The notes below the pieces were generated by a model that saw nothing but the letters and a program-made list of their open reading frames with translations, did not search any database and was not told the origin of the DNA. Source: an uncultured Caryophanales bacterium (GTDB lineage: Bacteria > Bacillota_I > Bacilli_A > RF39 > UBA660). Taken from it: a stretch of 61,567 nucleotides of DNA. A program made the translations under genes and the position numbers. Positions 1 to 61,567 of this stretch are shown piece by piece. Each line of letters starts with the position of its first letter. The stretch's first letter is position 1. Location of the stretch: NCBI GenBank assembly GCA_946611235.1, contig CAMODE010000050.1:1-61567 (forward strand), given 5' to 3'.

Positions 1-202
1 ATATTGCATTCTGTTACGACAACAACATCTGCACTCTGATTGTTCAGCATTTCGAGGCTCAATACTAACTCTAATACCTGACTGTCTACGCTTAATAATA
101 AATGTTACCATTTATTATCCAAGACTCGCTACTAGTGGTGTTGGTGCACCTTACTAGGTAGGATTTCCACCTACTAAACTATACAACCTAACCCGGTCGC
201 AC
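1..202 (-). mobile_element. Group II intron, 5' portion (continues beyond window)
   Basis: Read on the minus strand, the segment starts with GTGCGACCGGG at 202. This fits the GUGYG-type 5' end of group II introns. Domain-I-like hairpins follow (GTAGG...CCTAC and GGTG...CACC), then GCGAGTCTTGG. The start falls exactly where the dinD reading frame loses homology. A TGTCGT hexamer (plus 16-21) can pair with the last six exon bases ACGATA, with one G-U pair, as an EBS1/IBS1 contact should. No reverse-transcriptase ORF is in view; it would lie left of position 1. An EBS2 pairing was not convincing. Confidence 0.82.
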
Positions 203-746
203 TATCGTTAGCAGTTTCTCCATTATATAAGCCTCTATATCCTGCGTTATGAAATTTGTCAAAATTTTTAACACCCGCCTTACTAGCGGCAATATTTAAA
301 GAATTATTTCCTTTTCTAGTTAAACTTCTTTGATAGAATCTTTTTTCATCTTCGCTAAGTTCACTATATTCTTTTTCACTTAATTCTTGTTTTCTTGTTT
401 GGATAGCAAAATATGTTTTAGCTAAAGCAATTACTTTCTTCCTCGGATCACAATTAAGTACAATTAAATAGCAAGCATATCTTGATAACTTGTAATCAGT
501 TATATTTCTCTTTGTATTTGAACCAATACTAACCATTTTATCGGCACTGATAAAATGGTCTGAAGTATTGTTATTACTGTTTTCACAATTATCTATAGCC
601 TTTTTAATTACATTTGAAAATCTTTGCCATAATGTATATTCTAATACTTCCATTAATTCTCTAGCTAACCAATATTCATTACCAAATTCATCAATATGTT
701 TAATGTCTTCAAATACTTTTTCTGTATATTCTTTTATTTCATTCAT
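203..746 (-). pseudogene. dinD: DinD-family (DNA-damage-inducible protein D) N-terminal exon, interrupted by group II intron
   Basis: About 181 codons match the N-terminal BRO-like part of DinD proteins: FGNEYWLARELMEVLEY near the start, a KLSRYACYLIVLNCDP segment, and FHNAGYRGLYNGETAND just before the break. DinD proteins are usually about 270-290 aa, so the C-terminal third is missing. The last coding bases are GAT A, and the intron begins directly after them. Splicing could restore GETANDI, a motif expected there. The reported ORF stop at 174 lies inside the intron. I chose the start at 746 (MNEIKEY) because AGGAAGAGG sits just upstream; the longer ORF start at 782 has no such site. Function of DinD (inhibiting RecA-type activity in E. 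coli) is family knowledge only. It may still be expressed if the intron splices. Confidence 0.85.
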
Positions 747-897
747 TTTATCCTCTTCCTTCCTATAAGCTATATGTTTCAACCTTCAATTAATTATTTT
801 TAAGTTATTATCTTTCGTTTTTCCTCCTTTTATAAATTTTTTTCATTCATATGATTATGCTATTAAAAACTGTTTTTTTATATCACCTATCTCTTTC

Positions 898-950
898 CTG
901 TTCTCCATTTTGTAATTATATATTATAAAGTTGAATTACATCATAGTCAA
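898..950 (-). promoter_or_regulatory. Conserved promoter-leader element, copy 1 (upstream of dinD)
   Basis: The minus strand has TTGACT (950-945), a 17-bp spacer and TATAAT (927-922). A block ATATAATTACAAAATGGAG then GAACAG follows and is nearly identical to copies at 37823 and 40778. The spacer differs between copies; the -35, the -10 and the initially transcribed region are kept. dinD starts about 150 bases downstream. Between them is a strong AAAGGAGG followed by ACG rather than ATG, perhaps a lost small ORF. Confidence 0.75.
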
Positions 951-960
951 TATTTAGATC

Positions 961-990
961 AAAAAAAATAATCCAATTTATAGGATTATT
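961..990 (-). terminator. Rho-independent terminator after the CcdA-like gene
   Basis: An 8-bp stem AATAATCC/GGATTATT is followed on the minus strand by a run of T. It abuts the stop codon of the gene at 991. Confidence 0.8.
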
Positions 991-2202
991 CTAAAAATTA
1001 AACATAAGCCATTCTGGTTTTAATATCAAAAGCACACCAAGTATTAACATAATTATTCCTCCAATTAAATGCGAATACTTTGTATATTTATTTGATATAG
1101 CTTTTATTTCTAATGTCTTCATAGCTATTACAAAAATTATAATATCATCTATTAAGAAGAATATAATATAAAGTAGCATATAAAATATATACTCAGTAGT
1201 ACTTAAATTATTTAAAGATAATACTTCAGTAAAGATAACCGGAAGTCCTAAACTACATAGTAGTTCTATTAAATTAACAAGAAAAGCCAGTACCATAATA
1301 CCAAGTAATGCTATTATAAATTTCTTTTCACTAACAATTTTCTTAATATAAGAAATTATTTTTTTTCTCTTCTTTTCATCAGTTACTTCGCAGCCTACAT
1401 CTTTCTTTCTAGATTTAATATAATTATAGATATTAATAATACCAAAGATAATAGCAAATATACCTATTAAACTTCTAACTAATGATACTTTATTTATAAA
1501 AGACGCAAGATTAAGCCATGAAGCCATAAATAAGAAATATACTATTCCAGAAGTAAGAATAAAGGTAAGTCCTAGAGTCCACATCTTCTTTTTATCTTTC
1601 ATACCAAATAGCATACTAATTAAAAAGATAAGTATCCACATAGCACATGGATTAAAGCCATCTACTAATCCTATGACAATAGCAAGTATTGGAATAGAAG
1701 CATCCTTCGCTGATATTTCTCCAAGTATTGGAACATTGTATACTTCATCTTTATAATTATCATTCGCATTAGATGTATTACTATTATCATCATCTTCTAT
1801 ATCATTATTATCTAATGCTTTACCTAGATATTCTCCTGTTTTATCTGGGCAACTATTTTCTAAACAATGTTCAATTCTTTTAATTATCTTTTTCTGTATA
1901 CCATCACTATAACCCGTAATAACATAATCACCAATTACTAAGTATGGAATACCATCAGCTTCTTTACCAGTAATTTTAGCTACCTCCTCTAGTTTACTAA
2001 CATTATCTTTATCATACCATACTTCATATTTATATAAATGAATATTATCTTTATCTTCTAAATATTCATCAAAGAAGGCAATCTCATCTCTACAGTGAGG
2101 GCAACCATCACCATGGAATAAATATATATTTAGTTCCTTTCCAAATACTATATTTGGTATTAACATTATTATAAATAATAATATATAACTATACTTCTTC
2201 AT
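991..2202 (-). CDS. Secreted thioredoxin-like domain fused to CcdA/DsbD-like membrane domain
   Basis: A 403-aa protein with an N-terminal signal peptide, then an extracytoplasmic glutaredoxin/thioredoxin-like domain carrying the redox pair CPHC near residue 34. After an acidic Asn/Asp linker (about 140-155) comes a polytopic membrane domain of about six helices with the NPCA motif (FNPCAMW), typical of CcdA/DsbD-like electron carriers. It would move reducing power across the membrane to a thiol on the outside. It overlaps the small thioredoxin gene by 14 bases, and a cysteine desulfurase lies upstream in the same run. The partner substrate is unknown. The fusion order (Trx domain first, membrane domain second) is clear from the sequence. 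Confidence 0.82.
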   Translation of the reverse strand: MKKYSYILLFIIMLIPNIVFGKELNIYLFHGDGCPHCRDEIAFFDEYLEDKDNIHLYKYEVWYDKDNVSKLEEVAKITGKEADGIPYLVIGDYVITGYSDGIQKKIIKRIEHCLENSCPDKTGEYLGKALDNNDIEDDDNSNTSNANDNYKDEVYNVPILGEISAKDASIPILAIVIGLVDGFNPCAMWILIFLISMLFGMKDKKKMWTLGLTFILTSGIVYFLFMASWLNLASFINKVSLVRSLIGIFAIIFGIINIYNYIKSRKKDVGCEVTDEKKRKKIISYIKKIVSEKKFIIALLGIMVLAFLVNLIELLCSLGLPVIFTEVLSLNNLSTTEYIFYMLLYIIFFLIDDIIIFVIAMKTLEIKAISNKYTKYSHLIGGIIMLILGVLLILKPEWLMFNF

Positions 2203-2446
2203 CTTTAATAATCCTTTCTATCTCACTATAAGAGTGTTCTCCCTCTAATCTTTTAATTTCTTTATCACCATTATAAAAGATAATTACTGGGAGTATTTTG
2301 CCTACATTATATTTACTTATATCATCAAAATCATAATCAATATTTTCTATCTCAATATTATAATTATCTTTAATTTTATTCATAACATTATTCATGATAA
2401 TACATGACATGCAAGTCATACTATTAATTTTAACTATTTTCATCAT
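2189..2446 (-). CDS. Small thioredoxin-like protein
   Basis: An 85-aa protein with KINSMTCMSCIIMNNVM near the start, where CMSC is a CxxC redox pair. ILPVIIFYNGDKEIKRLEG follows and resembles the cis-Pro/beta-hairpin end of thioredoxins. There is no signal peptide, so it is probably cytoplasmic and could supply electrons to the CcdA-like membrane protein that it overlaps. It also overlaps the end of the cysteine desulfurase gene, so the three are likely one transcript. A short thiol-disulfide carrier or metal-binding protein is an alternative reading. Confidence 0.7.
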   Translation of the reverse strand: MMKIVKINSMTCMSCIIMNNVMNKIKDNYNIEIENIDYDFDDISKYNVGKILPVIIFYNGDKEIKRLEGEHSYSEIERIIKDEEV

Positions 2447-3554
2447 TCATATACTCCTTTAAAACATCTATAAAATAATCAATTTCTTCATAAGTAGTTT
2501 TATAAGAAATACTTACTCTTACACTACTTAGTGCTCTTTCTTCATTATACATATTTTTAACTACCATCGACATATTCTTATCACTCGAGCAGGCACTCTT
2601 TGTACTTATATAAATACCTTTATCATTAAAATATTTTTGAATACTATTACTATCTTTACCTATAATACTAAAATTAAGAATATGGGGAATACTATTATCT
2701 GTACTATTAATATAAATATTATTATACATACTTAATGCATTCCTAATCTTATTATTTAATTCTTTAACATAACTATACTTAGTATCAATACTATCTTTAA
2801 ATAAATCAAAAGCACAAGATAAACTATAAATAAGTTCAGTACTAGGAGTTCCACTCCTGTAAATAGTAGTGCTTCTTCCTCCATGAATCAAAGGAACTAT
2901 CCTAATATTTTTTTTCTTTATAAGGCCTCCGATTCCTTTAAAAGTATAAATCTTATGTCCTGAAAAAGAAGCCATATCAATATTATCTAAATTAATATTA
3001 ACTTTACCAAGTCCTTGAGTTATATCACTATGGATATATATTTCTTGATCATATTCTTTTACTACCTTAAATACTTCTTTAGTATTAAGAAGTATTCCAA
3101 GTTCACTATTAACTAAGCATATACTAACTAGTAATGTATTACTATCTAATTTACTTTTTAAATCTTCTATATCAACTAGTCCATTACGATCTAATTTAAC
3201 AAATTCTACTATATAACCTTTACTTTGTAGATAACTAAGAGGACTTAATATACTAGAATGTTCTAAATACGTTGTAATAATTTTCTTTCTCTTACTACCC
3301 TCTATTAAACCTTTAATAGCGGTATTATTAGATTCTGATGATCCAGAGGTAAATATTATTTCTTCTTTATCGATATTAAAGTATGAACAAATATTGTTAA
3401 TACTTTTATTGATAATAGACTTACTACTAAGTCCCAAATCATGAATAGAATTAGGGTTAGCATAACTATCTTTAACTAATTCATTAAACTTTTCTAATAC
3501 ATTATTATCCACCATTGTCGTGGCACTATAATCTAAATAAACTTTCTTCTTCAT
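2430..3554 (-). CDS. Cysteine desulfurase (NifS/IscS family)
   Basis: A 374-aa PLP enzyme of class-V aminotransferase type. It has KVYLDYSATTMVD at the N terminus, the PLP-lysine motif SGHKIYTFKG, and the catalytic cysteine in STKSACSS. It takes sulfur from cysteine as an enzyme persulfide for tRNA thiolation or Fe-S assembly. ThiI is encoded at 23089, so this could be its NifZ-type sulfur donor (inference). It is first in an operon with the small thioredoxin and CcdA-like genes, which suggests a link to thiol or sulfur handling. No IscU/SufU scaffold is nearby. Confidence 0.88.
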   Translation of the reverse strand: MKKKVYLDYSATTMVDNNVLEKFNELVKDSYANPNSIHDLGLSSKSIINKSINNICSYFNIDKEEIIFTSGSSESNNTAIKGLIEGSKRKKIITTYLEHSSILSPLSYLQSKGYIVEFVKLDRNGLVDIEDLKSKLDSNTLLVSICLVNSELGILLNTKEVFKVVKEYDQEIYIHSDITQGLGKVNINLDNIDMASFSGHKIYTFKGIGGLIKKKNIRIVPLIHGGRSTTIYRSGTPSTELIYSLSCAFDLFKDSIDTKYSYVKELNNKIRNALSMYNNIYINSTDNSIPHILNFSIIGKDSNSIQKYFNDKGIYISTKSACSSDKNMSMVVKNMYNEERALSSVRVSISYKTTYEEIDYFIDVLKEYMNDENS

Positions 3555-3608
3555 AATATCACAATTATTATTTTATAACAAAATTTAATAAAAATAAATA
3601 AATAACTA

Positions 3609-3653
3609 GTTGAAAAAACTAAAGCATAAGTTTAGTTGCTTTAGTTTTATTAT
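3609..3653. terminator. Bidirectional terminator hairpin
   Basis: Perfect 12-bp arms AAAACTAAAGCA (3615-3626) and TGCTTTAGTTTT (3637-3648) are flanked by A/T runs on both sides. The hairpin lies between the desulfurase start and the decayed region. Confidence 0.75.
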
Positions 3654-4100
3654 TTTATAATATCCTTTATGATGTACAATAACCATTATCAATAATACTA
3701 TTATTTTTTTCTTACCTAAATTTTTTATCTTACTATAACAAGCTTTCTCTTTATAATTATTAATATCTAATTTCTCTAAATATAAATCATTTCGATTTAT
3801 TACGGCACTATATTCTTCTCTATTAATTTAAACATCAATAATTAATCCTTTATCAAATTAAGCATTAATTATCAACTACTTTACTATGTTCTTTAATATG
3901 TTCATAAGTGAGTTCTTTATCCATAAACATAATATAATTATTTCTCATATATTTATCTAAATCAAAACATATAATTGAAAATTTTTTAAAGGAATCGGTA
4001 TTACACTCCATAATCATTTTAAAGAATTTATCATTAGTAAATGTACAAACATATTATTATCTAAATATTCTAAAGTAATAAAATGATATATTTGTTTTAA
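3640..4100 (-). pseudogene. Non-coding gap with probable decayed gene fragments
   Basis: This gap of about 585 bases between the desulfurase and the RnfD-like gene holds no intact ORF. On the minus strand, broken stretches still read like protein: one with ICFDLDKYMRNNYIMFMDKE and another with VINRNDLYLEKLDINNYKEK. They are separated by stops and frame changes. Codon use matches the host. I cannot name the family, and chance ORF-like reading in AT-rich DNA is possible. Confidence 0.4.
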
Positions 4101-4139
4101 AAAATATTAAATTTGACACCTATTAATGTAAAGTGAACA

Positions 4140-4940
4140 TTAATTACTAAATAGTAATTTAATTATTTTATTATTAGATAGTTTAAGACTAAAATAATTG
4201 ATAAAAATAGATAATACTTCATATAAAAGTATTGATAAATATAAATAATTATTTATATTAAAAGCGAATCTAAATATATACATAAATATACCAAATATAA
4301 TACTACCTAATACCTCACCATACTTAGTAAGAGGACTATACCTGTTATCAGATACTATAAATAATAAGCAAAATAAAGTTATATCAAATAAAGAAATATT
4401 AATAATAATATGAATTAATAATAAAATTATAAAAGATAATATTAATACATTCCTTTTAACTAATCTATTAAAATATAAATATATAAAACTAATAATACAT
4501 AATAATATATAAATATAATAAAATATACCAGCATAACTATCAATAATATAATTATTAGATAAATAGAAAGATATTAATAAAGAAGTAATAATAACATTAC
4601 TTATTTTATTCTTAAATAAATAACTAATAATATTACCAATAATACTACATATTATAAACAAAAATAGAGAAGTATTACTAGGTATAATAAAAGAAATTAA
4701 TAAAGAAGATAATAAGTAATAACTATCATTTCTTTTATTAATAAGAATTAATACAAAATAATAGATAAAATAAATAATTAAAGGTTTAAATATCAAATAT
4801 AAATTACAAGTAGCACCCATAATAAAAGAATATATTCCTATATAAAATATCTTAAATATAAGAAATAATATTAATAATGAAATAATTTTATAATTATCTT
4901 TATCAATATCATTATTACTTCTAAATAAAATACTATTCAC
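4140..4940 (-). CDS. RnfD/NqrB-like membrane protein, divergent
   Basis: A 266-aa, very hydrophobic protein with about eight membrane segments. Its C terminus (DNRYSPLTKYGEVLGSIIFG, then IFRFAFNINNYLYLSILLYE) matches the pattern of RnfD ends, and it overlaps the RnfC-like gene by 8 bases. I do not see the S-G-A-T motif that binds FMN covalently in RnfD/NqrB, nor the usual G-S-x-G-E-T-S segment. The protein is therefore either a cofactor-less form or has a different job. RnfA, B, E and G are absent from the window. Confidence 0.6.
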   Translation of the reverse strand: MNSILFRSNNDIDKDNYKIISLLILFLIFKIFYIGIYSFIMGATCNLYLIFKPLIIYFIYYFVLILINKRNDSYYLLSSLLISFIIPSNTSLFLFIICSIIGNIISYLFKNKISNVIITSLLISFYLSNNYIIDSYAGIFYYIYILLCIISFIYLYFNRLVKRNVLILSFIILLLIHIIINISLFDITLFCLLFIVSDNRYSPLTKYGEVLGSIIFGIFMYIFRFAFNINNYLYLSILLYEVLSIFINYFSLKLSNNKIIKLLFSN

Positions 4941-6078
4941 TCTTAATCACCTCTTTAGCTTTATCAATATAATTATTTAAATTAATATGTGATGGACATA
5001 TATAAGAACATAAAGAGCATTCTATACATTTATCAATATTAAGTTTATATAAATCATTTTTATTATTAATATTCTTCATAATAAATACAGGTATTAAATT
5101 AACCGGACATACTCTTATACATTTACCACATGAATTACATTCCTTTTCTTTTATACTATTATTCTTAGTAACAAATATAGCCTTTACATCTTTTAAAATA
5201 ATCGTATCACTATTTATTTGTTTACCAGTAAAAGGACCTCCTATTGTAATAGTATAGTTTTTTTTATAACCACCTAAATAATTAATAATTTCTTTTACTG
5301 AAGTACCAATCTTAACCTTAATACAAGTACTCTTAATACCAGTACCACCAATAGTAATAATTGTTTCATTCTTTGGTATATTATTTTTAATAATTCCTTC
5401 CATATCTATTAAAGAAAGAAGATCAAGTATCCATATCTTTTTTTCTAAACTAGTTTTATTATAAGTATAATTAAATAATTCCTTAAGTAATAATTTATTA
5501 TTACTAACTGGATAATAATTATCTACCTTAATAATCTTAATATTAGGATAAGTACCAATATGATTAAATAAATTATTATATAGTTTATCTGAAGTAACCG
5601 CTATTAAAGTTTTAGAAATATTAAGTTTATGCATAATATTATCAATAATATTAAGTATACTAGAAGATTCTTTATCTATATATATCCTTTTTGAAAAAAT
5701 ATAAGGTTCTATATCAATAGCATTAATAACTAAATATTTGATATCATAATTATCATATATATCAATAAAATTATTACTCCTTAAAGAATTAATAAACATA
5801 TCTTTATTAAAAATATAATTATTGCTTTGATACTTCTCTTTATAATCATTTTCAATTACCATACAATTAGTTTTCCTATTATCAATATCCATATAAATAT
5901 TCTCTCTAACATAACCAGATATAGGACTATAAACATTATCCATAATCATATCATTTTTATATATATAATCTCCTACTAAATATTTAGAACTATCTACTGG
6001 AATATAAATAAATTCTGGTCTTAAATAACTGTCTATTTTACTACAACTATACTTCTCTTTAATATATACCTTTTCCAT
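4933..6078 (-). CDS. RnfC-like electron transport protein with two [4Fe-4S] motifs
   Basis: A 381-aa protein. The N terminus has a barrel-sandwich-like segment (VYSPISGYV), the middle has an NADH-binding-like region with GGTGIKSTCIKVKIGT, and a Gly-rich IGGPFTGK follows. The C terminus holds two ferredoxin clusters, CNSCGKCIRVCP and CIECSLCSYICP. This domain order is that of RnfC, the subunit that takes electrons in ion-pumping ferredoxin:NAD oxidoreductase. Only the RnfD-like partner is next to it, so a full Rnf complex is not shown. It is somewhat shorter than typical RnfC (430 aa or more). Confidence 0.75.
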   Translation of the reverse strand: MEKVYIKEKYSCSKIDSYLRPEFIYIPVDSSKYLVGDYIYKNDMIMDNVYSPISGYVRENIYMDIDNRKTNCMVIENDYKEKYQSNNYIFNKDMFINSLRSNNFIDIYDNYDIKYLVINAIDIEPYIFSKRIYIDKESSSILNIIDNIMHKLNISKTLIAVTSDKLYNNLFNHIGTYPNIKIIKVDNYYPVSNNKLLLKELFNYTYNKTSLEKKIWILDLLSLIDMEGIIKNNIPKNETIITIGGTGIKSTCIKVKIGTSVKEIINYLGGYKKNYTITIGGPFTGKQINSDTIILKDVKAIFVTKNNSIKEKECNSCGKCIRVCPVNLIPVFIMKNINNKNDLYKLNIDKCIECSLCSYICPSHINLNNYIDKAKEVIKSE

Positions 6079-6113
6079 AATTTCTCCTAAAAAAAGTAGT
6101 ATATTTTCATATA

Positions 6114-6785
6114 CTACTTAACATTTCCTTTTTTATTTTCAATATCTTTTTGTAGTTCATAATAAGCCCTTTTAAATATATCAGCAAACTCTTCAAGCGA
6201 AGAATCATTAATAATACTAAGCAATTTTTTATACTGCTTAAATGCATTATCATACTCTGTACTTCTAGGTTCAAAATTATCCTCTACTAATTTTAAATAC
6301 TCATGTAAAATCATTTTCTTTAATTCTTTTTCATCTATATAGTTACTTTCTTTCGATACTTCAATAAATTCATCTTTACATAACTTATAAATATATATAA
6401 GAACATCACCTACTGAATCAAATACTTCAAATATTTTAGAAGCTTTTACTATATCTATATTTCTACCAATCTTTTTTAACAAATCGTTAGTAAAAATAGC
6501 AAGTGCCACTCCTAATCTATATCTAAAATCATTATATAACATATTAATTTCTTCATTACTTTTAGTATTAGATAAATTAGATTCAAAAATAAAATACTCA
6601 ATATATAAACTCTTAATTAACGCATAAGTATCTAATCTTTCAGCTTCATTATATGCTCTTAAAATATCTTTCTTTTCATTATCAAATCTCTTTATGTTTC
6701 CTATAGTACCATTTTCAAAATCAATACCATAAAAATAATTATCTCTAATATTACTTAATATAACGTCTTTATTCATAATATTCAC
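6114..6785 (-). CDS. Hypothetical protein, helical, no family recognised
   Basis: A 223-aa, charged, mostly helical protein without signal peptide or membrane span. The central part (YRLGVALAIFTNDLLKKIGR) and the C terminus look all-alpha. It directly follows the rhomboid protease gene, with one start abutting the other's stop, so the two are probably co-transcribed. No function can be assigned from the sequence. Confidence 0.6.
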   Translation of the reverse strand: MNIMNKDVILSNIRDNYFYGIDFENGTIGNIKRFDNEKKDILRAYNEAERLDTYALIKSLYIEYFIFESNLSNTKSNEEINMLYNDFRYRLGVALAIFTNDLLKKIGRNIDIVKASKIFEVFDSVGDVLIYIYKLCKDEFIEVSKESNYIDEKELKKMILHEYLKLVEDNFEPRSTEYDNAFKQYKKLLSIINDSSLEEFADIFKRAYYELQKDIENKKGNVK

Positions 6786-7916
6786 CTACTTAAATGCCAT
6801 ATAACTAATAAATAAAATATATAAAATAGTAAGTATTGTACCATTAATATTATCCCTTTTACTACCTTTGCCAGGAACTCCTACCATCATTGATAAAAGT
6901 ATTCCCCCTACTAATCCACCAATATGTGCAGTATTATCAATACTAGTACTCATAAAACCAATAATAAGATTAAATACAATAACAGGAAGTATACTCCTTT
7001 TAATCGAATTACCAAGATATGCTCTATAATAATAGCCAAAGTATAATAGTGATCCAAGAAGTCCAAAGATAGCTCCCGATGCCCCAGCAGATACTGTATT
7101 ATGAGTAAAGGTCATCGATAAAAGACTACCACATATACCACTACCAACAAATATAATTAAATATTTAATTTTACCATATAAACTTTCTATTTCTTTACCA
7201 ATTACATATAAAGAATACATATTACATATCAAATGCCATATTCCAATATGTAAAAAAATACACGTAAATAATCTATAAAATTCTCCATCTTTAACTAATA
7301 CATCTAAATTAGCGCCAAAAGATAGTAATGTACCAGTATCCTCTGAGCCCTTTCCAAATAAGTACATAGCTATGAATAATAGAATACATATAGCCATTAT
7401 TCCATAAGTAATAAAAGGTACCTTATATGAAAATATTCTTTCTGCTTCTCTACCTCTTGCTTCATTCTTAGCATTAATACTATTAGTAACCTTAACAAAG
7501 TATTCAATACCCTTTTCATTATGTCTCGTTTTATTAACAATATTAGGAAAAATATTAGTAAGCTTAGGATTATTAATATCTTCTTCTTTCTTAATATAAA
7601 TATCATCATCAGAAAGTAATTTTTCATTTTCAATATCTGTATATATACTAAGAACATTAACCTTAAAAGAAAAAGTCTTTTTCTTAACTTGCTTAACAAT
7701 CTTACCAAGTTTAAACTTATCAAAATCAAGTTGTTCTTTATTATGAATATGATGAGAAACAATTCTAATAATTTTATAATCACCATCTAAATTTTCAAGC
7801 CATATTTCATCATTAAGTCCATGAATAATCATTGGGTTATAATTTTCTTCTGTAACAAAATAATTAATTAAATTCATTACAAGTAAATCATCACTCTTAA
7901 ATAAAATCTCTTGCAT
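6786..7916 (-). CDS. Rhomboid family intramembrane serine protease
   Basis: A 376-aa protein with a soluble N-terminal domain of about 165 residues and a six- or seven-helix rhomboid domain. Visible motifs are HIGIWHLICNMYSLYVIG, the catalytic Ser in GASGAIFGLLGSL, and the catalytic His in AHIGGLVGG. It cleaves membrane proteins within the bilayer. The N-terminal domain resembles the extra cytosolic region of YqgP/GluP-type rhomboids in position but is not otherwise recognised. Downstream gene 6114..6785 is likely in the same operon. Confidence 0.9.
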   Translation of the reverse strand: MQEILFKSDDLLVMNLINYFVTEENYNPMIIHGLNDEIWLENLDGDYKIIRIVSHHIHNKEQLDFDKFKLGKIVKQVKKKTFSFKVNVLSIYTDIENEKLLSDDDIYIKKEEDINNPKLTNIFPNIVNKTRHNEKGIEYFVKVTNSINAKNEARGREAERIFSYKVPFITYGIMAICILLFIAMYLFGKGSEDTGTLLSFGANLDVLVKDGEFYRLFTCIFLHIGIWHLICNMYSLYVIGKEIESLYGKIKYLIIFVGSGICGSLLSMTFTHNTVSAGASGAIFGLLGSLLYFGYYYRAYLGNSIKRSILPVIVFNLIIGFMSTSIDNTAHIGGLVGGILLSMMVGVPGKGSKRDNINGTILTILYILFISYMAFK

Positions 7917-7990
7917 ATAAATTCTCCTTCTTATTAATTATACAAGATTTTTCAAAATAAATAAAGACTTTTTATATTATTGTTTAGCAA

Positions 7991-8022
7991 ACAAAAAAAT
8001 AGTGACCCAATTATCACTATTT
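7991..8022 (-). terminator. Terminator after XRE regulator gene
   Basis: Arms AAATAGTGA (7997-8005) and TCACTATTT (8014-8022) are perfect, and the minus strand continues into TTTTTTT. It lies just after the XRE stop codon. Confidence 0.75.
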
Positions 8023-8049
8023 ACTTATTAATTATTTTTATATTATTAA

Positions 8050-8391
8050 TTATCTACCATTATGATGTGAACTAACACTTTTAGTTTTTGCACTATAACT
8101 TTGTCCTACATAATTTATAATACCTTGATAAGCAACATTAAAATCAAATGGTTCTTCAAACATATATTTAACAACATCAAAAGAAAAGCCAAAATAATTA
8201 GCAATTCTTTCCTTTACTTCATCAGAAGGACATACTCTGTTACCTCTTATAAGGTCATTCCAAAATGTATGAGATATGCCAATGGAATCTGCAAAAGCAT
8301 TACCTGACCTACCAGATAAAAATTGAAAAAATTTGCATACATTCATAGTATTATTGACACTATTATATTGCCCTTTTAAATTGTTATCCAT
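8050..8391 (-). CDS. XRE-family HTH transcriptional regulator
   Basis: A 113-aa DNA-binding protein. The helix-turn-helix spans about residues 22-70: FLSGRSGNAFADSIGISHTF followed by WNDLIRGNRVCPSDE. The C-terminal part (KYMFEEPFDFNVAYQGIINYV) probably dimerises. A perfect palindrome lies between its -10 and start codon, so it probably represses itself and perhaps the divergent small gene at 8500. The ligand is unknown. It is a single gene, not part of a visible toxin-antitoxin pair. Confidence 0.75.
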   Translation of the reverse strand: MDNNLKGQYNSVNNTMNVCKFFQFLSGRSGNAFADSIGISHTFWNDLIRGNRVCPSDEVKERIANYFGFSFDVVKYMFEEPFDFNVAYQGIINYVGQSYSAKTKSVSSHHNGR

Positions 8392-8404
8392 AAAAACATC
8401 CCCC

Positions 8405-8450
8405 TTTGTTTACGAACAAATATATTAGCATAAAAATAAAATGCTGTCAA
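8405..8450 (-). promoter_or_regulatory. XRE gene promoter with operator palindrome
   Basis: On the minus strand: TTGACA (8450-8445), a 17-bp spacer, TAATAT (8427-8422). The inverted repeat TTTGTTCGTAAACAAA (8405-8420) lies at the expected transcription start, just ahead of the GGGGG ribosome site. The position suits autorepression. Confidence 0.7.
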
Positions 8451-8499
8451 ATCACATTATTAGCATTTTTAAATATAATATTATGAAAGGAGTAATCTA

Positions 8500-8685
8500 A
8501 TGTATAATAAGAGACCCGGTTTTAGGCCAGGATTTAATAATAATCGCTTTGGAGGAGGCTTTTTAGGTCCATTCTTACTAGGAGGAATAACGGGAGGATT
8601 AGTGGCTCCATTCTTCTATCAAAGACCATATCCTAATTATTATCCTGTATATCCTGTTTATCCATATAGACCATATTATTACTAA
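8500..8685 (+). CDS. Small Gly/Tyr/Pro-rich protein
   Basis: A 61-aa protein with a good ribosome site (AAAGGAG). The N-terminal half is Gly/Phe/Asn/Arg-rich, the middle is a hydrophobic Gly-rich segment (FLGPFLLGGITGGLVAPFF), and the C-terminal tail is built of Tyr-Pro repeats (YPVYPVYPYRPYYY). This composition is seen in small spore-coat-like or envelope-associated proteins of Firmicutes; no family is certain. It is divergent from the XRE regulator and followed by its own terminator. Confidence 0.65.
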   Translation: MYNKRPGFRPGFNNNRFGGGFLGPFLLGGITGGLVAPFFYQRPYPNYYPVYPVYPYRPYYY

Positions 8686-8714
8686 AAACATTCTAAAAAA
8701 GAGTGTTTTTTTCT
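8684..8714 (+). terminator. Terminator after small Tyr/Pro-rich gene
   Basis: AAAAACATTCT pairs with AGAGTGTTTTT (one T-G pair) and runs into TTTTTT on the plus strand, directly after the stop. Confidence 0.65.
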
Positions 8715-8738
8715 TTAAATATGTGATAGAATTAAATT

Positions 8739-9044
8739 ATGAAAAAGTTTAATATGATTGATGAAAATTTTATTTGTGAAAATTGTGGTAAAGAAGTTAA
8801 AAAACTAGGATATACCGCTAGGGATCATTGTCCATATTGTTTATATTCTAAACACTTAGATATTAATCCTGGAGACAGACAAAATACTTGTAAAGGATTA
8901 ATGAAACCAATCGGTATTGAAAAATATAAAAACAGTTATAAAATAATTTATAACTGTGAAAAATGTCATACAAACCATAAAAATATTATGGCAACAGATG
9001 ATAATTTTGATTTAATAATATACCTATCCAATATTAATCACTAA
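8739..9044 (+). CDS. RNHCP-domain protein (zinc-ribbon-like)
   Basis: A 101-aa protein with the pattern of the RNHCP domain family: FICENCGKEV, then TARDHCPYCLYSKHLD, then a Gly-Asp-Arg segment, CKGLMKPIG and a final CEKCH. The four Cys pairs suggest zinc binding. Function of the family is unknown. Its stop overlaps the end of the convergent Asn-rich gene by about 11 bases. Confidence 0.75.
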   Translation: MKKFNMIDENFICENCGKEVKKLGYTARDHCPYCLYSKHLDINPGDRQNTCKGLMKPIGIEKYKNSYKIIYNCEKCHTNHKNIMATDDNFDLIIYLSNINH

Positions 9045-9486
9045 ATAAAGAAGTAATTACCGGAAGTAAGAAAATAAAGACAAGAAGAACCACTATTATA
9101 AGTAAGGCTATTTTAAACTCAGGTCCTAAGTTAATAGATGCCTTCTTTTTTTTAGTATTATTTGAAACAAACGTTCTTTTAACAGGACTATCATTATTAA
9201 CTACTTCATTATTTAAACTAGTATTAGTATTAGTATTAGTATTAGTATTATTTTGATTTATATTACTATAAGGAACACTTCCATTAATACTATTATTTTG
9301 AATATCCATATTATTTTGAGAATTAAAAGTATTATTAACATTATTATTTTGGGCTAGATTAGTATTAACACTCTGAATATTCATGTTCATTGGATCATTA
9401 ACATTCATTTGAGGAATACCTATTGAAGTATTTAGATTACCTGATGCTCGGTAAGGAGTTACATTATTATTATTTTCTTCTTGCAT
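9034..9486 (-). CDS. Asn-rich, tail-anchored membrane protein
   Basis: A 150-aa protein with a low-complexity N-terminal part rich in Asn, Met and Gln, including an Asn-Thr repeat, and a C-terminal membrane helix (FKIALLIIVVLLVFIFLLPV). There is no signal peptide, so the bulk is probably cytoplasmic. The Asn-Thr run is encoded by a six-base microsatellite near 9219-9255 that could change length. It follows an Asn-rich protein with the opposite topology; both lie downstream of ezrA. Confidence 0.6.
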   Translation of the reverse strand: MQEENNNNVTPYRASGNLNTSIGIPQMNVNDPMNMNIQSVNTNLAQNNNVNNTFNSQNNMDIQNNSINGSVPYSNINQNNTNTNTNTNTSLNNEVVNNDSPVKRTFVSNNTKKKKASINLGPEFKIALLIIVVLLVFIFLLPVITSLFSD

Positions 9487-9509
9487 ATTTATTCCTCTCT
9501 TTCTATATA

Positions 9510-9535
9510 AAAGATTTAGGAAACCCTAAATCTTT
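9510..9535 (-). terminator. Terminator hairpin between the two Asn-rich genes
   Basis: Perfect 11-bp arms AAAGATTTAGG (9510-9520) and CCTAAATCTTT (9525-9535). On the minus strand it follows the stop of the 326-aa gene. Confidence 0.75.
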
Positions 9536-9539
9536 TTAA

Positions 9540-10520
9540 TTACTGAATATTATTTATTTGTCCATTAGGATTATTCTGTGGCATACCATTTACAAAATTA
9601 GGAACACCAAGATTATTATTATTAATATTTTGCATATTATTATTTGGCATCTGATTTACCATATTCATATTAGGAATTGGTTCAGGAACCACATTAATAT
9701 GAGGCTCATTAGCATTAGCACTAGGAGCATTTACTGGGGCATTAGGTATTGGATTAACCATTGGCCCATTTACAATACCAATAGGACTAGTTGTTGTCAT
9801 ACTAGGCGTAGGATTAACTACTGGTTCTTCCGCTAATGACTGCATTGTTACTTCTGTAGGTTGTACTGATGTCATAGGTGAAACAGGAGTAACAGGACTT
9901 TGCATAGGCTCTACTACGGGAATTGGTTCTACAACTGGAGTTGGAGTAACAACATTATTTACCATAGGTTCCATTTGAACAGGCGTAGGAGTAACTACTT
10001 CTCTAGGTTCGATAACTGGTTTTTGTTCAGATGCTGGAACAAAGAATGAATCATTATTAATTGCTGGTTCAGCGACCATATTATTATTAGGAACTGTATT
10101 TACACTATTATTCATAGAAGTCATATTAGGTTCAGCCATAAACCCATTATTCATCATATTATTATTCAAGCCAGGATTAACTCCCATATTCATATCAGGG
10201 GTAACCATATTATTTGCCATCATATTATTATTTAAGCCACTAGTCATATTTGGTTCAAATAAATTATTATTTATATTCTGATTCATATTTTGATCAAAGG
10301 AATTAACTTGATTATTAAATCCCATATTCATACTTTGATTCATATTATTGAAATCATTTACCCCAGAATTAGTATTATTATCCTCATTCATAGTCTTTTC
10401 TCTTAATTTTTTCTTTTTCTTAGTATCTGCTAAAAATCCTATTATTGTAATAAGTAATATTAAAAGTACAGCCAAAACCCAAATATAATATTCTAATAAA
10501 AAATCAATAACTGCTTGCAT
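9540..10520 (-). CDS. N-terminally anchored Asn/Met/Pro-rich protein
   Basis: A 326-aa protein with one membrane helix at residues 8-30 (YYIWVLAVLLILLITIIGFL), then a basic stretch (KKKKKLREK) and a long disordered tail made of Asn-Met and later Pro-Val-Thr-Met repeats. The basic residues after the helix suggest the tail is cytoplasmic. No enzymatic domain is visible. It lies just downstream of ezrA, so a role around the division or envelope machinery is possible but unproven. Confidence 0.6.
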   Translation of the reverse strand: MQAVIDFLLEYYIWVLAVLLILLITIIGFLADTKKKKKLREKTMNEDNNTNSGVNDFNNMNQSMNMGFNNQVNSFDQNMNQNINNNLFEPNMTSGLNNNMMANNMVTPDMNMGVNPGLNNNMMNNGFMAEPNMTSMNNSVNTVPNNNMVAEPAINNDSFFVPASEQKPVIEPREVVTPTPVQMEPMVNNVVTPTPVVEPIPVVEPMQSPVTPVSPMTSVQPTEVTMQSLAEEPVVNPTPSMTTTSPIGIVNGPMVNPIPNAPVNAPSANANEPHINVVPEPIPNMNMVNQMPNNNMQNINNNNLGVPNFVNGMPQNNPNGQINNIQ

Positions 10521-10577
10521 TTCATTTCCTCCTCTTTACTCTACAATTAGAATAACATAAATTATTCTAAAATGCAA

Positions 10578-12278
10578 CTAATACTTAAATTTTTCTCCAA
10601 TATTTTTATCTATAAAACTTAAACTTTTAAGAGATATATCAAATGAATCTTTATACTTACCTCTTTTAAATAACTCTTCAGCTTTATTCATAGCAATATC
10701 TATTTCTTCATAAGTACTTCGATATCTATTACCATAAACAATGATATTTTCAGCCATAGTAACTAATTTAATCATATCATTAGTTTTATTATATATTTTA
10801 AATACCAAGTCTCTAGCGGTATCTACCCTAATATTAAGTATTTTAATAACAATAGGTTTCTTTTCTAATTCCTTTACTATTTCTCTAATAGCATCTTGTG
10901 CTTCTGTTAGTTCAATATAATAACTACTAGGAATAACTGGTATCTTATATTCTTTTAATCGATACTTAGCTTTCTTTAATAAATTTTCAATTGTATCAAG
11001 TTGTTCCCTAGCTCTTGTTTCATCATCTTGCATACTAGTAATTGATCTAAGTTGATAATCTAAATCATCTTGTAATCTGGATAATTTTAAAGATAAGCCA
11101 TCTAATTCTTCTACTAACTTCGAATAAGCAAAAGTCTTCATCTTACCTTGTTCTACTAGTATTTTATAATCCTTATTAATCTTTTCTAAATTCTTATTAA
11201 GTAAACTAAATTTATTAATATCTTCATTAGATAAATTATAATTATACTTAATATCATCTATTTGTAAATAAATATCTCTAACTACTCTATTAATGTTTTC
11301 AATTTTATATCCTAGTTCTTTAATATTCTGTCTAAATAAATCTTTACATTCTTTTTCTTTATCAAAATCATTATATAAACTATTAAAATAATCCATAAAA
11401 GTTTTAAGTTCTACTATTGAGTCACCCATATCTAAGTTTTTTAAATTATTCATAATATTATTGATTTTATTTTTAATTTCATTAATATTATACTCAACAT
11501 TCAAATAATCAAGGGGGTAACCATCTCTTTTCATTCGATAATAATAAATATCTGCTTCTTCTATCTTATTAGGAACAAGTACTGTAGCCATTAATACAAT
11601 TGTCGGAGCATCATCAATTATTTTACTTAATTTATTAATCCTATCATCTAATGTACTAATCTTTTTTTCTACAGATACATATTCATTATTATCCATAGCT
11701 CTTTCAAACTCGACAAATAACTTATCTATCTTATTAAATTCTTCTTCAATATAAGTACTAACTTCCCCATACTCTTTCTTATTTCTTTCAAACTTATTTT
11801 CAAGTTCTCGATAAACTATTTTTAACTTAGTAATTAAAGACCTATTTCTTTCTTCTGACTCTGTAATTAATTTAACTTCATCTAATAGAGTATCAGTCTT
11901 TTTCTTCAAAGTTCTAAGTTCCATCTCTATACTAGCTATCTTTCTAATTGCTGCTTTATAATCCTTCCTGTCAATCATAAATTCAGCATCTGATATAGAA
12001 TCCGTAAGTTCTGGTATTTTTGTATCTCTAATTAATTTAAAAGTATTATCCCAATCTTCCATCTTCCCTTTTAAATTATCCGTCTTAACTAGTTCTTTAA
12101 CTTTCGATATTTCACTAAGAACAGGAACACCAAGTAAATTATTTTTTTCTATATCTAAATTTTCTATTTCTCTCTTATATTTCTTTTTTTGATTACTCTT
12201 AATAATAACAACAGTAATAATTATAAGGATAATTGCCAATATAAAAGCTGATATAGTAATTAAAAGGACACTATCCAT
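10578..12278 (-). CDS. ezrA: Septation ring formation regulator EzrA
   Basis: About 566 aa from the chosen start: an N-terminal membrane helix (VLLITISAFILAIILIIITV) followed by a long series of coiled coils, the layout and length of EzrA. EzrA binds FtsZ from the membrane and limits Z-ring assembly while helping coordinate cell-wall synthesis. The ORF track starts 21 codons earlier, but AGGAAAGGTGG lies just upstream of the MDSVLL start at 12278, so I prefer that one. Downstream are two Asn-rich membrane proteins on the same strand. Confidence 0.85.
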   Translation of the reverse strand: MDSVLLITISAFILAIILIIITVVIIKSNQKKKYKREIENLDIEKNNLLGVPVLSEISKVKELVKTDNLKGKMEDWDNTFKLIRDTKIPELTDSISDAEFMIDRKDYKAAIRKIASIEMELRTLKKKTDTLLDEVKLITESEERNRSLITKLKIVYRELENKFERNKKEYGEVSTYIEEEFNKIDKLFVEFERAMDNNEYVSVEKKISTLDDRINKLSKIIDDAPTIVLMATVLVPNKIEEADIYYYRMKRDGYPLDYLNVEYNINEIKNKINNIMNNLKNLDMGDSIVELKTFMDYFNSLYNDFDKEKECKDLFRQNIKELGYKIENINRVVRDIYLQIDDIKYNYNLSNEDINKFSLLNKNLEKINKDYKILVEQGKMKTFAYSKLVEELDGLSLKLSRLQDDLDYQLRSITSMQDDETRAREQLDTIENLLKKAKYRLKEYKIPVIPSSYYIELTEAQDAIREIVKELEKKPIVIKILNIRVDTARDLVFKIYNKTNDMIKLVTMAENIIVYGNRYRSTYEEIDIAMNKAEELFKRGKYKDSFDISLKSLSFIDKNIGEKFKY

Positions 12279-12365
12279 ATTCTTACCACCTTTCCTACTC
12301 ATACTATATTTTACCACAAAATATTTTTTTTTAAAATACAAATATATACTTTTTTTATTATTTTT

Positions 12366-12428
12366 AATAACCGCTTCGCTAACTAATTAACTATCGTTAA
12401 TTAGCAGTAGACTTCTACAAGAAGAATC
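12366..12428 (-). repeat. Dispersed hairpin element, copy 1
   Basis: Read on the minus strand: GATTCTTCTTGTA, then a 9-bp stem CTAATTAAC/GTTAATTAG, then GTTAGCGAAGCGG and A/T-rich sequence. The same order of blocks recurs at 30355 and 54701 with different but still pairing stem bases. It sits between ezrA and the DUF3800 gene. Confidence 0.75.
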
Positions 12429-12476
12429 CATTATATAGATTATATTCTAGATACACAAGTTTTTTGTAAAATAGAT

Positions 12477-12515
12477 GTAAATAGTATTTACTAATCAGAT
12501 ATATTTCTTTATAAT
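12477..12515 (+). promoter_or_regulatory. Promoter of DUF3800 gene with overlapping palindrome
   Basis: TTTACT (12487-12492), 17 bp, TATAAT (12510-12515). The 15-bp palindrome GTAAATAGTATTTAC (12477-12491) covers the -35, which is where a repressor would bind. Confidence 0.6.
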
Positions 12516-12554
12516 AGAAAATTAGTTAGAATGATATATGGGGAGATGGTTAGC

Positions 12555-13220
12555 ATGAAAAGACTTAATATTTTTGTCGATGAAACAGGAGGATTTGGTT
12601 TTGGAGAAGGAACTTCTAGATTATATGGAATTTCATTTGTTTTTCACGAGCAAGATAATAATATTAGAAAAGAAATTGATACATTAAATGATAGATTAAA
12701 CAAATTAGAATATCATAACATGATACATACCGCTGAATTAGTTAATAATAAAGGCGAATATAAGAGTATTAGTGCTCGAGTTAGAAAAAGCATATTTAAT
12801 GCTATATATACTTTTTCAAAAAGGATAGATGTTAAGTATTACACAATTATTATTGATAAAAAATATATGGATGATAATAAGATATTAAAGAAAAATATAA
12901 AAATTGCTATAAACAAAATAATTAATGATAACTTAGATTATATTAACATGTTTGATGTAATAGTGATATATTATGATAATGGTCAAATACCATTAGGTAA
13001 AATAATTGATTCAGAGTTTTCTATATTTAATACTAAGCACATCATAGATTTTGATCATAAGGAAAAGAAATTGTTTCAAGTTGCCGATATGCTTACCTTT
13101 ATCGACAAATGCGATTATAAAGAAAAACATAAAATTTCTATGACTAAAGCTGAAAAGTATTTCTTCAAAGATGATGAAATGAGAAAAATCATAAAACGAA
13201 TTGAAAAGAAACGATTATAA
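12555..13220 (+). CDS. DUF3800 domain-containing protein
   Basis: A 221-aa protein from the chosen start. NIFVDETGGFGFG at the N terminus and LFQVADMLTFI near the C terminus are the acidic motifs typical of DUF3800, an RNase H-like fold family found often near mobile or defence genes. The first Asp-Glu and the later Asp suggest metal binding; nuclease activity is inference. GGGGAG precedes the ATG at 12555, so the upstream ATG at 12531 is less likely. A palindrome covers its -35, and its terminator is shared with the convergent small RNA. It lies in an accessory island with a HipA-like kinase and an IS. Confidence 0.75.
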   Translation: MKRLNIFVDETGGFGFGEGTSRLYGISFVFHEQDNNIRKEIDTLNDRLNKLEYHNMIHTAELVNNKGEYKSISARVRKSIFNAIYTFSKRIDVKYYTIIIDKKYMDDNKILKKNIKIAINKIINDNLDYINMFDVIVIYYDNGQIPLGKIIDSEFSIFNTKHIIDFDHKEKKLFQVADMLTFIDKCDYKEKHKISMTKAEKYFFKDDEMRKIIKRIEKKRL

Positions 13221-13224
13221 CATT

Positions 13225-13252
13225 AAAAAAACAACCAAATGGTTGCTTTTTT
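13225..13252. terminator. Bidirectional terminator (DUF3800 gene and small RNA)
   Basis: A CAACCA/TGGTTG stem is flanked by A6 and T6, giving a T-tract on both strands. Confidence 0.75.
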
Positions 13253-13348
13253 AAGCGGGACCTAGCCCCTACACGAGTCAGGCCCGATTACTGTAAACAG
13301 TAGAGGCCCAAAGTAGATATAATCTACATTATATTATATCTCACTTGC
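13227..13348 (-). ncRNA. Probable structured small RNA, family unknown
   Basis: A GC-rich island of about 60 bases stands out in very AT-rich DNA. On the minus strand it has a promoter upstream (TTTACA-17-TATAAT) and ends in a terminator, predicting an RNA of about 120 nt with no ORF. Possible stems are GTAGATTATATCTAC; CCTCTAC with GTAGGGG (7 bp, one G-U); a TACTG-TTTA-CAGTA hairpin; and CGGG with CTCG. It is not recognisable as SRP RNA, 6S, tmRNA or RNase P. It is divergent from the HipA-like kinase, so it could regulate that gene or be a remnant of another element. Confidence 0.5.
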
Positions 13349-13354
13349 AAATAA

Positions 13355-13395
13355 ATTATACCAAATATATTTATATTTGTAAATTGTTTTACAAA
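13355..13395 (-). promoter_or_regulatory. Promoter of small RNA with inverted repeat
   Basis: Minus strand: TTTACA (13383-13378), 17 bp, TATAAT (13360-13355). The inverted repeat TTTGTAA...TTACAAA (13376-13395) overlaps the -35 and lies between this promoter and the divergent kinase gene. Confidence 0.5.
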
Positions 13396-13473
13396 AAATT
13401 TTTATGTAACTTAATTATTTTTATTCAAAAGCAAATAAATATATGGTATTATATATAGAAAGAAGGTAAGAAG

Positions 13474-14322
13474 ATGATTGATTTTACCAATGCTATTGAA
13501 GAATTTAATACCTATAGTGGATCAGAAAAGAAAAAAACATTAATATATGATAATACTAAATACTTAGTAAAATTTCCAGAGCCATTAAAAAATAACAAAT
13601 TCAAATATAATAATATTTCAGAATATATAGGAAGTAATATTTTTAAAATGTCTGGTTTTGAAACACAGAATGTAGTATTAGGAAATTATAATTATAATGG
13701 AAAAGATAAAATAGTATGTGGATGTGTTGATTTCACTGATAATAACCATATACTATGTGAATTTGAAAACTTAGCCCTAAGTTCCAATCCAGATAAAAAA
13801 ATAGAAACAGAAATAAATGATATTATGGAAGTATTAGAAGAAAATTCTCATTTAATAAATGTAAAAGAAACTAAAGATAAATTTTGGGATATGTTTATTA
13901 TTGATAGTTTAATAGGAAATACAGATAGACATAATGGTAATTGGGGATTTCTTCTTAATAAAGAGACAAAAGAACTAAACTTCTCTCCCATATATGACTG
14001 TGGTTCATCACTTAATCCTATGTTAGACGATGAAGAAATGAAAAATATTACAAGTACTGAACTAAAGAATCTAGCTATTAATTGTTATTCTTGTTTAAGA
14101 GAAAACAATAATAAAATTAACTATATGTCATTTATAAAAGAAATGCAAAATGTAGATTGCAATAATGCTTTAAAAAGAGTATTTAATAATATTGATATAA
14201 TTAAAATAAATAACTTTATTGATAATATAGAATGCATATCAAATTATCGTAAAGACTTCTATAAAAATATTATTAATATACGATATAATATATTAAAGGA
14301 AACATATAATAAATTAGTTTAA
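13474..14322 (+). CDS. HipA-like (CtkA-type) Ser/Thr protein kinase, stand-alone
   Basis: A 282-aa protein with the HipA C-terminal kinase core: DMFIIDSLIGNTDRHNGNWG (catalytic loop) and FSPIYDCGSSLNP (metal-binding D). An N-terminal LIYDNTKYLVKFPEP strand supplies the likely ATP-binding Lys. Canonical HipA is about 440 aa with an extra N-terminal domain and a HipB antitoxin; both are absent here. The short form resembles CtkA-like kinases. Good ribosome site (AGAAGGTAAG). If it is toxic, the missing partner must be elsewhere or be the divergent small RNA (speculation). Confidence 0.75.
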   Translation: MIDFTNAIEEFNTYSGSEKKKTLIYDNTKYLVKFPEPLKNNKFKYNNISEYIGSNIFKMSGFETQNVVLGNYNYNGKDKIVCGCVDFTDNNHILCEFENLALSSNPDKKIETEINDIMEVLEENSHLINVKETKDKFWDMFIIDSLIGNTDRHNGNWGFLLNKETKELNFSPIYDCGSSLNPMLDDEEMKNITSTELKNLAINCYSCLRENNNKINYMSFIKEMQNVDCNNALKRVFNNIDIIKINNFIDNIECISNYRKDFYKNIINIRYNILKETYNKLV

Positions 14323-14325
14323 AGT

Positions 14326-14350
14326 AAAAACAACCATGCGGTTGTTTTTT
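14326..14350 (+). terminator. Terminator after HipA-like gene
   Basis: AAAAACAACC-ATGC-GGTTGTTTTT, a perfect stem with a T-tract, lies just after the stop. Confidence 0.8.
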
Positions 14351-15476
14351 ATAATTTTACTAAGTTTGTATATTACTAACATTACTTATTCTTTATACCA
14401 AAACTATTATTGTATTCTTCCAAACTTTTAATATACTTAGTTATATTAGTAGTTACTTCAGTAAACATCGAAGTAGCTGCTGCCATAAAACGAATATATT
14501 TATCTTTTTCACTAACATCAGTTACATTTAATAAGCTTTTAATGGCTATTAATACATTTCTAATATCACTATATACTTTTTCTTTAGTACTATCATCTAA
14601 TTTCTTATCATCTATATCTTTCATTATATTAATAACTTCTAATAATATATCTTTATGATTATAATTATTTAATTCTTCATCTAAGTATCTCTTTCCATTT
14701 ACTAAATCAAAAGATATCTCTAATTGCCTATGAATATTTAATCCATGCTCTTCATATTTATCTAAATTAGCATACTTATCTATCTCTATAATTAATGGAT
14801 GAAGTTCTCTTCTTAATCCTATTTCTATTTCTTCATATCTTTCCTTAGTAACATTAGTATTAAGTTCATTACCAATACTATCTTTATATTTATTTAAAAC
14901 AGTATTAATATCATTTCTAATTTTATTAGTATACTCACTACTAGATAATCTATCTAATGAATTTCTTATCCCATTTATAAAACCAATAATATCATTATCT
15001 TTAATATCTTCTTTATATTCACTTACATTTAAAATATTATATAAACATAATAATTTATACTTAGGAACATCTTTTACTTTATCAGTAATACTACTTAGTA
15101 ATTCATTAATCTTATTATCTAATTCATTCTTAATAAGTGATGATTCTTCAAGTACTGTATTACCATTAATTTTATCTATAATATAATTTTTTATTTTATT
15201 TGCTACATCATCTAAATATTTAGTAAGAGTAATCTTAATATCATTATTATTATCTAAGAATGCTGATAAATATAATATATTCTTAATCTTACTCTCTATA
15301 TCATTATCATATGAATAAGATTCTACTTTTTTATTAATTAACTCTTTATAATCATTAATATTCTTACTAAATAGAATAAAATCATTTAATTCTTTTATTA
15401 GACCTGTTCGGAAAGGAGTATTTTAAAAATCACAAAAATGTGGTATCATATATATAAAGGTAAATAGGTGGTACTT

Positions 15477-15638
15477 ATGTTATATATATTGTTAATTTTG
15501 ATTGGTATATTAGGTGGGATAGTTTTAGATAGAGTTATTCCTACTAAAAAAGATAAAATAGAAAATGAATATGTAAAAATCTTTAGGGAAGCAATTGAAA
15601 AAGATTTAGAACAGGACAAGGTAAAAAAAAAGAATTGA
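15477..15638 (+). CDS. Small membrane ORF inside the IS
   Basis: 53 codons starting at ATG 15477 with a strong AGGTGG site. The N terminus is one hydrophobic helix (MLYILLILIGILGGIVLD), then a charged helical tail ending at a run of nine A. It is in a different frame from the transposase. It may be a real leader protein, or the start of a fusion made by a +1 frameshift or transcript slippage on the A-run. It was too short for the ORF track. Confidence 0.5.
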   Translation: MLYILLILIGILGGIVLDRVIPTKKDKIENEYVKIFREAIEKDLEQDKVKKKN

Positions 15639-15657
15639 AATTAGATACCAAGAGCTA

Positions 15658-16485
15658 ATGGCAATTACTGATGATGCAAAATTTAAATTACTTACAGGGG
15701 TTACTCGAAAAGTCTTTTTAGATTTAATGGGAATATTGCAACCAATTTATGACGAAACTCACAAAAATGGTTCTAACAGAGGAATTGGAGTTGGATGCAG
15801 GTTATTATTAGCATTGACTTACTGGAGAGAATATAGAGGAATGCGACAAATGGCATTTGACTACGAATTATCTGTATCTACAGTATGTGAAAGTATACAT
15901 TGGGTAGAAGATAATTTGAGTAACCATCCAAATTTTAATTTTGGAAGTATAGAAGAAGAAATTAACAAATTAGAAAGTCAAAATATTAATGTTAGTAAAA
16001 TTATTGGAGATGTAGAAGAACAACCAATTGAAAGACCTACAGATAATCAAGAACTTCATTACTCTGGTAAGAAAAAAAGACATACTACAAAGAATCAAAT
16101 TATTATTAATGAAGATGATTTAAGAATTATAAACTATTATAATGCAGTAGCAACAACACATGATTTTCAAATGCTAAAAGATAGTAATGTTATCGATACT
16201 TTAAACAAATTAAATATAAGTTGTAAATTTGATAGTGGATATCAAGGAGCCCAAAAATTATTAAATAATGCATCAATTCCATACAAAAAATCAAAATATC
16301 ATGAGTTAACTGAAGAAGAGAAAACATATAATAGGAATCTATCTTCAACGCGAATAAAAATAGAGCATGTAAATAGGACTATAAAAATATTTAGAATTAT
16401 GAAAGAAACTTATAGAAATCATCAAAAAAGATATGATAAAAAATTGAAGATTATGTTTACTATATACAATATGAATTTAACATAG
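15658..16485 (+). CDS. IS5-family transposase
   Basis: 275 aa from the first ATG. An N-terminal HTH_Tnp_4-like part is followed by a DDE domain: IIGDVEEQPIERP (first D), KFDSGYQG (second D) and TRIKIEHVNRTIKIFR (E). Homology appears to extend upstream of the ATG (in-frame IEIRYQEL), so the true start may be a non-ATG codon near 15640 or a frameshift from the small upstream ORF. All three catalytic acids are present. Confidence 0.88.
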   Translation: MAITDDAKFKLLTGVTRKVFLDLMGILQPIYDETHKNGSNRGIGVGCRLLLALTYWREYRGMRQMAFDYELSVSTVCESIHWVEDNLSNHPNFNFGSIEEEINKLESQNINVSKIIGDVEEQPIERPTDNQELHYSGKKKRHTTKNQIIINEDDLRIINYYNAVATTHDFQMLKDSNVIDTLNKLNISCKFDSGYQGAQKLLNNASIPYKKSKYHELTEEEKTYNRNLSSTRIKIEHVNRTIKIFRIMKETYRNHQKRYDKKLKIMFTIYNMNLT

Positions 16486-17744
16486 TACCTTTCCGAACAG
16501 GTCTATTAAACTCTTTATTCTATTCAAAAATAAATAAGTATCATTCTTTAATCCTTCATAATCAAACCTATCCCCATTATCTTTACCATATTCTGGTTTA
16601 AAACTTTCAATAGAACTTTTATATACTCTATCTATTTCATTTACCTTTTCAGTAATAATACTAGCTATTTTCTTAGGAAAATCTTTACATAAATATATAA
16701 TCTCATCTTCAAGATGCTTAATATCATCTTCATCTTTTTGAGAACTAATTTCGTTCTCATATTTTTTTTCTTTATTTACTTCTGATAATACAATTTTTTT
16801 ATCTTTTATAAATGTTACATTCCTATCTTTTACTAATTCTTTAAATAATTCTTTAATTAACTTTTTTTCTTTCTCCTTAGAAAAAAAAGAATATTGTGGG
16901 CTTTTAAATTCAATATTTTTAGCACTTTCTTTATTAGCCAATACTGCATAAATAAGATTAATATTTAAACTATTAATATCTAAATACTCAATAGTTACTT
17001 TATCTCCATCAAATAGAATATTACACTCATTACTTATACTAAATTTCTTTAATGAAGAACAACCAACAAAAGCTTTTGGTCCAAGATTAGTTACACTTTC
17101 TGGTATTGTTATTTCTTCAAGTAACCAGCATTTTTCAAAAGCAAAATTTCTAATTGTAGTTAAGCCTTCGGAAAGATTAACTCTTTTTAAATGACATTTT
17201 AGAAATGCATTATATTCAATTTTAATCAAACTACTAGGCATTGTTATTTCTTCAAGTGATATACAATTTTCAAAAGCACACTCATTAATTGCAGTTAAGC
17301 CTTCGGAAAGATTAACTCTTTTTAATGACCTGCAACCCGAAAAGGCCATATAACCTATTCTTTTTATATTACCAGGTATATTTATTTCTTCAAGTGATAT
17401 ACAATTTTCAAACAATTGATCAAAAAAAGTCATATTTTCTGATAAATGAACTTTCTTTAGATTAAAACAATGTTCAAAAGCAGAAGACTCAATAGTTATT
17501 ACACTATTTGGAATATATATTTCTTCAAGGTGTCCATTATGGTAACATGCATGAAAAGCTATTGAAGTAACTCCTTCAGGTATATTAAGACTTTTTAATC
17601 CAGGATTAACCCCTACTAAAACTCCATCTCTAATTTTATAATCATTATTTTCTATATTCATAATGCACCCTCTTACATATGTTATCTTTACTTAATTATA
17701 TAATGAAATTACTTATAAGTAAAGAAAAAGAGAATAATTTCTCT

Positions 17745-19016
17745 TTATCTCGTCCATTCAAATTCAAAATCTAATATTCTGACAGTATCACCATCTTTAA
17801 TACCATTTTTAATAAGTTCATCGTCTACTCCCATTTTTCTAAGTTTATTAGAAAATCTATCATAAGCTTCTTCGGTATTAAAGTTTGTCATTCTAAATAA
17901 TTTTTCTATTTGGTCTCCTCTTACAACAAAAGTATCTCCATCTTTAGATATGGTAAATGGTTTTTCCATTTTAAATTTATATAAAACATGACTTTCGATG
18001 ACATCATCTTCATATAAAGGTTTATCTTCTATTTCACTTACCATATCCGATAGTTTTTCTATTACTTCATCTAATCCTTCATTAATAAGAGCAGTCACTT
18101 TAAAAATATCTTTATTATTAATCTTTTTCTTAAATTCCTCTAAATTATCTTTAGCTTTTTCTCCATCCATTTTATTAGCTATAATAATTTCTGGTTTTAA
18201 TAATAATTTAGGACTAAATGCTTCTAATTCTTTTCTAATTGATACATAATCTTCATAAGGGTTTCTACCTTCTTCCGCTGACATGTCAATTACATGAGCA
18301 AGTATCTTAGTTCTTTCAATATGTTTTAAGAACTTATGACCAAGACCTATTCCTTCGCTTGCTCCTTCAATAAGCCCTGGAAGATCTGCTACTACAAAAT
18401 CATTCTTCTTTGTTTTTACTACTCCAAGATTAGGAGACAATGTCGTAAAATGGTAGCTTGCTATCTTTGGATTAGCATTTGATATCATTGAAAGAATGGT
18501 ACTTTTACCAACCGAAGGCATACCTACTAGTCCTACGTCCGCAAGCATACGAAGTTCTACTTTAATCTTTCTAACTTCACCTGGCTCACCTTTTTCAGCA
18601 AATGATGGGCAAGGATTACTTCTCGTAGCAAGAGCAACATTACCTCTACCACCTCTACCACCATATGCTATCGTAGCTTCCTGGCCATGTTTAGTTAAAT
18701 CAGCAATAATAACATCAGTATCAAAGTCTCTTACTGTTGTTCCAACTGGTACTTTAACAATTAAGTTCTCACTATGAGCACCATTCATTCCTTTACCAAG
18801 ACCATTTTCTCCATTATCGGCTTTAATTTTCTTTTGATATCTTAAATCAATTAATGTCTTAAGGCCAGAATCAGCCTTAAAAATAATATCAGCACCTTTA
18901 CCACCAGAGCCACCAAAAGGTCCTCCCATAGGTACATAACTTTCTCTTCTATATGCTAAGCATCCATTACCACCAGATCCAGCTTCTACATTCATAACAA
19001 CTTCATCAACAAACAT
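17745..19016 (-). CDS. obg: GTPase Obg (CgtA)
   Basis: 423 aa from the chosen start, with all three Obg domains. The Gly-rich Obg fold is at the N terminus (GGPFGGSGGKGADII and YGGRGGRGNVA). The G domain follows, with GMPSVGKST (P-loop), DLPGLIEGA and NKMD. The OCT domain is C-terminal. Obg acts in late 50S assembly and stress control. AAGGAAG just upstream supports MFVDEVV at 19016 over the longer ORF. The gene starts right after the stop of a 42-aa membrane-protein ORF, so they are likely translationally coupled. Confidence 0.95.
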   Translation of the reverse strand: MFVDEVVMNVEAGSGGNGCLAYRRESYVPMGGPFGGSGGKGADIIFKADSGLKTLIDLRYQKKIKADNGENGLGKGMNGAHSENLIVKVPVGTTVRDFDTDVIIADLTKHGQEATIAYGGRGGRGNVALATRSNPCPSFAEKGEPGEVRKIKVELRMLADVGLVGMPSVGKSTILSMISNANPKIASYHFTTLSPNLGVVKTKKNDFVVADLPGLIEGASEGIGLGHKFLKHIERTKILAHVIDMSAEEGRNPYEDYVSIRKELEAFSPKLLLKPEIIIANKMDGEKAKDNLEEFKKKINNKDIFKVTALINEGLDEVIEKLSDMVSEIEDKPLYEDDVIESHVLYKFKMEKPFTISKDGDTFVVRGDQIEKLFRMTNFNTEEAYDRFSNKLRKMGVDDELIKNGIKDGDTVRILDFEFEWTR

Positions 19017-19020
19017 ATTA

Positions 19021-19149
19021 TCATCTTCCTTCATATTTAACTTTATAGATAATAACAAGATATAATATTATAAGTAAAATAATATATATACCTGATACCC
19101 ATAAAATTCTAAGATAATTAATTTTTTTCTTTTCTTTTTTTTCTTTCAT
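19021..19149 (-). CDS. 42-aa single-span membrane protein between P-type ATPase and obg
   Basis: ATG at 19149 is preceded by AGAGGAG and lies inside the last codons of the P-type ATPase gene, overlapping it by 32 bases. The protein has a Lys-rich start and one membrane helix (YIILLIILYLVIIY). It ends in TGA at 19021, four bases before the obg ATG. It is missing from the ORF track because of its length. Function is unknown; it could be a small subunit of the ATPase, or the overlap may only serve translational coupling. Confidence 0.6.
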   Translation of the reverse strand: MKEKKEKKKINYLRILWVSGIYIILLIILYLVIIYKVKYEGR

Positions 19150-21427
19150 TATATACTCCTCTTATTCTATTAACTATTTTATCATATAACTCCTCAAAGA
19201 AATCAATAACATAAGTATCAATAAAAGCAAAAAGTAAAATTAAAACGACACTTATTATACTAAATTTTGAAACTAAAAACAAGTCTGGAAATATTATTAA
19301 TATTAAAGTAAATGAAATACTGCAAAATATAAGTAATACTTTTCTAAGTAAACTAAGTGGTTTACATATTGTATATAGGAGTCTTAAAGTAATAAAACCA
19401 GTAAGAGACACTACTACCAAACGATATGTTTCAAAGTCTTTATGAAATAATGTACATATCATCATAATAACAAAAATATTAAGTACTACTACTAATCCAT
19501 TAGATAAAGCATTTCTAAATACTTTAATAAGAAAATTCTTTTCTGATTTATTATAATTAGGTTCAAAAGCTAAAAAGAATGATGGAATACCTACACAAAA
19601 AGCACTAATTAAAGATAATTGTACTGGATAAAAAGGATACTCATATCCCATAAAGATAACAAGTAGTGATAAAAAGAATGAATAAGCCGTTTTAATTAAA
19701 TACATCGATGATACTCTCTCGATATTATTAACTACTCTTCTGCCTTCATTAACAATACTAGGTAAATTAGAAAAATCATCATCCGTTAGTATTACTTCTG
19801 ATACACCTCTTGCCGCACTAACACCACTTCCTAGTGATATACCACAGTCTGCCTCTTTAAGACCTAATATATCATTAACACCATCGCCAATCATTGAAAC
19901 AGTATTATTTTTCTTTAATGCTTTAATAACTCTCTGTTTATCTTGCGGTTTCATTCTACCAAAGATCTTCTTCTCATTAGCTACTTTAATAAGTTCTTCA
20001 TCACTTTCCGGTAAATCCTTACCTTCAATATATAAATCATATCCTTCAAAATCAAGACTTTTTAATATATTTGAAACAGTAATCGGATTATCTCCTGATA
20101 TTACTTTAATATCTACTCCCTCTTCTTTAAAATACTTAAGTGTATCTTTAGCAGACGCTCTAACATTATCCTTAAGAATAATAAAAGCCACAATCTTTTT
20201 ATCTTCTCCTCTAGCTAAAGTAAGAATTCTATATCCCTTATTTAAGGAATCATCTAATTCACTATAATCAGTTACTTTTTTATCTGTAATATATTCAAGT
20301 GCTCCTAAATAATAATTAACATTATCAATATTTGTAATACTACACTTCATTGCAGATGAAAAAGGAGTCCTATCTATTACATTTAAATCATTTTTAACAC
20401 CAAACTTCTTTTTTAAAGCAATATCCGTAGCATTATTAGCTTCTTCCGTTAAAATATTAGATATTATATCATAAACATTAATTCTCTTATCCATAGTAAT
20501 AACATCCACTACTTCCATTGTACCATCTGTAATTGTACCAGTCTTATCTAAACATAATACATCAGTACAAGATAAAATTTCAATGCCATGTAGTTTTTGA
20601 ATAATTACTTTTCTTTTTGCCATCTTAACAACGCCCGCTGTTAAAGCAATCGAAGTAAGAAGTACTAATCCTTCAGGTATCATCCCAATAATACCTGCTA
20701 CTGCTCCTAGTACTGCTTCACTATAACTTTGATGACTAAAGAAATACTGACTTACAAATAGCATAATACCTACTGGTACAATTAAAATTGTAATAACCTT
20801 AAAGATACTATTAATCGTTCTTTGTAGAAAAGAAGAATTGTCTTTAATTTCCGATGCTTCTCTTACTAAATTACTAGCATAATCATTACTTCCAATACTA
20901 ATTACTTTAGCATATCCATTACCACTAGTAACAAAAGAGCCAGACATAATCTTATCATCTTTTCTCTTTATAATAGCATCAGCTTCTCCTGTTATAATTG
21001 ATTCATCGACCTCTAAAGATGATGATTTAAGTACCATTAAATCAGTAACAATAGAATCTCCTGATGATAAAAAAATAACATCATCCATAACAATTTCTTC
21101 TTTAGGAATAACTTCTTTTTTACCACTTCGAATAACTGTTACTTCATCTTTTTTATTAATCTTAATATTATCTAGTATTCTTTTAGCTTTAATTTCCTGA
21201 TAAATAGATATAAAAGTATTAAAAATAATTGTTGTAACAAAAGTAGCATTTTGAATATAACCAGTAGTTAATACTAATACAAATAAAGAAATATTTAAAA
21301 TATTAAACAAAGTAATTGTATTACTTCGAATAATTTGTTTAACACTTCTTGTATTCTTAACATCTATATTGTTAGATAAACCATTTTCTTTACGATATTC
21401 AACTTCTTGATAAGTAAGACCTTCCAT
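19118..21427 (-). CDS. P-type cation-transporting ATPase (CtpE-like)
   Basis: A 769-aa protein with the full P-type layout: TGEAD in the actuator region, PEGLVLLTSIALTAGV in M4, phosphorylation motif DKTGTITDG, and MIGDGVNDILGLKEADCGIS in the hinge. About eight to ten membrane segments are seen. PEGLVLLTS is typical of CtpE-type pumps, for which Ca2+ uptake has been proposed in mycobacteria; the substrate here is not certain. No N-terminal heavy-metal domain is present, so a Cu/Zn pump is unlikely. Confidence 0.85.
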   Translation of the reverse strand: MEGLTYQEVEYRKENGLSNNIDVKNTRSVKQIIRSNTITLFNILNISLFVLVLTTGYIQNATFVTTIIFNTFISIYQEIKAKRILDNIKINKKDEVTVIRSGKKEVIPKEEIVMDDVIFLSSGDSIVTDLMVLKSSSLEVDESIITGEADAIIKRKDDKIMSGSFVTSGNGYAKVISIGSNDYASNLVREASEIKDNSSFLQRTINSIFKVITILIVPVGIMLFVSQYFFSHQSYSEAVLGAVAGIIGMIPEGLVLLTSIALTAGVVKMAKRKVIIQKLHGIEILSCTDVLCLDKTGTITDGTMEVVDVITMDKRINVYDIISNILTEEANNATDIALKKKFGVKNDLNVIDRTPFSSAMKCSITNIDNVNYYLGALEYITDKKVTDYSELDDSLNKGYRILTLARGEDKKIVAFIILKDNVRASAKDTLKYFKEEGVDIKVISGDNPITVSNILKSLDFEGYDLYIEGKDLPESDEELIKVANEKKIFGRMKPQDKQRVIKALKKNNTVSMIGDGVNDILGLKEADCGISLGSGVSAARGVSEVILTDDDFSNLPSIVNEGRRVVNNIERVSSMYLIKTAYSFFLSLLVIFMGYEYPFYPVQLSLISAFCVGIPSFFLAFEPNYNKSEKNFLIKVFRNALSNGLVVVLNIFVIMMICTLFHKDFETYRLVVVSLTGFITLRLLYTICKPLSLLRKVLLIFCSISFTLILIIFPDLFLVSKFSIISVVLILLFAFIDTYVIDFFEELYDKIVNRIRGVYNERKKRKEKN

Positions 21428-21445
21428 AATATCCTCCTTTAGAAA

Positions 21446-21462
21446 AAGGGCTAAATGCCCTT
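21446..21462 (-). terminator. Terminator after M23 peptidase gene
   Basis: AAGGGC-ATTTA-GCCCTT followed by TTTC on the minus strand, between the peptidase stop and the ATPase start. Confidence 0.65.
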
Positions 21463-21463
21463 A

Positions 21464-22648
21464 TTATCTACTAAAATATCCTCCACCACTATAAACTAAA
21501 GCCGGGAAACCAAATACATTTCTAGGATTAAATGAATGTGAATTAAATGAATAAGCATTATGACCATATGCCATACCAAAATGTAAATGAACACCACCTG
21601 TACAAGCATCATAACTAGCCGTACTTCCTCCACCTACTTCACCAATCTTCGTCATCGGAGTAACAGCTTGTCCTTCACTAACACTAATACTAAGTAAATG
21701 CATATAGACAGTCGTATAAGGTGTCCCATTAACACTATGATATACAAATACCATATTACCACCACAACTAGATCTATATACAACTCTCGCTACTGTACCA
21801 TTTGCAGCACCATATACAGTCGTTCCTTCACTAACACAATCTAAGTCAATACCATGATGTCCACTGACTGATCCACTCCAGTCAGTTCTCTGTCCATATC
21901 CAACATATTCACTAGTAACACAGCCTCTTGCTAAAGGATAATTCCATCCTGTTGCATTAACCATTGTATTAACAGTACCACAAGTAGTAATATTTTCATT
22001 ATCTTTACATCCCTTATCAACATATCTCTTTATTTCTTTCTTCATATCAGCAATATCTTGTTCAATAGTAGTGCCTTCTTCTTGATAACTAGATAAATTA
22101 GCCCTAAGAGTTACCATCTTACTTTCTAACTCTCTACTACTACTCTCTAAATCAGTTTTATTATTAGCAAGAGTCTCTTTCTTCTTTTCTAAAGAACTAA
22201 TAAGTTCCTCTAACTCTTTCATTAAATTATTATTATAATCCGTAAGTTGTGATACAACTGCATATCGATATATAAAATCAGTATAAGAATCAGCTTCAAA
22301 TAAATACTCTAAATATACATTCTCACCTGATGATACCTGAAGAAACTTAAGAAGTTCATTAGTTTCTTCTTTTTTCTTTTCAATCGTATCTTCATTCTCT
22401 TTAATTTCATCTTCTGTATTTTTAATATCATTTTTAATACTAGCAAGTTTACTAGTAATAGTATTAATTTCACTAGTTAAATTATTAATTTGCTCATTAG
22501 TCATATTCTTATTATTTTGAGCTTCACTATACTTTCTTTCTAAAGCACTAAGTTCATTCTTTAAGTCCCCAAGTGTTTTAGCTTCTACTTTATATATTGG
22601 CATAACCATCATCATAGTAATAAAAAGAATAGTTATTAACTTTTTCAT
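21464..22648 (-). CDS. Secreted coiled-coil M23 (LytM/EnvC-like) peptidoglycan hydrolase
   Basis: About 394 aa: a signal peptide (MKKLITILFITMMMVMPIY), a long coiled coil of about 190 residues, a short Cys-containing linker, and a C-terminal LytM domain. The zinc ligands are present: HHGIDLDC (HxxxD) and HLHFGMA (HxH). It probably cuts peptide cross-links in the wall during growth or division; the coiled coil suggests control by a membrane partner, as with EnvC/FtsEX, which is not in the window. The ORF track begins 8 codons earlier; I prefer the M before KKL as the natural signal-peptide start. Confidence 0.85.
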   Translation of the reverse strand: MKKLITILFITMMMVMPIYKVEAKTLGDLKNELSALERKYSEAQNNKNMTNEQINNLTSEINTITSKLASIKNDIKNTEDEIKENEDTIEKKKEETNELLKFLQVSSGENVYLEYLFEADSYTDFIYRYAVVSQLTDYNNNLMKELEELISSLEKKKETLANNKTDLESSSRELESKMVTLRANLSSYQEEGTTIEQDIADMKKEIKRYVDKGCKDNENITTCGTVNTMVNATGWNYPLARGCVTSEYVGYGQRTDWSGSVSGHHGIDLDCVSEGTTVYGAANGTVARVVYRSSCGGNMVFVYHSVNGTPYTTVYMHLLSISVSEGQAVTPMTKIGEVGGGSTASYDACTGGVHLHFGMAYGHNAYSFNSHSFNPRNVFGFPALVYSGGGYFSR

Positions 22649-22756
22649 ACACATCACATCTTTCATTAACATTATATATTAATTAATAATTTTAGTCAAC
22701 AACTCTTACTTTTTTTTTAATATTGGTACTTTTTTTTAATATTGGCTTATAAAAAA

Positions 22757-22791
22757 ATAAAAGTCCCATTTTTATTCATGGAACTTTTTAT
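22757..22791 (-). terminator. Terminator after the SASP gene
   Basis: AAAAGTTCCAT pairs with ATGGGACTTTT (one T-G pair) and continues into a T-rich tract on the minus strand. Confidence 0.7.
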
Positions 22792-22800
22792 ATTAACAAC

Positions 22801-23013
22801 TTATTTAGTTTGATAATTTGATCCGCTAAGTTGGTTTTCTCCTAATTTAACTAATCTCTTAGTAATTTCTCCACCAACTGAACCATTAGCTCTAGAAGTT
22901 GCATCTGGTCCTAAATTAACACCAAATTCATTAGCTATTTCATATTTCATTCTTTCGATAGCTTGTTTAGCTCCTGGAACTACCATTTTACTATTTGAAC
23001 TGTTATTACTCAT
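22801..23013 (-). CDS. Alpha/beta-type small acid-soluble spore protein
   Basis: A 70-aa protein with the family core: [20 protein letters not shown] then [14 protein letters not shown]. These proteins coat DNA in spores and protect it from heat and UV; the core is highly conserved, so the call is firm. It is a single gene with its own terminator and a strong GGAGG site. With the Cse60-like gene at 42450 it indicates a spore-former or a recent descendant of one. Confidence 0.93.
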
Positions 23014-23088
23014 TTTCGTTTCACCTCCTACACTAATAGGTTGTGAAATTAATGAATTTTAATACTCTTTATTTAATGGTAATTTTTT

Positions 23089-24261
23089 CTAGATATCAAA
23101 CTTCTTATTATCTTTTTTTATCTTAATAATTTCTCTACTATTTATAGCATCATCAATAAGTTTTTCATAATCAAAACTTTGTTCATACTCTATTGCTTTA
23201 TCTATATCAGGATTAATAACAGGATGTTTAGGTAAAAATATCGTACAACAATCTTCATATGGAAGAATTGAAGTTTCATAAGTATCAATCTTTCTAGCAA
23301 TATCTATTATTTCTAATTTATCTAAACATGCTACTGGTCTTATTACTGGAACACTTGTAACACTATTTATTACTCTCATACTAGTAAGAGTTTGACTAGC
23401 TACTTGACCTACTGATTCACCATTTATTAAACATAACAAATTATTTTTTTCCATTATTTTATTTGCTATTCGATACATCATTCTTCGCATTATGGTTATC
23501 ATATATGTAGGGTCGATATTTTTATAAATCGCCTCTTGAATATCTGTAAATCTTACAATATGTAGTGTAATATTTGCATCATATTTATTAAGTTTCTCTA
23601 CTAATGTTTTTACTTTGTTTTTAGCCATCTCACTTGTATGTGGTGGCGACTCAAAATAAACACACTCCAGTCTGATTCCCCTTTTCATAGCTAAATATCC
23701 CGCTACTGGGGAATCAATTCCTCCTGATAACATAAGAAGGCCTTTGCCTGCTACTCCTACTGGATAGCCGCCAGAGGCTTTTATTTCTTTTTCATATATA
23801 TAAGAATAATCTTCTCTTATTTCTATTTTTAATAAATATTCTGGATTATGAACATCAACTTTAATATTATCAATATTTTTTAAAAGTAATGCTCCTATTC
23901 TTCTACTAAAATCCATACTAGGAATAGTAAATGTTTTATCTGCTCGATCTGTTTCTACTTTAAAAGTTTTAAAATCCATATTTTTAGCAACTTCTAATAC
24001 TTTAGATTCTATTTCTTCAGTATTAGTATTTACTCTATGAGCTATAACTATACTATGAATACCAAAGATATTTTTTAATATATTAGTTATTTCTTCAATA
24101 TTATCATCAGTCTCTATAAACATTCTAACCCTATTTTTTATAATTCTAACATCATATCCATCTAAGGCTTTCTTAATATTATTGTATAGAATATTTATAA
24201 ATAAATTTCTATTACCACTTTTAGTAGTTAATTCTCCATATTTTATTAGTATTAATTTCAT
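23089..24261 (-). CDS. thiI: tRNA 4-thiouridine synthetase ThiI (without rhodanese domain)
   Basis: A 390-aa protein with an N-terminal ferredoxin-like region, a THUMP domain, and a PP-loop (SGGIDSPVAG at about 179-188) for ATP. It activates U8 of tRNA for 4-thiouridine formation and can pass sulfur to thiazole synthesis. The C-terminal rhodanese domain of enterobacterial ThiI is absent, as in most Gram-positives, where a NifS-like partner gives the sulfur directly. The desulfurase at 2430 is a candidate. It lies downstream of the pilin-like gene. Confidence 0.93.
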   Translation of the reverse strand: MKLILIKYGELTTKSGNRNLFINILYNNIKKALDGYDVRIIKNRVRMFIETDDNIEEITNILKNIFGIHSIVIAHRVNTNTEEIESKVLEVAKNMDFKTFKVETDRADKTFTIPSMDFSRRIGALLLKNIDNIKVDVHNPEYLLKIEIREDYSYIYEKEIKASGGYPVGVAGKGLLMLSGGIDSPVAGYLAMKRGIRLECVYFESPPHTSEMAKNKVKTLVEKLNKYDANITLHIVRFTDIQEAIYKNIDPTYMITIMRRMMYRIANKIMEKNNLLCLINGESVGQVASQTLTSMRVINSVTSVPVIRPVACLDKLEIIDIARKIDTYETSILPYEDCCTIFLPKHPVINPDIDKAIEYEQSFDYEKLIDDAINSREIIKIKKDNKKFDI

Positions 24262-24277
24262 TTATATCAATCCATTT

Positions 24278-24631
24278 CTATGATGCATTTGCACAATCAC
24301 TATCATTATCTTTAAATACATATTTATTAGATATATACTTTACGCAACAAGTATTATCACAAATATCATTTATTTCAATACCAGGTATATCTTGATCATT
24401 TATTAATGATGATACTAACACTCCATCTATCTCACTAGCAGAACTATGTCTATCAAAATAAAGTTCTGCGGATGATTCAAGAAGTTGTATTTTTGCATCT
24501 TTTTGTTTTTGTTTACTTCTTTCTATTGAAGAAGTAATATTAGGAAGAGCTATTCCCATTATAATTACAAGTATAGCTATTACTGCCATTAATTCAATTA
24601 ACGTAAATCCTTTTCTATTTAATCTTTTCAT
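24278..24631 (-). CDS. Type IV pilin-like / ComGC-like pseudopilin
   Basis: About 117 aa with a prepilin signal: KRLNRKG then FTLIELMAVIAILVIIMGIAL, the cleavage site before F and the Glu at +5. The rest is a small globular domain with two Cys (CDNTCCVKY). It would be cleaved and methylated by a prepilin peptidase and assembled in a type IV pilus or competence pseudopilus. No pilus ATPase or peptidase lies nearby, but comEA and comEC are in the window. AGGTGAT before the ATG at 24631 sets the start; the track starts at a GTG within that site. Confidence 0.8.
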   Translation of the reverse strand: MKRLNRKGFTLIELMAVIAILVIIMGIALPNITSSIERSKQKQKDAKIQLLESSAELYFDRHSSASEIDGVLVSSLINDQDIPGIEINDICDNTCCVKYISNKYVFKDNDSDCANAS

Positions 24632-24680
24632 TCTTATCACCTACATTAAGTATAAAGTATTTTTATTTTTTATACAATAA

Positions 24681-27212
24681 CTATTTAATTTTTTCTTTTA
24701 ATTTACTCAAAATATTTATAGCATCAATTGGTGTAATATTAAGTATATCTATTTTTTTTAGTTCTTCTTCTACAACACTACTATGTTCTTCAAAATTAAG
24801 AGGAAGCGTTGTCTGAATATAGACATCTTTTTTCTTTTCTTTTGATTCATATGTTTTTAAGATAGAGTCTGCTCTTTCTATTACAGAAGTTGGTAAGCCT
24901 GCTAATTTTGCAACATTTATTCCATAACTTTTATCGACACATCCATCTTTTACTTTATGAAGGAATGTAATATTACCTTCTTCCTCTACGGCTGAAACAT
25001 GCTTATTTTTTAGATTTTTAAGTGTCTTTTCCATATCTGTTAATTCATGATAGTGTGTTGAAAATAATGTCTTACATTTAATATTATTCGCAATATACTC
25101 TAAAATAGCTTCTGCTAAGCTCATACCATCAAAAGTAGCAGTACCACGTCCCAATTCATCAAATAATATTAAACTATTTTTTGTAGCAAAACGAATAGCC
25201 CGAGAGGCTTCTTTCATTTCAACCATAAAAGTAGATTCTCCACTTACTAAGTCATCAGAAGCTCCAATTCTTGTAAAGATTTTATCAAAGATTGGAAGAG
25301 TTGCCTCTCTAGCAGGTACAAAGCATCCTATCTGTGCCATAATTGAAATAATACCAAGTTGTCTCATATAAGTAGATTTACCTGCCATATTAGGTCCAGT
25401 AATAAGTAAGATATCCGTATCTTTATCCATAATAATATCATTGGGTACATATTCTTCTCCCTTTAATACTTTTTCGACAACTGGGTGTCTAGATTCAATG
25501 ACATTTATTTCATTAGTACTAGTAATTGTTGGTCTTACATAATTATATTTTTCACTAACTAGAGCAAAAGATTCTAAAACATCTACTTCACTTATTACTT
25601 TAGCTATTTTTTGTAAAACAGATATATATTCTTTACACTTATCTCTAATACCACAAAATAAATCATATTCTAAATTAATAATTTTATCTTCCGCAGATAG
25701 TATTAAGTCTTCTTTTTCTTTAAGTAAAGGAGTAATAAATCTTTCACAATTAGCAAGCGTTTGTTTTCTAATATACCCCATATCATCTGTTATTAAGTTT
25801 AAATTACCTTTCGATACTTCAATAAAATAACCAAATACTTTATTAAATCCAACTTTAAGATTCTTAATACCTGTTCTTTCTCTTTCTTCTATTTCAAATT
25901 TACTAATAAAGTCTTTGCCACCTTTACTCAAAGACTTTAATTCATCTAATTCACTAGAATAACCTTCTTTAATTAAGTATCCTTCTTTTAAACTATTAGG
26001 AGGTTCTTCATATATTGATTTTTCTAATAAATCATATAAATCATCTAAGGTATCAATAGTATCATAATACTTTATCTTCGATAGTTTTTCTTTAATACTA
26101 GGAAGGACTTTTAAAGAACTTTTTAATTGTAATAAATCTTTTGCAGAAGCACTACCAAAACTAATTCTTCCACATAATCTTTCTAAGTCATATACTTCAT
26201 ATAAATCATTACGAAGTTCTTCAGCGGTTATAAAGTCTTCGAGCAAATTAGTTACAATATTGTATCTTTTATTTATTTCAGTTATATCTAAAAGGGGATT
26301 TTCAATAAAGGATTTAAGTCTTCTACTACCCATCGCAGTTTTAGTATTATCTAAAAGCCAAAGTAGTGAGTATGTTCTTTCTTTAGTTCTTAAGTTTTCA
26401 GTTAATTCTAAGTTTCTTTTGGTATGAATATCCATTTCCATAAAGTCATTCTTTTTTATTATTTTTACTTTTTGGAAATGCGATAGCTCTCTTTTTTGAT
26501 CTATATTTAGATAATATAATAAATATTTAATAGATTTAATTACTCTATCATCAGTAATATCTTCATAGATATTAGTATACTCATTGTCTAGTAAATTATC
26601 ATTATATGATATGGGAACTTTATTATCTTTTAGACTTCCTATTAATACTTTATCAGTAGTAGTATTAGTAACTAATTCTTTTATTTCTAAAGACAATACT
26701 TTATATATAATATCAGTATTATTTTTTTCTAATATTTCAGAGTATATTTCACCAGTAGTAATATCAGAGTATGTTAGTACTACTCCATATTCAAAATCAT
26801 ATAAAAAACCTATATAGTTATTTTCTTTTTCATTTAATGAATTAGCATTAATAATCGTACCAGAAGATATTATCTCAGTAATATCTCTTTTTACTATTCC
26901 CTTTGCAAATTTAGGATCTTCCAACTGCTCACAGATAGCTACTTTAAACCCTTTTTTAATTAATTTATCGATATATACTTCCGCAGCATGATGTGGTATT
27001 CCGCACATTGGTACTCTCTCTTCTAGTCCAGCGCTCTTTCCCGTTAGGGTAAGTTCTAAAGCATGAGATACAACTTCAGCATCTTCAAAAAACATTTCAT
27101 AGAAGTCTCCTAATCTATATAATATTATTGTATCCTCATATTTATCTTTAAGTTCTACATAATGCCTCATCATCGGTGATAATTTATCTCTATTTACATC
27201 ATTTCTTTTCAT
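24681..27212 (-). CDS. mutS: DNA mismatch repair protein MutS
   Basis: An 843-aa MutS1. The N-terminal mismatch-binding FYE motif is in GDFYEMF (about residues 35-41). The ATPase has GPNMAGKSTYMRQ (Walker A), DELGRGTATFDG (Walker B) and STHYHELTDM. The length is normal. It binds mispairs and recruits MutL, which is not in the window. It heads the minus-strand run with the pilin and thiI genes. Confidence 0.97.
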   Translation of the reverse strand: MKRNDVNRDKLSPMMRHYVELKDKYEDTIILYRLGDFYEMFFEDAEVVSHALELTLTGKSAGLEERVPMCGIPHHAAEVYIDKLIKKGFKVAICEQLEDPKFAKGIVKRDITEIISSGTIINANSLNEKENNYIGFLYDFEYGVVLTYSDITTGEIYSEILEKNNTDIIYKVLSLEIKELVTNTTTDKVLIGSLKDNKVPISYNDNLLDNEYTNIYEDITDDRVIKSIKYLLYYLNIDQKRELSHFQKVKIIKKNDFMEMDIHTKRNLELTENLRTKERTYSLLWLLDNTKTAMGSRRLKSFIENPLLDITEINKRYNIVTNLLEDFITAEELRNDLYEVYDLERLCGRISFGSASAKDLLQLKSSLKVLPSIKEKLSKIKYYDTIDTLDDLYDLLEKSIYEEPPNSLKEGYLIKEGYSSELDELKSLSKGGKDFISKFEIEERERTGIKNLKVGFNKVFGYFIEVSKGNLNLITDDMGYIRKQTLANCERFITPLLKEKEDLILSAEDKIINLEYDLFCGIRDKCKEYISVLQKIAKVISEVDVLESFALVSEKYNYVRPTITSTNEINVIESRHPVVEKVLKGEEYVPNDIIMDKDTDILLITGPNMAGKSTYMRQLGIISIMAQIGCFVPAREATLPIFDKIFTRIGASDDLVSGESTFMVEMKEASRAIRFATKNSLILFDELGRGTATFDGMSLAEAILEYIANNIKCKTLFSTHYHELTDMEKTLKNLKNKHVSAVEEEGNITFLHKVKDGCVDKSYGINVAKLAGLPTSVIERADSILKTYESKEKKKDVYIQTTLPLNFEEHSSVVEEELKKIDILNITPIDAINILSKLKEKIK

Positions 27213-27355
27213 ACTACTAACCTTCTTTTTTCTTTTATATTATAACATCTAAAGGAAATATTGTAAATTATTAATTTATATTAATTATGTTTTAAATAAT
27301 GTTTAAAGAAAGAATAATTTCATATAATAATAATGCAAATGTTAGTTTGCAAAAA

Positions 27356-27398
27356 TTTTATACAAAATATTGACTTTTTGTATAAAATATAGTATATT
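27356..27398 (+). promoter_or_regulatory. Promoter of type III toxin-antitoxin locus with operator-like inverted repeat
   Basis: TTGACT (27370-27375), 17 bp, TATATT (27393-27398). Perfect 12-bp arms TTTTATACAAAA (27356-27367) and TTTTGTATAAAA (27376-27387) flank the -35 exactly. A protein repressor or the toxin-antitoxin complex could bind there. Confidence 0.7.
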
Positions 27399-27431
27399 AT
27401 TATTGCATTCGAAAAAGTGCATTAATAAGAA

Positions 27432-27540
27432 AATGTTTCTCGCTTCCGGGTGGCTAGCGAGTAATAAGTAATCCCGGTCGACAATGTTTCTCGCTTCTGG
27501 GTGGCTAGCGAGTAATAAGTAATCCCAGTTGAAAATATTT
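27432..27540 (+). ncRNA. Type III antitoxin RNA: two 51-nt pseudoknot repeats
   Basis: Two tandem copies of a 51-nt unit (27432-27482, 27483-27533) plus the start of a third (AATATTT). In each, CTCGCT pairs with AGCGAG and, interlaced with it, CCGGG pairs with CCCGG, giving an H-type pseudoknot. In copy two this second stem is CTGGG with CCCAG: a compensatory C-G to T-A change. Tandem pseudoknot repeats ahead of a ToxN-like gene are the hallmark of type III antitoxins, which wrap around and inhibit the toxin and are cut from the precursor by it. The repeat number (about 2.1) is low but known in CptI-like systems. Confidence 0.85.
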
Positions 27541-27575
27541 GAAAACTTCTATCATATGATAGAGTTTTCTTTTTA
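27541..27575 (+). terminator. Attenuating terminator between antitoxin and toxin
   Basis: GAAAAC...TCTATCAT/ATGATAGA...GTTTTC is followed by TTTTT. Type III loci usually have a leaky terminator here so the RNA is made in excess of toxin mRNA. Confidence 0.8.
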
Positions 27576-27610
27576 TATATGTTATACTTATTTACAGGAG
27601 TTGATAATCT

Positions 27611-28087
27611 ATGAAAATTGAAACAGGATACCTTTATCATATTAAAGATGAATTTTTTGACATAGTAAATGATGAAAATCTTATGACTAATCATGAAAGA
27701 GGAAAGAAACGTCCAACATATTTTACTATTAAGGATAAGAATATTTTATGGTTTATTCCTCTTAGTTCTAAGGTAGATAAATATAGAAATATAGTTGATA
27801 AAAAAGTTAAAAAGTTTGGTTTTTGTAATACAATATTAATTGAAAAAGTATTTGATAGCGATGCTGCTATACTCTTGCAAAATGCTTTTCCTACACTAGA
27901 AAAATATATAGACCATGTACATACTATAGATGGTAAACCTTCTAGAGTGCCAGAAAAACTAGAAAAGATAATATTAGAAAACTTTAATAATTTAATGAAA
28001 TTAAAGAAACGTGGTATTAATTTATTTTTTACCAATATAGATAAAATTAAAAAGCAAATGTTAGATGAATTAAAACTATCAAAATAA
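27611..28087 (+). CDS. ToxN/AbiQ/CptN-like type III toxin endoribonuclease
   Basis: A 158-aa protein of the right size for the type III toxin superfamily. The N-terminal part has KRPTYFTIKDKNILWFIPLS, matching the strand in ToxN-like proteins, and SSKVDK follows at the active-site region. The C-terminal part is helical and basic. Such toxins cut mRNA and their own antitoxin precursor; some abort phage infection. The upstream pseudoknot repeats and terminator support the call strongly. I cannot decide between ToxN, CptN and TenpN subfamilies. AGGAG lies ten bases before the ATG. Confidence 0.83.
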   Translation: MKIETGYLYHIKDEFFDIVNDENLMTNHERGKKRPTYFTIKDKNILWFIPLSSKVDKYRNIVDKKVKKFGFCNTILIEKVFDSDAAILLQNAFPTLEKYIDHVHTIDGKPSRVPEKLEKIILENFNNLMKLKKRGINLFFTNIDKIKKQMLDELKLSK

Positions 28088-28110
28088 TGTAAATTATCTT
28101 GATAGTTTTT
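28072..28110 (+). terminator. Terminator after toxin gene
   Basis: AAAACTATCAA pairs with TTGATAGTTTT and runs into TTT; it overlaps the toxin stop and abuts the convergent GDPD gene. Confidence 0.75.
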
Positions 28111-29054
28111 TATATATTAATTACTTCATCTTTTTTAATCTTAAGCGGATTATCTGTAGTAAATACTAATTTATCATAATTATCTTCAAAAAATTTACTA
28201 CTTACTCTATTGCAAAATTCATTTATATCATAATCACTATTTAAAACATAAAGATAAGCATTACCACATTTATTAATAACATATTTTAAAGTTTTTTCAT
28301 TAATAGCATCACTAAACTTCATAAAGAAAGTATTAGAAAATATCTTTCTATTAACTCTATTAGTATTATTACTATTTACTTTAGGAAAATTATCTGTTTT
28401 AATTCTTAAAGATACATAGTCTATACTACTAATTAATTTAGATAACATTACCATAACTTTATAATCACATAATAAATCACTTTTAGTAATATCATAATTA
28501 TGACTCTTTTGAATACCTTTAAGTAATACTAAATTATATGGATAAAAAGATAAATGAATAATATTATTTTTAAGATTAGGATATTTATTTATGATATTCG
28601 CTAGCGAAGAAAGATTCTTTTTATTAAAAAATACTATATCTTTACTCTCAATTTGAATAACTCTACTACCTAATAAAGAACTATTTAAATTAAAGTAATC
28701 AAGTATTTCTTCTAAAGCAACTATCTTAAAAGTAAAAGATTTATTATTACCATTAATACTCTTTCTAAAAGTAAAACTCACATCTTTAAGTTCTTTTAAT
28801 GTATAAGATTTAACAAAGCCCCTACCACTAGATATATCATCAATATATTTATCATGTATAACTACTGGTACATTATCTTTAGTAAAGCATATATCAAATT
28901 CAAATCCATATAAACTACCAAGCATTTCTTTATTATTAAATATTTCTTCTAATACATTAATAGAATTTTCTGGATACTTAGTCATTTCAAAACCCAATCT
29001 ATGAGCTATATATTTCATATCACCAATTCTATTAATAAATTCCTTATATTCCAT
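28110..29054 (-). CDS. Glycerophosphodiester phosphodiesterase family protein
   Basis: A 314-aa protein with the GDPD TIM-barrel signature: YIAHRLG (catalytic His), PENSINVLEE, FEFDICFTKDNVPVVIHD (metal and catalytic residues), and later IQIESKD. It would split glycerophosphodiesters into an alcohol and glycerol-3-phosphate. There is no signal peptide, so it is cytoplasmic. The GTGAGG sequence before the ATG at 29054 looks like the ribosome site, so the track's GTG start four codons earlier is unlikely. Confidence 0.82.
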   Translation of the reverse strand: MEYKEFINRIGDMKYIAHRLGFEMTKYPENSINVLEEIFNNKEMLGSLYGFEFDICFTKDNVPVVIHDKYIDDISSGRGFVKSYTLKELKDVSFTFRKSINGNNKSFTFKIVALEEILDYFNLNSSLLGSRVIQIESKDIVFFNKKNLSSLANIINKYPNLKNNIIHLSFYPYNLVLLKGIQKSHNYDITKSDLLCDYKVMVMLSKLISSIDYVSLRIKTDNFPKVNSNNTNRVNRKIFSNTFFMKFSDAINEKTLKYVINKCGNAYLYVLNSDYDINEFCNRVSSKFFEDNYDKLVFTTDNPLKIKKDEVINI

Positions 29055-29160
29055 AATAATCCTCACTTATTTCACACAAACTAATTATAGCAATATTTTT
29101 ATTAAAAGACAATTGTTATTTTAAGTAAAATAATATATAATTAATTAGAAGGTGTTATAA

Positions 29161-30315
29161 ATGAGTAAGAAAAGAAAAAAAAGGAAATTAAAATTAGGAA
29201 GAATCTTATTACTATGTATAATTATTATAGTAATAGGACTAGGTATTTATTTTGTTATACCAAAGAATTATGGATATAAAAAAGATGTCGTTAAAGTATT
29301 TAAAGAAGAAAATATAATAGATATTATTAGACAAAATAAAAAGTATTCTAAAGTACTTGAAGAAGCGATACTAAATAATAGTTTTAATAAAGAGTATTTA
29401 CTTGATTATTTAAATATTAATTATATAGAAGAAGATAACTATATTGATAATATTAATAAGTTATTAGTACTAGGATATAATAGTAATGATATAAATACTT
29501 TTTATGAAAAATTACCTAATAGTATTAATATCATTATAGATAATGAATATGATAAAGATATTGTTAATTATTTAAATTTATCTTACTTTAAAGAAGATTA
29601 TTTAGATAGATATATTAAATATGGATATACTATTAAAGATTTAAAAAGTCCATATGATGTTACTAATATTATAAATAACTTTACTTATGAAGATAATGTT
29701 ACTTATGTTAATGCTAATCTAGATAAAGATTATTATACTGATGATATTAATATTAGTAATGAAGATGCTATGAAATTAGATATACTTGTTAATAAATATC
29801 ATAAGCTAGATAGTAAGTTTGAACCAAGTGATTTAGAAAAGATTGATAGTAAGTTTGCTTCTGGTAATAATCAAAGAATGCGAAAAGAAGCTAAAGATCA
29901 TTTTGAAGAGATGTGTGCTGATGCTTTAAAAGATGGTTATAAAATGTATGCTGGTTCTACTTATCGATCTTATGATTACCAATTAGGATTATATAATAGA
30001 TATGTAGCTAAAGATGGATTTAATGCTGCAGAAACATATTCCGCAAGAGCAGGATACTCCGAACATCAATTAGGATTAGCCGTAGATATTCTAAATCATA
30101 GTTGGGATTATATAAGTGAAGATAATCCTGAATATACATGGCTTATTAATAATTCTTATAAATATGGCTTTATATTAAGATATCCAAGAGGTAAAGAATA
30201 TATTACTGGTTATATGTTTGAAGATTGGCACTTTAGATATTTAGGAATAGAACTAGCTAATAAAGTAAGAGAGTCTAATCTTACTTATGATGAATATGTT
30301 GCTAGAGGATTATAA
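29161..30315 (+). CDS. Membrane-anchored D-Ala-D-Ala carboxypeptidase (VanY, M15B)
   Basis: A 384-aa protein with one N-terminal membrane helix after a very basic start, an Asn/Asp-rich middle region of about 190 residues, and a C-terminal peptidase domain. STYRSYDYQLGLYNRY, GYSEHQLGLAVDI (zinc His and Asp) and EDWHFRYLG (catalytic Glu and zinc His) are all present. It trims the terminal D-Ala from muropeptides outside the membrane. It is divergent from the GDPD gene and ends in a terminator. Whether it confers any glycopeptide effect is unknown; no vanHAX genes are present. Confidence 0.87.
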   Translation: MSKKRKKRKLKLGRILLLCIIIIVIGLGIYFVIPKNYGYKKDVVKVFKEENIIDIIRQNKKYSKVLEEAILNNSFNKEYLLDYLNINYIEEDNYIDNINKLLVLGYNSNDINTFYEKLPNSINIIIDNEYDKDIVNYLNLSYFKEDYLDRYIKYGYTIKDLKSPYDVTNIINNFTYEDNVTYVNANLDKDYYTDDINISNEDAMKLDILVNKYHKLDSKFEPSDLEKIDSKFASGNNQRMRKEAKDHFEEMCADALKDGYKMYAGSTYRSYDYQLGLYNRYVAKDGFNAAETYSARAGYSEHQLGLAVDILNHSWDYISEDNPEYTWLINNSYKYGFILRYPRGKEYITGYMFEDWHFRYLGIELANKVRESNLTYDEYVARGL

Positions 30316-30340
30316 AGATAGATTAATTTCTATCTTTTTT
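30314..30340 (+). terminator. Terminator after VanY-like gene
   Basis: AAAGATAGA-TTAATT-TCTATCTTT, then TTT. Confidence 0.8.
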
Positions 30341-30354
30341 ATTATTCAATTACA

Positions 30355-30420
30355 AGATTCTTCTAGTAAAGGATAATGGAGAATTAACGAAGTTAATTCT
30401 GGCACTCGAAGCGATTAATT
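30355..30420 (+). repeat. Dispersed hairpin element, copy 2
   Basis: GATTCTTCTAGTA, then the 9-bp stem AGAATTAAC/GTTAATTCT (30380-30388 and 30392-30400), then CGAAGCGATTAATT. It is the most diverged of the three copies. It lies between two convergent genes. Confidence 0.7.
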
Positions 30421-30448
30421 AAAAAAATGTAACCATATTGATTACATT
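30421..30448 (-). terminator. Terminator after phosphoesterase gene
   Basis: AATGTAA and TTACATT arms (30426-30448) with a T-tract on the minus strand; it overlaps the last codons. Confidence 0.65.
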
Positions 30449-31325
30449 CTAAATCTTCTATTTTCTAAATTTACAAAACGATATATAGTATTATCAGGCG
30501 AATCACTATTTAAAATACTATACTCCATTTTTTCCCGATCATATTTAACTAAAACCTCCTCTAATTCATAACCATTATCTTTTTCATGTAATATTACATA
30601 TGATGCTGTATCAATAGGATCTTTTTTATATGCCATACCTACAGCTCGTATTGAATAAAAATCAGTCATAGGAGAAGATTCATATATTTTCCAATGAACA
30701 TGTCCCTGTATAACCGCATCAAAAAGTCAACTTTTTTTCCACCAAATAGTGGATCCTTAATAGCAGAAAAATATCCTCTCATCATTGGACTATTTTCCCC
30801 ATATGTTTTCTTTATTTTTCTTAAACGACGTAATTGTTCTTCACTATTAGTATATAAAAACTGTTCATAACCCTTTTTCCCCATATCAATTTTACTTTGA
30901 TAACTCGATGTACTATTTATTGAATAATCAAATCTTACATCGTTAGAGAAGTGACAAAGAGCAAGCTTTTTACCCCCAATCAATAATTCTATCGAATGTG
31001 GATATAAAGAAATAACTCCCTTTTGATGTTCATTTAATTTTGACAAAGTCCACAATTGACTTTTTGTCTTTAATTCATGAAAATAAGATGAAAAAGGTTC
31101 TATGCCAAGTGTTACATATTCTTCGGAATTTCCCGCTACTGAAATTACTCCATATTCTTCTAAAAGATCAATGATTTCAGCAGGATTAGGTCCTACTCCT
31201 ATGTTATCCCCCAAAGAATGTATTTCCGTTATGCCTCTTCGCTTAATATCCTCTAGAGCAGCTTTTGTCGGTTCAAGTAAACCATGAGCATCAGTAAAAA
31301 TTGCTATGTCTCTCTTTGACTCCAT
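30442..31325 (-). pseudogene. Metallophosphoesterase with one-base frameshift
   Basis: The track shows two ORFs, 30666..31325 and 30442..30669. The first has the N-terminal calcineurin-like motifs FTDAHG, SLGDNIG, AGNSEE and LCHFSND. Near 30726, shifting frame by one base gives DAVIQGHVHW, the GHxH metal motif, and runs straight into the second ORF. The two parts total 884 bases, one short of 295 codons, so one T (or A) is missing in a short homopolymer (GACTTTTTGATG). It is either a real mutation or a sequence/assembly error. The gene follows the YnbB-like gene directly. Confidence 0.85.
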
Positions 31326-31326
31326 A

Positions 31327-32553
31327 TTATTTTCCCTCCATTATACTCTCAATTGCTCTAGTTACTATTATTTTACCATATTTATAACTAATACCACCTT
31401 GTTGATATGCTATATAAGGACTTCTTAATGGTCCATCACAAGAAAGTTCAATAGAACTACCTTGCGTAAAACTACCTGATGCCATAATAATTTTATCAAC
31501 ATATCCTGGCATATCTGATGGTTCTATTAAAGCATTAGAATCAATCTTCGAATTAGACTGAATACCTCTTACATATTTAATTAATTTATCTTCATCATCA
31601 AAGATAATATTTTGAACTATGTCTACTCTTTCTTCATTATATTTAGGACTAACATTATATCCTAATTTTTCTAATACATAAGAAGTATAAATAGAAGTCT
31701 TTAGAGCGCCCGCTACAATCATTGGAGCAAAAAATACTCCTTTTAAAATATTTCTATTTTCATTAATAGAAGGTCCTACTTCCGCTCCTTGTCCAGGAAC
31801 ATTAAGTCTTTCAGCGCATAAATCAATTAGTTTTTGTTTTCCTACAATATAACCACCATTAGATGCAATAGCTCCTCCTAGATTCTTAATAAGAGAACCA
31901 ACAGAGATATCTACTCCTACTTCATTAGGTTCTTTTGTACTTACAAGTTCACAATAACAATTATCAACCATAATTATTACTTCTTTATCTACTTCTCTAA
32001 TAGTCTTAACTACTCTTTCTATTTTATCAATACTAATACTATCTCTCGTAGAATATCCTTTACTTCTTTGAATAGCAATCATCTTTATTTTATCTTCTTT
32101 AAGTACTTTCTTTATTTCTTCATAATTAAAATCACTATCAATTAAATCTATTTGTCTATATTTAACATTATAACTTTTTAATGAAGATGGATTATCATTA
32201 AAGCCTATTACTGAGTCTAAGGTATCATATGGTTTACCACTTATTGATAAAAGAGTATCTCCTGGTCTTAGTAGAGCAAAGAAACATGTACTAATAGCAT
32301 GCGTGCCTGATATAAACTGGCTACGAACTAAAGCTGCTTCAGTTTTAAAAATACTAGCATATACTCCTTCTATTTTATCTCTTCCCGTATCGTTATATCC
32401 ATAACCAGTCGTACCATTTAAATCTGATTCACAAATATTATTTTCTATAAAAGCATCAAGTACTTTTTTGCTATTAAATTCTTCTATTTCTTCTACTTTA
32501 TCAAATACTTCTTTTAAATCTTCTTTAGAACTTTTTAAAACACTCTCTAACAT
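31327..32553 (-). CDS. YnbB-type PLP protein (methionine gamma-lyase-like, 'aluminium resistance' family)
   Basis: A 408-aa PLP fold type I protein. Motifs include TTGYGYNDTGRDKIE, FISGTHAI, SKGYSTRDS and GSLIKNLGGAIA, where the Lys should hold PLP. The C-terminal AYQQGGISYKYGKIIVTRAI fits the family end. The substrate is not established; the old aluminium-resistance label is not reliable. It overlaps the upstream SDR gene by 7 bases and precedes the phosphoesterase by one base. Confidence 0.82.
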   Translation of the reverse strand: MLESVLKSSKEDLKEVFDKVEEIEEFNSKKVLDAFIENNICESDLNGTTGYGYNDTGRDKIEGVYASIFKTEAALVRSQFISGTHAISTCFFALLRPGDTLLSISGKPYDTLDSVIGFNDNPSSLKSYNVKYRQIDLIDSDFNYEEIKKVLKEDKIKMIAIQRSKGYSTRDSISIDKIERVVKTIREVDKEVIIMVDNCYCELVSTKEPNEVGVDISVGSLIKNLGGAIASNGGYIVGKQKLIDLCAERLNVPGQGAEVGPSINENRNILKGVFFAPMIVAGALKTSIYTSYVLEKLGYNVSPKYNEERVDIVQNIIFDDEDKLIKYVRGIQSNSKIDSNALIEPSDMPGYVDKIIMASGSFTQGSSIELSCDGPLRSPYIAYQQGGISYKYGKIIVTRAIESIMEGK

Positions 32554-33281
32554 CTTTTACCACCATCTATTCTTATTACACTATTATTTATGTAACTTGC
32601 TTCATCACTAATTAAGAATTTAACTAGACTAGCTATTTCTTCTGGTTCTGCAAATCTTTCTAGTAATATTTTTTCTTTTTCACTATTTATAAATTCTTCA
32701 TCTAAATCTTTAGTCATCTCCGTATTAGTCCATCCTGGACATACAGTATTTACTCTAACATAAGGAGCAAAGTAATTAGCTAAATTACTAGATAAGTTAA
32801 TAAGACCAGCTTTAGAAGCATCATAGTCTAATCCTTCAGGATACATCGTATCAATACCATTAGTAGAACTAATATTAATAATTACCCCACTCTTATTATC
32901 TTTCATCTTAAGACCTATTTTCTTGCTTAATAGAAATGGGGCTACTAGATTTATTTCCAAAGTCTTCATAAAATTCTCTTTAGTCTTATCCTCAAACAAA
33001 GTATCTATGGCAATAGCTGCATTATTGACTAAAATATCAATATTATTACACCTATTATAAATAGTACTTAGCATACTATCTATTTCTTCTTCCTTAGATA
33101 AATCACATTTTACCATTAATACATCTTTATGATAAAGATTATCTAATTCTTCTTTTAGTTTTAAAGCATTATTATAATTATTATTATAGTGAATTATAAC
33201 TTCATAATCACTAGCTAGCTTTCTTACTATTTCTCTTCCTATTCCTGAAGAAGATCCTGTTACTAAAACAACTTTTTTCAT
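32547..33281 (-). CDS. Short-chain dehydrogenase/reductase
   Basis: A 244-aa classical SDR: TGSSSGIG (cofactor), NNAA, and the YDASK catalytic pair with the Ser in ISSTNG. The C-terminal IRIDGG matches FabG-like enzymes. It reduces or oxidises a carbonyl/alcohol with NAD(P)H. It resembles 3-oxoacyl-ACP reductase, but no fatty-acid genes are near, so the substrate is open. Confidence 0.87.
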   Translation of the reverse strand: MKKVVLVTGSSSGIGREIVRKLASDYEVIIHYNNNYNNALKLKEELDNLYHKDVLMVKCDLSKEEEIDSMLSTIYNRCNNIDILVNNAAIAIDTLFEDKTKENFMKTLEINLVAPFLLSKKIGLKMKDNKSGVIINISSTNGIDTMYPEGLDYDASKAGLINLSSNLANYFAPYVRVNTVCPGWTNTEMTKDLDEEFINSEKEKILLERFAEPEEIASLVKFLISDEASYINNSVIRIDGGKRC

Positions 33282-33398
33282 TTTTGGTCAACTCCAGAGA
33301 TATTGTACTATTTTTTTTAGAAAAAATCTATACTAAATTACTAATTCATATTTCTAAATAGTTTAATGATGAATTATTTAGAATATTAATAAAGTATA

Positions 33399-34238
33399 TT
33401 ATATTTTTTTATAAGATTTGTTTTCACGATTTAATTTAAAATTTTCAAGTATTTCATAAATTTGAGAATAATCTATTTTTTTATAAAACATAGCCTTTTT
33501 AACAATTCCAACCACTCCTTTAAATTCACTCATATGTGAATAATATTTTTCATAGAATTCTTTTTCTGCTAAATCACTTATTAGCTGGTACATATCAGCA
33601 GCTTCTTCACCTAATTCATTATATATGTATTGTATTTCACTTTCTCTATTATGAATAAAAGCTAAGGTTTTAATTATATTTTCCCCAAATATTTTCATCA
33701 ATTTATATGATAATTGAACTTCTTTAGGATATCCACAAGAATTGGTTCTAAGATCATATTTTTGAGCCAGCATCCTCGTTAGTAATTCATTTATTCCTTC
33801 TTTTAAAACACTTGCACCATCACTTCCACAAAAATGCATAGTTTCATGTAATAATAAATCCTCATAATAATTTTCTGTATTTGTTCCACTGATAAACACA
33901 TGGTTGATATATGTAAAAAATGTATTATTATTAATAACTATATTATCATTATTGTATGGTTTATGTTTTTTATTTATGCCATATCCAGGTATTCTACTAA
34001 GCATACTTAATATTCTATCAGCACATAATGGCATAATTATATTTTTTTCATTGGCATAGGCATTTACTTCTCCATAATCATATATCTTTAAAATCTCACT
34101 ATAGTCAGATATTTTTTTTAGTCTTTCTAAAATATATGATGGCATGTATAACCCATACTCTTTAATTATCAATGAAATATAGTTCTTTATATTTTCTGTT
34201 AATCTATTGTGTACTTCTTCCACATTTAATTCTTTCAT
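33399..34238 (-). CDS. Metallopeptidase-like protein with HExxH-type motif
   Basis: 279 aa from the ATG with AGGAGTG just upstream. LLHETMHFCGS is an HExxH motif, and a downstream EGINELLTRMLA may give the third zinc ligand. There is no signal peptide or membrane segment, so it would act in the cytoplasm. The family is not recognised beyond the gluzincin-like core. It follows the DUF1016 gene and may ride in the comEA-comEC transcript. Confidence 0.6.
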   Translation of the reverse strand: MKELNVEEVHNRLTENIKNYISLIIKEYGLYMPSYILERLKKISDYSEILKIYDYGEVNAYANEKNIIMPLCADRILSMLSRIPGYGINKKHKPYNNDNIVINNNTFFTYINHVFISGTNTENYYEDLLLHETMHFCGSDGASVLKEGINELLTRMLAQKYDLRTNSCGYPKEVQLSYKLMKIFGENIIKTLAFIHNRESEIQYIYNELGEEAADMYQLISDLAEKEFYEKYYSHMSEFKGVVGIVKKAMFYKKIDYSQIYEILENFKLNRENKSYKKI

Positions 34239-34263
34239 TTTTATCACTCCTAAAATAATTATA

Positions 34264-35148
34264 TCATACTAATTCATATTTTCGTGTAACTATTCTATCA
34301 TCGGAACAATATTCAATTATATATTTATTATCTTTCTTAGAAAATATTATGCCTATCGTTTTATCTTGATTGATAGTTTTTAAATTCTTATCAATATAGT
34401 TCATGTATACCTCAATTTGTCCTATATGCTCTTTTTTTAACTTGGTTGTTTTTAATTCTACCACTGCAAAACAGTTATAAATATAGTTAAATAATAAAAT
34501 ATCAATATAATTATAAGTATCTCCTATTTTTATTTTGTATTCACTATCTATAAATGTAAAACCAGTACCTAATTCTTTTAAGAATGATGGAATATCTTCC
34601 AAGATTAATTTTTGTAATGTTTTTTCCTTAATTACTTCAATATTATTAGGATTATGAATAATTATGGGATTCTTTACATAGTCTTCTAAATTAGGCTTTT
34701 CATTTTTAATTATTTTATTTTTAGTCTCTTCTGGTAATCTTTCATATTCTTTATTTTTAATTCTAGAACGCAGTTCTCTTACACTTAAATATTGGGCTTC
34801 AGTTAGTTTAATATAATAATTTATTTCTTTTATATCACTAAATTTTAATATTTCATCATAATGGCTCCAAGTCATTTGTCTCGACAATGTCGAGACTTTT
34901 TTAAATAATAAGTAAAATTTTCTATATTTAAATAGACTTTTAGTACTGTAGCCTTTTCCTAATTCTGATGTTAATTTTTTAGAATATTCTTTTATTATAC
35001 CTTCACCATATTGTTTTCCTGCCTTACTTAAAAGTTTACCTACTTCATAATAGGTATTAACTCTATTTCTTTCTTTGGAATAGTCTTTTACTTTTTCATA
35101 TATTTCATTATCAATTAATTTTTGTTTTATTTCAATATAGTAATTCAT
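34264..35148 (-). CDS. DUF1016 / PDDEXK-nuclease-domain (YhcG-like) protein
   Basis: A 294-aa protein. The N-terminal DUF1016_N half has NTYYEVGKLLSKAGKQYGEG and LSRQMTWSHYDEILKF. The C-terminal nuclease half has YIDILLFNYIYNCFAVVELK, giving D...ExK of a PDDEXK site. It is commonly linked to mobile or defence regions. Here it overlaps the comEC stop by 17 bases, so it appears to be in the competence operon. A perfect palindrome sits inside the coding sequence. Confidence 0.82.
   Translation of the reverse strand: MNYYIEIKQKLIDNEIYEKVKDYSKERNRVNTYYEVGKLLSKAGKQYGEGIIKEYSKKLTSELGKGYSTKSLFKYRKFYLLFKKVSTLSRQMTWSHYDEILKFSDIKEINYYIKLTEAQYLSVRELRSRIKNKEYERLPEETKNKIIKNEKPNLEDYVKNPIIIHNPNNIEVIKEKTLQKLILEDIPSFLKELGTGFTFIDSEYKIKIGDTYNYIDILLFNYIYNCFAVVELKTTKLKKEHIGQIEVYMNYIDKNLKTINQDKTIGIIFSKKDNKYIIEYCSDDRIVTRKYELV
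34878..34896. repeat. Intragenic palindrome in DUF1016 gene
   Basis: GTCTCGACA-a-TGTCGAGAC, perfect 9-bp arms, followed on the plus strand by TTTTTT. It looks like an antisense-strand terminator. Confidence 0.6.
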
Positions 35149-37186
35149 TTGATTCTCCTTTTATTTTTTTCTTTATTATTACTTTGTTTTTATTAAATTT
35201 AAAATTAACACTGCCCATGATATCAGTACGATATATTTTTGTTTTTGATAAGTTATTTAATACCTCTATATTTGGATGACCATAATAGTTATGTTCTGCT
35301 ACTGATATGGAGGATATTTTGGGATTAATAGTATTTATAAAATTAGCCGAACTACTTGTCTTAGAACCGTGATGGCCTACTTTTAGAAAAGATATATCTT
35401 TTATATTATATTTATCTAATAGATATTCTTCAGTAGTACTTGAGGCATCTCCCATAAAGAGAAATTTATATTTTTGATACTGAAAGTAAATGATATTACT
35501 ATTATCATTTTCATTATCAAATTCTTTATTGTTTAGAAAATATAAGTAATTACCTTTTATATTTAGTTTATCTATCTTATTAGAATATTTAATTTTTTTA
35601 CTTTTCAACTCTTTAATTAAATCTTTTTCTAAATCAGTATAAGAATCTTTATTTAGAATTACTTTTTCTACTTTAAAATTATCTATTAAAGAGATAGAAC
35701 TTCCGATATGATCTTCATCACCGTGTGTAATTATTAAAAAATTTATCTTCTTTATGCCTTTACTTTTTAGATATGGAATTATTTCATTTAGTACTCTGTA
35801 CTCATTATTACTTCCGGTATCAATGATAATATTACCTTCATTATTAGGAAAACTTATTAAAAAAGAATCTCCTTGATCTACATCAAACATATTTATTTCG
35901 AGGTTATTATTAAAGTATGGTAATAAATTATGAATAAAGATAAGAACTATAATTAGATAGAATCTTTTTTTATATTTTAAGATATAGATAATTACTATGT
36001 AATATAGTATTATTAGAATAATATTTGGTTTAGCTAGTATTAACTTAAAGATATTAATATTACTTAAATAGATTGATATTTTTTCTAAGATATTTGTTAT
36101 TAAATATAATAAGTCATCTAATATTGGTATAAATAATGATAAGATACTTAATGGTAATAATATCATAGATAATACTGGTGTAAATAAGATATTTATAATG
36201 ATGCTTAAAATATTTATTTCATATGATGTATAGATAGTAATGGGCATTGATACTAAGAATGCTACTACTGCTATATAGGATATATTTAATACCTTCTTAT
36301 TACTTTTGATATAGAAGATACTTAAAAAGAAAGATATGATATATGAATAGATAAATCCTATATCATAAATGATAAAGGGATTAATTATTAGACAAATAGA
36401 TAGTGTTAGTAGTAATATATCTATCTTTTTAATTTTTAAATTAAAGATATCATTTATAGTTAATAGAATATAAGTAATAGTACTTCGAAGTAAAGATGAT
36501 GAAAAGGATATTATTAAATATAGTATTAGAAAGATATCACTTAAGATATATTTTAATTTTTTATTATAAGATACTTTGTTTAGATAATAATATAAAATAC
36601 TTATTATTAGATTAATATGCATACCTGAAGCACTAAATAAATGGGATATACCTAGAGTTCTATAGTTACTTTTAATATCATTATCTAGGGTATTATTACC
36701 TAGTAATAAAGTACTTATATAGTCTTTTGATTTATAATTCTTTATTTTACTATTAATAATATTTTTAATGGTATTTATAATGCTTTTATTATTTGCTAAT
36801 TTATCTACTCTATCTGCTTTTACAATATAATAGATTTTTTTATGATAGAGATATTTTTGATAATCAAAGATATTGAAGTTAGTACTTGATTTTGGTTTAG
36901 AGATGGTACCTTTTACTTTTAATTTATCTCCGATATTTAAATTATTAAATACTAATGATTCATAATTATAATAGATAATTATATCTTCTTTAGCTTTTAA
37001 ATTAATAATTAGATTATTATCTTTTACTTTATATGATTTTACTGTACCAATAAAGGTATTATCTTTTTCACTATATTTTGATTTAAAGGGATAATAACTA
37101 GTATATAGATAAGAAAAAAGAAGAAGTATTAAAGCTAATATTTTAAATATATATTTAGACTGTAATATAATCTTTAATCTTCTCAA
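35132..37186 (-). CDS. comEC: DNA uptake channel protein ComEC/Rec2
   Basis: A 684-aa protein: N-terminal membrane helix, an OB-like soluble domain (FIGTVKSYKVKDNNLIINLK), the competence membrane core (SHLFSASGMHINLI), and a C-terminal metallo-beta-lactamase domain (FDVDQGDSFLI, THGDEDHIGS, KVGHHGSKTSS). It carries single-stranded DNA into the cell. Slightly shorter than the B. subtilis protein but all domains are present. It overlaps comEA at its start and the DUF1016 gene at its stop. Confidence 0.93.
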   Translation of the reverse strand: MRRLKIILQSKYIFKILALILLLFSYLYTSYYPFKSKYSEKDNTFIGTVKSYKVKDNNLIINLKAKEDIIIYYNYESLVFNNLNIGDKLKVKGTISKPKSSTNFNIFDYQKYLYHKKIYYIVKADRVDKLANNKSIINTIKNIINSKIKNYKSKDYISTLLLGNNTLDNDIKSNYRTLGISHLFSASGMHINLIISILYYYLNKVSYNKKLKYILSDIFLILYLIISFSSSLLRSTITYILLTINDIFNLKIKKIDILLLTLSICLIINPFIIYDIGFIYSYIISFFLSIFYIKSNKKVLNISYIAVVAFLVSMPITIYTSYEINILSIIINILFTPVLSMILLPLSILSLFIPILDDLLYLITNILEKISIYLSNINIFKLILAKPNIILIILYYIVIIYILKYKKRFYLIIVLIFIHNLLPYFNNNLEINMFDVDQGDSFLISFPNNEGNIIIDTGSNNEYRVLNEIIPYLKSKGIKKINFLIITHGDEDHIGSSISLIDNFKVEKVILNKDSYTDLEKDLIKELKSKKIKYSNKIDKLNIKGNYLYFLNNKEFDNENDNSNIIYFQYQKYKFLFMGDASSTTEEYLLDKYNIKDISFLKVGHHGSKTSSSANFINTINPKISSISVAEHNYYGHPNIEVLNNLSKTKIYRTDIMGSVNFKFNKNKVIIKKKIKGESNELLY

Positions 37187-37811
37187 AGATAGCCTCTCCT
37201 ATTCCGGATACTTCTTTAATACTTTCAATACTAGTAAAGTTACCATTCTTAGTACGATATTCGATTATTGATCTAGCTTTAGCTTCGCCAAGTCCAGGAA
37301 GAGTCATAAGTTCATCAACATTAGCGGTATTGATATTGACTAAATTTGATGTATTATTTTCTTCATTAGATGTTTCAGTTATACAAGCATCATTTGTTAT
37401 ATAAGGGCAATCACAAATGCATACTTCAGATTTATATTTTTCTAATACTTCTTCTTTAGAATAAATTACAATAGTCATTTCATCTTTTACTATTTTAGCT
37501 AAATTGATATTAGAAGTATCAGCGTCAACAGTTAAGCCTCCTGCCATATTTATGACATCATTAATTCTTTTACCATTTTCAACTTCATATACACCAGGAT
37601 TATTTACGTTTCCTTTAATATCGACAATTACAGTGGATACTTCTTCCTTCTTTTCTTCTTTTGGTAATTCTTCTACTGTTTCTTCCTTCTCTTCTTCTTT
37701 GAAGATATCAACGACTTCTTCTTTTTCTTCTTTATTATTTTTGTATAGAATAAAAATAGTTCCTCCTAATACAATTGAAATTCCTATTAAAATTAATAAA
37801 AATTTTTTCAC
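37155..37811 (-). CDS. comEA: Competence DNA receptor ComEA
   Basis: A 218-aa protein with one N-terminal membrane helix, an acidic linker rich in Glu/Lys, an SLBB domain (VIVDIKGNVNNPGVYEVENG) and a C-terminal helix-hairpin-helix DNA-binding domain (NINTANVDELMTLPGLGEAK). It binds incoming double-stranded DNA outside the membrane. The start is GTG with AAGGAG five bases upstream. The promoter is one of the three conserved promoter-leader copies. Confidence 0.93.
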   Translation of the reverse strand: MKKFLLILIGISIVLGGTIFILYKNNKEEKEEVVDIFKEEEKEETVEELPKEEKKEEVSTVIVDIKGNVNNPGVYEVENGKRINDVINMAGGLTVDADTSNINLAKIVKDEMTIVIYSKEEVLEKYKSEVCICDCPYITNDACITETSNEENNTSNLVNINTANVDELMTLPGLGEAKARSIIEYRTKNGNFTSIESIKEVSGIGEAIFEKIKDYITV

Positions 37812-37822
37812 TTTTCTCCTTT

Positions 37823-37875
37823 CTGTTCTCCATTTTGTAATTATATATTATAATCATTTATTTGATTGTAGTCAA
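37823..37875 (-). promoter_or_regulatory. Conserved promoter-leader element, copy 2 (comEA)
   Basis: TTGACT (37875-37870), 17 bp, TATAAT (37852-37847), then ATATAATTACAAAATGGAG and AACAG up to the comEA ribosome site. It is identical to copy 1 from the -10 on for about 30 bases. Confidence 0.8.
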
Positions 37876-37930
37876 GAGGTTACATTTGATTTTTTATTTT
37901 TTATATAGTAAAATGGTGTTGGTGGTGAAT

Positions 37931-38503
37931 ATGCTAAGTATTAAGAATATTGATAAATATGAATATATAGAAAAAAACTCTAAATTTATTTCTTTAATAT
38001 TTAGAGTTTATAGTAAAGATGAAGTTAATTTTTATTTAGATAAAGTAAAAAAGGAATATACAGGAGCTAGTCACTACTGCTACGGATATGTTATTGATAA
38101 TGATATAAGAATGAATGATGATGGAGAGCCCTCAGGTACTGCGGGAAGTCCTATTCTTAAACAGATACAGAATAATAATTTGAATTATACTTTAATAATT
38201 GTAGTACGTTATTTTGGTGGTATTAAATTAGGTGCAGGTCCTCTTACGAGAGCATATGCTAAGGTATCTAGAGAAGTTATTAAGAATGATAATATTATCG
38301 AACTAGTTAAAGGATACGATATTGATATTACTTTTAATTATAATGATATTAAAAATATTGATTATCTACTAAGTAATTGTAAAATTATTAATAAAATATT
38401 TGATAATGATATTACTTACAATGTATATGTAACTAAAGAAGTATTAGATTTATTATCTAATTATAATATTAAAATTAAAAAAGAAATATTTATTGAAAAA
38501 TAG
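37931..38503 (+). CDS. YigZ/IMPACT family protein
   Basis: 190 aa from MLSIKNI. The UPF0029 core is visible: ASHYCYGYVIDNDIRMNDDG, EPSGTAGSPIL and VVRYFGGIKLGAGPLTRAYA. The family is linked to translation control; its exact role in bacteria is unclear. GGTGGTGA before ATG 37931 sets the start; the track's longer start runs through the divergent comEA promoter. Confidence 0.88.
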   Translation: MLSIKNIDKYEYIEKNSKFISLIFRVYSKDEVNFYLDKVKKEYTGASHYCYGYVIDNDIRMNDDGEPSGTAGSPILKQIQNNNLNYTLIIVVRYFGGIKLGAGPLTRAYAKVSREVIKNDNIIELVKGYDIDITFNYNDIKNIDYLLSNCKIINKIFDNDITYNVYVTKEVLDLLSNYNIKIKKEIFIEK

Positions 38504-38516
38504 ATATTTCTTTTTT
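38477..38516. terminator. Terminator after YigZ gene
   Basis: AAAAAAGAAATAT pairs with ATATTTCTTTTTT; it overlaps the stop. A T-tract is present on both strands, so it also may serve the convergent SPFH gene. Confidence 0.75.
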
Positions 38517-38519
38517 AAA

Positions 38520-39413
38520 TTATTTTTTCTTTTCAATCATTTCATTAACGATAGTACCAAAAGATGCTACTCCTTGTAAGTTAGCAGGTACAATTATTTT
38601 AGTTGATTGACCATTTGCTACTTTTTCTAAGGCTTCATAACTCTTTAGAGTAAGTACTGAAGAATCAGCTTTAGCTTCTTTAAGAAGTCTTATTCCATCA
38701 GCTTCAGCTTGTTTCATCTTAAGTAATGCTTCAGCTTCCCCTTCAGCCATTTTTATTTGAGCCTCTTTATGTGCCTCAGCCTTTAGGATAGCGGACTCTT
38801 TTTCTCCTTCAGCAATAAGGATACTTGATTTCTTTTCTCCTTCAGCTTGAAGGATTTTTTCTCTTCTTTCACGTTCCGCACGCATTTGTTTTTCCATGGC
38901 TTCTTGAATATCTCTCGGAGGTAAAATATTTTTTACTTCTACTCTATTTACTTTTATTCCCCAAGGGTCTGTTGCTTCATCTAGGATACTTCGCATTTTA
39001 GCATTAATGATATCACGAGATGTTAATGTCTGGTCTAACTCTAACTCACCAATAATATTTCTTAAAGTAGTAGCAGTTAAATTTTCAATAGCATTAATAG
39101 GATCTTCTATTCCATAAGTATATAGTTTGGCATCTGTTATTTGGAAATAAACAACAGTATCTATTTGCATTGTAACATTATCTTTTGTTATAACTGGTTG
39201 TGGGGCAAAATCTTTAACTATTTCTTTTAAAGATACTTTATTTGATATTCTATCAATAAATGGTACTTTAAAGTGTAATCCATTTGACCAAGTAGTCATA
39301 TAACTTCCTAATCTTTCAATAACATAAGCTTTAGCTTGTGGTACTACTTTTATACATGGTATTATAAATAATACAACAAATACTAAAATTCCAATTAAAA
39401 TTCCGTATTCCAT
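38520..39413 (-). CDS. SPFH/band 7 (stomatin-like, QmcA-type) membrane protein
   Basis: A 297-aa protein with one N-terminal helix (IGILVFVVLFIIPCIKVV), the band 7 domain (KAYVIERLGSYMTTW, TVVYFQITDAKLYTYGIE) and a C-terminal helix rich in Ala/Glu/Lys (AEGEKESAILKAEAHKEAQI) that drives oligomer formation. It is paired with an NfeD-like gene two bases upstream, a common combination in membrane microdomains and protease control. Confidence 0.9.
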   Translation of the reverse strand: MEYGILIGILVFVVLFIIPCIKVVPQAKAYVIERLGSYMTTWSNGLHFKVPFIDRISNKVSLKEIVKDFAPQPVITKDNVTMQIDTVVYFQITDAKLYTYGIEDPINAIENLTATTLRNIIGELELDQTLTSRDIINAKMRSILDEATDPWGIKVNRVEVKNILPPRDIQEAMEKQMRAERERREKILQAEGEKKSSILIAEGEKESAILKAEAHKEAQIKMAEGEAEALLKMKQAEADGIRLLKEAKADSSVLTLKSYEALEKVANGQSTKIIVPANLQGVASFGTIVNEMIEKKK

Positions 39414-39415
39414 AA

Positions 39416-39832
39416 TTAATCACTTATCCTTTCTACATATAATTTGACACTATTAATTTTTACTACTTTAACTACTTCTCCTTTGTTTATATTATCATTT
39501 GAATATGCTGACCATCTTTTTCCATCTACTTTTACTTCTCCAATTGTATCTTTGGTAATATCTTCCGTAACTATTCCTGTCATGCCGATTATTCGATCTA
39601 CATTAGTACTTATATTATTCTTTTTTATTTTGTTATATATCCTTTTACTAATAGGCATTAAGAGTATACCAATAAGTACAAATACTCCTATCTGGATATA
39701 TAAGTTATCTGTAAACATCGACGTTATCATTGCTAAGATACTACTTATAACAAACCAAATACTTACTAAATTCACAGTAAATACTTCAATTAAACCTAAT
39801 ACTATTGCTAAAACAAGCCATACATAAAACAT
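39416..39832 (-). CDS. NfeD-like membrane protein
   Basis: A 138-aa protein: four hydrophobic segments in the first 80 residues, then a small OB-fold domain (IIGMTGIVTEDI, GEVKVDGKRWSAYS). This short form of NfeD partners with stomatin-like proteins such as the one encoded next to it. It lacks the protease domain of long NfeD proteins. Confidence 0.85.
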   Translation of the reverse strand: MFYVWLVLAIVLGLIEVFTVNLVSIWFVISSILAMITSMFTDNLYIQIGVFVLIGILLMPISKRIYNKIKKNNISTNVDRIIGMTGIVTEDITKDTIGEVKVDGKRWSAYSNDNINKGEVVKVVKINSVKLYVERISD

Positions 39833-39907
39833 AAAACCACCTTACTACCTAATATGCTTTTTCTTACAAGAATATTATACTAGATATCGATTATTTTAGC
39901 AATATAT

Positions 39908-40765
39908 TTATACTAACCTTTTTAAGATGTCTTTTATCATATCATAATTATCTATTTTATTTATACTAAAACACTTTATTCCTAGGTCTTTAAATGAAGA
40001 TCCGCAGTGATACAATGTTTTATTATCGATTATGATATACCGATCATGAAAGCCATTATTATACTTTAACTCTACATTATTATATTGAGATTTATACCTA
40101 TTAATTAATTCTTCATCTACATTTTTACTATATACTACTACCTTCTTATTAGTTTTAGAAAGCATATCAAATAATTTCTTATTAGCGTAATTATCAACAA
40201 TTATAATATTTTTTTAAGAACTATCTAATATATCTAATAATAGTGAATATGCATCATATATTTGTCCTTCATAAAATATCTCATTACTAAATGTTTTACT
40301 ACTGAAATTATTTTCTAGTAATTTGATTCTTTCATCATGTTCTAATAGCATTTTTTTATAAAAACTATTTTCTAATAAATTGCAGGATATAAGATTCTTC
40401 ATCTTAACAAATGCTTCGATTACAAGAATTGTTGTATTAATAGCAGTATCACTTTTTAGTATAGTTCCTAACATCAAACAGCCCTCTTCGGTAAAAACTC
40501 TAGGATTGTATCTTCGACCACCATAGTTATTTTCTGAACTTGAGGTCGAAAATTTCGACCTCAAGTTTTTATTTTCAGTATCTGAAAGAATAAAACAATA
40601 TCTTTCAGGAAATTTTTTAGGATTATTTTTAACTGCTTCATTAACTCTTTTTGTCTCGACATGATAAACTTTAGCTAAATCCGAATCTAGCATTACTTGT
40701 TTTCCTCTTACTTCATATATCATATCCTCCATTTTTATATTATCTATAACTTCAATTTCATCCAT
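39908..40765 (-). pseudogene. ORF6N-domain protein with PLD-like C terminus, broken by a nonsense codon
   Basis: Two track ORFs (40214..40795 and 39908..40165) are in the same frame, separated by one TAA at 40216-40214 and a further open stretch (NIIIVDNYANKKLFD). Changing TAA to AAA would restore about 285 aa. The N-terminal ORF6N part has MIYEVRGKQVMLDSDLAKVY and GGRRYNPRVFTEEGCLMLG. The C terminus has GFHDRYIIIDNKTLYHCGSS, like a phospholipase-D-type HxD motif. GGGAG precedes the ATG at 40765. Such proteins are typical of phages and mobile islands; function is unknown. Readthrough is possible but not supported. Confidence 0.83.
40537..40567. repeat. Intragenic palindrome in ORF6N gene
   Basis: Perfect 15-bp arms AACTTGAGGTCGAAA and TTTCGACCTCAAGTT around a single base, followed by TTT on the plus strand. 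It encodes the segment NLRSKFSTSSS. Confidence 0.7.
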
Positions 40766-40777
40766 CTTTTCTCCCTT

Positions 40778-40830
40778 CTGTTCTCCATTTTGCAATTATT
40801 TATTATAGTCTAAATCACTTAGGTAGTCAA
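40778..40830 (-). promoter_or_regulatory. Conserved promoter-leader element, copy 3 (ORF6N gene)
   Basis: TTGACT (40830-40825), 17 bp, TATAAT (40807-40802), then AAATAATTGCAAAATGGAG and AACAG. It differs from copies 1 and 2 at only two or three bases downstream of the -10. Confidence 0.8.
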
Positions 40831-40862
40831 GATATTACAAGAGAATATTTAAAAAAGAAAAC

Positions 40863-42392
40863 TCATGCTCTTTTAAGTTTTCTTTTAATCATATTAAATA
40901 TTCTATTAAATAGATTCTTAGCATCATCACTTATAAAATATAATATAGATGATGTTAATCCTATTATTAAGACAAATATTAATCCTAATTTTAATACGGT
41001 AGTAATTAGTCCAGTGCTAGTAGATAAGAAGAAATGTTCTACTGGGATAAGGAGTAATGATAAAGCTATATATACTATTATTACAATAATAAAATCTTTT
41101 AAAGTATTAAAGAGACTTTTATCTTTAAATATTTTCTTAGTTACCGTACTTGATTTTAATAAGATATTTACTAAGAAGGCAATAGCAGTACCTAGTAGTA
41201 TTCCATTTATACTAAAGAAGTTTATTAATAAAATAGATAATACTAAATTAATAGTAGCGCAGATAAAGATATGTCTTTTATTATCTTTAAATAATCCGTC
41301 AGCATTAATTAATGCCACTAGTGGATAATATAAGATATTTAAGAATAGTGTTGTAGTAAATAAAAATACAGTTAAATAACTTAAGATATAATTATCTTTT
41401 CCTACCCATATTGATACAAAGCCTCTTATTCCTATCATAAAGGTTAAACACATACTAAAGGCTATAAGAATAAATAGCATTAAAAATTCTTTATATAATG
41501 GATGAACTCTTTTTTCTTCCTTTTTAGCAAAGACATTTCCAAAAGAATATACAGAAGAGAGTTCGACTCGGGAAGCAACTTCTCCTAGAAATCTTAAGAT
41601 ATAGTTATAAGTTGTATAGATACTTACCATAATAGGTCCATTAAAGCCCATTAATAATAAAGCATCGATATTATTTAAGACTAAATATCCTACCTGAGTC
41701 CATGCTAAATCTTTAGTCATTTTAACCATAGATGTATCTTTTCTTGCTATTTCATGTAACTCTGGATATTTCTTTTTAACGACTATTCTATTTATTATTT
41801 CTTCAAGTATTTTCATAGTTAATATGACAATGGCAATAGACTCTAATGTTCTAAATTTAATCGTTACTAAAACTATTAGGATATCACATAGTATTTTTAC
41901 ACTATTAAAAATTAGGGAATATGCATATTTTTCTTGAGCAGCCGATAAGACGGCAGAAAATGTTTGTCCTTTACCAAAGTATGATATTAAGTATGATGTT
42001 GATATGATAAAGAAACATATTAAGGCTGATGCTTTATATCCTTCTTCAAAGTGATAGAAGAGATATAATCCAATAGTTACTAAGAAGATTATTCCTAGTA
42101 TAATAAGACCTATTATTTTAAATACTTTTCTTGCTCCCCCATATATAGCATTAATATCATCTTTATTGTTATCGGCAAATGGTTTATATAAACTATAGAT
42201 AACAGCATCAGAAAAGCCTGCTTGGGCTAGAAAGACATAGGATATTATTTGATTTATTGTTTGATAGTAACCATTTCCTACATCTCCGATATAGTTTATT
42301 AAGACATTCATCTTTACTAAACCTATTATACCTATTATAAGATAAGGTAAAATATCACATACCATATTTAAAAATATTTTCTTTGTACGCAC
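40863..42392 (-). CDS. Polysaccharide flippase (Wzx/MVF-type)
   Basis: A 509-aa protein with 12-14 membrane helices and the overall pattern of oligosaccharide-lipid flippases of the MOP superfamily; the first helix (MVCDILPYLIIGIIGLVKMN) and YYPLVALINADG fit it. It would move lipid-linked sugars to the outer face. No glycosyltransferase genes are adjacent, so the glycan is unknown. Confidence 0.75.
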   Translation of the reverse strand: MRTKKIFLNMVCDILPYLIIGIIGLVKMNVLINYIGDVGNGYYQTINQIISYVFLAQAGFSDAVIYSLYKPFADNNKDDINAIYGGARKVFKIIGLIILGIIFLVTIGLYLFYHFEEGYKASALICFFIISTSYLISYFGKGQTFSAVLSAAQEKYAYSLIFNSVKILCDILIVLVTIKFRTLESIAIVILTMKILEEIINRIVVKKKYPELHEIARKDTSMVKMTKDLAWTQVGYLVLNNIDALLLMGFNGPIMVSIYTTYNYILRFLGEVASRVELSSVYSFGNVFAKKEEKRVHPLYKEFLMLFILIAFSMCLTFMIGIRGFVSIWVGKDNYILSYLTVFLFTTTLFLNILYYPLVALINADGLFKDNKRHIFICATINLVLSILLINFFSINGILLGTAIAFLVNILLKSSTVTKKIFKDKSLFNTLKDFIIVIIVYIALSLLLIPVEHFFLSTSTGLITTVLKLGLIFVLIIGLTSSILYFISDDAKNLFNRIFNMIKRKLKRA

Positions 42393-42449
42393 TTTTTATC
42401 ACTTCCATTACTATCATATCATAATTTTTATTTATTATAAAGAAAAAGA

Positions 42450-42635
42450 TTATGAGTTTACACTTTCTCTATAAATTATTAAAGCGGTAAAGCAGTAGAT
42501 TTGTTCTTCAGAGTATACTGAGCATGAAGTAGATAATTTTATATCTATTACTTCAATATTATTTTCACTAATAAATTTATTTACTTCTTTTTCTAGATCA
42601 CTTTCATGGCCTTCATCAATTATTTTTACTTTCAT
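42450..42635 (-). CDS. Cse60-like sporulation protein
   Basis: A 61-aa protein with VKIIDEGHESDLEKEVNKFI and EEQIYCFTALIIY, the hallmark pattern of the Cse60 family. Cse60 of B. subtilis is a small forespore-phase protein made under sigma E; its role is unknown. Its presence supports a sporulation programme. It is a single gene following a terminator. Confidence 0.8.
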   Translation of the reverse strand: MKVKIIDEGHESDLEKEVNKFISENNIEVIDIKLSTSCSVYSEEQIYCFTALIIYRESVNS

Positions 42636-42645
42636 AATCTCACCA

Positions 42646-42679
42646 AAAAAAGTATATAACTTATATTATATACTTTTTT
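42646..42679 (-). terminator. Terminator after lipoprotein gene
   Basis: AAAAAAGTATATAA pairs with TTATATACTTTTTT, with a T-tract on either strand. Confidence 0.75.
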
Positions 42680-42690
42680 GTCATATTATG

Positions 42691-43149
42691 TTATCCTCTT
42701 TGTACTTCGTAATATATTTCTTCTTTTTCATTTTCATCAGTTGTATATTCTAAATATAATTTAAATTTTACATCTGATAAGTCATCAGAACTAACAATGG
42801 TGCCTTCTAGAGTAAGGGAATTATTACTATCTATTAATAGTTCTTTTTCTTTATCAAATATTCCTATACTAGGATATGTATCGATAGTGTCATAATTATG
42901 TATTAGAAGGGCTTTAATATGATGCATATTTATTTTAGGATTATTAATAGTAAGAGTATAAGTAACGGTATCTCCATCTCTGTTTATATTAAAAAATGCA
43001 TTAAATTCTAAACTATCATGGATAGAAAATTCTTCTTGCTTTTCTAAATTGTTTTTATATTCTAGATAAGCAAATTTATCTTCTTCTACTTTACTTGTAC
43101 ACCCTATTAGTAAAAGAAACAAGGGTATTATTAGTAATACTTTTTTCAT
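42691..43149 (-). CDS. Lipoprotein, family unknown
   Basis: A 152-aa protein with a lipoprotein signal ([17 protein letters not shown]; lipobox LIGC). The mature part is beta-rich ([14 protein letters not shown]). It would be anchored on the outer face of the membrane. Its ATG overlaps the enolase stop by four bases, so it is co-transcribed with eno; no functional link is obvious. Confidence 0.7.
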
Positions 43150-44363
43150 AATCTTTCCTCGATTCTTAATAGTCTATTATATTTTGATGTTCTTTCTCCT
43201 CTTGATAAAGAGCCTGTCTTTAACTGACCAGCAGAAAGTCCTACAGCAAAATCTGCTATATAGGAGTCATCTGTCTCACCACTTCGATGTGATATGATGG
43301 TATTATAATTATTATCTTTAGCTAACTTAATAGTATCTAATGTTTCAGTTACTGTTCCTATTTGATTTAGTTTAATTAAAATAGCATTAGCAATACCCAT
43401 ATCTATTCCCATTTGTAATAGTTTTTTATTAGTTACAAATAGGTCATCTCCAACTATCTGAATATCTCCTAATTCTTTGGTTAATAATTTCCATCCTTCA
43501 TAGTCTTCTTCATCTAAACCATCTTCGATCGATATAATTGGATAGTCTTTTATTAAATCTTTATAGTAGTCTATTAGTTCTGTACTAGTTACTTCTTTTC
43601 CTTCAAGGGTGTATATACCATTATCATAGAATTCTGAAGCAGCAACATCTAAGGCAATATTTACATCTTTACCAAAGACATAACCTGATTTTTCTACGGA
43701 TTCTTTTATTAAATCTAAAGCTTCTCTAGTTGTATTTATATTAGGGGCAAAGCCTCCTTCATCTCCTACTCCACATAATAGATTTTTTTCTTTTAAGACA
43801 CTTTTTAAGGTATTAAATATTTCACTACCCATTCTTAGATTTTCTTTATACTCATTTTTATTTGGTACAATCATAAATTCTTGGAAGTCTAATTCATTAC
43901 TAGCATGAGCTCCTCCATTTAAGATATTCATCATACATCTTGGCATTGAATAATCTGTTCCTAAGTATTCATATAGTTCAATACCCTTTTCTTGAGCTGC
44001 TGCTTTAAGTACTGCTAGGGATACTCCTAGTATGGCATTTGCTCCTAGTACTTCTTTATTTTCGGTACCATCTTTTTCTATCATAATATTATCTATTTCT
44101 CTTTGACTAGATACTTCCATACCTACTAGTAATGGTGCTATGATATTATTAACATTGTTAACTGCTTTTAACACTCCTTTACCATGATATCTGTTTTGAT
44201 CATTATCTCTTAATTCTAGAGCCTCCCTTTTACCAGTAGATGCTCCACTTGGTACAGAAGCCATACTCTTTATTCCTGATTCTAAGGTAAGTTCTACCTC
44301 AACAGTAGGATTACCTCTTGAATCTAATATTTCTCTTGCATATATATTTTTTATTTTACTCAA
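43146..44363 (-). CDS. eno: Enolase
   Basis: A 405-aa protein. Recognisable motifs are [35 protein letters not shown], the metal ligands in [25 protein letters not shown] and VGDDLFVTN, and the catalytic Lys region [13 protein letters not shown] with SHRSGETDD. It converts 2-phosphoglycerate to PEP in glycolysis. I place the start at TTG 44363 because GGAGGTAA lies seven bases upstream; the track's ATG at 44378 is inside that site. It is about 20 residues shorter than most enolases but catalytic residues are intact. Confidence 0.97.
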
Positions 44364-44382
44364 GTTTATTACCTCCACAATA

Positions 44383-44411
44383 ATTATACGAAATTAAATA
44401 TAAAAAATCAA
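44383..44411 (-). promoter_or_regulatory. Promoter of eno
   Basis: TTGATT (44411-44406), 17 bp, TATAAT (44388-44383), 20 bases before the TTG start. Confidence 0.75.
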
Positions 44412-44427
44412 GGTATATATTTTTGTG

Positions 44428-44910
44428 TTAATATACTTTATTATATTTACCAGCAAAATATACATTATGTCCAGCATATGGATTCATATTATCGGGATAT
44501 AACTCAGTAATTCTTACAGACTGTATATTATTTTCAGATGAAAACTCGAAGCTAATTATACTTTCTTTATCATCTATTTCTTCCTTAAATTCATATTTAT
44601 TAGTTTTTATCTTAGTAGCAGTACCTTTTACTTCACCAATATTTACATGTTCAATATCTATACCATGAACTGCAGATAGTTCAAAGTCTATTGAAGTATC
44701 CTTCTCATTTGATACTATTAAAGTTGCATCATGATAGGAATATTCATTTTCACTTTTATTATTATATGTACCACTTAATACTATTTCATTTACTACTTTT
44801 TCTTCTTCATTGTTTTTATTTAATACTTTTTCATAGACAATATATCCTGATAATATGATTAATATTAAAAGCAATATAATTATAATCTTATTTTTTTTCA
44901 TTTTTTTCAT
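44428..44910 (-). CDS. Membrane-anchored protein, unknown, next to carrier/adenylation genes
   Basis: A 160-aa protein with an N-terminal helix (KIIIILLLILIILSGYIVY) and an outside domain that is beta-rich (TYNNKSENEYSYHDATLIVS). It lies four bases after the carrier-protein gene, so it belongs to the VanW-adenylation-carrier transcript. It might act on the product carried by the acyl carrier (inference). Confidence 0.6.
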   Translation of the reverse strand: MKKMKKNKIIIILLLILIILSGYIVYEKVLNKNNEEEKVVNEIVLSGTYNNKSENEYSYHDATLIVSNEKDTSIDFELSAVHGIDIEHVNIGEVKGTATKIKTNKYEFKEEIDDKESIISFEFSSENNIQSVRITELYPDNMNPYAGHNVYFAGKYNKVY

Positions 44911-44914
44911 CCTC

Positions 44915-45148
44915 TTATTTATTATTAATAGTATCCTTAATTAGTTCTTCAATTAATCTAGGAGTTTTAAGTTTGCTTCTATCTATTCTTGTAGGTATTA
45001 AAGTAATACCTAAATCTTCTAATTTAGAAAATAATTCTATAAAAGCAAAGGAATCAAGAAGCCCACTATCAATTAGTTCACAATTCTTATCATAAACACT
45101 TTTATCTTCACATATTTCATATAATAAATCACATATATTTATATTCAT
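44915..45148 (-). CDS. Acyl/peptidyl carrier protein (DltC-like)
   Basis: A 77-aa, acidic, helical protein. IDSGLLDSFAFIELF holds the Ser (residue 33) that takes the phosphopantetheine arm. The size and LDSF motif match DltC. The adenylation gene overlaps it by one base upstream, and a PPTase gene lies just beyond. No DltB or DltD is in the window, so D-alanylation of teichoic acid cannot be assumed. Confidence 0.82.
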   Translation of the reverse strand: MNINICDLLYEICEDKSVYDKNCELIDSGLLDSFAFIELFSKLEDLGITLIPTRIDRSKLKTPRLIEELIKDTINNK

Positions 45149-46563
45149 TATAAATCACTTAAACTCTTTCGATCATATTTACCATTATTATTTATTGGGA
45201 TACTATCTATTATTTCAATAGTTTTAGGTACCATATAACTAGGTATTAATTTAGATAGTTCTTTCTTTATATAGTTAGTATCTATATTTTTATTTATAGT
45301 AACATATCCTTTAATTAATTTAACAATATTATTATCTTTATATTTACATATTACGACAGCTTCTTTAATGCCATCTATTTTTAATAAGTTATTTTCAATA
45401 TCTCCTAGTTCAATACGATATCCCATATATTTTATTTGATTATCTAGTCTTCCTTTACAATATAGATAGTTATCTTCAATTATTCCTATGTCCCCTGTTT
45501 TATATGTATTTTTATTATTTTCTATATAACAATTATCACTATTTATATCTAAATATCCATCAAAGACACTATCTCCCTTTAATACTATTTCATTATCTTT
45601 TATTAATATATCAACAGCACTAGTATTTATTTTTCCTACAGGTAGATATTCTTTAGATAACATACTATCTTCTATCTGCAATAAAGATACACAGCAAGTA
45701 GCCTCTGTTGGCCCATAGGCATTTATTATTTTGATATTTTTAAATCTTTCTTTAATCTTTTTAACTGTAGATACTTCGAGTAATTCACCACAAAAGAACA
45801 TATATTTAATACTTGAATAATTTTCTTCATTAAAGTCATTATCTATTAATAGCATCTTGATAAAGGTAGGAGTCATTATTAAGAAATTTATTTCATTATC
45901 TTTAATAGCACTATATACTTTAGATAGATTACTCTTATCATCACTACTTATTCCTATGATACTATTATTTTTGTAAATAGAAAAATATAAGTCCATAACA
46001 CTTAAATCAAAACTAAAACTAGCTTGACTAAGTACATTGATATTACTGCAATCTTTAAATTCTTCTAAATTTGTTATCCAATTTATAAAGTTATTTAAAT
46101 TTTTATAACTAATTGGTACTCCTTTTGATTTACCAGTAGAACCACTAGTAAAGATAGTATAAGCATATTTATTATTATTTTCATAATATTTATTAATATT
46201 ATCATATCTAGTATTTAATTCTTCTATGGAAAGACACTCAGTATTATTAATTATTATTTCATTATCACTAAGAATTAAAGTAACTCCTGTTTCATTTATG
46301 ATGTCTTCAATTCGATATAAGGGAGTACATGTATATAATGGTATATAGCATCTATGGGCTACAATACATGATAATATTGATATAACAGTATCAACGCTTT
46401 TATCTCCATATATGATAATAGGACTACTTCCTTGTTTTTTTAAATTATTAGATAGTTTAAGTACCCTTTCATAACATTCTTTATAAGTTATCATTTCTTC
46501 ATCTATTTTATAAAATAAATTATTATTACCTTTTTTTAATATATTTAATAAATTATCAATCAT
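45148..46563 (-). CDS. Amino-acid adenylation enzyme (DltA-like)
   Basis: A 471-aa ANL-family enzyme: TIFTSGSTGKSKGVPISYKN (A3), NAYGPTEATC (A5), YKTGDIG (A7), GRLDNQIKYMGYRIELGDIE (A8) and NNNGKYDRKSL with the A10 Lys region. It would activate an amino acid as the adenylate and load it on the adjacent carrier protein. DltA (D-Ala) is the closest recognised relative; the pocket residues were not compared. It overlaps VanW by 8 bases and the carrier gene by one. Confidence 0.83.
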   Translation of the reverse strand: MIDNLLNILKKGNNNLFYKIDEEMITYKECYERVLKLSNNLKKQGSSPIIIYGDKSVDTVISILSCIVAHRCYIPLYTCTPLYRIEDIINETGVTLILSDNEIIINNTECLSIEELNTRYDNINKYYENNNKYAYTIFTSGSTGKSKGVPISYKNLNNFINWITNLEEFKDCSNINVLSQASFSFDLSVMDLYFSIYKNNSIIGISSDDKSNLSKVYSAIKDNEINFLIMTPTFIKMLLIDNDFNEENYSSIKYMFFCGELLEVSTVKKIKERFKNIKIINAYGPTEATCCVSLLQIEDSMLSKEYLPVGKINTSAVDILIKDNEIVLKGDSVFDGYLDINSDNCYIENNKNTYKTGDIGIIEDNYLYCKGRLDNQIKYMGYRIELGDIENNLLKIDGIKEAVVICKYKDNNIVKLIKGYVTINKNIDTNYIKKELSKLIPSYMVPKTIEIIDSIPINNNGKYDRKSLSDL

Positions 46564-47383
46564 TTCTTATCTCACTTTCCGGTATTAAAGAATAATCATA
46601 CATAACTTCCGAATGATTATCTAATATCAATTCTTTATTTATTTCTTTATTTGTTTTTTTATCAATAGTTATTTTATAAACCTGGGATACACGATAGTAT
46701 TTATTTCCTTCTTTTTTAAAATGATGATTTTCTTCTACTAATTTGTATCGATAAGGGAATTCTTTTTCACTTCTTAGTTCTCCGCATAGCACGTCATCAT
46801 CAACCCATAGTAATAGTTGTACATCATTATCGGTATTATTTTTAAATCTATAATCTAAATAATTATAAAAGACTGATGTCCCTGTACCAAATGGCACTCT
46901 TCTTCTTTCATCAGGAAATAAAGCATCAGAATGATGATGTAGTTCGACATCTTCTAATGGACTATTTAATACTAAGTAATGAATCATATTAGCAAGTTGA
47001 CAAAGGCCTCCTCCGACATCGTGAGTTAGACCATGTCTACTAATAACTAATCCTTCTTTATATCCCTTTCTACGAGTAGGTTCTCCGACTAAATACCAAA
47101 AAGAAAATATTTCTCCCGGATGAATAATAAGTCCATTTATTTTAGAGGCTGCTATCTGTAAATTGGTTTTTTTATTTACTTGAAGTTCCATATCAACATT
47201 ATGTAGTTTTCTTAAGATTATTGATGTATGACTCTTAACAATATTAGGCAGTTCATTACTATCTTTATCTTTTGCTAATACTTTGTTATCTAATTTGTTT
47301 TTTATATTTCTTTTAGTTCTTTCTTTAAATACAGAAATATCATAAAATAATGGATTAATTTCACAAAATAATTTTCTTCCCAT
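46556..47383 (-). CDS. VanW family protein
   Basis: A 275-aa protein with GEIFSFWYLVGEPTRRKGYK, DVGGGLCQLANMIHYLVLNS and HHHSDALFPDERRRVPFGTG, the recurring motifs of VanW. VanW occurs in some vancomycin gene sets but its biochemical role is not known. There is no signal peptide or membrane helix. It heads the operon with the adenylation and carrier genes and is divergent from the PPTase. Confidence 0.88.
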   Translation of the reverse strand: MGRKLFCEINPLFYDISVFKERTKRNIKNKLDNKVLAKDKDSNELPNIVKSHTSIILRKLHNVDMELQVNKKTNLQIAASKINGLIIHPGEIFSFWYLVGEPTRRKGYKEGLVISRHGLTHDVGGGLCQLANMIHYLVLNSPLEDVELHHHSDALFPDERRRVPFGTGTSVFYNYLDYRFKNNTDNDVQLLLWVDDDVLCGELRSEKEFPYRYKLVEENHHFKKEGNKYYRVSQVYKITIDKKTNKEINKELILDNHSEVMYDYSLIPESEIRND

Positions 47384-47443
47384 AATATATACTCCTTACT
47401 TTTAAATAACTGCTAAATGTTATATAATAATCTTGGTGATTAA

Positions 47444-48007
47444 ATGTTTTATACTTACGATAATATTAATAATTATATAGATAATGATTATATAGATATG
47501 TATAATAGTTTAAATATACTAGATAAAAATAAAATTGATAAACTAATTAATACTAATGATAAGAAACTAGCAATATTATCAAAGTATCTCCTTAAGACTA
47601 TTTTATCACAAAAATATCATTTAGACTATAATAATATTTATTATAATGAAAATAGCAAACCTTTAATTAAGGGAATATACTTTAATATATCACATTCTAA
47701 TGATTATGTAGTAGTAGTATTTTCGAGTAATAAGATTGGTATTGATATCGAAAAAGTAAGAGAAGTAAACCTAAATATTATTAATTATTTTTGTAATGAT
47801 AAAGAAAAAGACTATATACTTAAAACTGATAATAAGTATAAGTGTCTATTTAAAATATATACCTTTAAGGAAGCTTATATTAAAATGCTTGGTAATAATT
47901 TATTCAATATAAAAAAGATAGATTCTTTTAATATAGATAATCTTAATATTAAAAGAATCGATGATATACCAGAATATATAATTACAATAATAGAAAAACC
48001 AGAATAG
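47444..48007 (+). CDS. 4'-phosphopantetheinyl transferase (Sfp-type)
   Basis: A 187-aa protein with YFNISHSNDYVVVVFSSNKI, GIDIEKVRE and FKEAYIKMLGNNLF, the magnesium and CoA motifs of Sfp-type PPTases. It transfers the phosphopantetheine arm from CoA to a carrier-protein Ser. The divergent operon encodes just such a carrier, which makes it the probable substrate. GGTGAT precedes the ATG. Confidence 0.88.
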   Translation: MFYTYDNINNYIDNDYIDMYNSLNILDKNKIDKLINTNDKKLAILSKYLLKTILSQKYHLDYNNIYYNENSKPLIKGIYFNISHSNDYVVVVFSSNKIGIDIEKVREVNLNIINYFCNDKEKDYILKTDNKYKCLFKIYTFKEAYIKMLGNNLFNIKKIDSFNIDNLNIKRIDDIPEYIITIIEKPE

Positions 48008-48018
48008 TTTCTGGTTTT
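47995..48018. terminator. Bidirectional terminator between convergent genes
   Basis: AAAACCAGAA pairs with TTCTGGTTTT. It overlaps both stop codons. Confidence 0.75.
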
Positions 48019-48766
48019 AAAATTTATATTGTTCATATAAGGAATCATTTATTTTGCTTTTAGCTATTGGTATTTTTACTTCTTGATTACTTATAGAGTT
48101 CTTAGGCAAAATTATCACTAACTGATTATATTCAAAATACCATGTTTCTTCTTTACTTAGTAATTCATCAAGACTTTGTCTTTCTTCTTTTTCATAGTAG
48201 ACCTGTGATTTTATCTCTTCAGACATTTCAATATAATCTTCACATTCTTTTTTTACAATATCAAATGCACCTTGACCAATATCCTTTAAAGTTAATATTT
48301 TACCGGTTTTAGCATCAAAGTTATATGCTGATTCATTATTCCAGGTTACTCCTCCAAAATTACCAGTCATTTCTAAAGTAAAGGATAATCTACCACTTGT
48401 AACAATTGATTCTTTATATAATAGTGTTATACCCATGTCTTCTTCTTTAACGTTACTTTCTACCACATCATCAGTAGTCTTTTTAATATTATCCCACTCT
48501 TTATTAGATACTTCAGTTAAATAATTAGTTATTGTATTTGCTACTTCTTTATTACTACTATTTGTAATACTAGGTATATTTCTTAAATTTTTTATTTCGA
48601 TACCATCTATTGTACTTTTTACATATTCTTCTTCTTTATATGTTACACTAAATGTACTATTATCATTTTTATTTAATTTAATAGTACCAGTAAGTAATAA
48701 TGTAATAAAGGCAGTTAATCCTATAGCAACTACTAAAAGTATAATGATTATTGTATTTTTTTTCAT
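48017..48766 (-). CDS. RsiV-like protein (DUF3298/DUF4163 type), membrane-anchored
   Basis: A 249-aa protein with an N-terminal helix and an outside domain. YNFDAKTGKILTLKDIGQGA and WYFEYNQLVIILPKNSIS are typical of the DUF3298 C-terminal module, which in RsiV binds lysozyme. The N-terminal cytoplasmic anti-sigma part of RsiV is lacking (only about 5 residues before the helix), so it is not a canonical anti-sigma factor. Confidence 0.7.
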   Translation of the reverse strand: MKKNTIIIILLVVAIGLTAFITLLLTGTIKLNKNDNSTFSVTYKEEEYVKSTIDGIEIKNLRNIPSITNSSNKEVANTITNYLTEVSNKEWDNIKKTTDDVVESNVKEEDMGITLLYKESIVTSGRLSFTLEMTGNFGGVTWNNESAYNFDAKTGKILTLKDIGQGAFDIVKKECEDYIEMSEEIKSQVYYEKEERQSLDELLSKEETWYFEYNQLVIILPKNSISNQEVKIPIAKSKINDSLYEQYKF

Positions 48767-48855
48767 TTTTATCTATCTCCTATTCTTCTATAAGAATATA
48801 GCATATTAATTATTATAAATCAATATGCTATATTTAATTTTACATTTAGTTTACG

Positions 48856-49185
48856 TTATTTCTCTCCAGTTAGTATAGATATCTTATTGTGCAAATCACT
48901 TATTTTATTATTATAATTAGTAATACTATTATTTTTACTTTCAATATCTGTTTTTAATGATGTTACTTTATCATTTAAACTAACACTTTCATTATTTATT
49001 ATATCTATTTCTTCTTTTAATTTAGTATATTTATCGATATCATTATTTAAACTTATATATTTATCTTTATTAGATAATAATTCTTTATTTAACTTATATT
49101 CTTTATAATTAAAAATTAAGGCATTTATAAATGTAGTAAATATTAATATATTAATAACTAATAATAAGTATTTCATTTTTTTCAT
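48856..49185 (-). CDS. Small membrane coiled-coil protein
   Basis: A 109-aa protein: one N-terminal helix (YLLLVINILIFTTFINALIF) and then a coiled coil of Asn/Asp/Lys/Leu heptads. It overlaps the stop of the C39-like peptidase by one base and is last in a three-gene operon. Function is unknown. Confidence 0.6.
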   Translation of the reverse strand: MKKMKYLLLVINILIFTTFINALIFNYKEYKLNKELLSNKDKYISLNNDIDKYTKLKEEIDIINNESVSLNDKVTSLKTDIESKNNSITNYNNKISDLHNKISILTGEK

Positions 49186-50195
49186 TAGTAATATACGACC
49201 TTCTTTCCAAAATAATTATATCTTGATTCAAAAGTACTTCGATTCTGATATTTTATTCTACCATCTATTGGATCAGATATTATTACTTCATTATCATTAT
49301 ATCCTATTAGTACAACAGCATGTTCTCCTGCTTTCCATGATATTTTTTCCATAGTAGGTTTATATATCCATGTCTTTGATATATAAGGAACAGACAATGA
49401 ATTAGAAGTCCATACTACTACTGGTCTATTGTTTTTAACAAGATTTAATACTTCACTAAATGGGTAATTATTTCTTACTATTACACCACTTTTATAAATA
49501 TTTGCGACATCCGCTACTGGATTTTCATATACCCCATAAGATAGTTCATCATAAGGATTACCAATAAACTCTAATTCAGGATTACCTCCATACATTACTC
49601 CTTCTTCTTCATAAGGAATACTTCCCTTTTTTAATTTATCAATAATATTATTAGGAGCAACACTTATTCCATAATATTTAAGTAAAATAGTTAGAGCAAC
49701 AGACTCACATCCTGTAGGATAATTAGGATACTGATTAATAGTGGGAACTCCTTCTATCTTAACTGTGGACTCTCTTATTTTTCTTTGTTTTTCCTCCCAT
49801 AATAAGTTATTATACTTTTTACTTAAACTATTATATTGTGTTTCAAGAGATAATAGTTTTTCATTAACAATATCAAATTCTTTTAATAAATCTTCAACTT
49901 CCTTAGTTTTTATTTCATTATCTTTTTCAATAATATCCATTTCTTCAATTAACTTATCTACTGTTATGGTATTATTATCTGATTTATTTAGTATTTCTTT
50001 TTCTAATTCTTTTTTTTGCTCTTCTAGTGATGATAAATTAATATTATTACTGGTATCTAATACTTCATTATCCGAAAAATATTTATATAACTTTCTATTA
50101 TCTTTTTTGATATTATTAATATTAATACATAGATATATTGTTAAACTAATAAATATTATTGATGGTATTAACCATAAAAAATACTTTTTCATCAT
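49185..50195 (-). CDS. Membrane-anchored C39-like cysteine peptidase
   Basis: A 336-aa protein: an N-terminal helix, a coiled coil of about 90 residues, and a C-terminal peptidase_C39_2 domain. NYPTGCESVALTILLKYYGI carries the catalytic Cys, GEHAVVLIGYNDNEVIISDP the His and Asp. The domain probably faces outside and may process secreted peptides or wall proteins. It overlaps the upstream 214-aa gene by four bases and the downstream coiled-coil gene by one. Confidence 0.8.
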   Translation of the reverse strand: MMKKYFLWLIPSIIFISLTIYLCININNIKKDNRKLYKYFSDNEVLDTSNNINLSSLEEQKKELEKEILNKSDNNTITVDKLIEEMDIIEKDNEIKTKEVEDLLKEFDIVNEKLLSLETQYNSLSKKYNNLLWEEKQRKIRESTVKIEGVPTINQYPNYPTGCESVALTILLKYYGISVAPNNIIDKLKKGSIPYEEEGVMYGGNPELEFIGNPYDELSYGVYENPVADVANIYKSGVIVRNNYPFSEVLNLVKNNRPVVVWTSNSLSVPYISKTWIYKPTMEKISWKAGEHAVVLIGYNDNEVIISDPIDGRIKYQNRSTFESRYNYFGKKVVYY

Positions 50196-50836
50196 CTTAC
50201 CTCGACATTAGATAATTTTAAGATATTATTATCTATTCTAAATGTATATATATAATTCGTAGTTAAATCATTTTCATATTTAATATTTACTAATAGATTA
50301 TTATCTTTTTCTTCAATATCGACAGAATAAATATCTAAGTCTATATCTTTACTAGTATTACCTGATAAAGATATATATTTATCAATTATATTAATATTAT
50401 CATTTAGTATTAAAAAATCTTTTATACCAAAGTATTTATCTGTTATATCATAGATCGTATCAATATCGATATATTCATTAGTTACTTTATCATGATAACG
50501 ATTATCCGTATATTTAAAGGTCTCTAATAAAACTATTTTATCTTGATATTTATCTTTATGAGTACTTATATAATCAATAGCAAAATTAGTCATAAATTCA
50601 TAATTATCAGATAAACTATCATAAATAGAAAAATCACTATTATTATATATTAAATAATCAATATCATAGATATATTTTTTAATATCACTAGCTAATTCTT
50701 CTTTATCTTCTTTATAAAATAATGTATAATCATAGTCTTTATAATCATAAGCATAAGTATTTTTAAAAATATTAAAGATAATAAATACACTAGATATCAT
50801 AATTAAAATAATTAATAATATTTTTTTATTCATCAT
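50192..50836 (-). CDS. Membrane-anchored protein, unknown, in C39 peptidase operon
   Basis: A 214-aa protein with an N-terminal helix (ILLIILIMISSVFIIFNIF) and an Asp/Tyr/Ile-rich outside domain of mixed helix and strand. It is first in the operon with the C39-like peptidase and the small coiled-coil protein; all three have the same topology and may form one envelope complex (inference). Confidence 0.6.
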   Translation of the reverse strand: MMNKKILLIILIMISSVFIIFNIFKNTYAYDYKDYDYTLFYKEDKEELASDIKKYIYDIDYLIYNNSDFSIYDSLSDNYEFMTNFAIDYISTHKDKYQDKIVLLETFKYTDNRYHDKVTNEYIDIDTIYDITDKYFGIKDFLILNDNINIIDKYISLSGNTSKDIDLDIYSVDIEEKDNNLLVNIKYENDLTTNYIYTFRIDNNILKLSNVEVR

Positions 50837-50909
50837 CTCACTACTTTCTTAATTTAAGTCTATCATAATATATCTATTTTTACAATATGTGATTTAATTT
50901 GTTATATGA

Positions 50910-50944
50910 AAAAAAGATGACATAGAGAGATAATCTCAGTGCCA
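50910..50944 (-). terminator. Terminator after HD-domain gene
   Basis: AAGATG...CATCTT arms with an inner TGAGA/TCTC stem on the minus strand, then TTTTT. A few mismatches are present. Confidence 0.6.
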
Positions 50945-50947
50945 TCT

Positions 50948-52543
50948 TTATTTTATTTTAGTTAATTTGCGTGTAATTGTTTCATCAACAGGCGGAACAT
51001 ATTCAACTAAATGAAAACCATATAAATGATTATATTTTTTCATTACCCTTTGTACTCTACTTAATTCTCCGGATTTATCAAACAAAATTTTTGATTCTAC
51101 AAGTTGTTCAACTCTATGTACTTCACTAGGATTCATAGCAGCTATAGAATATTTATTTTCAAAATCAATATTAAAGGCAACTTTAACTCCTGTCTGATTA
51201 TTTTGGGCTATTTTAGAATTTAATTCTTCCATTAAAAGATCATAATAAGTATATTGATTAGATCCTTGTTTTAATAAAACTACTATACATAACGTTCCTT
51301 TACTGCTTTTTAAATCTTGATAGTTTGTTAAATAAACAGAATCGATATTTTCATCCTTATATAACTTTTTAATATTATCTGTTAATTCTTGTGACAAAAA
51401 AGAATGTTCTTCTTCGGTAAGTTTTATTCTTTCCCTGACTACTTTGTCTAAATGTAATAAATTATTAGCTCTAGCAATCTTTAACATATTTATAAATTCT
51501 GGAAATTGAGTATCACCAGCATATATACTTTTATCCCATTCATACCATATATCAAAGGCATCTTTTGCTCCATCTTTTAACATTTGTTTAACTCTTGCAC
51601 TTTTAAAAACAACATTATTCTCTTGATCATCTAGTGAGTGATGTAATCCTTTATCTTGATAAATCTTCGATTTTAAATCAGCTTCTTCTTTATCACAATA
51701 ATGTGCGTGCTTTGCTTCAGTGGTTACTTGTTCATCAAATTCAAAAAGTAATGATAATAAAATATCTTTTTCTTTTAAATCACCTAGAGCATCTCTCATA
51801 GCCTCATGTTCAATTTCTTTTTTCTTTTCTGGCGTAATGCCATCAAATGGAGTGATATCACCAATTAATGTTTCACCTATTTCATGTATAACTAACATTT
51901 TCAGTTCTTTATCTGTATCAAAATTATATTCAAATTCAGAATTTAAGGCTATTGCCAGACTTAAAGTTCCAATTACGTGTTCAGAAACTCTTTCAATTCT
52001 ATTGGATTTAATATTCCAATGTTTTTTATCCCAACCTGATCTTACTTTATTTTTTAATCTAAAGTTTAAATGATAGAATTTAAATATTTCTTCACATTCA
52101 GAAGGCATCTTACTACATAATGAAGCTATAATTGAACTTCCCTCTTTAATTAATTCCGATGCCTCAATGTTATTTTCTTTTTCCTTAATTAGTTTTGTTA
52201 GTAAAAGATCTAACATTTTATATTTAAATATTAATTTACCATTTTCAGTATTCATATCTTTGGCTTCTAATATTTCTTCTTTATATTGTTTTCCTAATTT
52301 TAAATTTTCAAAATTATAATTAGAATATAAATTATTAAATTCCGTTAGAAGCATCATTCTATAAATTTTAGATACATTACTTGTTTCCTTAAATTCAGAA
52401 TCAATAGCGGTTGCTAATATCATACTTCCAAATAAATGATCCGCTACACTATAGTTATTTGGTTCATCAATAATTCTATTTTTCAATTCATCTGCTTTAA
52501 CATAAAAATTTAATGTCTTTATTATTTCATTCATTTTTTCCAT
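50948..52543 (-). CDS. HD-domain (YfbR-like) phosphohydrolase, two-copy architecture
   Basis: 531 aa from ATG 52543, which has GAGAGGTG just upstream. The middle has an intact HD motif set: RVSEHVIGTLSLAIALNSEF, VIHEIGETLIGDITPFDG and a later EFDEQ. The first 100 residues repeat the fold in decayed form (YSVADHLFGSMILATAIDSE) without the central HE pair. The last 170 residues are a separate domain, possibly nucleotidyltransferase-like but not recognised. YfbR enzymes are 5'-deoxynucleotidases; here the substrate is not known. Confidence 0.7.
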   Translation of the reverse strand: MEKMNEIIKTLNFYVKADELKNRIIDEPNNYSVADHLFGSMILATAIDSEFKETSNVSKIYRMMLLTEFNNLYSNYNFENLKLGKQYKEEILEAKDMNTENGKLIFKYKMLDLLLTKLIKEKENNIEASELIKEGSSIIASLCSKMPSECEEIFKFYHLNFRLKNKVRSGWDKKHWNIKSNRIERVSEHVIGTLSLAIALNSEFEYNFDTDKELKMLVIHEIGETLIGDITPFDGITPEKKKEIEHEAMRDALGDLKEKDILLSLLFEFDEQVTTEAKHAHYCDKEEADLKSKIYQDKGLHHSLDDQENNVVFKSARVKQMLKDGAKDAFDIWYEWDKSIYAGDTQFPEFINMLKIARANNLLHLDKVVRERIKLTEEEHSFLSQELTDNIKKLYKDENIDSVYLTNYQDLKSSKGTLCIVVLLKQGSNQYTYYDLLMEELNSKIAQNNQTGVKVAFNIDFENKYSIAAMNPSEVHRVEQLVESKILFDKSGELSRVQRVMKKYNHLYGFHLVEYVPPVDETITRKLTKIK

Positions 52544-52608
52544 TCCCAAAACACCTCTCAATATGTATTATATCATACAATTATTATATATAAGTAAAAA
52601 AATATATT

Positions 52609-53472
52609 TTAGTTTCCAGTAATCATTATTCCAAATGCTCCAATTAAAGCTAATATAATTCCAATATAGTTTATTTTGCTAGATTTTTCTTTTAAAACAA
52701 ATATAGAATATATAAGTACAAATGGTGTATATAAAGCTGTTAGTGGAGAAGCAATTGAAGCATATGTATAATTAAATGATACTAATAAACAACCAGTTCC
52801 TAAAACATTCAATAATGATCCAAGTATTGAATACTTATACTCGACAATTTCATTTTTTACATTTTTAATTATTAACATCATTTTTTCTTTAGTAATTATT
52901 AAATATAAAATGGATACAGGTATTTGTACTAAAGCTATCGCAACTAAGAAGTCAAAAGATGAAGTTTTATTTATTATTCCTTTGGTTAAAGTATCAGATA
53001 AGCCAACTGCTACTGCTGTAAATAATGGAATTAATACTGCTATATTTTTTATATTTTTAAGTTTAAATTCAGAACTAATTGATGTTAAAATAGTACCAAC
53101 TAAAGTTACTAAGATAAGTATGATTTGTAAATAATTTAATCTTTCGCTATTTATTATCATTGAAAATAGTAATGTATAAATAGGATAAGTAGATATTAAA
53201 ACAGTAGTAATACTTAAATTCCCTTTTGATAAAGCATAAAATACTAATGCTTCTGATAAAATTGCAGATATAATAGCATAAGGAATGCACTCTATAATAC
53301 TATTTATTCTGGCACCAAATATAAATCCTAAGGGTATCCATAATATAAGTCCAAATAGCATATCAAAGAAAAATGCTACTGATGGATCTAATTCTTTATA
53401 ACTTTTTTTAAGTGCTATTTCCATTCCAGTCATAAATATGGCTGATATAATAGCAATAACTATTCCAATCAT
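52609..53472 (-). CDS. DMT-superfamily (EamA) transporter
   Basis: A 287-aa protein with ten membrane helices in two EamA repeats; the second ends with LTALYTPFVLIYSIFVLKEK, a typical EamA signature. It exports or imports small metabolites; the substrate is unknown. It lies 10 bases after the stop of gene 53483..53935 and is probably co-transcribed with it. Confidence 0.85.
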   Translation of the reverse strand: MIGIVIAIISAIFMTGMEIALKKSYKELDPSVAFFFDMLFGLILWIPLGFIFGARINSIIECIPYAIISAILSEALVFYALSKGNLSITTVLISTYPIYTLLFSMIINSERLNYLQIILILVTLVGTILTSISSEFKLKNIKNIAVLIPLFTAVAVGLSDTLTKGIINKTSSFDFLVAIALVQIPVSILYLIITKEKMMLIIKNVKNEIVEYKYSILGSLLNVLGTGCLLVSFNYTYASIASPLTALYTPFVLIYSIFVLKEKSSKINYIGIILALIGAFGIMITGN

Positions 53473-53482
53473 ATTTTTTCTC

Positions 53483-53935
53483 CTATTCTATCTTAAAATC
53501 ATCTAAATCAATAATTTGAGCATAGACATCCGCTCTTATATTACCTTTTTCAGGAAGAATACCTAAACTAATTATTTCATCATTATATTGATAATCTTCA
53601 AATATACATTTTCCTTCTACTTCATTTTTATTGCCAAATTCAATATTTAAAATATACTGATTACCAGTTCCTGTTTGCTCAAATATTTTATTTTGATATT
53701 CAATTGTTGTATCAGATAATCTAGTATAGTTCATGTTTTCAATTACTTTTCCTACATATATTAAGTTATCATCCGGTATTATTACTAAAACATTATTCCC
53801 ACTTAATTCACATTTAATATATTTAGCAGTATTATCTTCTTCCAATGAATACCATGTTTTAGTTTTAACTATATATTCATTACTACCACACTTAATTTTA
53901 CAATTTTCTTTTATTTGATCTATTAAATTATCCAT
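53483..53935 (-). CDS. Hypothetical soluble protein, possibly DUF4178-like
   Basis: A 150-aa, acidic, beta-rich protein without signal. IKCELSGNNVLVIIPDDNLI and a later EYQNKIFEQTGTG resemble DUF4178 strands, but the match is weak. Two Cys near the start (CKIKCGSNEY) could bind metal. It is upstream of the DMT transporter in the same operon. Confidence 0.5.
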   Translation of the reverse strand: MDNLIDQIKENCKIKCGSNEYIVKTKTWYSLEEDNTAKYIKCELSGNNVLVIIPDDNLIYVGKVIENMNYTRLSDTTIEYQNKIFEQTGTGNQYILNIEFGNKNEVEGKCIFEDYQYNDEIISLGILPEKGNIRADVYAQIIDLDDFKIE

Positions 53936-54002
53936 ATATATTCCTTCTTTCTTTAATTTAAGTCTATCATAATAATTATATTTTTACAATATGCATTTTA
54001 AT

Positions 54003-54034
54003 TAAAAAAAAGAATACTTAATTATTGTATTCTT
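54003..54034 (-). terminator. Terminator after gene 54034..54660
   Basis: AAGAATAC-aataatta-GTATTCTT, then T8 on the minus strand. Confidence 0.8.
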
Positions 54035-54660
54035 TACATTTTTAATACTTTCTTATATGTATTTCTATATTCATTAATATTAGGTGTATTATAATCATGA
54101 CAATATTCAATTATATGATAGTCATTAAAAATACTATCTGTTATTAAACTATCTTCTTGAGTATAACATGATACATTAATAACTCTATTTCCTATTATTT
54201 CATTAATATGTTCTTGTAATCCTTTTTCATTTTTTAAATTATCAACCATAAAATGTAGTCTTAATTCTAAATTATCATTACGTATTTTTCTATTTATTCC
54301 TTCTAAGTCATAATTATCTAATGATATATATGTATCTAATCCTTTGCTATTAAATAAGTATTCTTCAGCAAATGATAATTCTTTTTTTATACTATTGCTT
54401 AAATATTTATCTAATTTTTTATTACTTAGAATTGAATAAAATAAATATACTCTATATATATCATCTAGATAGCCACTATCACGATTATTTTCTATTAATG
54501 GTAATATTTTATCTAAATCATTAAAATTAATACATATATCTATATATTTATCAGAAGGATTATCTAATAATAATTCTATTTTATCTAATTCTTCTTTAGT
54601 TAATTCAAAAAATAACGAATGATTAGCTTTAGATAGTAGTCTTTTTAAATATTCTTCCAT
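54034..54660 (-). CDS. Hypothetical protein, no family recognised
   Basis: A 208-aa, acidic protein, mostly helical, without signal or membrane span. It looks repeat-like (ELTKEELDKIELLLDNPSDK) in its first third. It is a single gene with its own terminator, flanked upstream by a dispersed hairpin element. Nothing further can be said. Confidence 0.55.
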   Translation of the reverse strand: MEEYLKRLLSKANHSLFFELTKEELDKIELLLDNPSDKYIDICINFNDLDKILPLIENNRDSGYLDDIYRVYLFYSILSNKKLDKYLSNSIKKELSFAEEYLFNSKGLDTYISLDNYDLEGINRKIRNDNLELRLHFMVDNLKNEKGLQEHINEIIGNRVINVSCYTQEDSLITDSIFNDYHIIEYCHDYNTPNINEYRNTYKKVLKM

Positions 54661-54700
54661 GAAAAAATCTCCTTTATTTTATATATTAAATTCTTATAAA

Positions 54701-54768
54701 TGATTCCTCTTGTACTAGAGTATCCGCGGATTAACTTGTTAATCCGTTAGCGAAGCGGTTAATAAAAA
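54701..54768 (+). repeat. Dispersed hairpin element, copy 3
   Basis: GATTCCTCTTGTA, then the 9-bp stem CGGATTAAC/GTTAATCCG (54727-54735 and 54738-54746), then GTTAGCGAAGCGGTTAAT. The tail is nearly identical to copy 1. Confidence 0.75.
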
Positions 54769-54799
54769 TAGAAAGTAATTAATACTCTCTATTAATAAG
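54769..54799 (-). terminator. Terminator after khpA
   Basis: AATAGAGAGTA pairs with TACTTTCTATT (one G-T), then TTTTATT on the minus strand. Confidence 0.65.
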
Positions 54800-55043
54800 A
54801 ATCAACATTTATCTTTACTAATTTATTATCTTCACCAAAAGAAGCTGCTTGTACAATAGTTCTAATAGCATTAATAGTTTTACCACTATGACCTATTACT
54901 TTAGCTACATCATCTTTTGATACCATAACTTCTATTAATAAAGTATTTTCTTCATCTGATTCAAATTCTTTTACTGATACACTATCGCTATCTTCAACAA
55001 GACCTTTAACGATTAATTCTGTTAAACTAACTAAATTATCCAT
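54792..55043 (-). CDS. khpA: KH-domain RNA-binding protein KhpA
   Basis: An 83-aa protein consisting of one KH domain, with VIGHSGKTINAIRTIVQAA carrying the GxxG loop (GHSG). It binds RNA, usually together with KhpB/Jag, and affects cell division and elongation. It lies directly after rpsP (sharing one base of stop and start), the normal order in Firmicutes. The usual rimM-trmD-rplS genes do not follow. Confidence 0.92.
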   Translation of the reverse strand: MDNLVSLTELIVKGLVEDSDSVSVKEFESDEENTLLIEVMVSKDDVAKVIGHSGKTINAIRTIVQAASFGEDNKLVKINVDSY

Positions 55044-55315
55044 TACTTACCTTGTTTTGCATTATGGAATTTTTCCATAATTCCTGCTTTACTTAATAAA
55101 TTTTTAACTGTATCAGTAGGGATTGCTCCATTATTTAACCATTTCATAGCTTTTTCTTCATCTATTTTAACTTCAGCTGGAGTAGTTAGTGGATTATAAG
55201 TACCCACTGTATCAATAAATCTTCCATCTCTAGGACTTCTTGAATCTGCTACTACTAAACGATAATATGGTGCTTTCTTTGCTCCCATTCTTTTAAGTCT
55301 TAATTTTACTGCCAT
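55043..55315 (-). CDS. rpsP: 30S ribosomal protein S16
   Basis: A 90-aa protein: [32 protein letters not shown] and a C-terminal [15 protein letters not shown], all standard S16. It is part of the 30S body. GAGGGAATATATAATG gives the start. Its promoter overlaps the terminator of the upstream surface-protein genes. Confidence 0.97.
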
Positions 55316-55341
55316 TATATATTCCCTCGCTTTCTGCTAGT

Positions 55342-55392
55342 ATTATAATACAAAAAAAATATACTGTCAACCTTTTTTTGTTACAGTATATT
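55342..55392 (-). promoter_or_regulatory. rpsP promoter overlapping the upstream terminator
   Basis: TTGACA (55370-55365), 17 bp, TATAAT (55347-55342). The terminator stem AATATACTGT/ACAGTATATT (55392-55383 and 55367-55358) followed by T6 shares bases with the -35. Confidence 0.75.
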
Positions 55393-55411
55393 ATATTTTT
55401 ATAATTATTAT

Positions 55412-56038
55412 CTATGCAGTAAAGTCTACATATGCCTCTTCACCATTTTCACCTTCAAAAGTAATAGTACCATTATAAATTTTACTATAATCATCTGTTT
55501 GAGAATTATTAGTTTCTTCTAACCATATTACTAGATAATAGTCCTTACTTGTACTAGATAAATTTATACTTAAATTATTACTATTACTAGTCATATATAC
55601 TTTACCATTATTAGTATTAGATGGTGTTATTACATCACTAACTGCTGTAAAACTACTATCATATAATTGACACCTTATATCATTTGTAGTATATGTACTA
55701 TTTGTCGTTGTAATAGATGGTGTTAAACTTACAGTATCACCTGTATTAGAAAGAGTAATACTATATAATGAACAAACATCTCTTCCATTCTTATCAATAC
55801 ATTTATTTGTTTCTTTACTTATCGCAGTACCTACTAAGTTATCGGATAATGGTACTAAATTATTAGCCCTATATATAGTTGTTAGATTTATACTAGCTCC
55901 AAAATCAAATGTTCTACCTTCAATATTATCACCTGTATTATTAGCTACCGCTACAAAATAAGCAAGTGTTACTCCTAGTAATGATATTATTACTATTCCC
56001 ATTACGGCAAAAACAGATAATTCTACTTTTTTTCTCAT
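55412..56038 (-). CDS. TasA/CalY-like secreted surface protein 1
   Basis: A 208-aa protein with an N-terminal helix ending in LLGVTLAYFVA, a SipW-dependent-type signal peptide. The mature part is beta-rich (SITLSNTGDTVSLTPSIT) and ends in YLVIWLEETNN and a YNGTITFEG strand. It shares NLVPLSDN and a KCID...C segment with its neighbour, so the two are paralogues. Such proteins form extracellular fibres or matrix in Bacilli; no sipW is in view. Confidence 0.65.
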   Translation of the reverse strand: MRKKVELSVFAVMGIVIISLLGVTLAYFVAVANNTGDNIEGRTFDFGASINLTTIYRANNLVPLSDNLVGTAISKETNKCIDKNGRDVCSLYSITLSNTGDTVSLTPSITTTNSTYTTNDIRCQLYDSSFTAVSDVITPSNTNNGKVYMTSNSNNLSINLSSTSKDYYLVIWLEETNNSQTDDYSKIYNGTITFEGENGEEAYVDFTA

Positions 56039-56040
56039 AA

Positions 56041-56679
56041 TTACTTTTCACCCTCTTCTGTACCAGATATAGTTGATGATAATTTTTGTCCATAGATAGA
56101 ATTATATGTAATAGAGGCACTATACTTCCCACCAACATCTTCTTCTTGATGACGTTCTAAATCACTAAGCCATATTACTAGAGTAAATTTCTTTTTAGTA
56201 GGAATTCCTGTCTCTAAAGCACTATCTAATATAAAATTACTACCTAATGGCATACCATCAGTACTCTTTTCTATCTTAGTAATATTTTGATAAATTTCTT
56301 CATTTTCATCTAGTACTAGATAACTTAAATTAGAAATATGTTCAATATTAAAATCAATAGTACCAACAACATCCTGTTTAGCAGAATCATTTGTTACCTC
56401 AATATCATAGGCATCACAAGCCCCATTTCCATAGTCATCAACACATTTATTACGATATGCCCTCATGATATCAGAGTCCGCTAACGGAATAAGATTTTTT
56501 CCTGAATATTTTGATGCAACTTCAAGTTCTAATGTTAAATGTCCTGATTTAACATCTAAAGCATCATTATTAGATCTATCTCTAGCTGTAAAATAAGAAA
56601 ATGTTACACCAAATAGCATAATAATAAAACTAAATATATATATTGTTAATAATAAATATTTTTTATCTTTTGCCTTCAT
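56041..56679 (-). CDS. TasA/CalY-like secreted surface protein 2
   Basis: A 212-aa protein with the same plan as the gene two bases downstream: signal helix ending in LFGVTFSYFTARDRS, NLIPLADSD, KCVDDYGNGACDAYDIEVTN and TLVIWLSDLE. The four conserved features in both proteins mark a tandem duplication, although identity is low. It is probably co-transcribed with its paralogue. Confidence 0.65.
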   Translation of the reverse strand: MKAKDKKYLLLTIYIFSFIIMLFGVTFSYFTARDRSNNDALDVKSGHLTLELEVASKYSGKNLIPLADSDIMRAYRNKCVDDYGNGACDAYDIEVTNDSAKQDVVGTIDFNIEHISNLSYLVLDENEEIYQNITKIEKSTDGMPLGSNFILDSALETGIPTKKKFTLVIWLSDLERHQEEDVGGKYSASITYNSIYGQKLSSTISGTEEGEK

Positions 56680-56781
56680 ATGGTCACCCTTCTACTATTA
56701 ATATGATATCAAATAATTAAATCTTTTTCAATAGATTAAAAAGAAAAAAAGAAAAAAGATGTTAAACCTTTATTTCTTTAT

Positions 56782-57285
56782 TTATTCTTTATTTTCAAAA
56801 TCAATTTCTAATAGTTCTAATAAATTAGTAATTGTAATAAAGGTAGATTTTTTCCCTGAGTTAGAAAATTTAACAGGTATACCACCCTTTTCTTCCCATT
56901 TTTCTAAATTAGGGGGAAAGTCATCTACAAGAATGGATCCATCTGGATCTACCATATCTCTTTTTTCTATATTTTTAGGAACTATTATTACTTCGATATC
57001 TGGTAATACTTCTTTAAAATATTCCTTTTTAGCATTACCTTCTTTTTCCGAATGAACATGAGTAAGTATCTTAGTATCAAAATAATTACTTAAGGTCTTT
57101 ATTTTGGATATTGAATTATCGATTTCTCCTGAACTAATAAGAAATTCTTTCCAATCTATACTTTGATAATATTTATTTATTTCACTATCTTTAGTAATAT
57201 TTTTTTCTTTTAATACCCGATAAGATTTATTTATCGTATCAAGGATTACTCCATCACAATCTAAATACAGTTTTCTTTTTTGCAT
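56782..57285 (-). CDS. HAD-superfamily hydrolase (5'-nucleotidase-like)
   Basis: 167 aa from ATG 57285, with ATGAGGAT just upstream. KLYLDCDGVILDT is HAD motif I, and ILVDDFPPNLEKWEEKGG is the C-terminal acidic motif found in NT5C-like proteins. It likely removes phosphate from a small molecule. The track's longer start (57327) lies inside the preceding gene and is less likely. Confidence 0.75.
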   Translation of the reverse strand: MQKRKLYLDCDGVILDTINKSYRVLKEKNITKDSEINKYYQSIDWKEFLISSGEIDNSISKIKTLSNYFDTKILTHVHSEKEGNAKKEYFKEVLPDIEVIIVPKNIEKRDMVDPDGSILVDDFPPNLEKWEEKGGIPVKFSNSGKKSTFITITNLLELLEIDFENKE

Positions 57286-57295
57286 AGTATCCTCA

Positions 57296-57823
57296 TTACT
57301 TAAGTGAAGTTTTGATTTCTTCTCCACTTACAAAAGATACTATTTTCTCTGATGATACTTTGATAACAGTAGGATCAATTACTTTTAAGTCTTCGATGGA
57401 TTCTACTACTCCTGATGGTTCTCCGATAAAGTTAGAATTAAATTCATCATGTAAATCGACACGGTAAACAGTACCATCTAAGTCATCAACAATATTTGTT
57501 ACTTCAGAGTCTTCATTAGTACTATCATAATAATATATATAATATTCTTCATCTAGTTGTTTTAGTGATTCACTTGCTAGTATTCTATTCCTAATACTAG
57601 TAGTTTCTTCCTCTTCATTTTTATTACTTTTACTAAACCATTTAATATCTTTCGTAGCAAAGATACCTGTAAATAAATAAGTTAAAGAAAATAATGCTAT
57701 CAAAACTATCATTATAGTTACAAAACCTTTAGTAGTCATTGGTTTATCCTTATTTAATTCTTGAGCCTCTTTAACATTCTTTCCAGATCTTTTTGCTTCT
57801 TTTCTTCTTAATTCTCTTCCCAT
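57296..57823 (-). CDS. Membrane-anchored protein, thioredoxin-like fold possible
   Basis: 175 aa from MGRELRR (AGGAAG upstream). A Lys/Arg-rich N terminus of about 30 residues is cytoplasmic, then one helix (FVTIMIVLIALFSLTYLFTG) and an outside domain. The last 100 residues (YYIYYYDSTNEDS, then DPTVIKVSSEKIVSFVSGEE) resemble thioredoxin-like proteins without a CxxC. The HAD gene starts just after its stop. Confidence 0.6.
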   Translation of the reverse strand: MGRELRRKEAKRSGKNVKEAQELNKDKPMTTKGFVTIMIVLIALFSLTYLFTGIFATKDIKWFSKSNKNEEEETTSIRNRILASESLKQLDEEYYIYYYDSTNEDSEVTNIVDDLDGTVYRVDLHDEFNSNFIGEPSGVVESIEDLKVIDPTVIKVSSEKIVSFVSGEEIKTSLK

Positions 57824-57873
57824 ATATAACACTTCCTTTTTTTAATTATAATATAAATAATTATTATTGTAAA

Positions 57874-58614
57874 TTAATAAAAGACATTTTTTAGGTATAA
57901 GCCTTCCGGTGAAGCTGTCTTGCCCGCTGACGACCTATCTTCTTTTTTTAAGATATCTATTATTTCTTCACTCTTTATTTTTCCTTCTCCGACCATAATT
58001 AATGTTCCTACCATATTTCGAACCATATATCTTAAAAAGCCAGTTCCGACAAAGATAAAAGTTATCTTATTTAGATTTTTAGGATCCCTTATTAAATTAG
58101 TTTGAGATATAGTACGTACATAATCATCTTTTTCTTCATCTACTTTTGTAAATGATTTAAAATTATGTTCTCCTTCTAAATATTTCATAGCTCTTTCCAT
58201 TTCAACAACATCTAATTTTTGATTATATTGACAAACATAATTTCTTTCTAGGGGGTTATATTCTCCCATATTTAGTTTATAAATATATTCTTTCCCAATA
58301 GCGGAAAATCTAGCATGAAAATCATCTGGTACTTCAGCACAATTTCTTACAAAGACATCCTCTGGTAAAAGAGAGTTTAATCCCTTACTTAATTTATCTA
58401 ATGGAATCTTCTTTTCTAAATCAAAATGAATTCTTTGAGCAATAGCATGAACTCCAGCATCAGTTCTACCTGAAGCATGAATATCTACTTTAACTCCGCC
58501 ATTTATTTCTTTTAAAGCCTTTTCTATTTCTCCTTGTACTGTTCTTTCTCTCGGTTGTTTTTGATACCCCTTAAAATTTGTTCCATCATAGGAAACTGTA
58601 ATTAAATATCTCAT
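57874..58614 (-). CDS. truA: tRNA pseudouridine(38-40) synthase TruA
   Basis: A 246-aa protein with the catalytic Asp in SGRTDAGVHAIAQRIHFD, HNFKSFTKVDEEKDDYVRTI and RYMVRNMVGTLIMVGEGK, all standard TruA motifs. It modifies U38-40 in the anticodon arm. It follows ecfT directly, as in many Firmicutes. Confidence 0.95.
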   Translation of the reverse strand: MRYLITVSYDGTNFKGYQKQPRERTVQGEIEKALKEINGGVKVDIHASGRTDAGVHAIAQRIHFDLEKKIPLDKLSKGLNSLLPEDVFVRNCAEVPDDFHARFSAIGKEYIYKLNMGEYNPLERNYVCQYNQKLDVVEMERAMKYLEGEHNFKSFTKVDEEKDDYVRTISQTNLIRDPKNLNKITFIFVGTGFLRYMVRNMVGTLIMVGEGKIKSEEIIDILKKEDRSSAGKTASPEGLYLKNVFY

Positions 58615-58627
58615 TATACTACCTCCA

Positions 58628-59353
58628 TCAATATATAATTACCACCACTAAAATAGCAATATTTAATATAAGAAGTAAAACTTCTTTAATACCAAATTTA
58701 TTTAATCGATAGTTAGTCCTCGACTTACCATATCCAAATAATTTTAATTTCATATCTATGGATATTAGATTTAATCTATTTATCGAATAATTAAATGATT
58801 TTATTATTATATTTTGATAATATTTTATCTTCTTACCTACTGAGTCTTTATTATTAAATCGCTCTTTATATATATTGTTAAATCGATCTAGTTCGTCTTT
58901 ATAGATAGTAGGAATCCTAAATAGCAATGCTGTATAAAGTATTACTTTACTATCTTTCTTAATACTAAAGGGATCTAATACTCTACCAATAGCATACATA
59001 GTCTCGTTAATAGTAGTAACATGCATAAATATTAAGATATATGTAATGATAAAGATAAACCTAAAGAGATCTCCTAGTAATATTTCTATTGGACTAAATG
59101 TAATAATATTAATAATTATAATAAAGAAGATAAAGTATTTGAAATAACTTATTTCTTTTAGAATTATTTTGATATTAATACCACTACTTACAAGGGTAAG
59201 GATTAAATAACTAAATAACATTATAACATCTTTATAACTATTTATAAAAATTGAACTAATTAACATTATAATTAAAAATATTAACTTTAATGTTGAATTA
59301 AGATTATGAGCTAAGGAATCTTCATTTATATATTTTCCAATACTATTTGACAT
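58628..59353 (-). CDS. ecfT: ECF transporter transmembrane protein EcfT
   Basis: A 241-aa protein with about five to six helices and a long cytoplasmic stretch. ALLFRIPTIYKDELDRFNNI and SINRLNLISIDMKLKLFGYG correspond to the two coupling helices with the short A-R-A/G-type motifs; they are diverged here. It connects the ATPases to vitamin-binding S components encoded elsewhere. It overlaps ecfA2 by 11 bases. Confidence 0.85.
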   Translation of the reverse strand: MSNSIGKYINEDSLAHNLNSTLKLIFLIIMLISSIFINSYKDVIMLFSYLILTLVSSGINIKIILKEISYFKYFIFFIIIINIITFSPIEILLGDLFRFIFIITYILIFMHVTTINETMYAIGRVLDPFSIKKDSKVILYTALLFRIPTIYKDELDRFNNIYKERFNNKDSVGKKIKYYQNIIIKSFNYSINRLNLISIDMKLKLFGYGKSRTNYRLNKFGIKEVLLLILNIAILVVVIIY

Positions 59354-60113
59354 TTCGATATATATCCTTCATTAATTCTTTGATGTCATATGTTATATCT
59401 AAAGAAATATTTTTCTTTTTTCTAGCAGTATTAATAAAATCAATTATCTTAGGTACTTGAAGGGATGAGCCTTCTAGTTTATCTGTTTCCTTTAATAAGT
59501 CTTTTTTATTTGAACTTGATATTAATTTGCCATTTTTTAATAATATATATTTATCACATACTTCATAAGAGAATAAAATATCACTAGTAAGTATTATTAA
59601 TGTTTTATGATACTCTTTTACTATCTTCTTAAATAGTTTAATTAGTATCTTCTTATGATAATCATCTAATTCTGGTAATTCATTTATGACTAATACTTTG
59701 GGATTAGTTACTAAGGCTATTCCTACTTTCAATAATATCTTTTCACCACCGGATATTTCATTAGGATTTAGATATTTGATATGATCATTTATTTTAAGCA
59801 TTTTAAAAACAAAATCTATTTTTTTATTGATTGTTTCTTCTTGATAATTACTTATAGGCAGTTTTAGTTCATCATAAACAGTATCACAAACAAAATCATT
59901 TTGATTATTGCTCATGTAACTTATCTTATTTTTACTATAACTACTTATTATTTCACCTTGATAATCATTTATTTTACCAGTAATTATTTTACCTAAGTAA
60001 TCTTTTTCTATTTCATCAGAAGAAAGAATAGTATATATTTTTCCTTCTTCAAATTCACAATCTATATCTTTTAATATTTTTTTATAGACTACTTTTTTTA
60101 GGGTTAGGGCCAT
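59343..60113 (-). CDS. ecfA2: ECF transporter ATPase 2, Walker A lost
   Basis: A 256-aa ABC ATPase. Where the P-loop should be, the sequence is ILSSDEIEKDYLGK, with no GxxGxGK[ST]. The signature ISGGEKILLKVG is kept, Walker B reads VLVINELPEL (D to N, E kept), and the H-loop reads LTSDI (no His). It cannot hold ATP on its own Walker A but can give its signature to the partner's site. The position (ecfA1-ecfA2-ecfT-truA) fixes its identity. Confidence 0.85.
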   Translation of the reverse strand: MALTLKKVVYKKILKDIDCEFEEGKIYTILSSDEIEKDYLGKIITGKINDYQGEIISSYSKNKISYMSNNQNDFVCDTVYDELKLPISNYQEETINKKIDFVFKMLKINDHIKYLNPNEISGGEKILLKVGIALVTNPKVLVINELPELDDYHKKILIKLFKKIVKEYHKTLIILTSDILFSYEVCDKYILLKNGKLISSSNKKDLLKETDKLEGSSLQVPKIIDFINTARKKKNISLDITYDIKELMKDIYRNVK

Positions 60114-60904
60114 AATTTATCTAAAGCCTCCTTATCTTTTAAGTATACTTGTTCTAGTAGATCATATAAGATAAGATTGTGAGATAGTTTTACAATAAAT
60201 GGTAAATTAAAGCCTATTTTTTCTAGTAAATCATCTTTATATATTTCTTTAGGAGATGCCTCTGCTAAAATGCTTCCTTTATTTAGAACTATTATTTTAT
60301 CTGAATCTAATGTTTCTTCTAAATCAGTTGTTAAGAGAATGATTGTTAAGTTGTAATCTTTTTGATATTCTTTTAATACTTTTAAAACTAGTTTCTTATC
60401 CATAGGGGTTAGTTTACTTAAAGTATTATCTAAAAGAATTATTCTTGGATTATGAATTAACGAAGCCGCTACTAAAACTTTATTTTTTTCTGATTGGGTA
60501 ATATCTTCTAATGATTTATCCAATATATTATCAATATGAAATTTTTTAGATACTTTATCTAAGGTTATATTTATTTCATTCTTAGTATATTGAAGACTTT
60601 CTAGAGGAAAGGCTAAACAGTCTCGAATAGTATCAAAGTATATATCGTTATCCATACATATACTAAAATTTCTTCTTATTTTATCAATAAAGAAATTATT
60701 TAAAAGATAGCCATCAATATTTATATATCCTTCACCTCTAATGATACCTGAAAGTAATTTGGCAAGAGTTGTCTTACCCGAGCCATTTAATCCTACAATG
60801 GTTGTAAAAGTTCCTTCATAAATATCTAGGTTAAGATTATCAAATATTATATTCTCTTGATATTTGAATGTTAAATCTCTTATTTTGATAATACTTCTTT
60901 TCAT
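60104..60904 (-). CDS. ecfA1: ECF transporter ATPase 1, signature motif lost
   Basis: 266 aa from MKRSIIK (GAGGGTG upstream). Walker A GLNGSGKTTLAKLL is intact. The signature reads DITQSEKNKVLVA in place of LSGGQ, Walker B reads IILLDNTLSKL (catalytic E replaced by N), and the H-loop reads LTTDLEE (no His). With EcfA2 it can form one composite ATP site: Walker A of EcfA1 with the signature of EcfA2. Confidence 0.88.
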   Translation of the reverse strand: MKRSIIKIRDLTFKYQENIIFDNLNLDIYEGTFTTIVGLNGSGKTTLAKLLSGIIRGEGYINIDGYLLNNFFIDKIRRNFSICMDNDIYFDTIRDCLAFPLESLQYTKNEINITLDKVSKKFHIDNILDKSLEDITQSEKNKVLVAASLIHNPRIILLDNTLSKLTPMDKKLVLKVLKEYQKDYNLTIILLTTDLEETLDSDKIIVLNKGSILAEASPKEIYKDDLLEKIGFNLPFIVKLSHNLILYDLLEQVYLKDKEALDKLWP

Positions 60905-61042
60905 ACCATGCACCCTCTTTTAATATTATATATTAAATAGTTGTAAAATACAAGGAAATAGATGTAAAATACTTGTCAATTAATATCTTAATATCTTGAT
61001 AAAACAAAATAATATGCTACAATAAGGATAGAGGTGGACAGT

Positions 61043-61567
61043 ATGAAAAAAACGATAACTAAAGTAATTAGAGTTGATAATGAAACAAAAAAATTGATGA
61101 ATGAGTTTTATAAAGATATGAAAAGGGATAAAACACCCCCTTATGCTGTTTTTCAAGCCGATACTGGTGATACAATTGTTACTTTATATGAATCTGGTAA
61201 AGCAATGTTTCAAGGAGTATCTGCGGATATTGAAGCTGATATGTGGATGAATATTGGTAAGAATAAAGATGATTTAGAGTATTTTATGGATGACGATATT
61301 AAGAAGGAAATAAAAGAAGAAAAAACAATTCCGATAGAGATAAATTCTATTGGTTCTGATGAAGTTGGTACGGGAGATTATTATGGTCCTATTGTTGTTA
61401 CGGCTTCATACGTAAAAAAAGAAGACATTCCTTTCTTAACAGAACTTGGAGTTAGAGACTCAAAGAAAATTAGTGATGAGCAAATACTTAAAATAGTTCC
61501 TAAAATTATTAAAAAAATACCATATAAAACGATTATGTTATCGAATAAAGAATATAATGAAAAATAT
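61043..61567 (+). CDS. rnhC: Ribonuclease HIII, N-terminal part (runs off window)
   Basis: The first 175 codons. The N-terminal TBP-like domain (YAVFQADTGDTIVTLYESGK, MFQGVSADIE) is followed by the catalytic domain with SIGSDEVGTGDYYGPIVVTA, where DEVG holds the first acidic residues, and LGVRDSKKISDEQI. It removes RNA from RNA-DNA hybrids. AGAGGTGG precedes the ATG at 61043. It is absent from the ORF track because no stop is reached. Confidence 0.93.
   Translation, partial: MKKTITKVIRVDNETKKLMNEFYKDMKRDKTPPYAVFQADTGDTIVTLYESGKAMFQGVSADIEADMWMNIGKNKDDLEYFMDDDIKKEIKEEKTIPIEINSIGSDEVGTGDYYGPIVVTASYVKKEDIPFLTELGVRDSKKISDEQILKIVPKIIKKIPYKTIMLSNKEYNEKY

Follow-up and report, generated by a model that had tools for sequence, protein, structure and literature searches.

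In ABC-type ATPase dimers, each composite ATP site combines the Walker A and Walker B motifs and the switch histidine of one subunit with the signature motif of the other. To our knowledge, ECF modules are known only as motors that burn ATP on behalf of S-components, and we know of no function outside transport for a solitary module. The group II EcfA-EcfA'-EcfT arrangement is represented by ECF-FolT2 of L. delbrueckii (PDB 7NNU; EcfA2, PDB 4MKI). In the L. delbrueckii ECF system, a Glu-to-Gln replacement in either ATPase alone abolishes both ATPase activity and transport, and the solitary module carrying the double mutation is ATP-bound and closed (PMC10368641). In Listeria, EetB-FmnA-EcfA-EcfA' is a FAD exporter that serves flavinylation by ApbE, with EetB (PF07456) as the FAD-export S-subunit (PMC9973259). 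Heterodimeric ABC exporters (TM287/288, ABCC/TAP type) combine one degenerate site with one consensus site, in which the catalytic Glu is kept.

The window, that is, the whole stretch of 61,567 nucleotides analysed here, comes from a genome of an uncultured Caryophanales bacterium of gut type (designated G000 below) and carries ecfA1, ecfA2, ecfT and then truA on its minus strand, the ORF positions showing that neighbouring ecf frames overlap (Table 1). An in-frame GTG lies further upstream of the ecfA1 start, at 60913. Both ATPases have the nucleotide-binding domain fold and the EcfA C-terminal domain, with TIGR04520/TIGR04521 as their best families. EcfA1 matches NCBIfam TIGR04520 over its full length with 169.6 bits (cut-off 315); both proteins fall below the curated NCBIfam cut-offs, as do the ATPases of sister species whose motors keep a catalytic site (hereafter live sisters). 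With its A1-A2-T order, its ATPase domains and its CbiQ-type EcfT, the module resembles the group II systems; it differs from them in having no complete ATPase site, and no S-component of the four families searched was found in its genome. The sequence-only reading of this DNA had described ecfT and truA as adjacent and intact. Their frames are indeed open, and truA lies immediately 3' of ecfT in 60 of 64 loci, but EcfT itself is divergent: it scores 32.7 bits against Pfam CbiQ (PF02361, cut-off 25), that is, 33 against 92 bits for the sister G005, and of the two XRX coupling-helix arginines, as aligned, the first is present (YKERF) and the second is replaced by Lys (KLKLFGYG). Elsewhere in the window, at 55412-56679 on the minus strand, two adjacent small exported proteins, alike in layout and TasA/camelysin-like by eye, sit between an rpsP-like gene (55043-55315) and the ecf region.

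Table 1. Genes of the ecf locus and ATP-site motifs of its two ATPases (positions in the window)
Feature	Positions	Strand	Description	Basis
ecfA1	60104..60904	minus	ECF ATPase subunit, 266 aa from ATG 60904	ORF; TIGR04520
EcfA1 Walker A	60767..60793	minus	GLNGSGKTT, intact	motif reading and alignment
EcfA1 signature position	60479..60502	minus	ITQSEKNK replaces LSGGQKQR	motif reading and alignment
EcfA1 Walker B	60425..60442	minus	IILLDN; Mg-binding Asp retained, catalytic Glu replaced by Asn	motif reading and alignment
EcfA1 H-loop	60326..60328	minus	LLTTD; switch His replaced by Thr	motif reading and alignment
ecfA2	59343..60113	minus	second ATPase subunit, 256 aa, overlapping the ecfA1 end	ORF; structure match
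EcfA2 Walker A position	59997..60023	minus	SSDEIEKDY; P-loop lost (expected GxxGxGKST)	alignment and model
EcfA2 signature	59733..59756	minus	ISGGEKIL, retained	motif reading and alignment
EcfA2 Walker B	59679..59696	minus	VLVINE; Asp replaced by Asn, Glu retained	motif reading and alignment
EcfA2 H-loop	59583..59585	minus	ILTSD; switch His replaced by Ser	motif reading and alignment
ecfT	58628..59353	minus	membrane subunit, 241 aa, divergent, overlapping the ecfA2 end	ORF; Pfam CbiQ
truA	57874..58614	minus	downstream neighbour	ORF; rate yardstick

The motif register was checked by aligning about 100 operons and by comparison with AlphaFold models (pLDDT 94 for EcfA1, 92 for EcfA2). Alignment and models agree and reveal no register error: EcfA1 retains Walker A and has ITQSEKN for LSGGQ, and EcfA2 retains SGGE and has lost Walker A, as had been read from the sequence. 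The EcfA1 model shows a normal P-loop (strand, 6-residue loop, helix), and that of EcfA2, whose best solved relative is EcfA2 4mki_B (TM 0.85), passes from strand to helix through a 3-residue turn at the same position. To the motifs already listed we add the loss of the EcfA2 Walker B Asp (N-E for D-E). A complete hydrolysis site (Walker A, Walker B D-E, signature and His) is absent from both composite sites. Site 1, formed by EcfA1 and the EcfA2 signature, retains its ATP-binding residues without Glu or His, and site 2, formed by EcfA2 and the EcfA1 signature, has lost both halves. The motifs thus support the earlier proposal that site 1 alone could bind ATP, and confirm that this candidate site lacks the general base (D-N) and that neither H-loop has its His. 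Judged by these motifs, the motor could at most hold ATP and would never burn it. Because the same motif state recurs in the sisters G010, G007 and G001 and in other genera, it is not a product of chance or sequencing error.

We compared G000 with ten other genomes of its genus, plus G032. The ecfA1-A2-T operon is present in all ten and in G032, and the EcfA1 signature is lost in every member of the genus (e.g. LNxSEK). Site 1 is otherwise intact in G002, G003, G005, G006, G008 and G009 (EcfA1 Walker A, D-E and His, with EcfA2 LSSGE); G004 has Asp at the position of the EcfA1 catalytic Glu. The window's species, G010, G007 and G001 form one clade (SH-aLRT 100) in which the EcfA1 Glu, the EcfA1 His and the EcfA2 P-loop are gone, the EcfA1 Walker A of G007 falling beyond the contig end. 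Whether relatives share the losses, a question raised by the sequence-only reading, thus receives a divided answer: the dead state is common to these four sister species, but six of the seven sister species outside the subclade keep the EcfA1-side site intact. As site 2 is degenerate throughout the genus and catalysis at site 1 was lost in the subclade only, the loss was stepwise. G005, G009 and other live sisters have one degenerate and one consensus catalytic site, in the manner of the heterodimeric ABC exporters; the window's module, in contrast, has no consensus site. In G001 (L030, 3198-3995) EcfA1 is eroded further, to GPNGSGKKT and LLTKS, with the Walker A Ser/Thr and the Walker B Asp lost, and there even ATP binding looks to have disappeared.

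The partners of the motor have changed as well. G000, about 92% complete, has a single EcfT, and searches for an additional EcfA-type ATPase that extends into the EcfA C-terminal domain, or for the second ecfAA' pair that had been suggested as a possibility, found none in it. The four S-component families searched (PF12822, PF07155, PF07456 and PF09515) are absent from this genome; since PF12822 does find the FolT-type S-components of the window's family, its absence here is informative. An S-component of 170 aa belonging to PF07456 (EetB) is widespread in the family and is encoded beside a NusG_II protein and ApbE. EetB and ApbE co-occur in G002, G005, G006, G009 and G032; relatives in the genus that have both genes retain a catalytic site, and EetB is the only S-component found for the motor of the sister species. 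Live sisters of the same genus share with the Listeria exporter an EetB homologue beside ApbE and one ecfA1-A2-T operon, and we infer that their operons export FAD. The window's subclade differs in lacking both partners: EetB was not found in the drafts of G000, G001, G007 and G010, either with Pfam or with a family-specific profile whose positive control worked, and ApbE was not found in these four genomes either. G003, G004 and G008 are likewise without EetB and ApbE, two of them being very incomplete genomes. The flanks of eetB in the sisters have no match in the window, where no empty eetB site was seen. The sequence-only reading had considered the locus an unusual energy-coupling module. 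The losses on which it relied are real, but with EetB and ApbE absent from the subclade the motor has no detected cargo subunit, so that a modified cycle of an energy-coupling module no longer describes it.

Across the wider family, the alignment of about 100 operons contains every stage from canonical to unrecognisable. EetB status is known for 58 operons, and at least one complete catalytic site is present in 31/31 operons with EetB against 15/27 without it (Fisher p 2e-5, a value that overstates the evidence because there are too few independent phylogenetic pairs). Such pairs point in the same direction (2.5 to 0 of 7) but do not reach significance at this number. Of the 31 EetB-containing operons, 17 (e.g. 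L033-L037, L040, L045) have one complete ATP site and no second, which suggests that ECF motors with a single working site exist in nature, even though the L. delbrueckii module is inactivated by a single Glu mutation. Forty-four operons have no complete site, a state that requires at least seven changes on a tree that comes from a quick search and leaves 25 branches open. On the same tree, replacement of the EcfA1 catalytic Glu by Asn accounts for at least nine changes, and losses number 2 for the EcfA1 P-loop, 12 for the EcfA2 P-loop and 13 for the EcfA1 Glu. A mirror state occurs in g79, g91, g98, G065 and G107, where the EcfA1 P-loop is deleted and the EcfA2 P-loop Lys and D-E are mostly retained; we do not claim a general rule pairing EcfA1 P-loop loss with EcfA2 signature loss, since it comes down to essentially one clade and 2 changes.

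The frames are open in each of the 44 dead operons. EcfA1 is short in three, being cut by contig ends in two of them and having lost an N-terminal part in the third (G065). The operon is dead and open in every sampled species of g131 (5 species), g91 (5), g69 (6), g98 (4), g79 (4), and g81, g101 and g54 (3 each). Parsimony places the death of the motor before the split of G000 and G010. Between these two, dN/dS is 0.17 for ecfA1, 0.20 for ecfA2 and 0.26 for ecfT (p below 1e-13) and 0.03 for truA, our yardstick for the evolutionary rates of the ECF genes; these ratios are rough, because dS is near 1.5. The three pairs that can be drawn from G000, G010 and G007 give ECF values between 0.17 and 0.38, and in the close dead pair G393-G103 (g91, dS 0.11) dN/dS pooled over the three genes is 0.10 (p 4e-20). 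Protein identity in the dead clade is 91% for TruA, 62% for EcfA1, 52% for EcfA2 and 50% for EcfT, against 83.5, 71, 66 and 65% in the live sisters, so that, with TruA as the reference, divergence of the ECF proteins is about threefold faster in the dead clade. That decay is not obvious, as first noted, thus holds for the persistence of purifying selection but not for this acceleration. With neither broken frames nor dN/dS near 1, the dead motors are not plain pseudogenes.

Residue conservation was assessed in the 26 operons that lack the EcfA2 P-loop and the EcfA1 Glu; an intact EcfA1 P-loop was not required, because that condition would be circular for the P-loop columns. In EcfA1, the Walker B Asp reaches 0.97 (top 1% of columns), the P-loop Gly 0.90 and the Lys 0.80; in the EcfA2 signature, Ser reaches 0.87 and Glu 1.00. 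The position of the catalytic Glu is mostly Asn (0.67), and the His positions of EcfA1 and EcfA2 are near the median. This pattern suggests that one site still binds ATP but does not hydrolyse it. Within the dead clade, EcfA2 is most conserved at its C-terminal tail, DIKELMKDIYRNV, where 94% of the last 16 columns are invariant, partly because of the overlap with the ecfT start.

We propose the following course of events. The ancestor would have been a motor whose only S-component detected in the sister species is EetB. Comparison indicates that the A2-side site degenerated first, genus-wide, through loss of the A1 signature and weakening of the A2 P-loop, the A1-side site staying catalytic where EetB is present. 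The window's subclade would then have lost eetB and apbE, as their absence from four draft genomes suggests. The remaining site lost its Glu (to Asn) and switch His, and EcfA2 its P-loop; after this loss the three frames stayed open under purifying selection. The conservation pattern suggests that the remaining composite site still binds ATP and Mg without hydrolysis, so that the complex would rest in one nucleotide-bound state, as does the engineered 2EQ module (PDB 8BMS; PMC10368641). With 2EQ the window's module shares the lack of an S-component and of a catalytic Glu, and the expected holding of ATP; it differs in being natural, in having Asn rather than Gln in place of Glu, in having a single site of two that could bind ATP, and in the loss of both His. 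The reading we favour is that of a naturally occurring relative of the ATP-locked ECF motor. The locked membrane complex may have been retained for a role outside transport, for instance ATP-dependent assembly or a membrane scaffold, and as to the reason for its retention we would guess first at a static membrane complex that depends on ATP and has found new partners. From the sequence, we give about even credence to a dead, solitary ECF motor that holds ATP without turning it over and has a non-transport role. As the dead state arose at least seven times in the family, a disabled motor probably has another use; more tentatively, and with somewhat less than even confidence, these seven or more lineages may form a recurrent natural class in which a vitamin or FAD motor became a nucleotide-held membrane complex with a selected non-transport function.

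The main rival is slow decay, in which the loss of EetB and ApbE left the motor useless and erosion begins with its catalytic motifs; the frames would simply not be broken yet, possibly preserved by the overlaps at the gene starts and by a transcript shared with truA. The threefold acceleration of the ECF genes in the dead subclade, the graded series from canonical to unrecognisable operons and the loss of nearly every motif in G001 are in keeping with it; the acceleration and the lost binding residues of G001 also count against a selected dead module, as does the retention of the other subunit's P-loop in the mirror (mode II) lineages. EcfT, moreover, was not detected in 240 of 388 family genomes, as expected if dead modules end up being lost. 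Yet dN/dS stays at 0.10-0.26 in the key pairs, which diverged entirely after the loss, and at 0.17-0.38 over the subclade pairs, and drift would bring many stops into such AT-rich sequence, whereas 44 of 44 dead operons are open, from at least seven origins that include every sampled species of genera with three to six species. Where the EcfA2 P-loop is lost, moreover, the ATP-binding residues of site 1 outrank most columns in conservation. We regard slow decay as possible but on the unlikely side.

A module that is still a transporter appears improbable. It would need an S-component of another family (BioY, QueT, YkoE or a new one), with transport driven by ATP binding or by slow hydrolysis with Asn. 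The searched families and the incompleteness of G000 leave room for such a partner, and some relatives without EetB are near-canonical (G145, G174, G033), so that other partners may exist in the family; but the four families searched gave nothing in G000, single Glu mutants of ECF transporters have neither ATPase activity nor transport (PMC10368641), and both switch His are lost as well. Still far less credible is an artefact, be it an assembly gap, a chimeric contig or a mis-set motif register. All genomes are drafts, the window's assembly consists of 62 contigs, and two of the four subclade genomes are 73-75% complete, but the same motifs and gene order are found in four separately assembled species, the state recurs in other genera, and alignment and structure models confirm the register. 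Incompleteness alone is unlikely to have removed eetB-apbE from all four genomes, the product of the missing fractions being about 8e-4.

A solitary, catalytically dead module raises the question of the purpose of a motor without cargo or fuel use. Such modules would be nature's parallel to the ATP-locked module made by engineering, and a natural gradation within one family, with two-site, one-site and dead solitary motors, would reveal which parts of the cycle transport needs. In genomes of this kind, the presence of an ECF transporter does not mean that vitamin uptake is possible, and surveys based on Pfam undercount ECF operons. Several EcfTs of dead operons were missed by Pfam and detected by family profiles only, and every profile-only EcfT locus of sufficient length has EcfA1-EcfA2 upstream in overlapping frames; in L156-L165 and L197-L228, EcfT is too divergent for Pfam CbiQ. 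EcfT-like matches with an in-frame TAA, tried as candidate broken copies, turned out to come from another transporter, a complete S-A-T system in which the frame stops at that codon. A separate complete ECF operon is found at L237-L242 (G393, G328, G159, G362, G339, G220), encoding one EcfA, whose Walker A is intact, an S-component of the FolT family and an EcfT of about 190 aa unseen by Pfam; in G393 and G220 an operon of this type occurs alongside a dead EcfA1-A2-T module.
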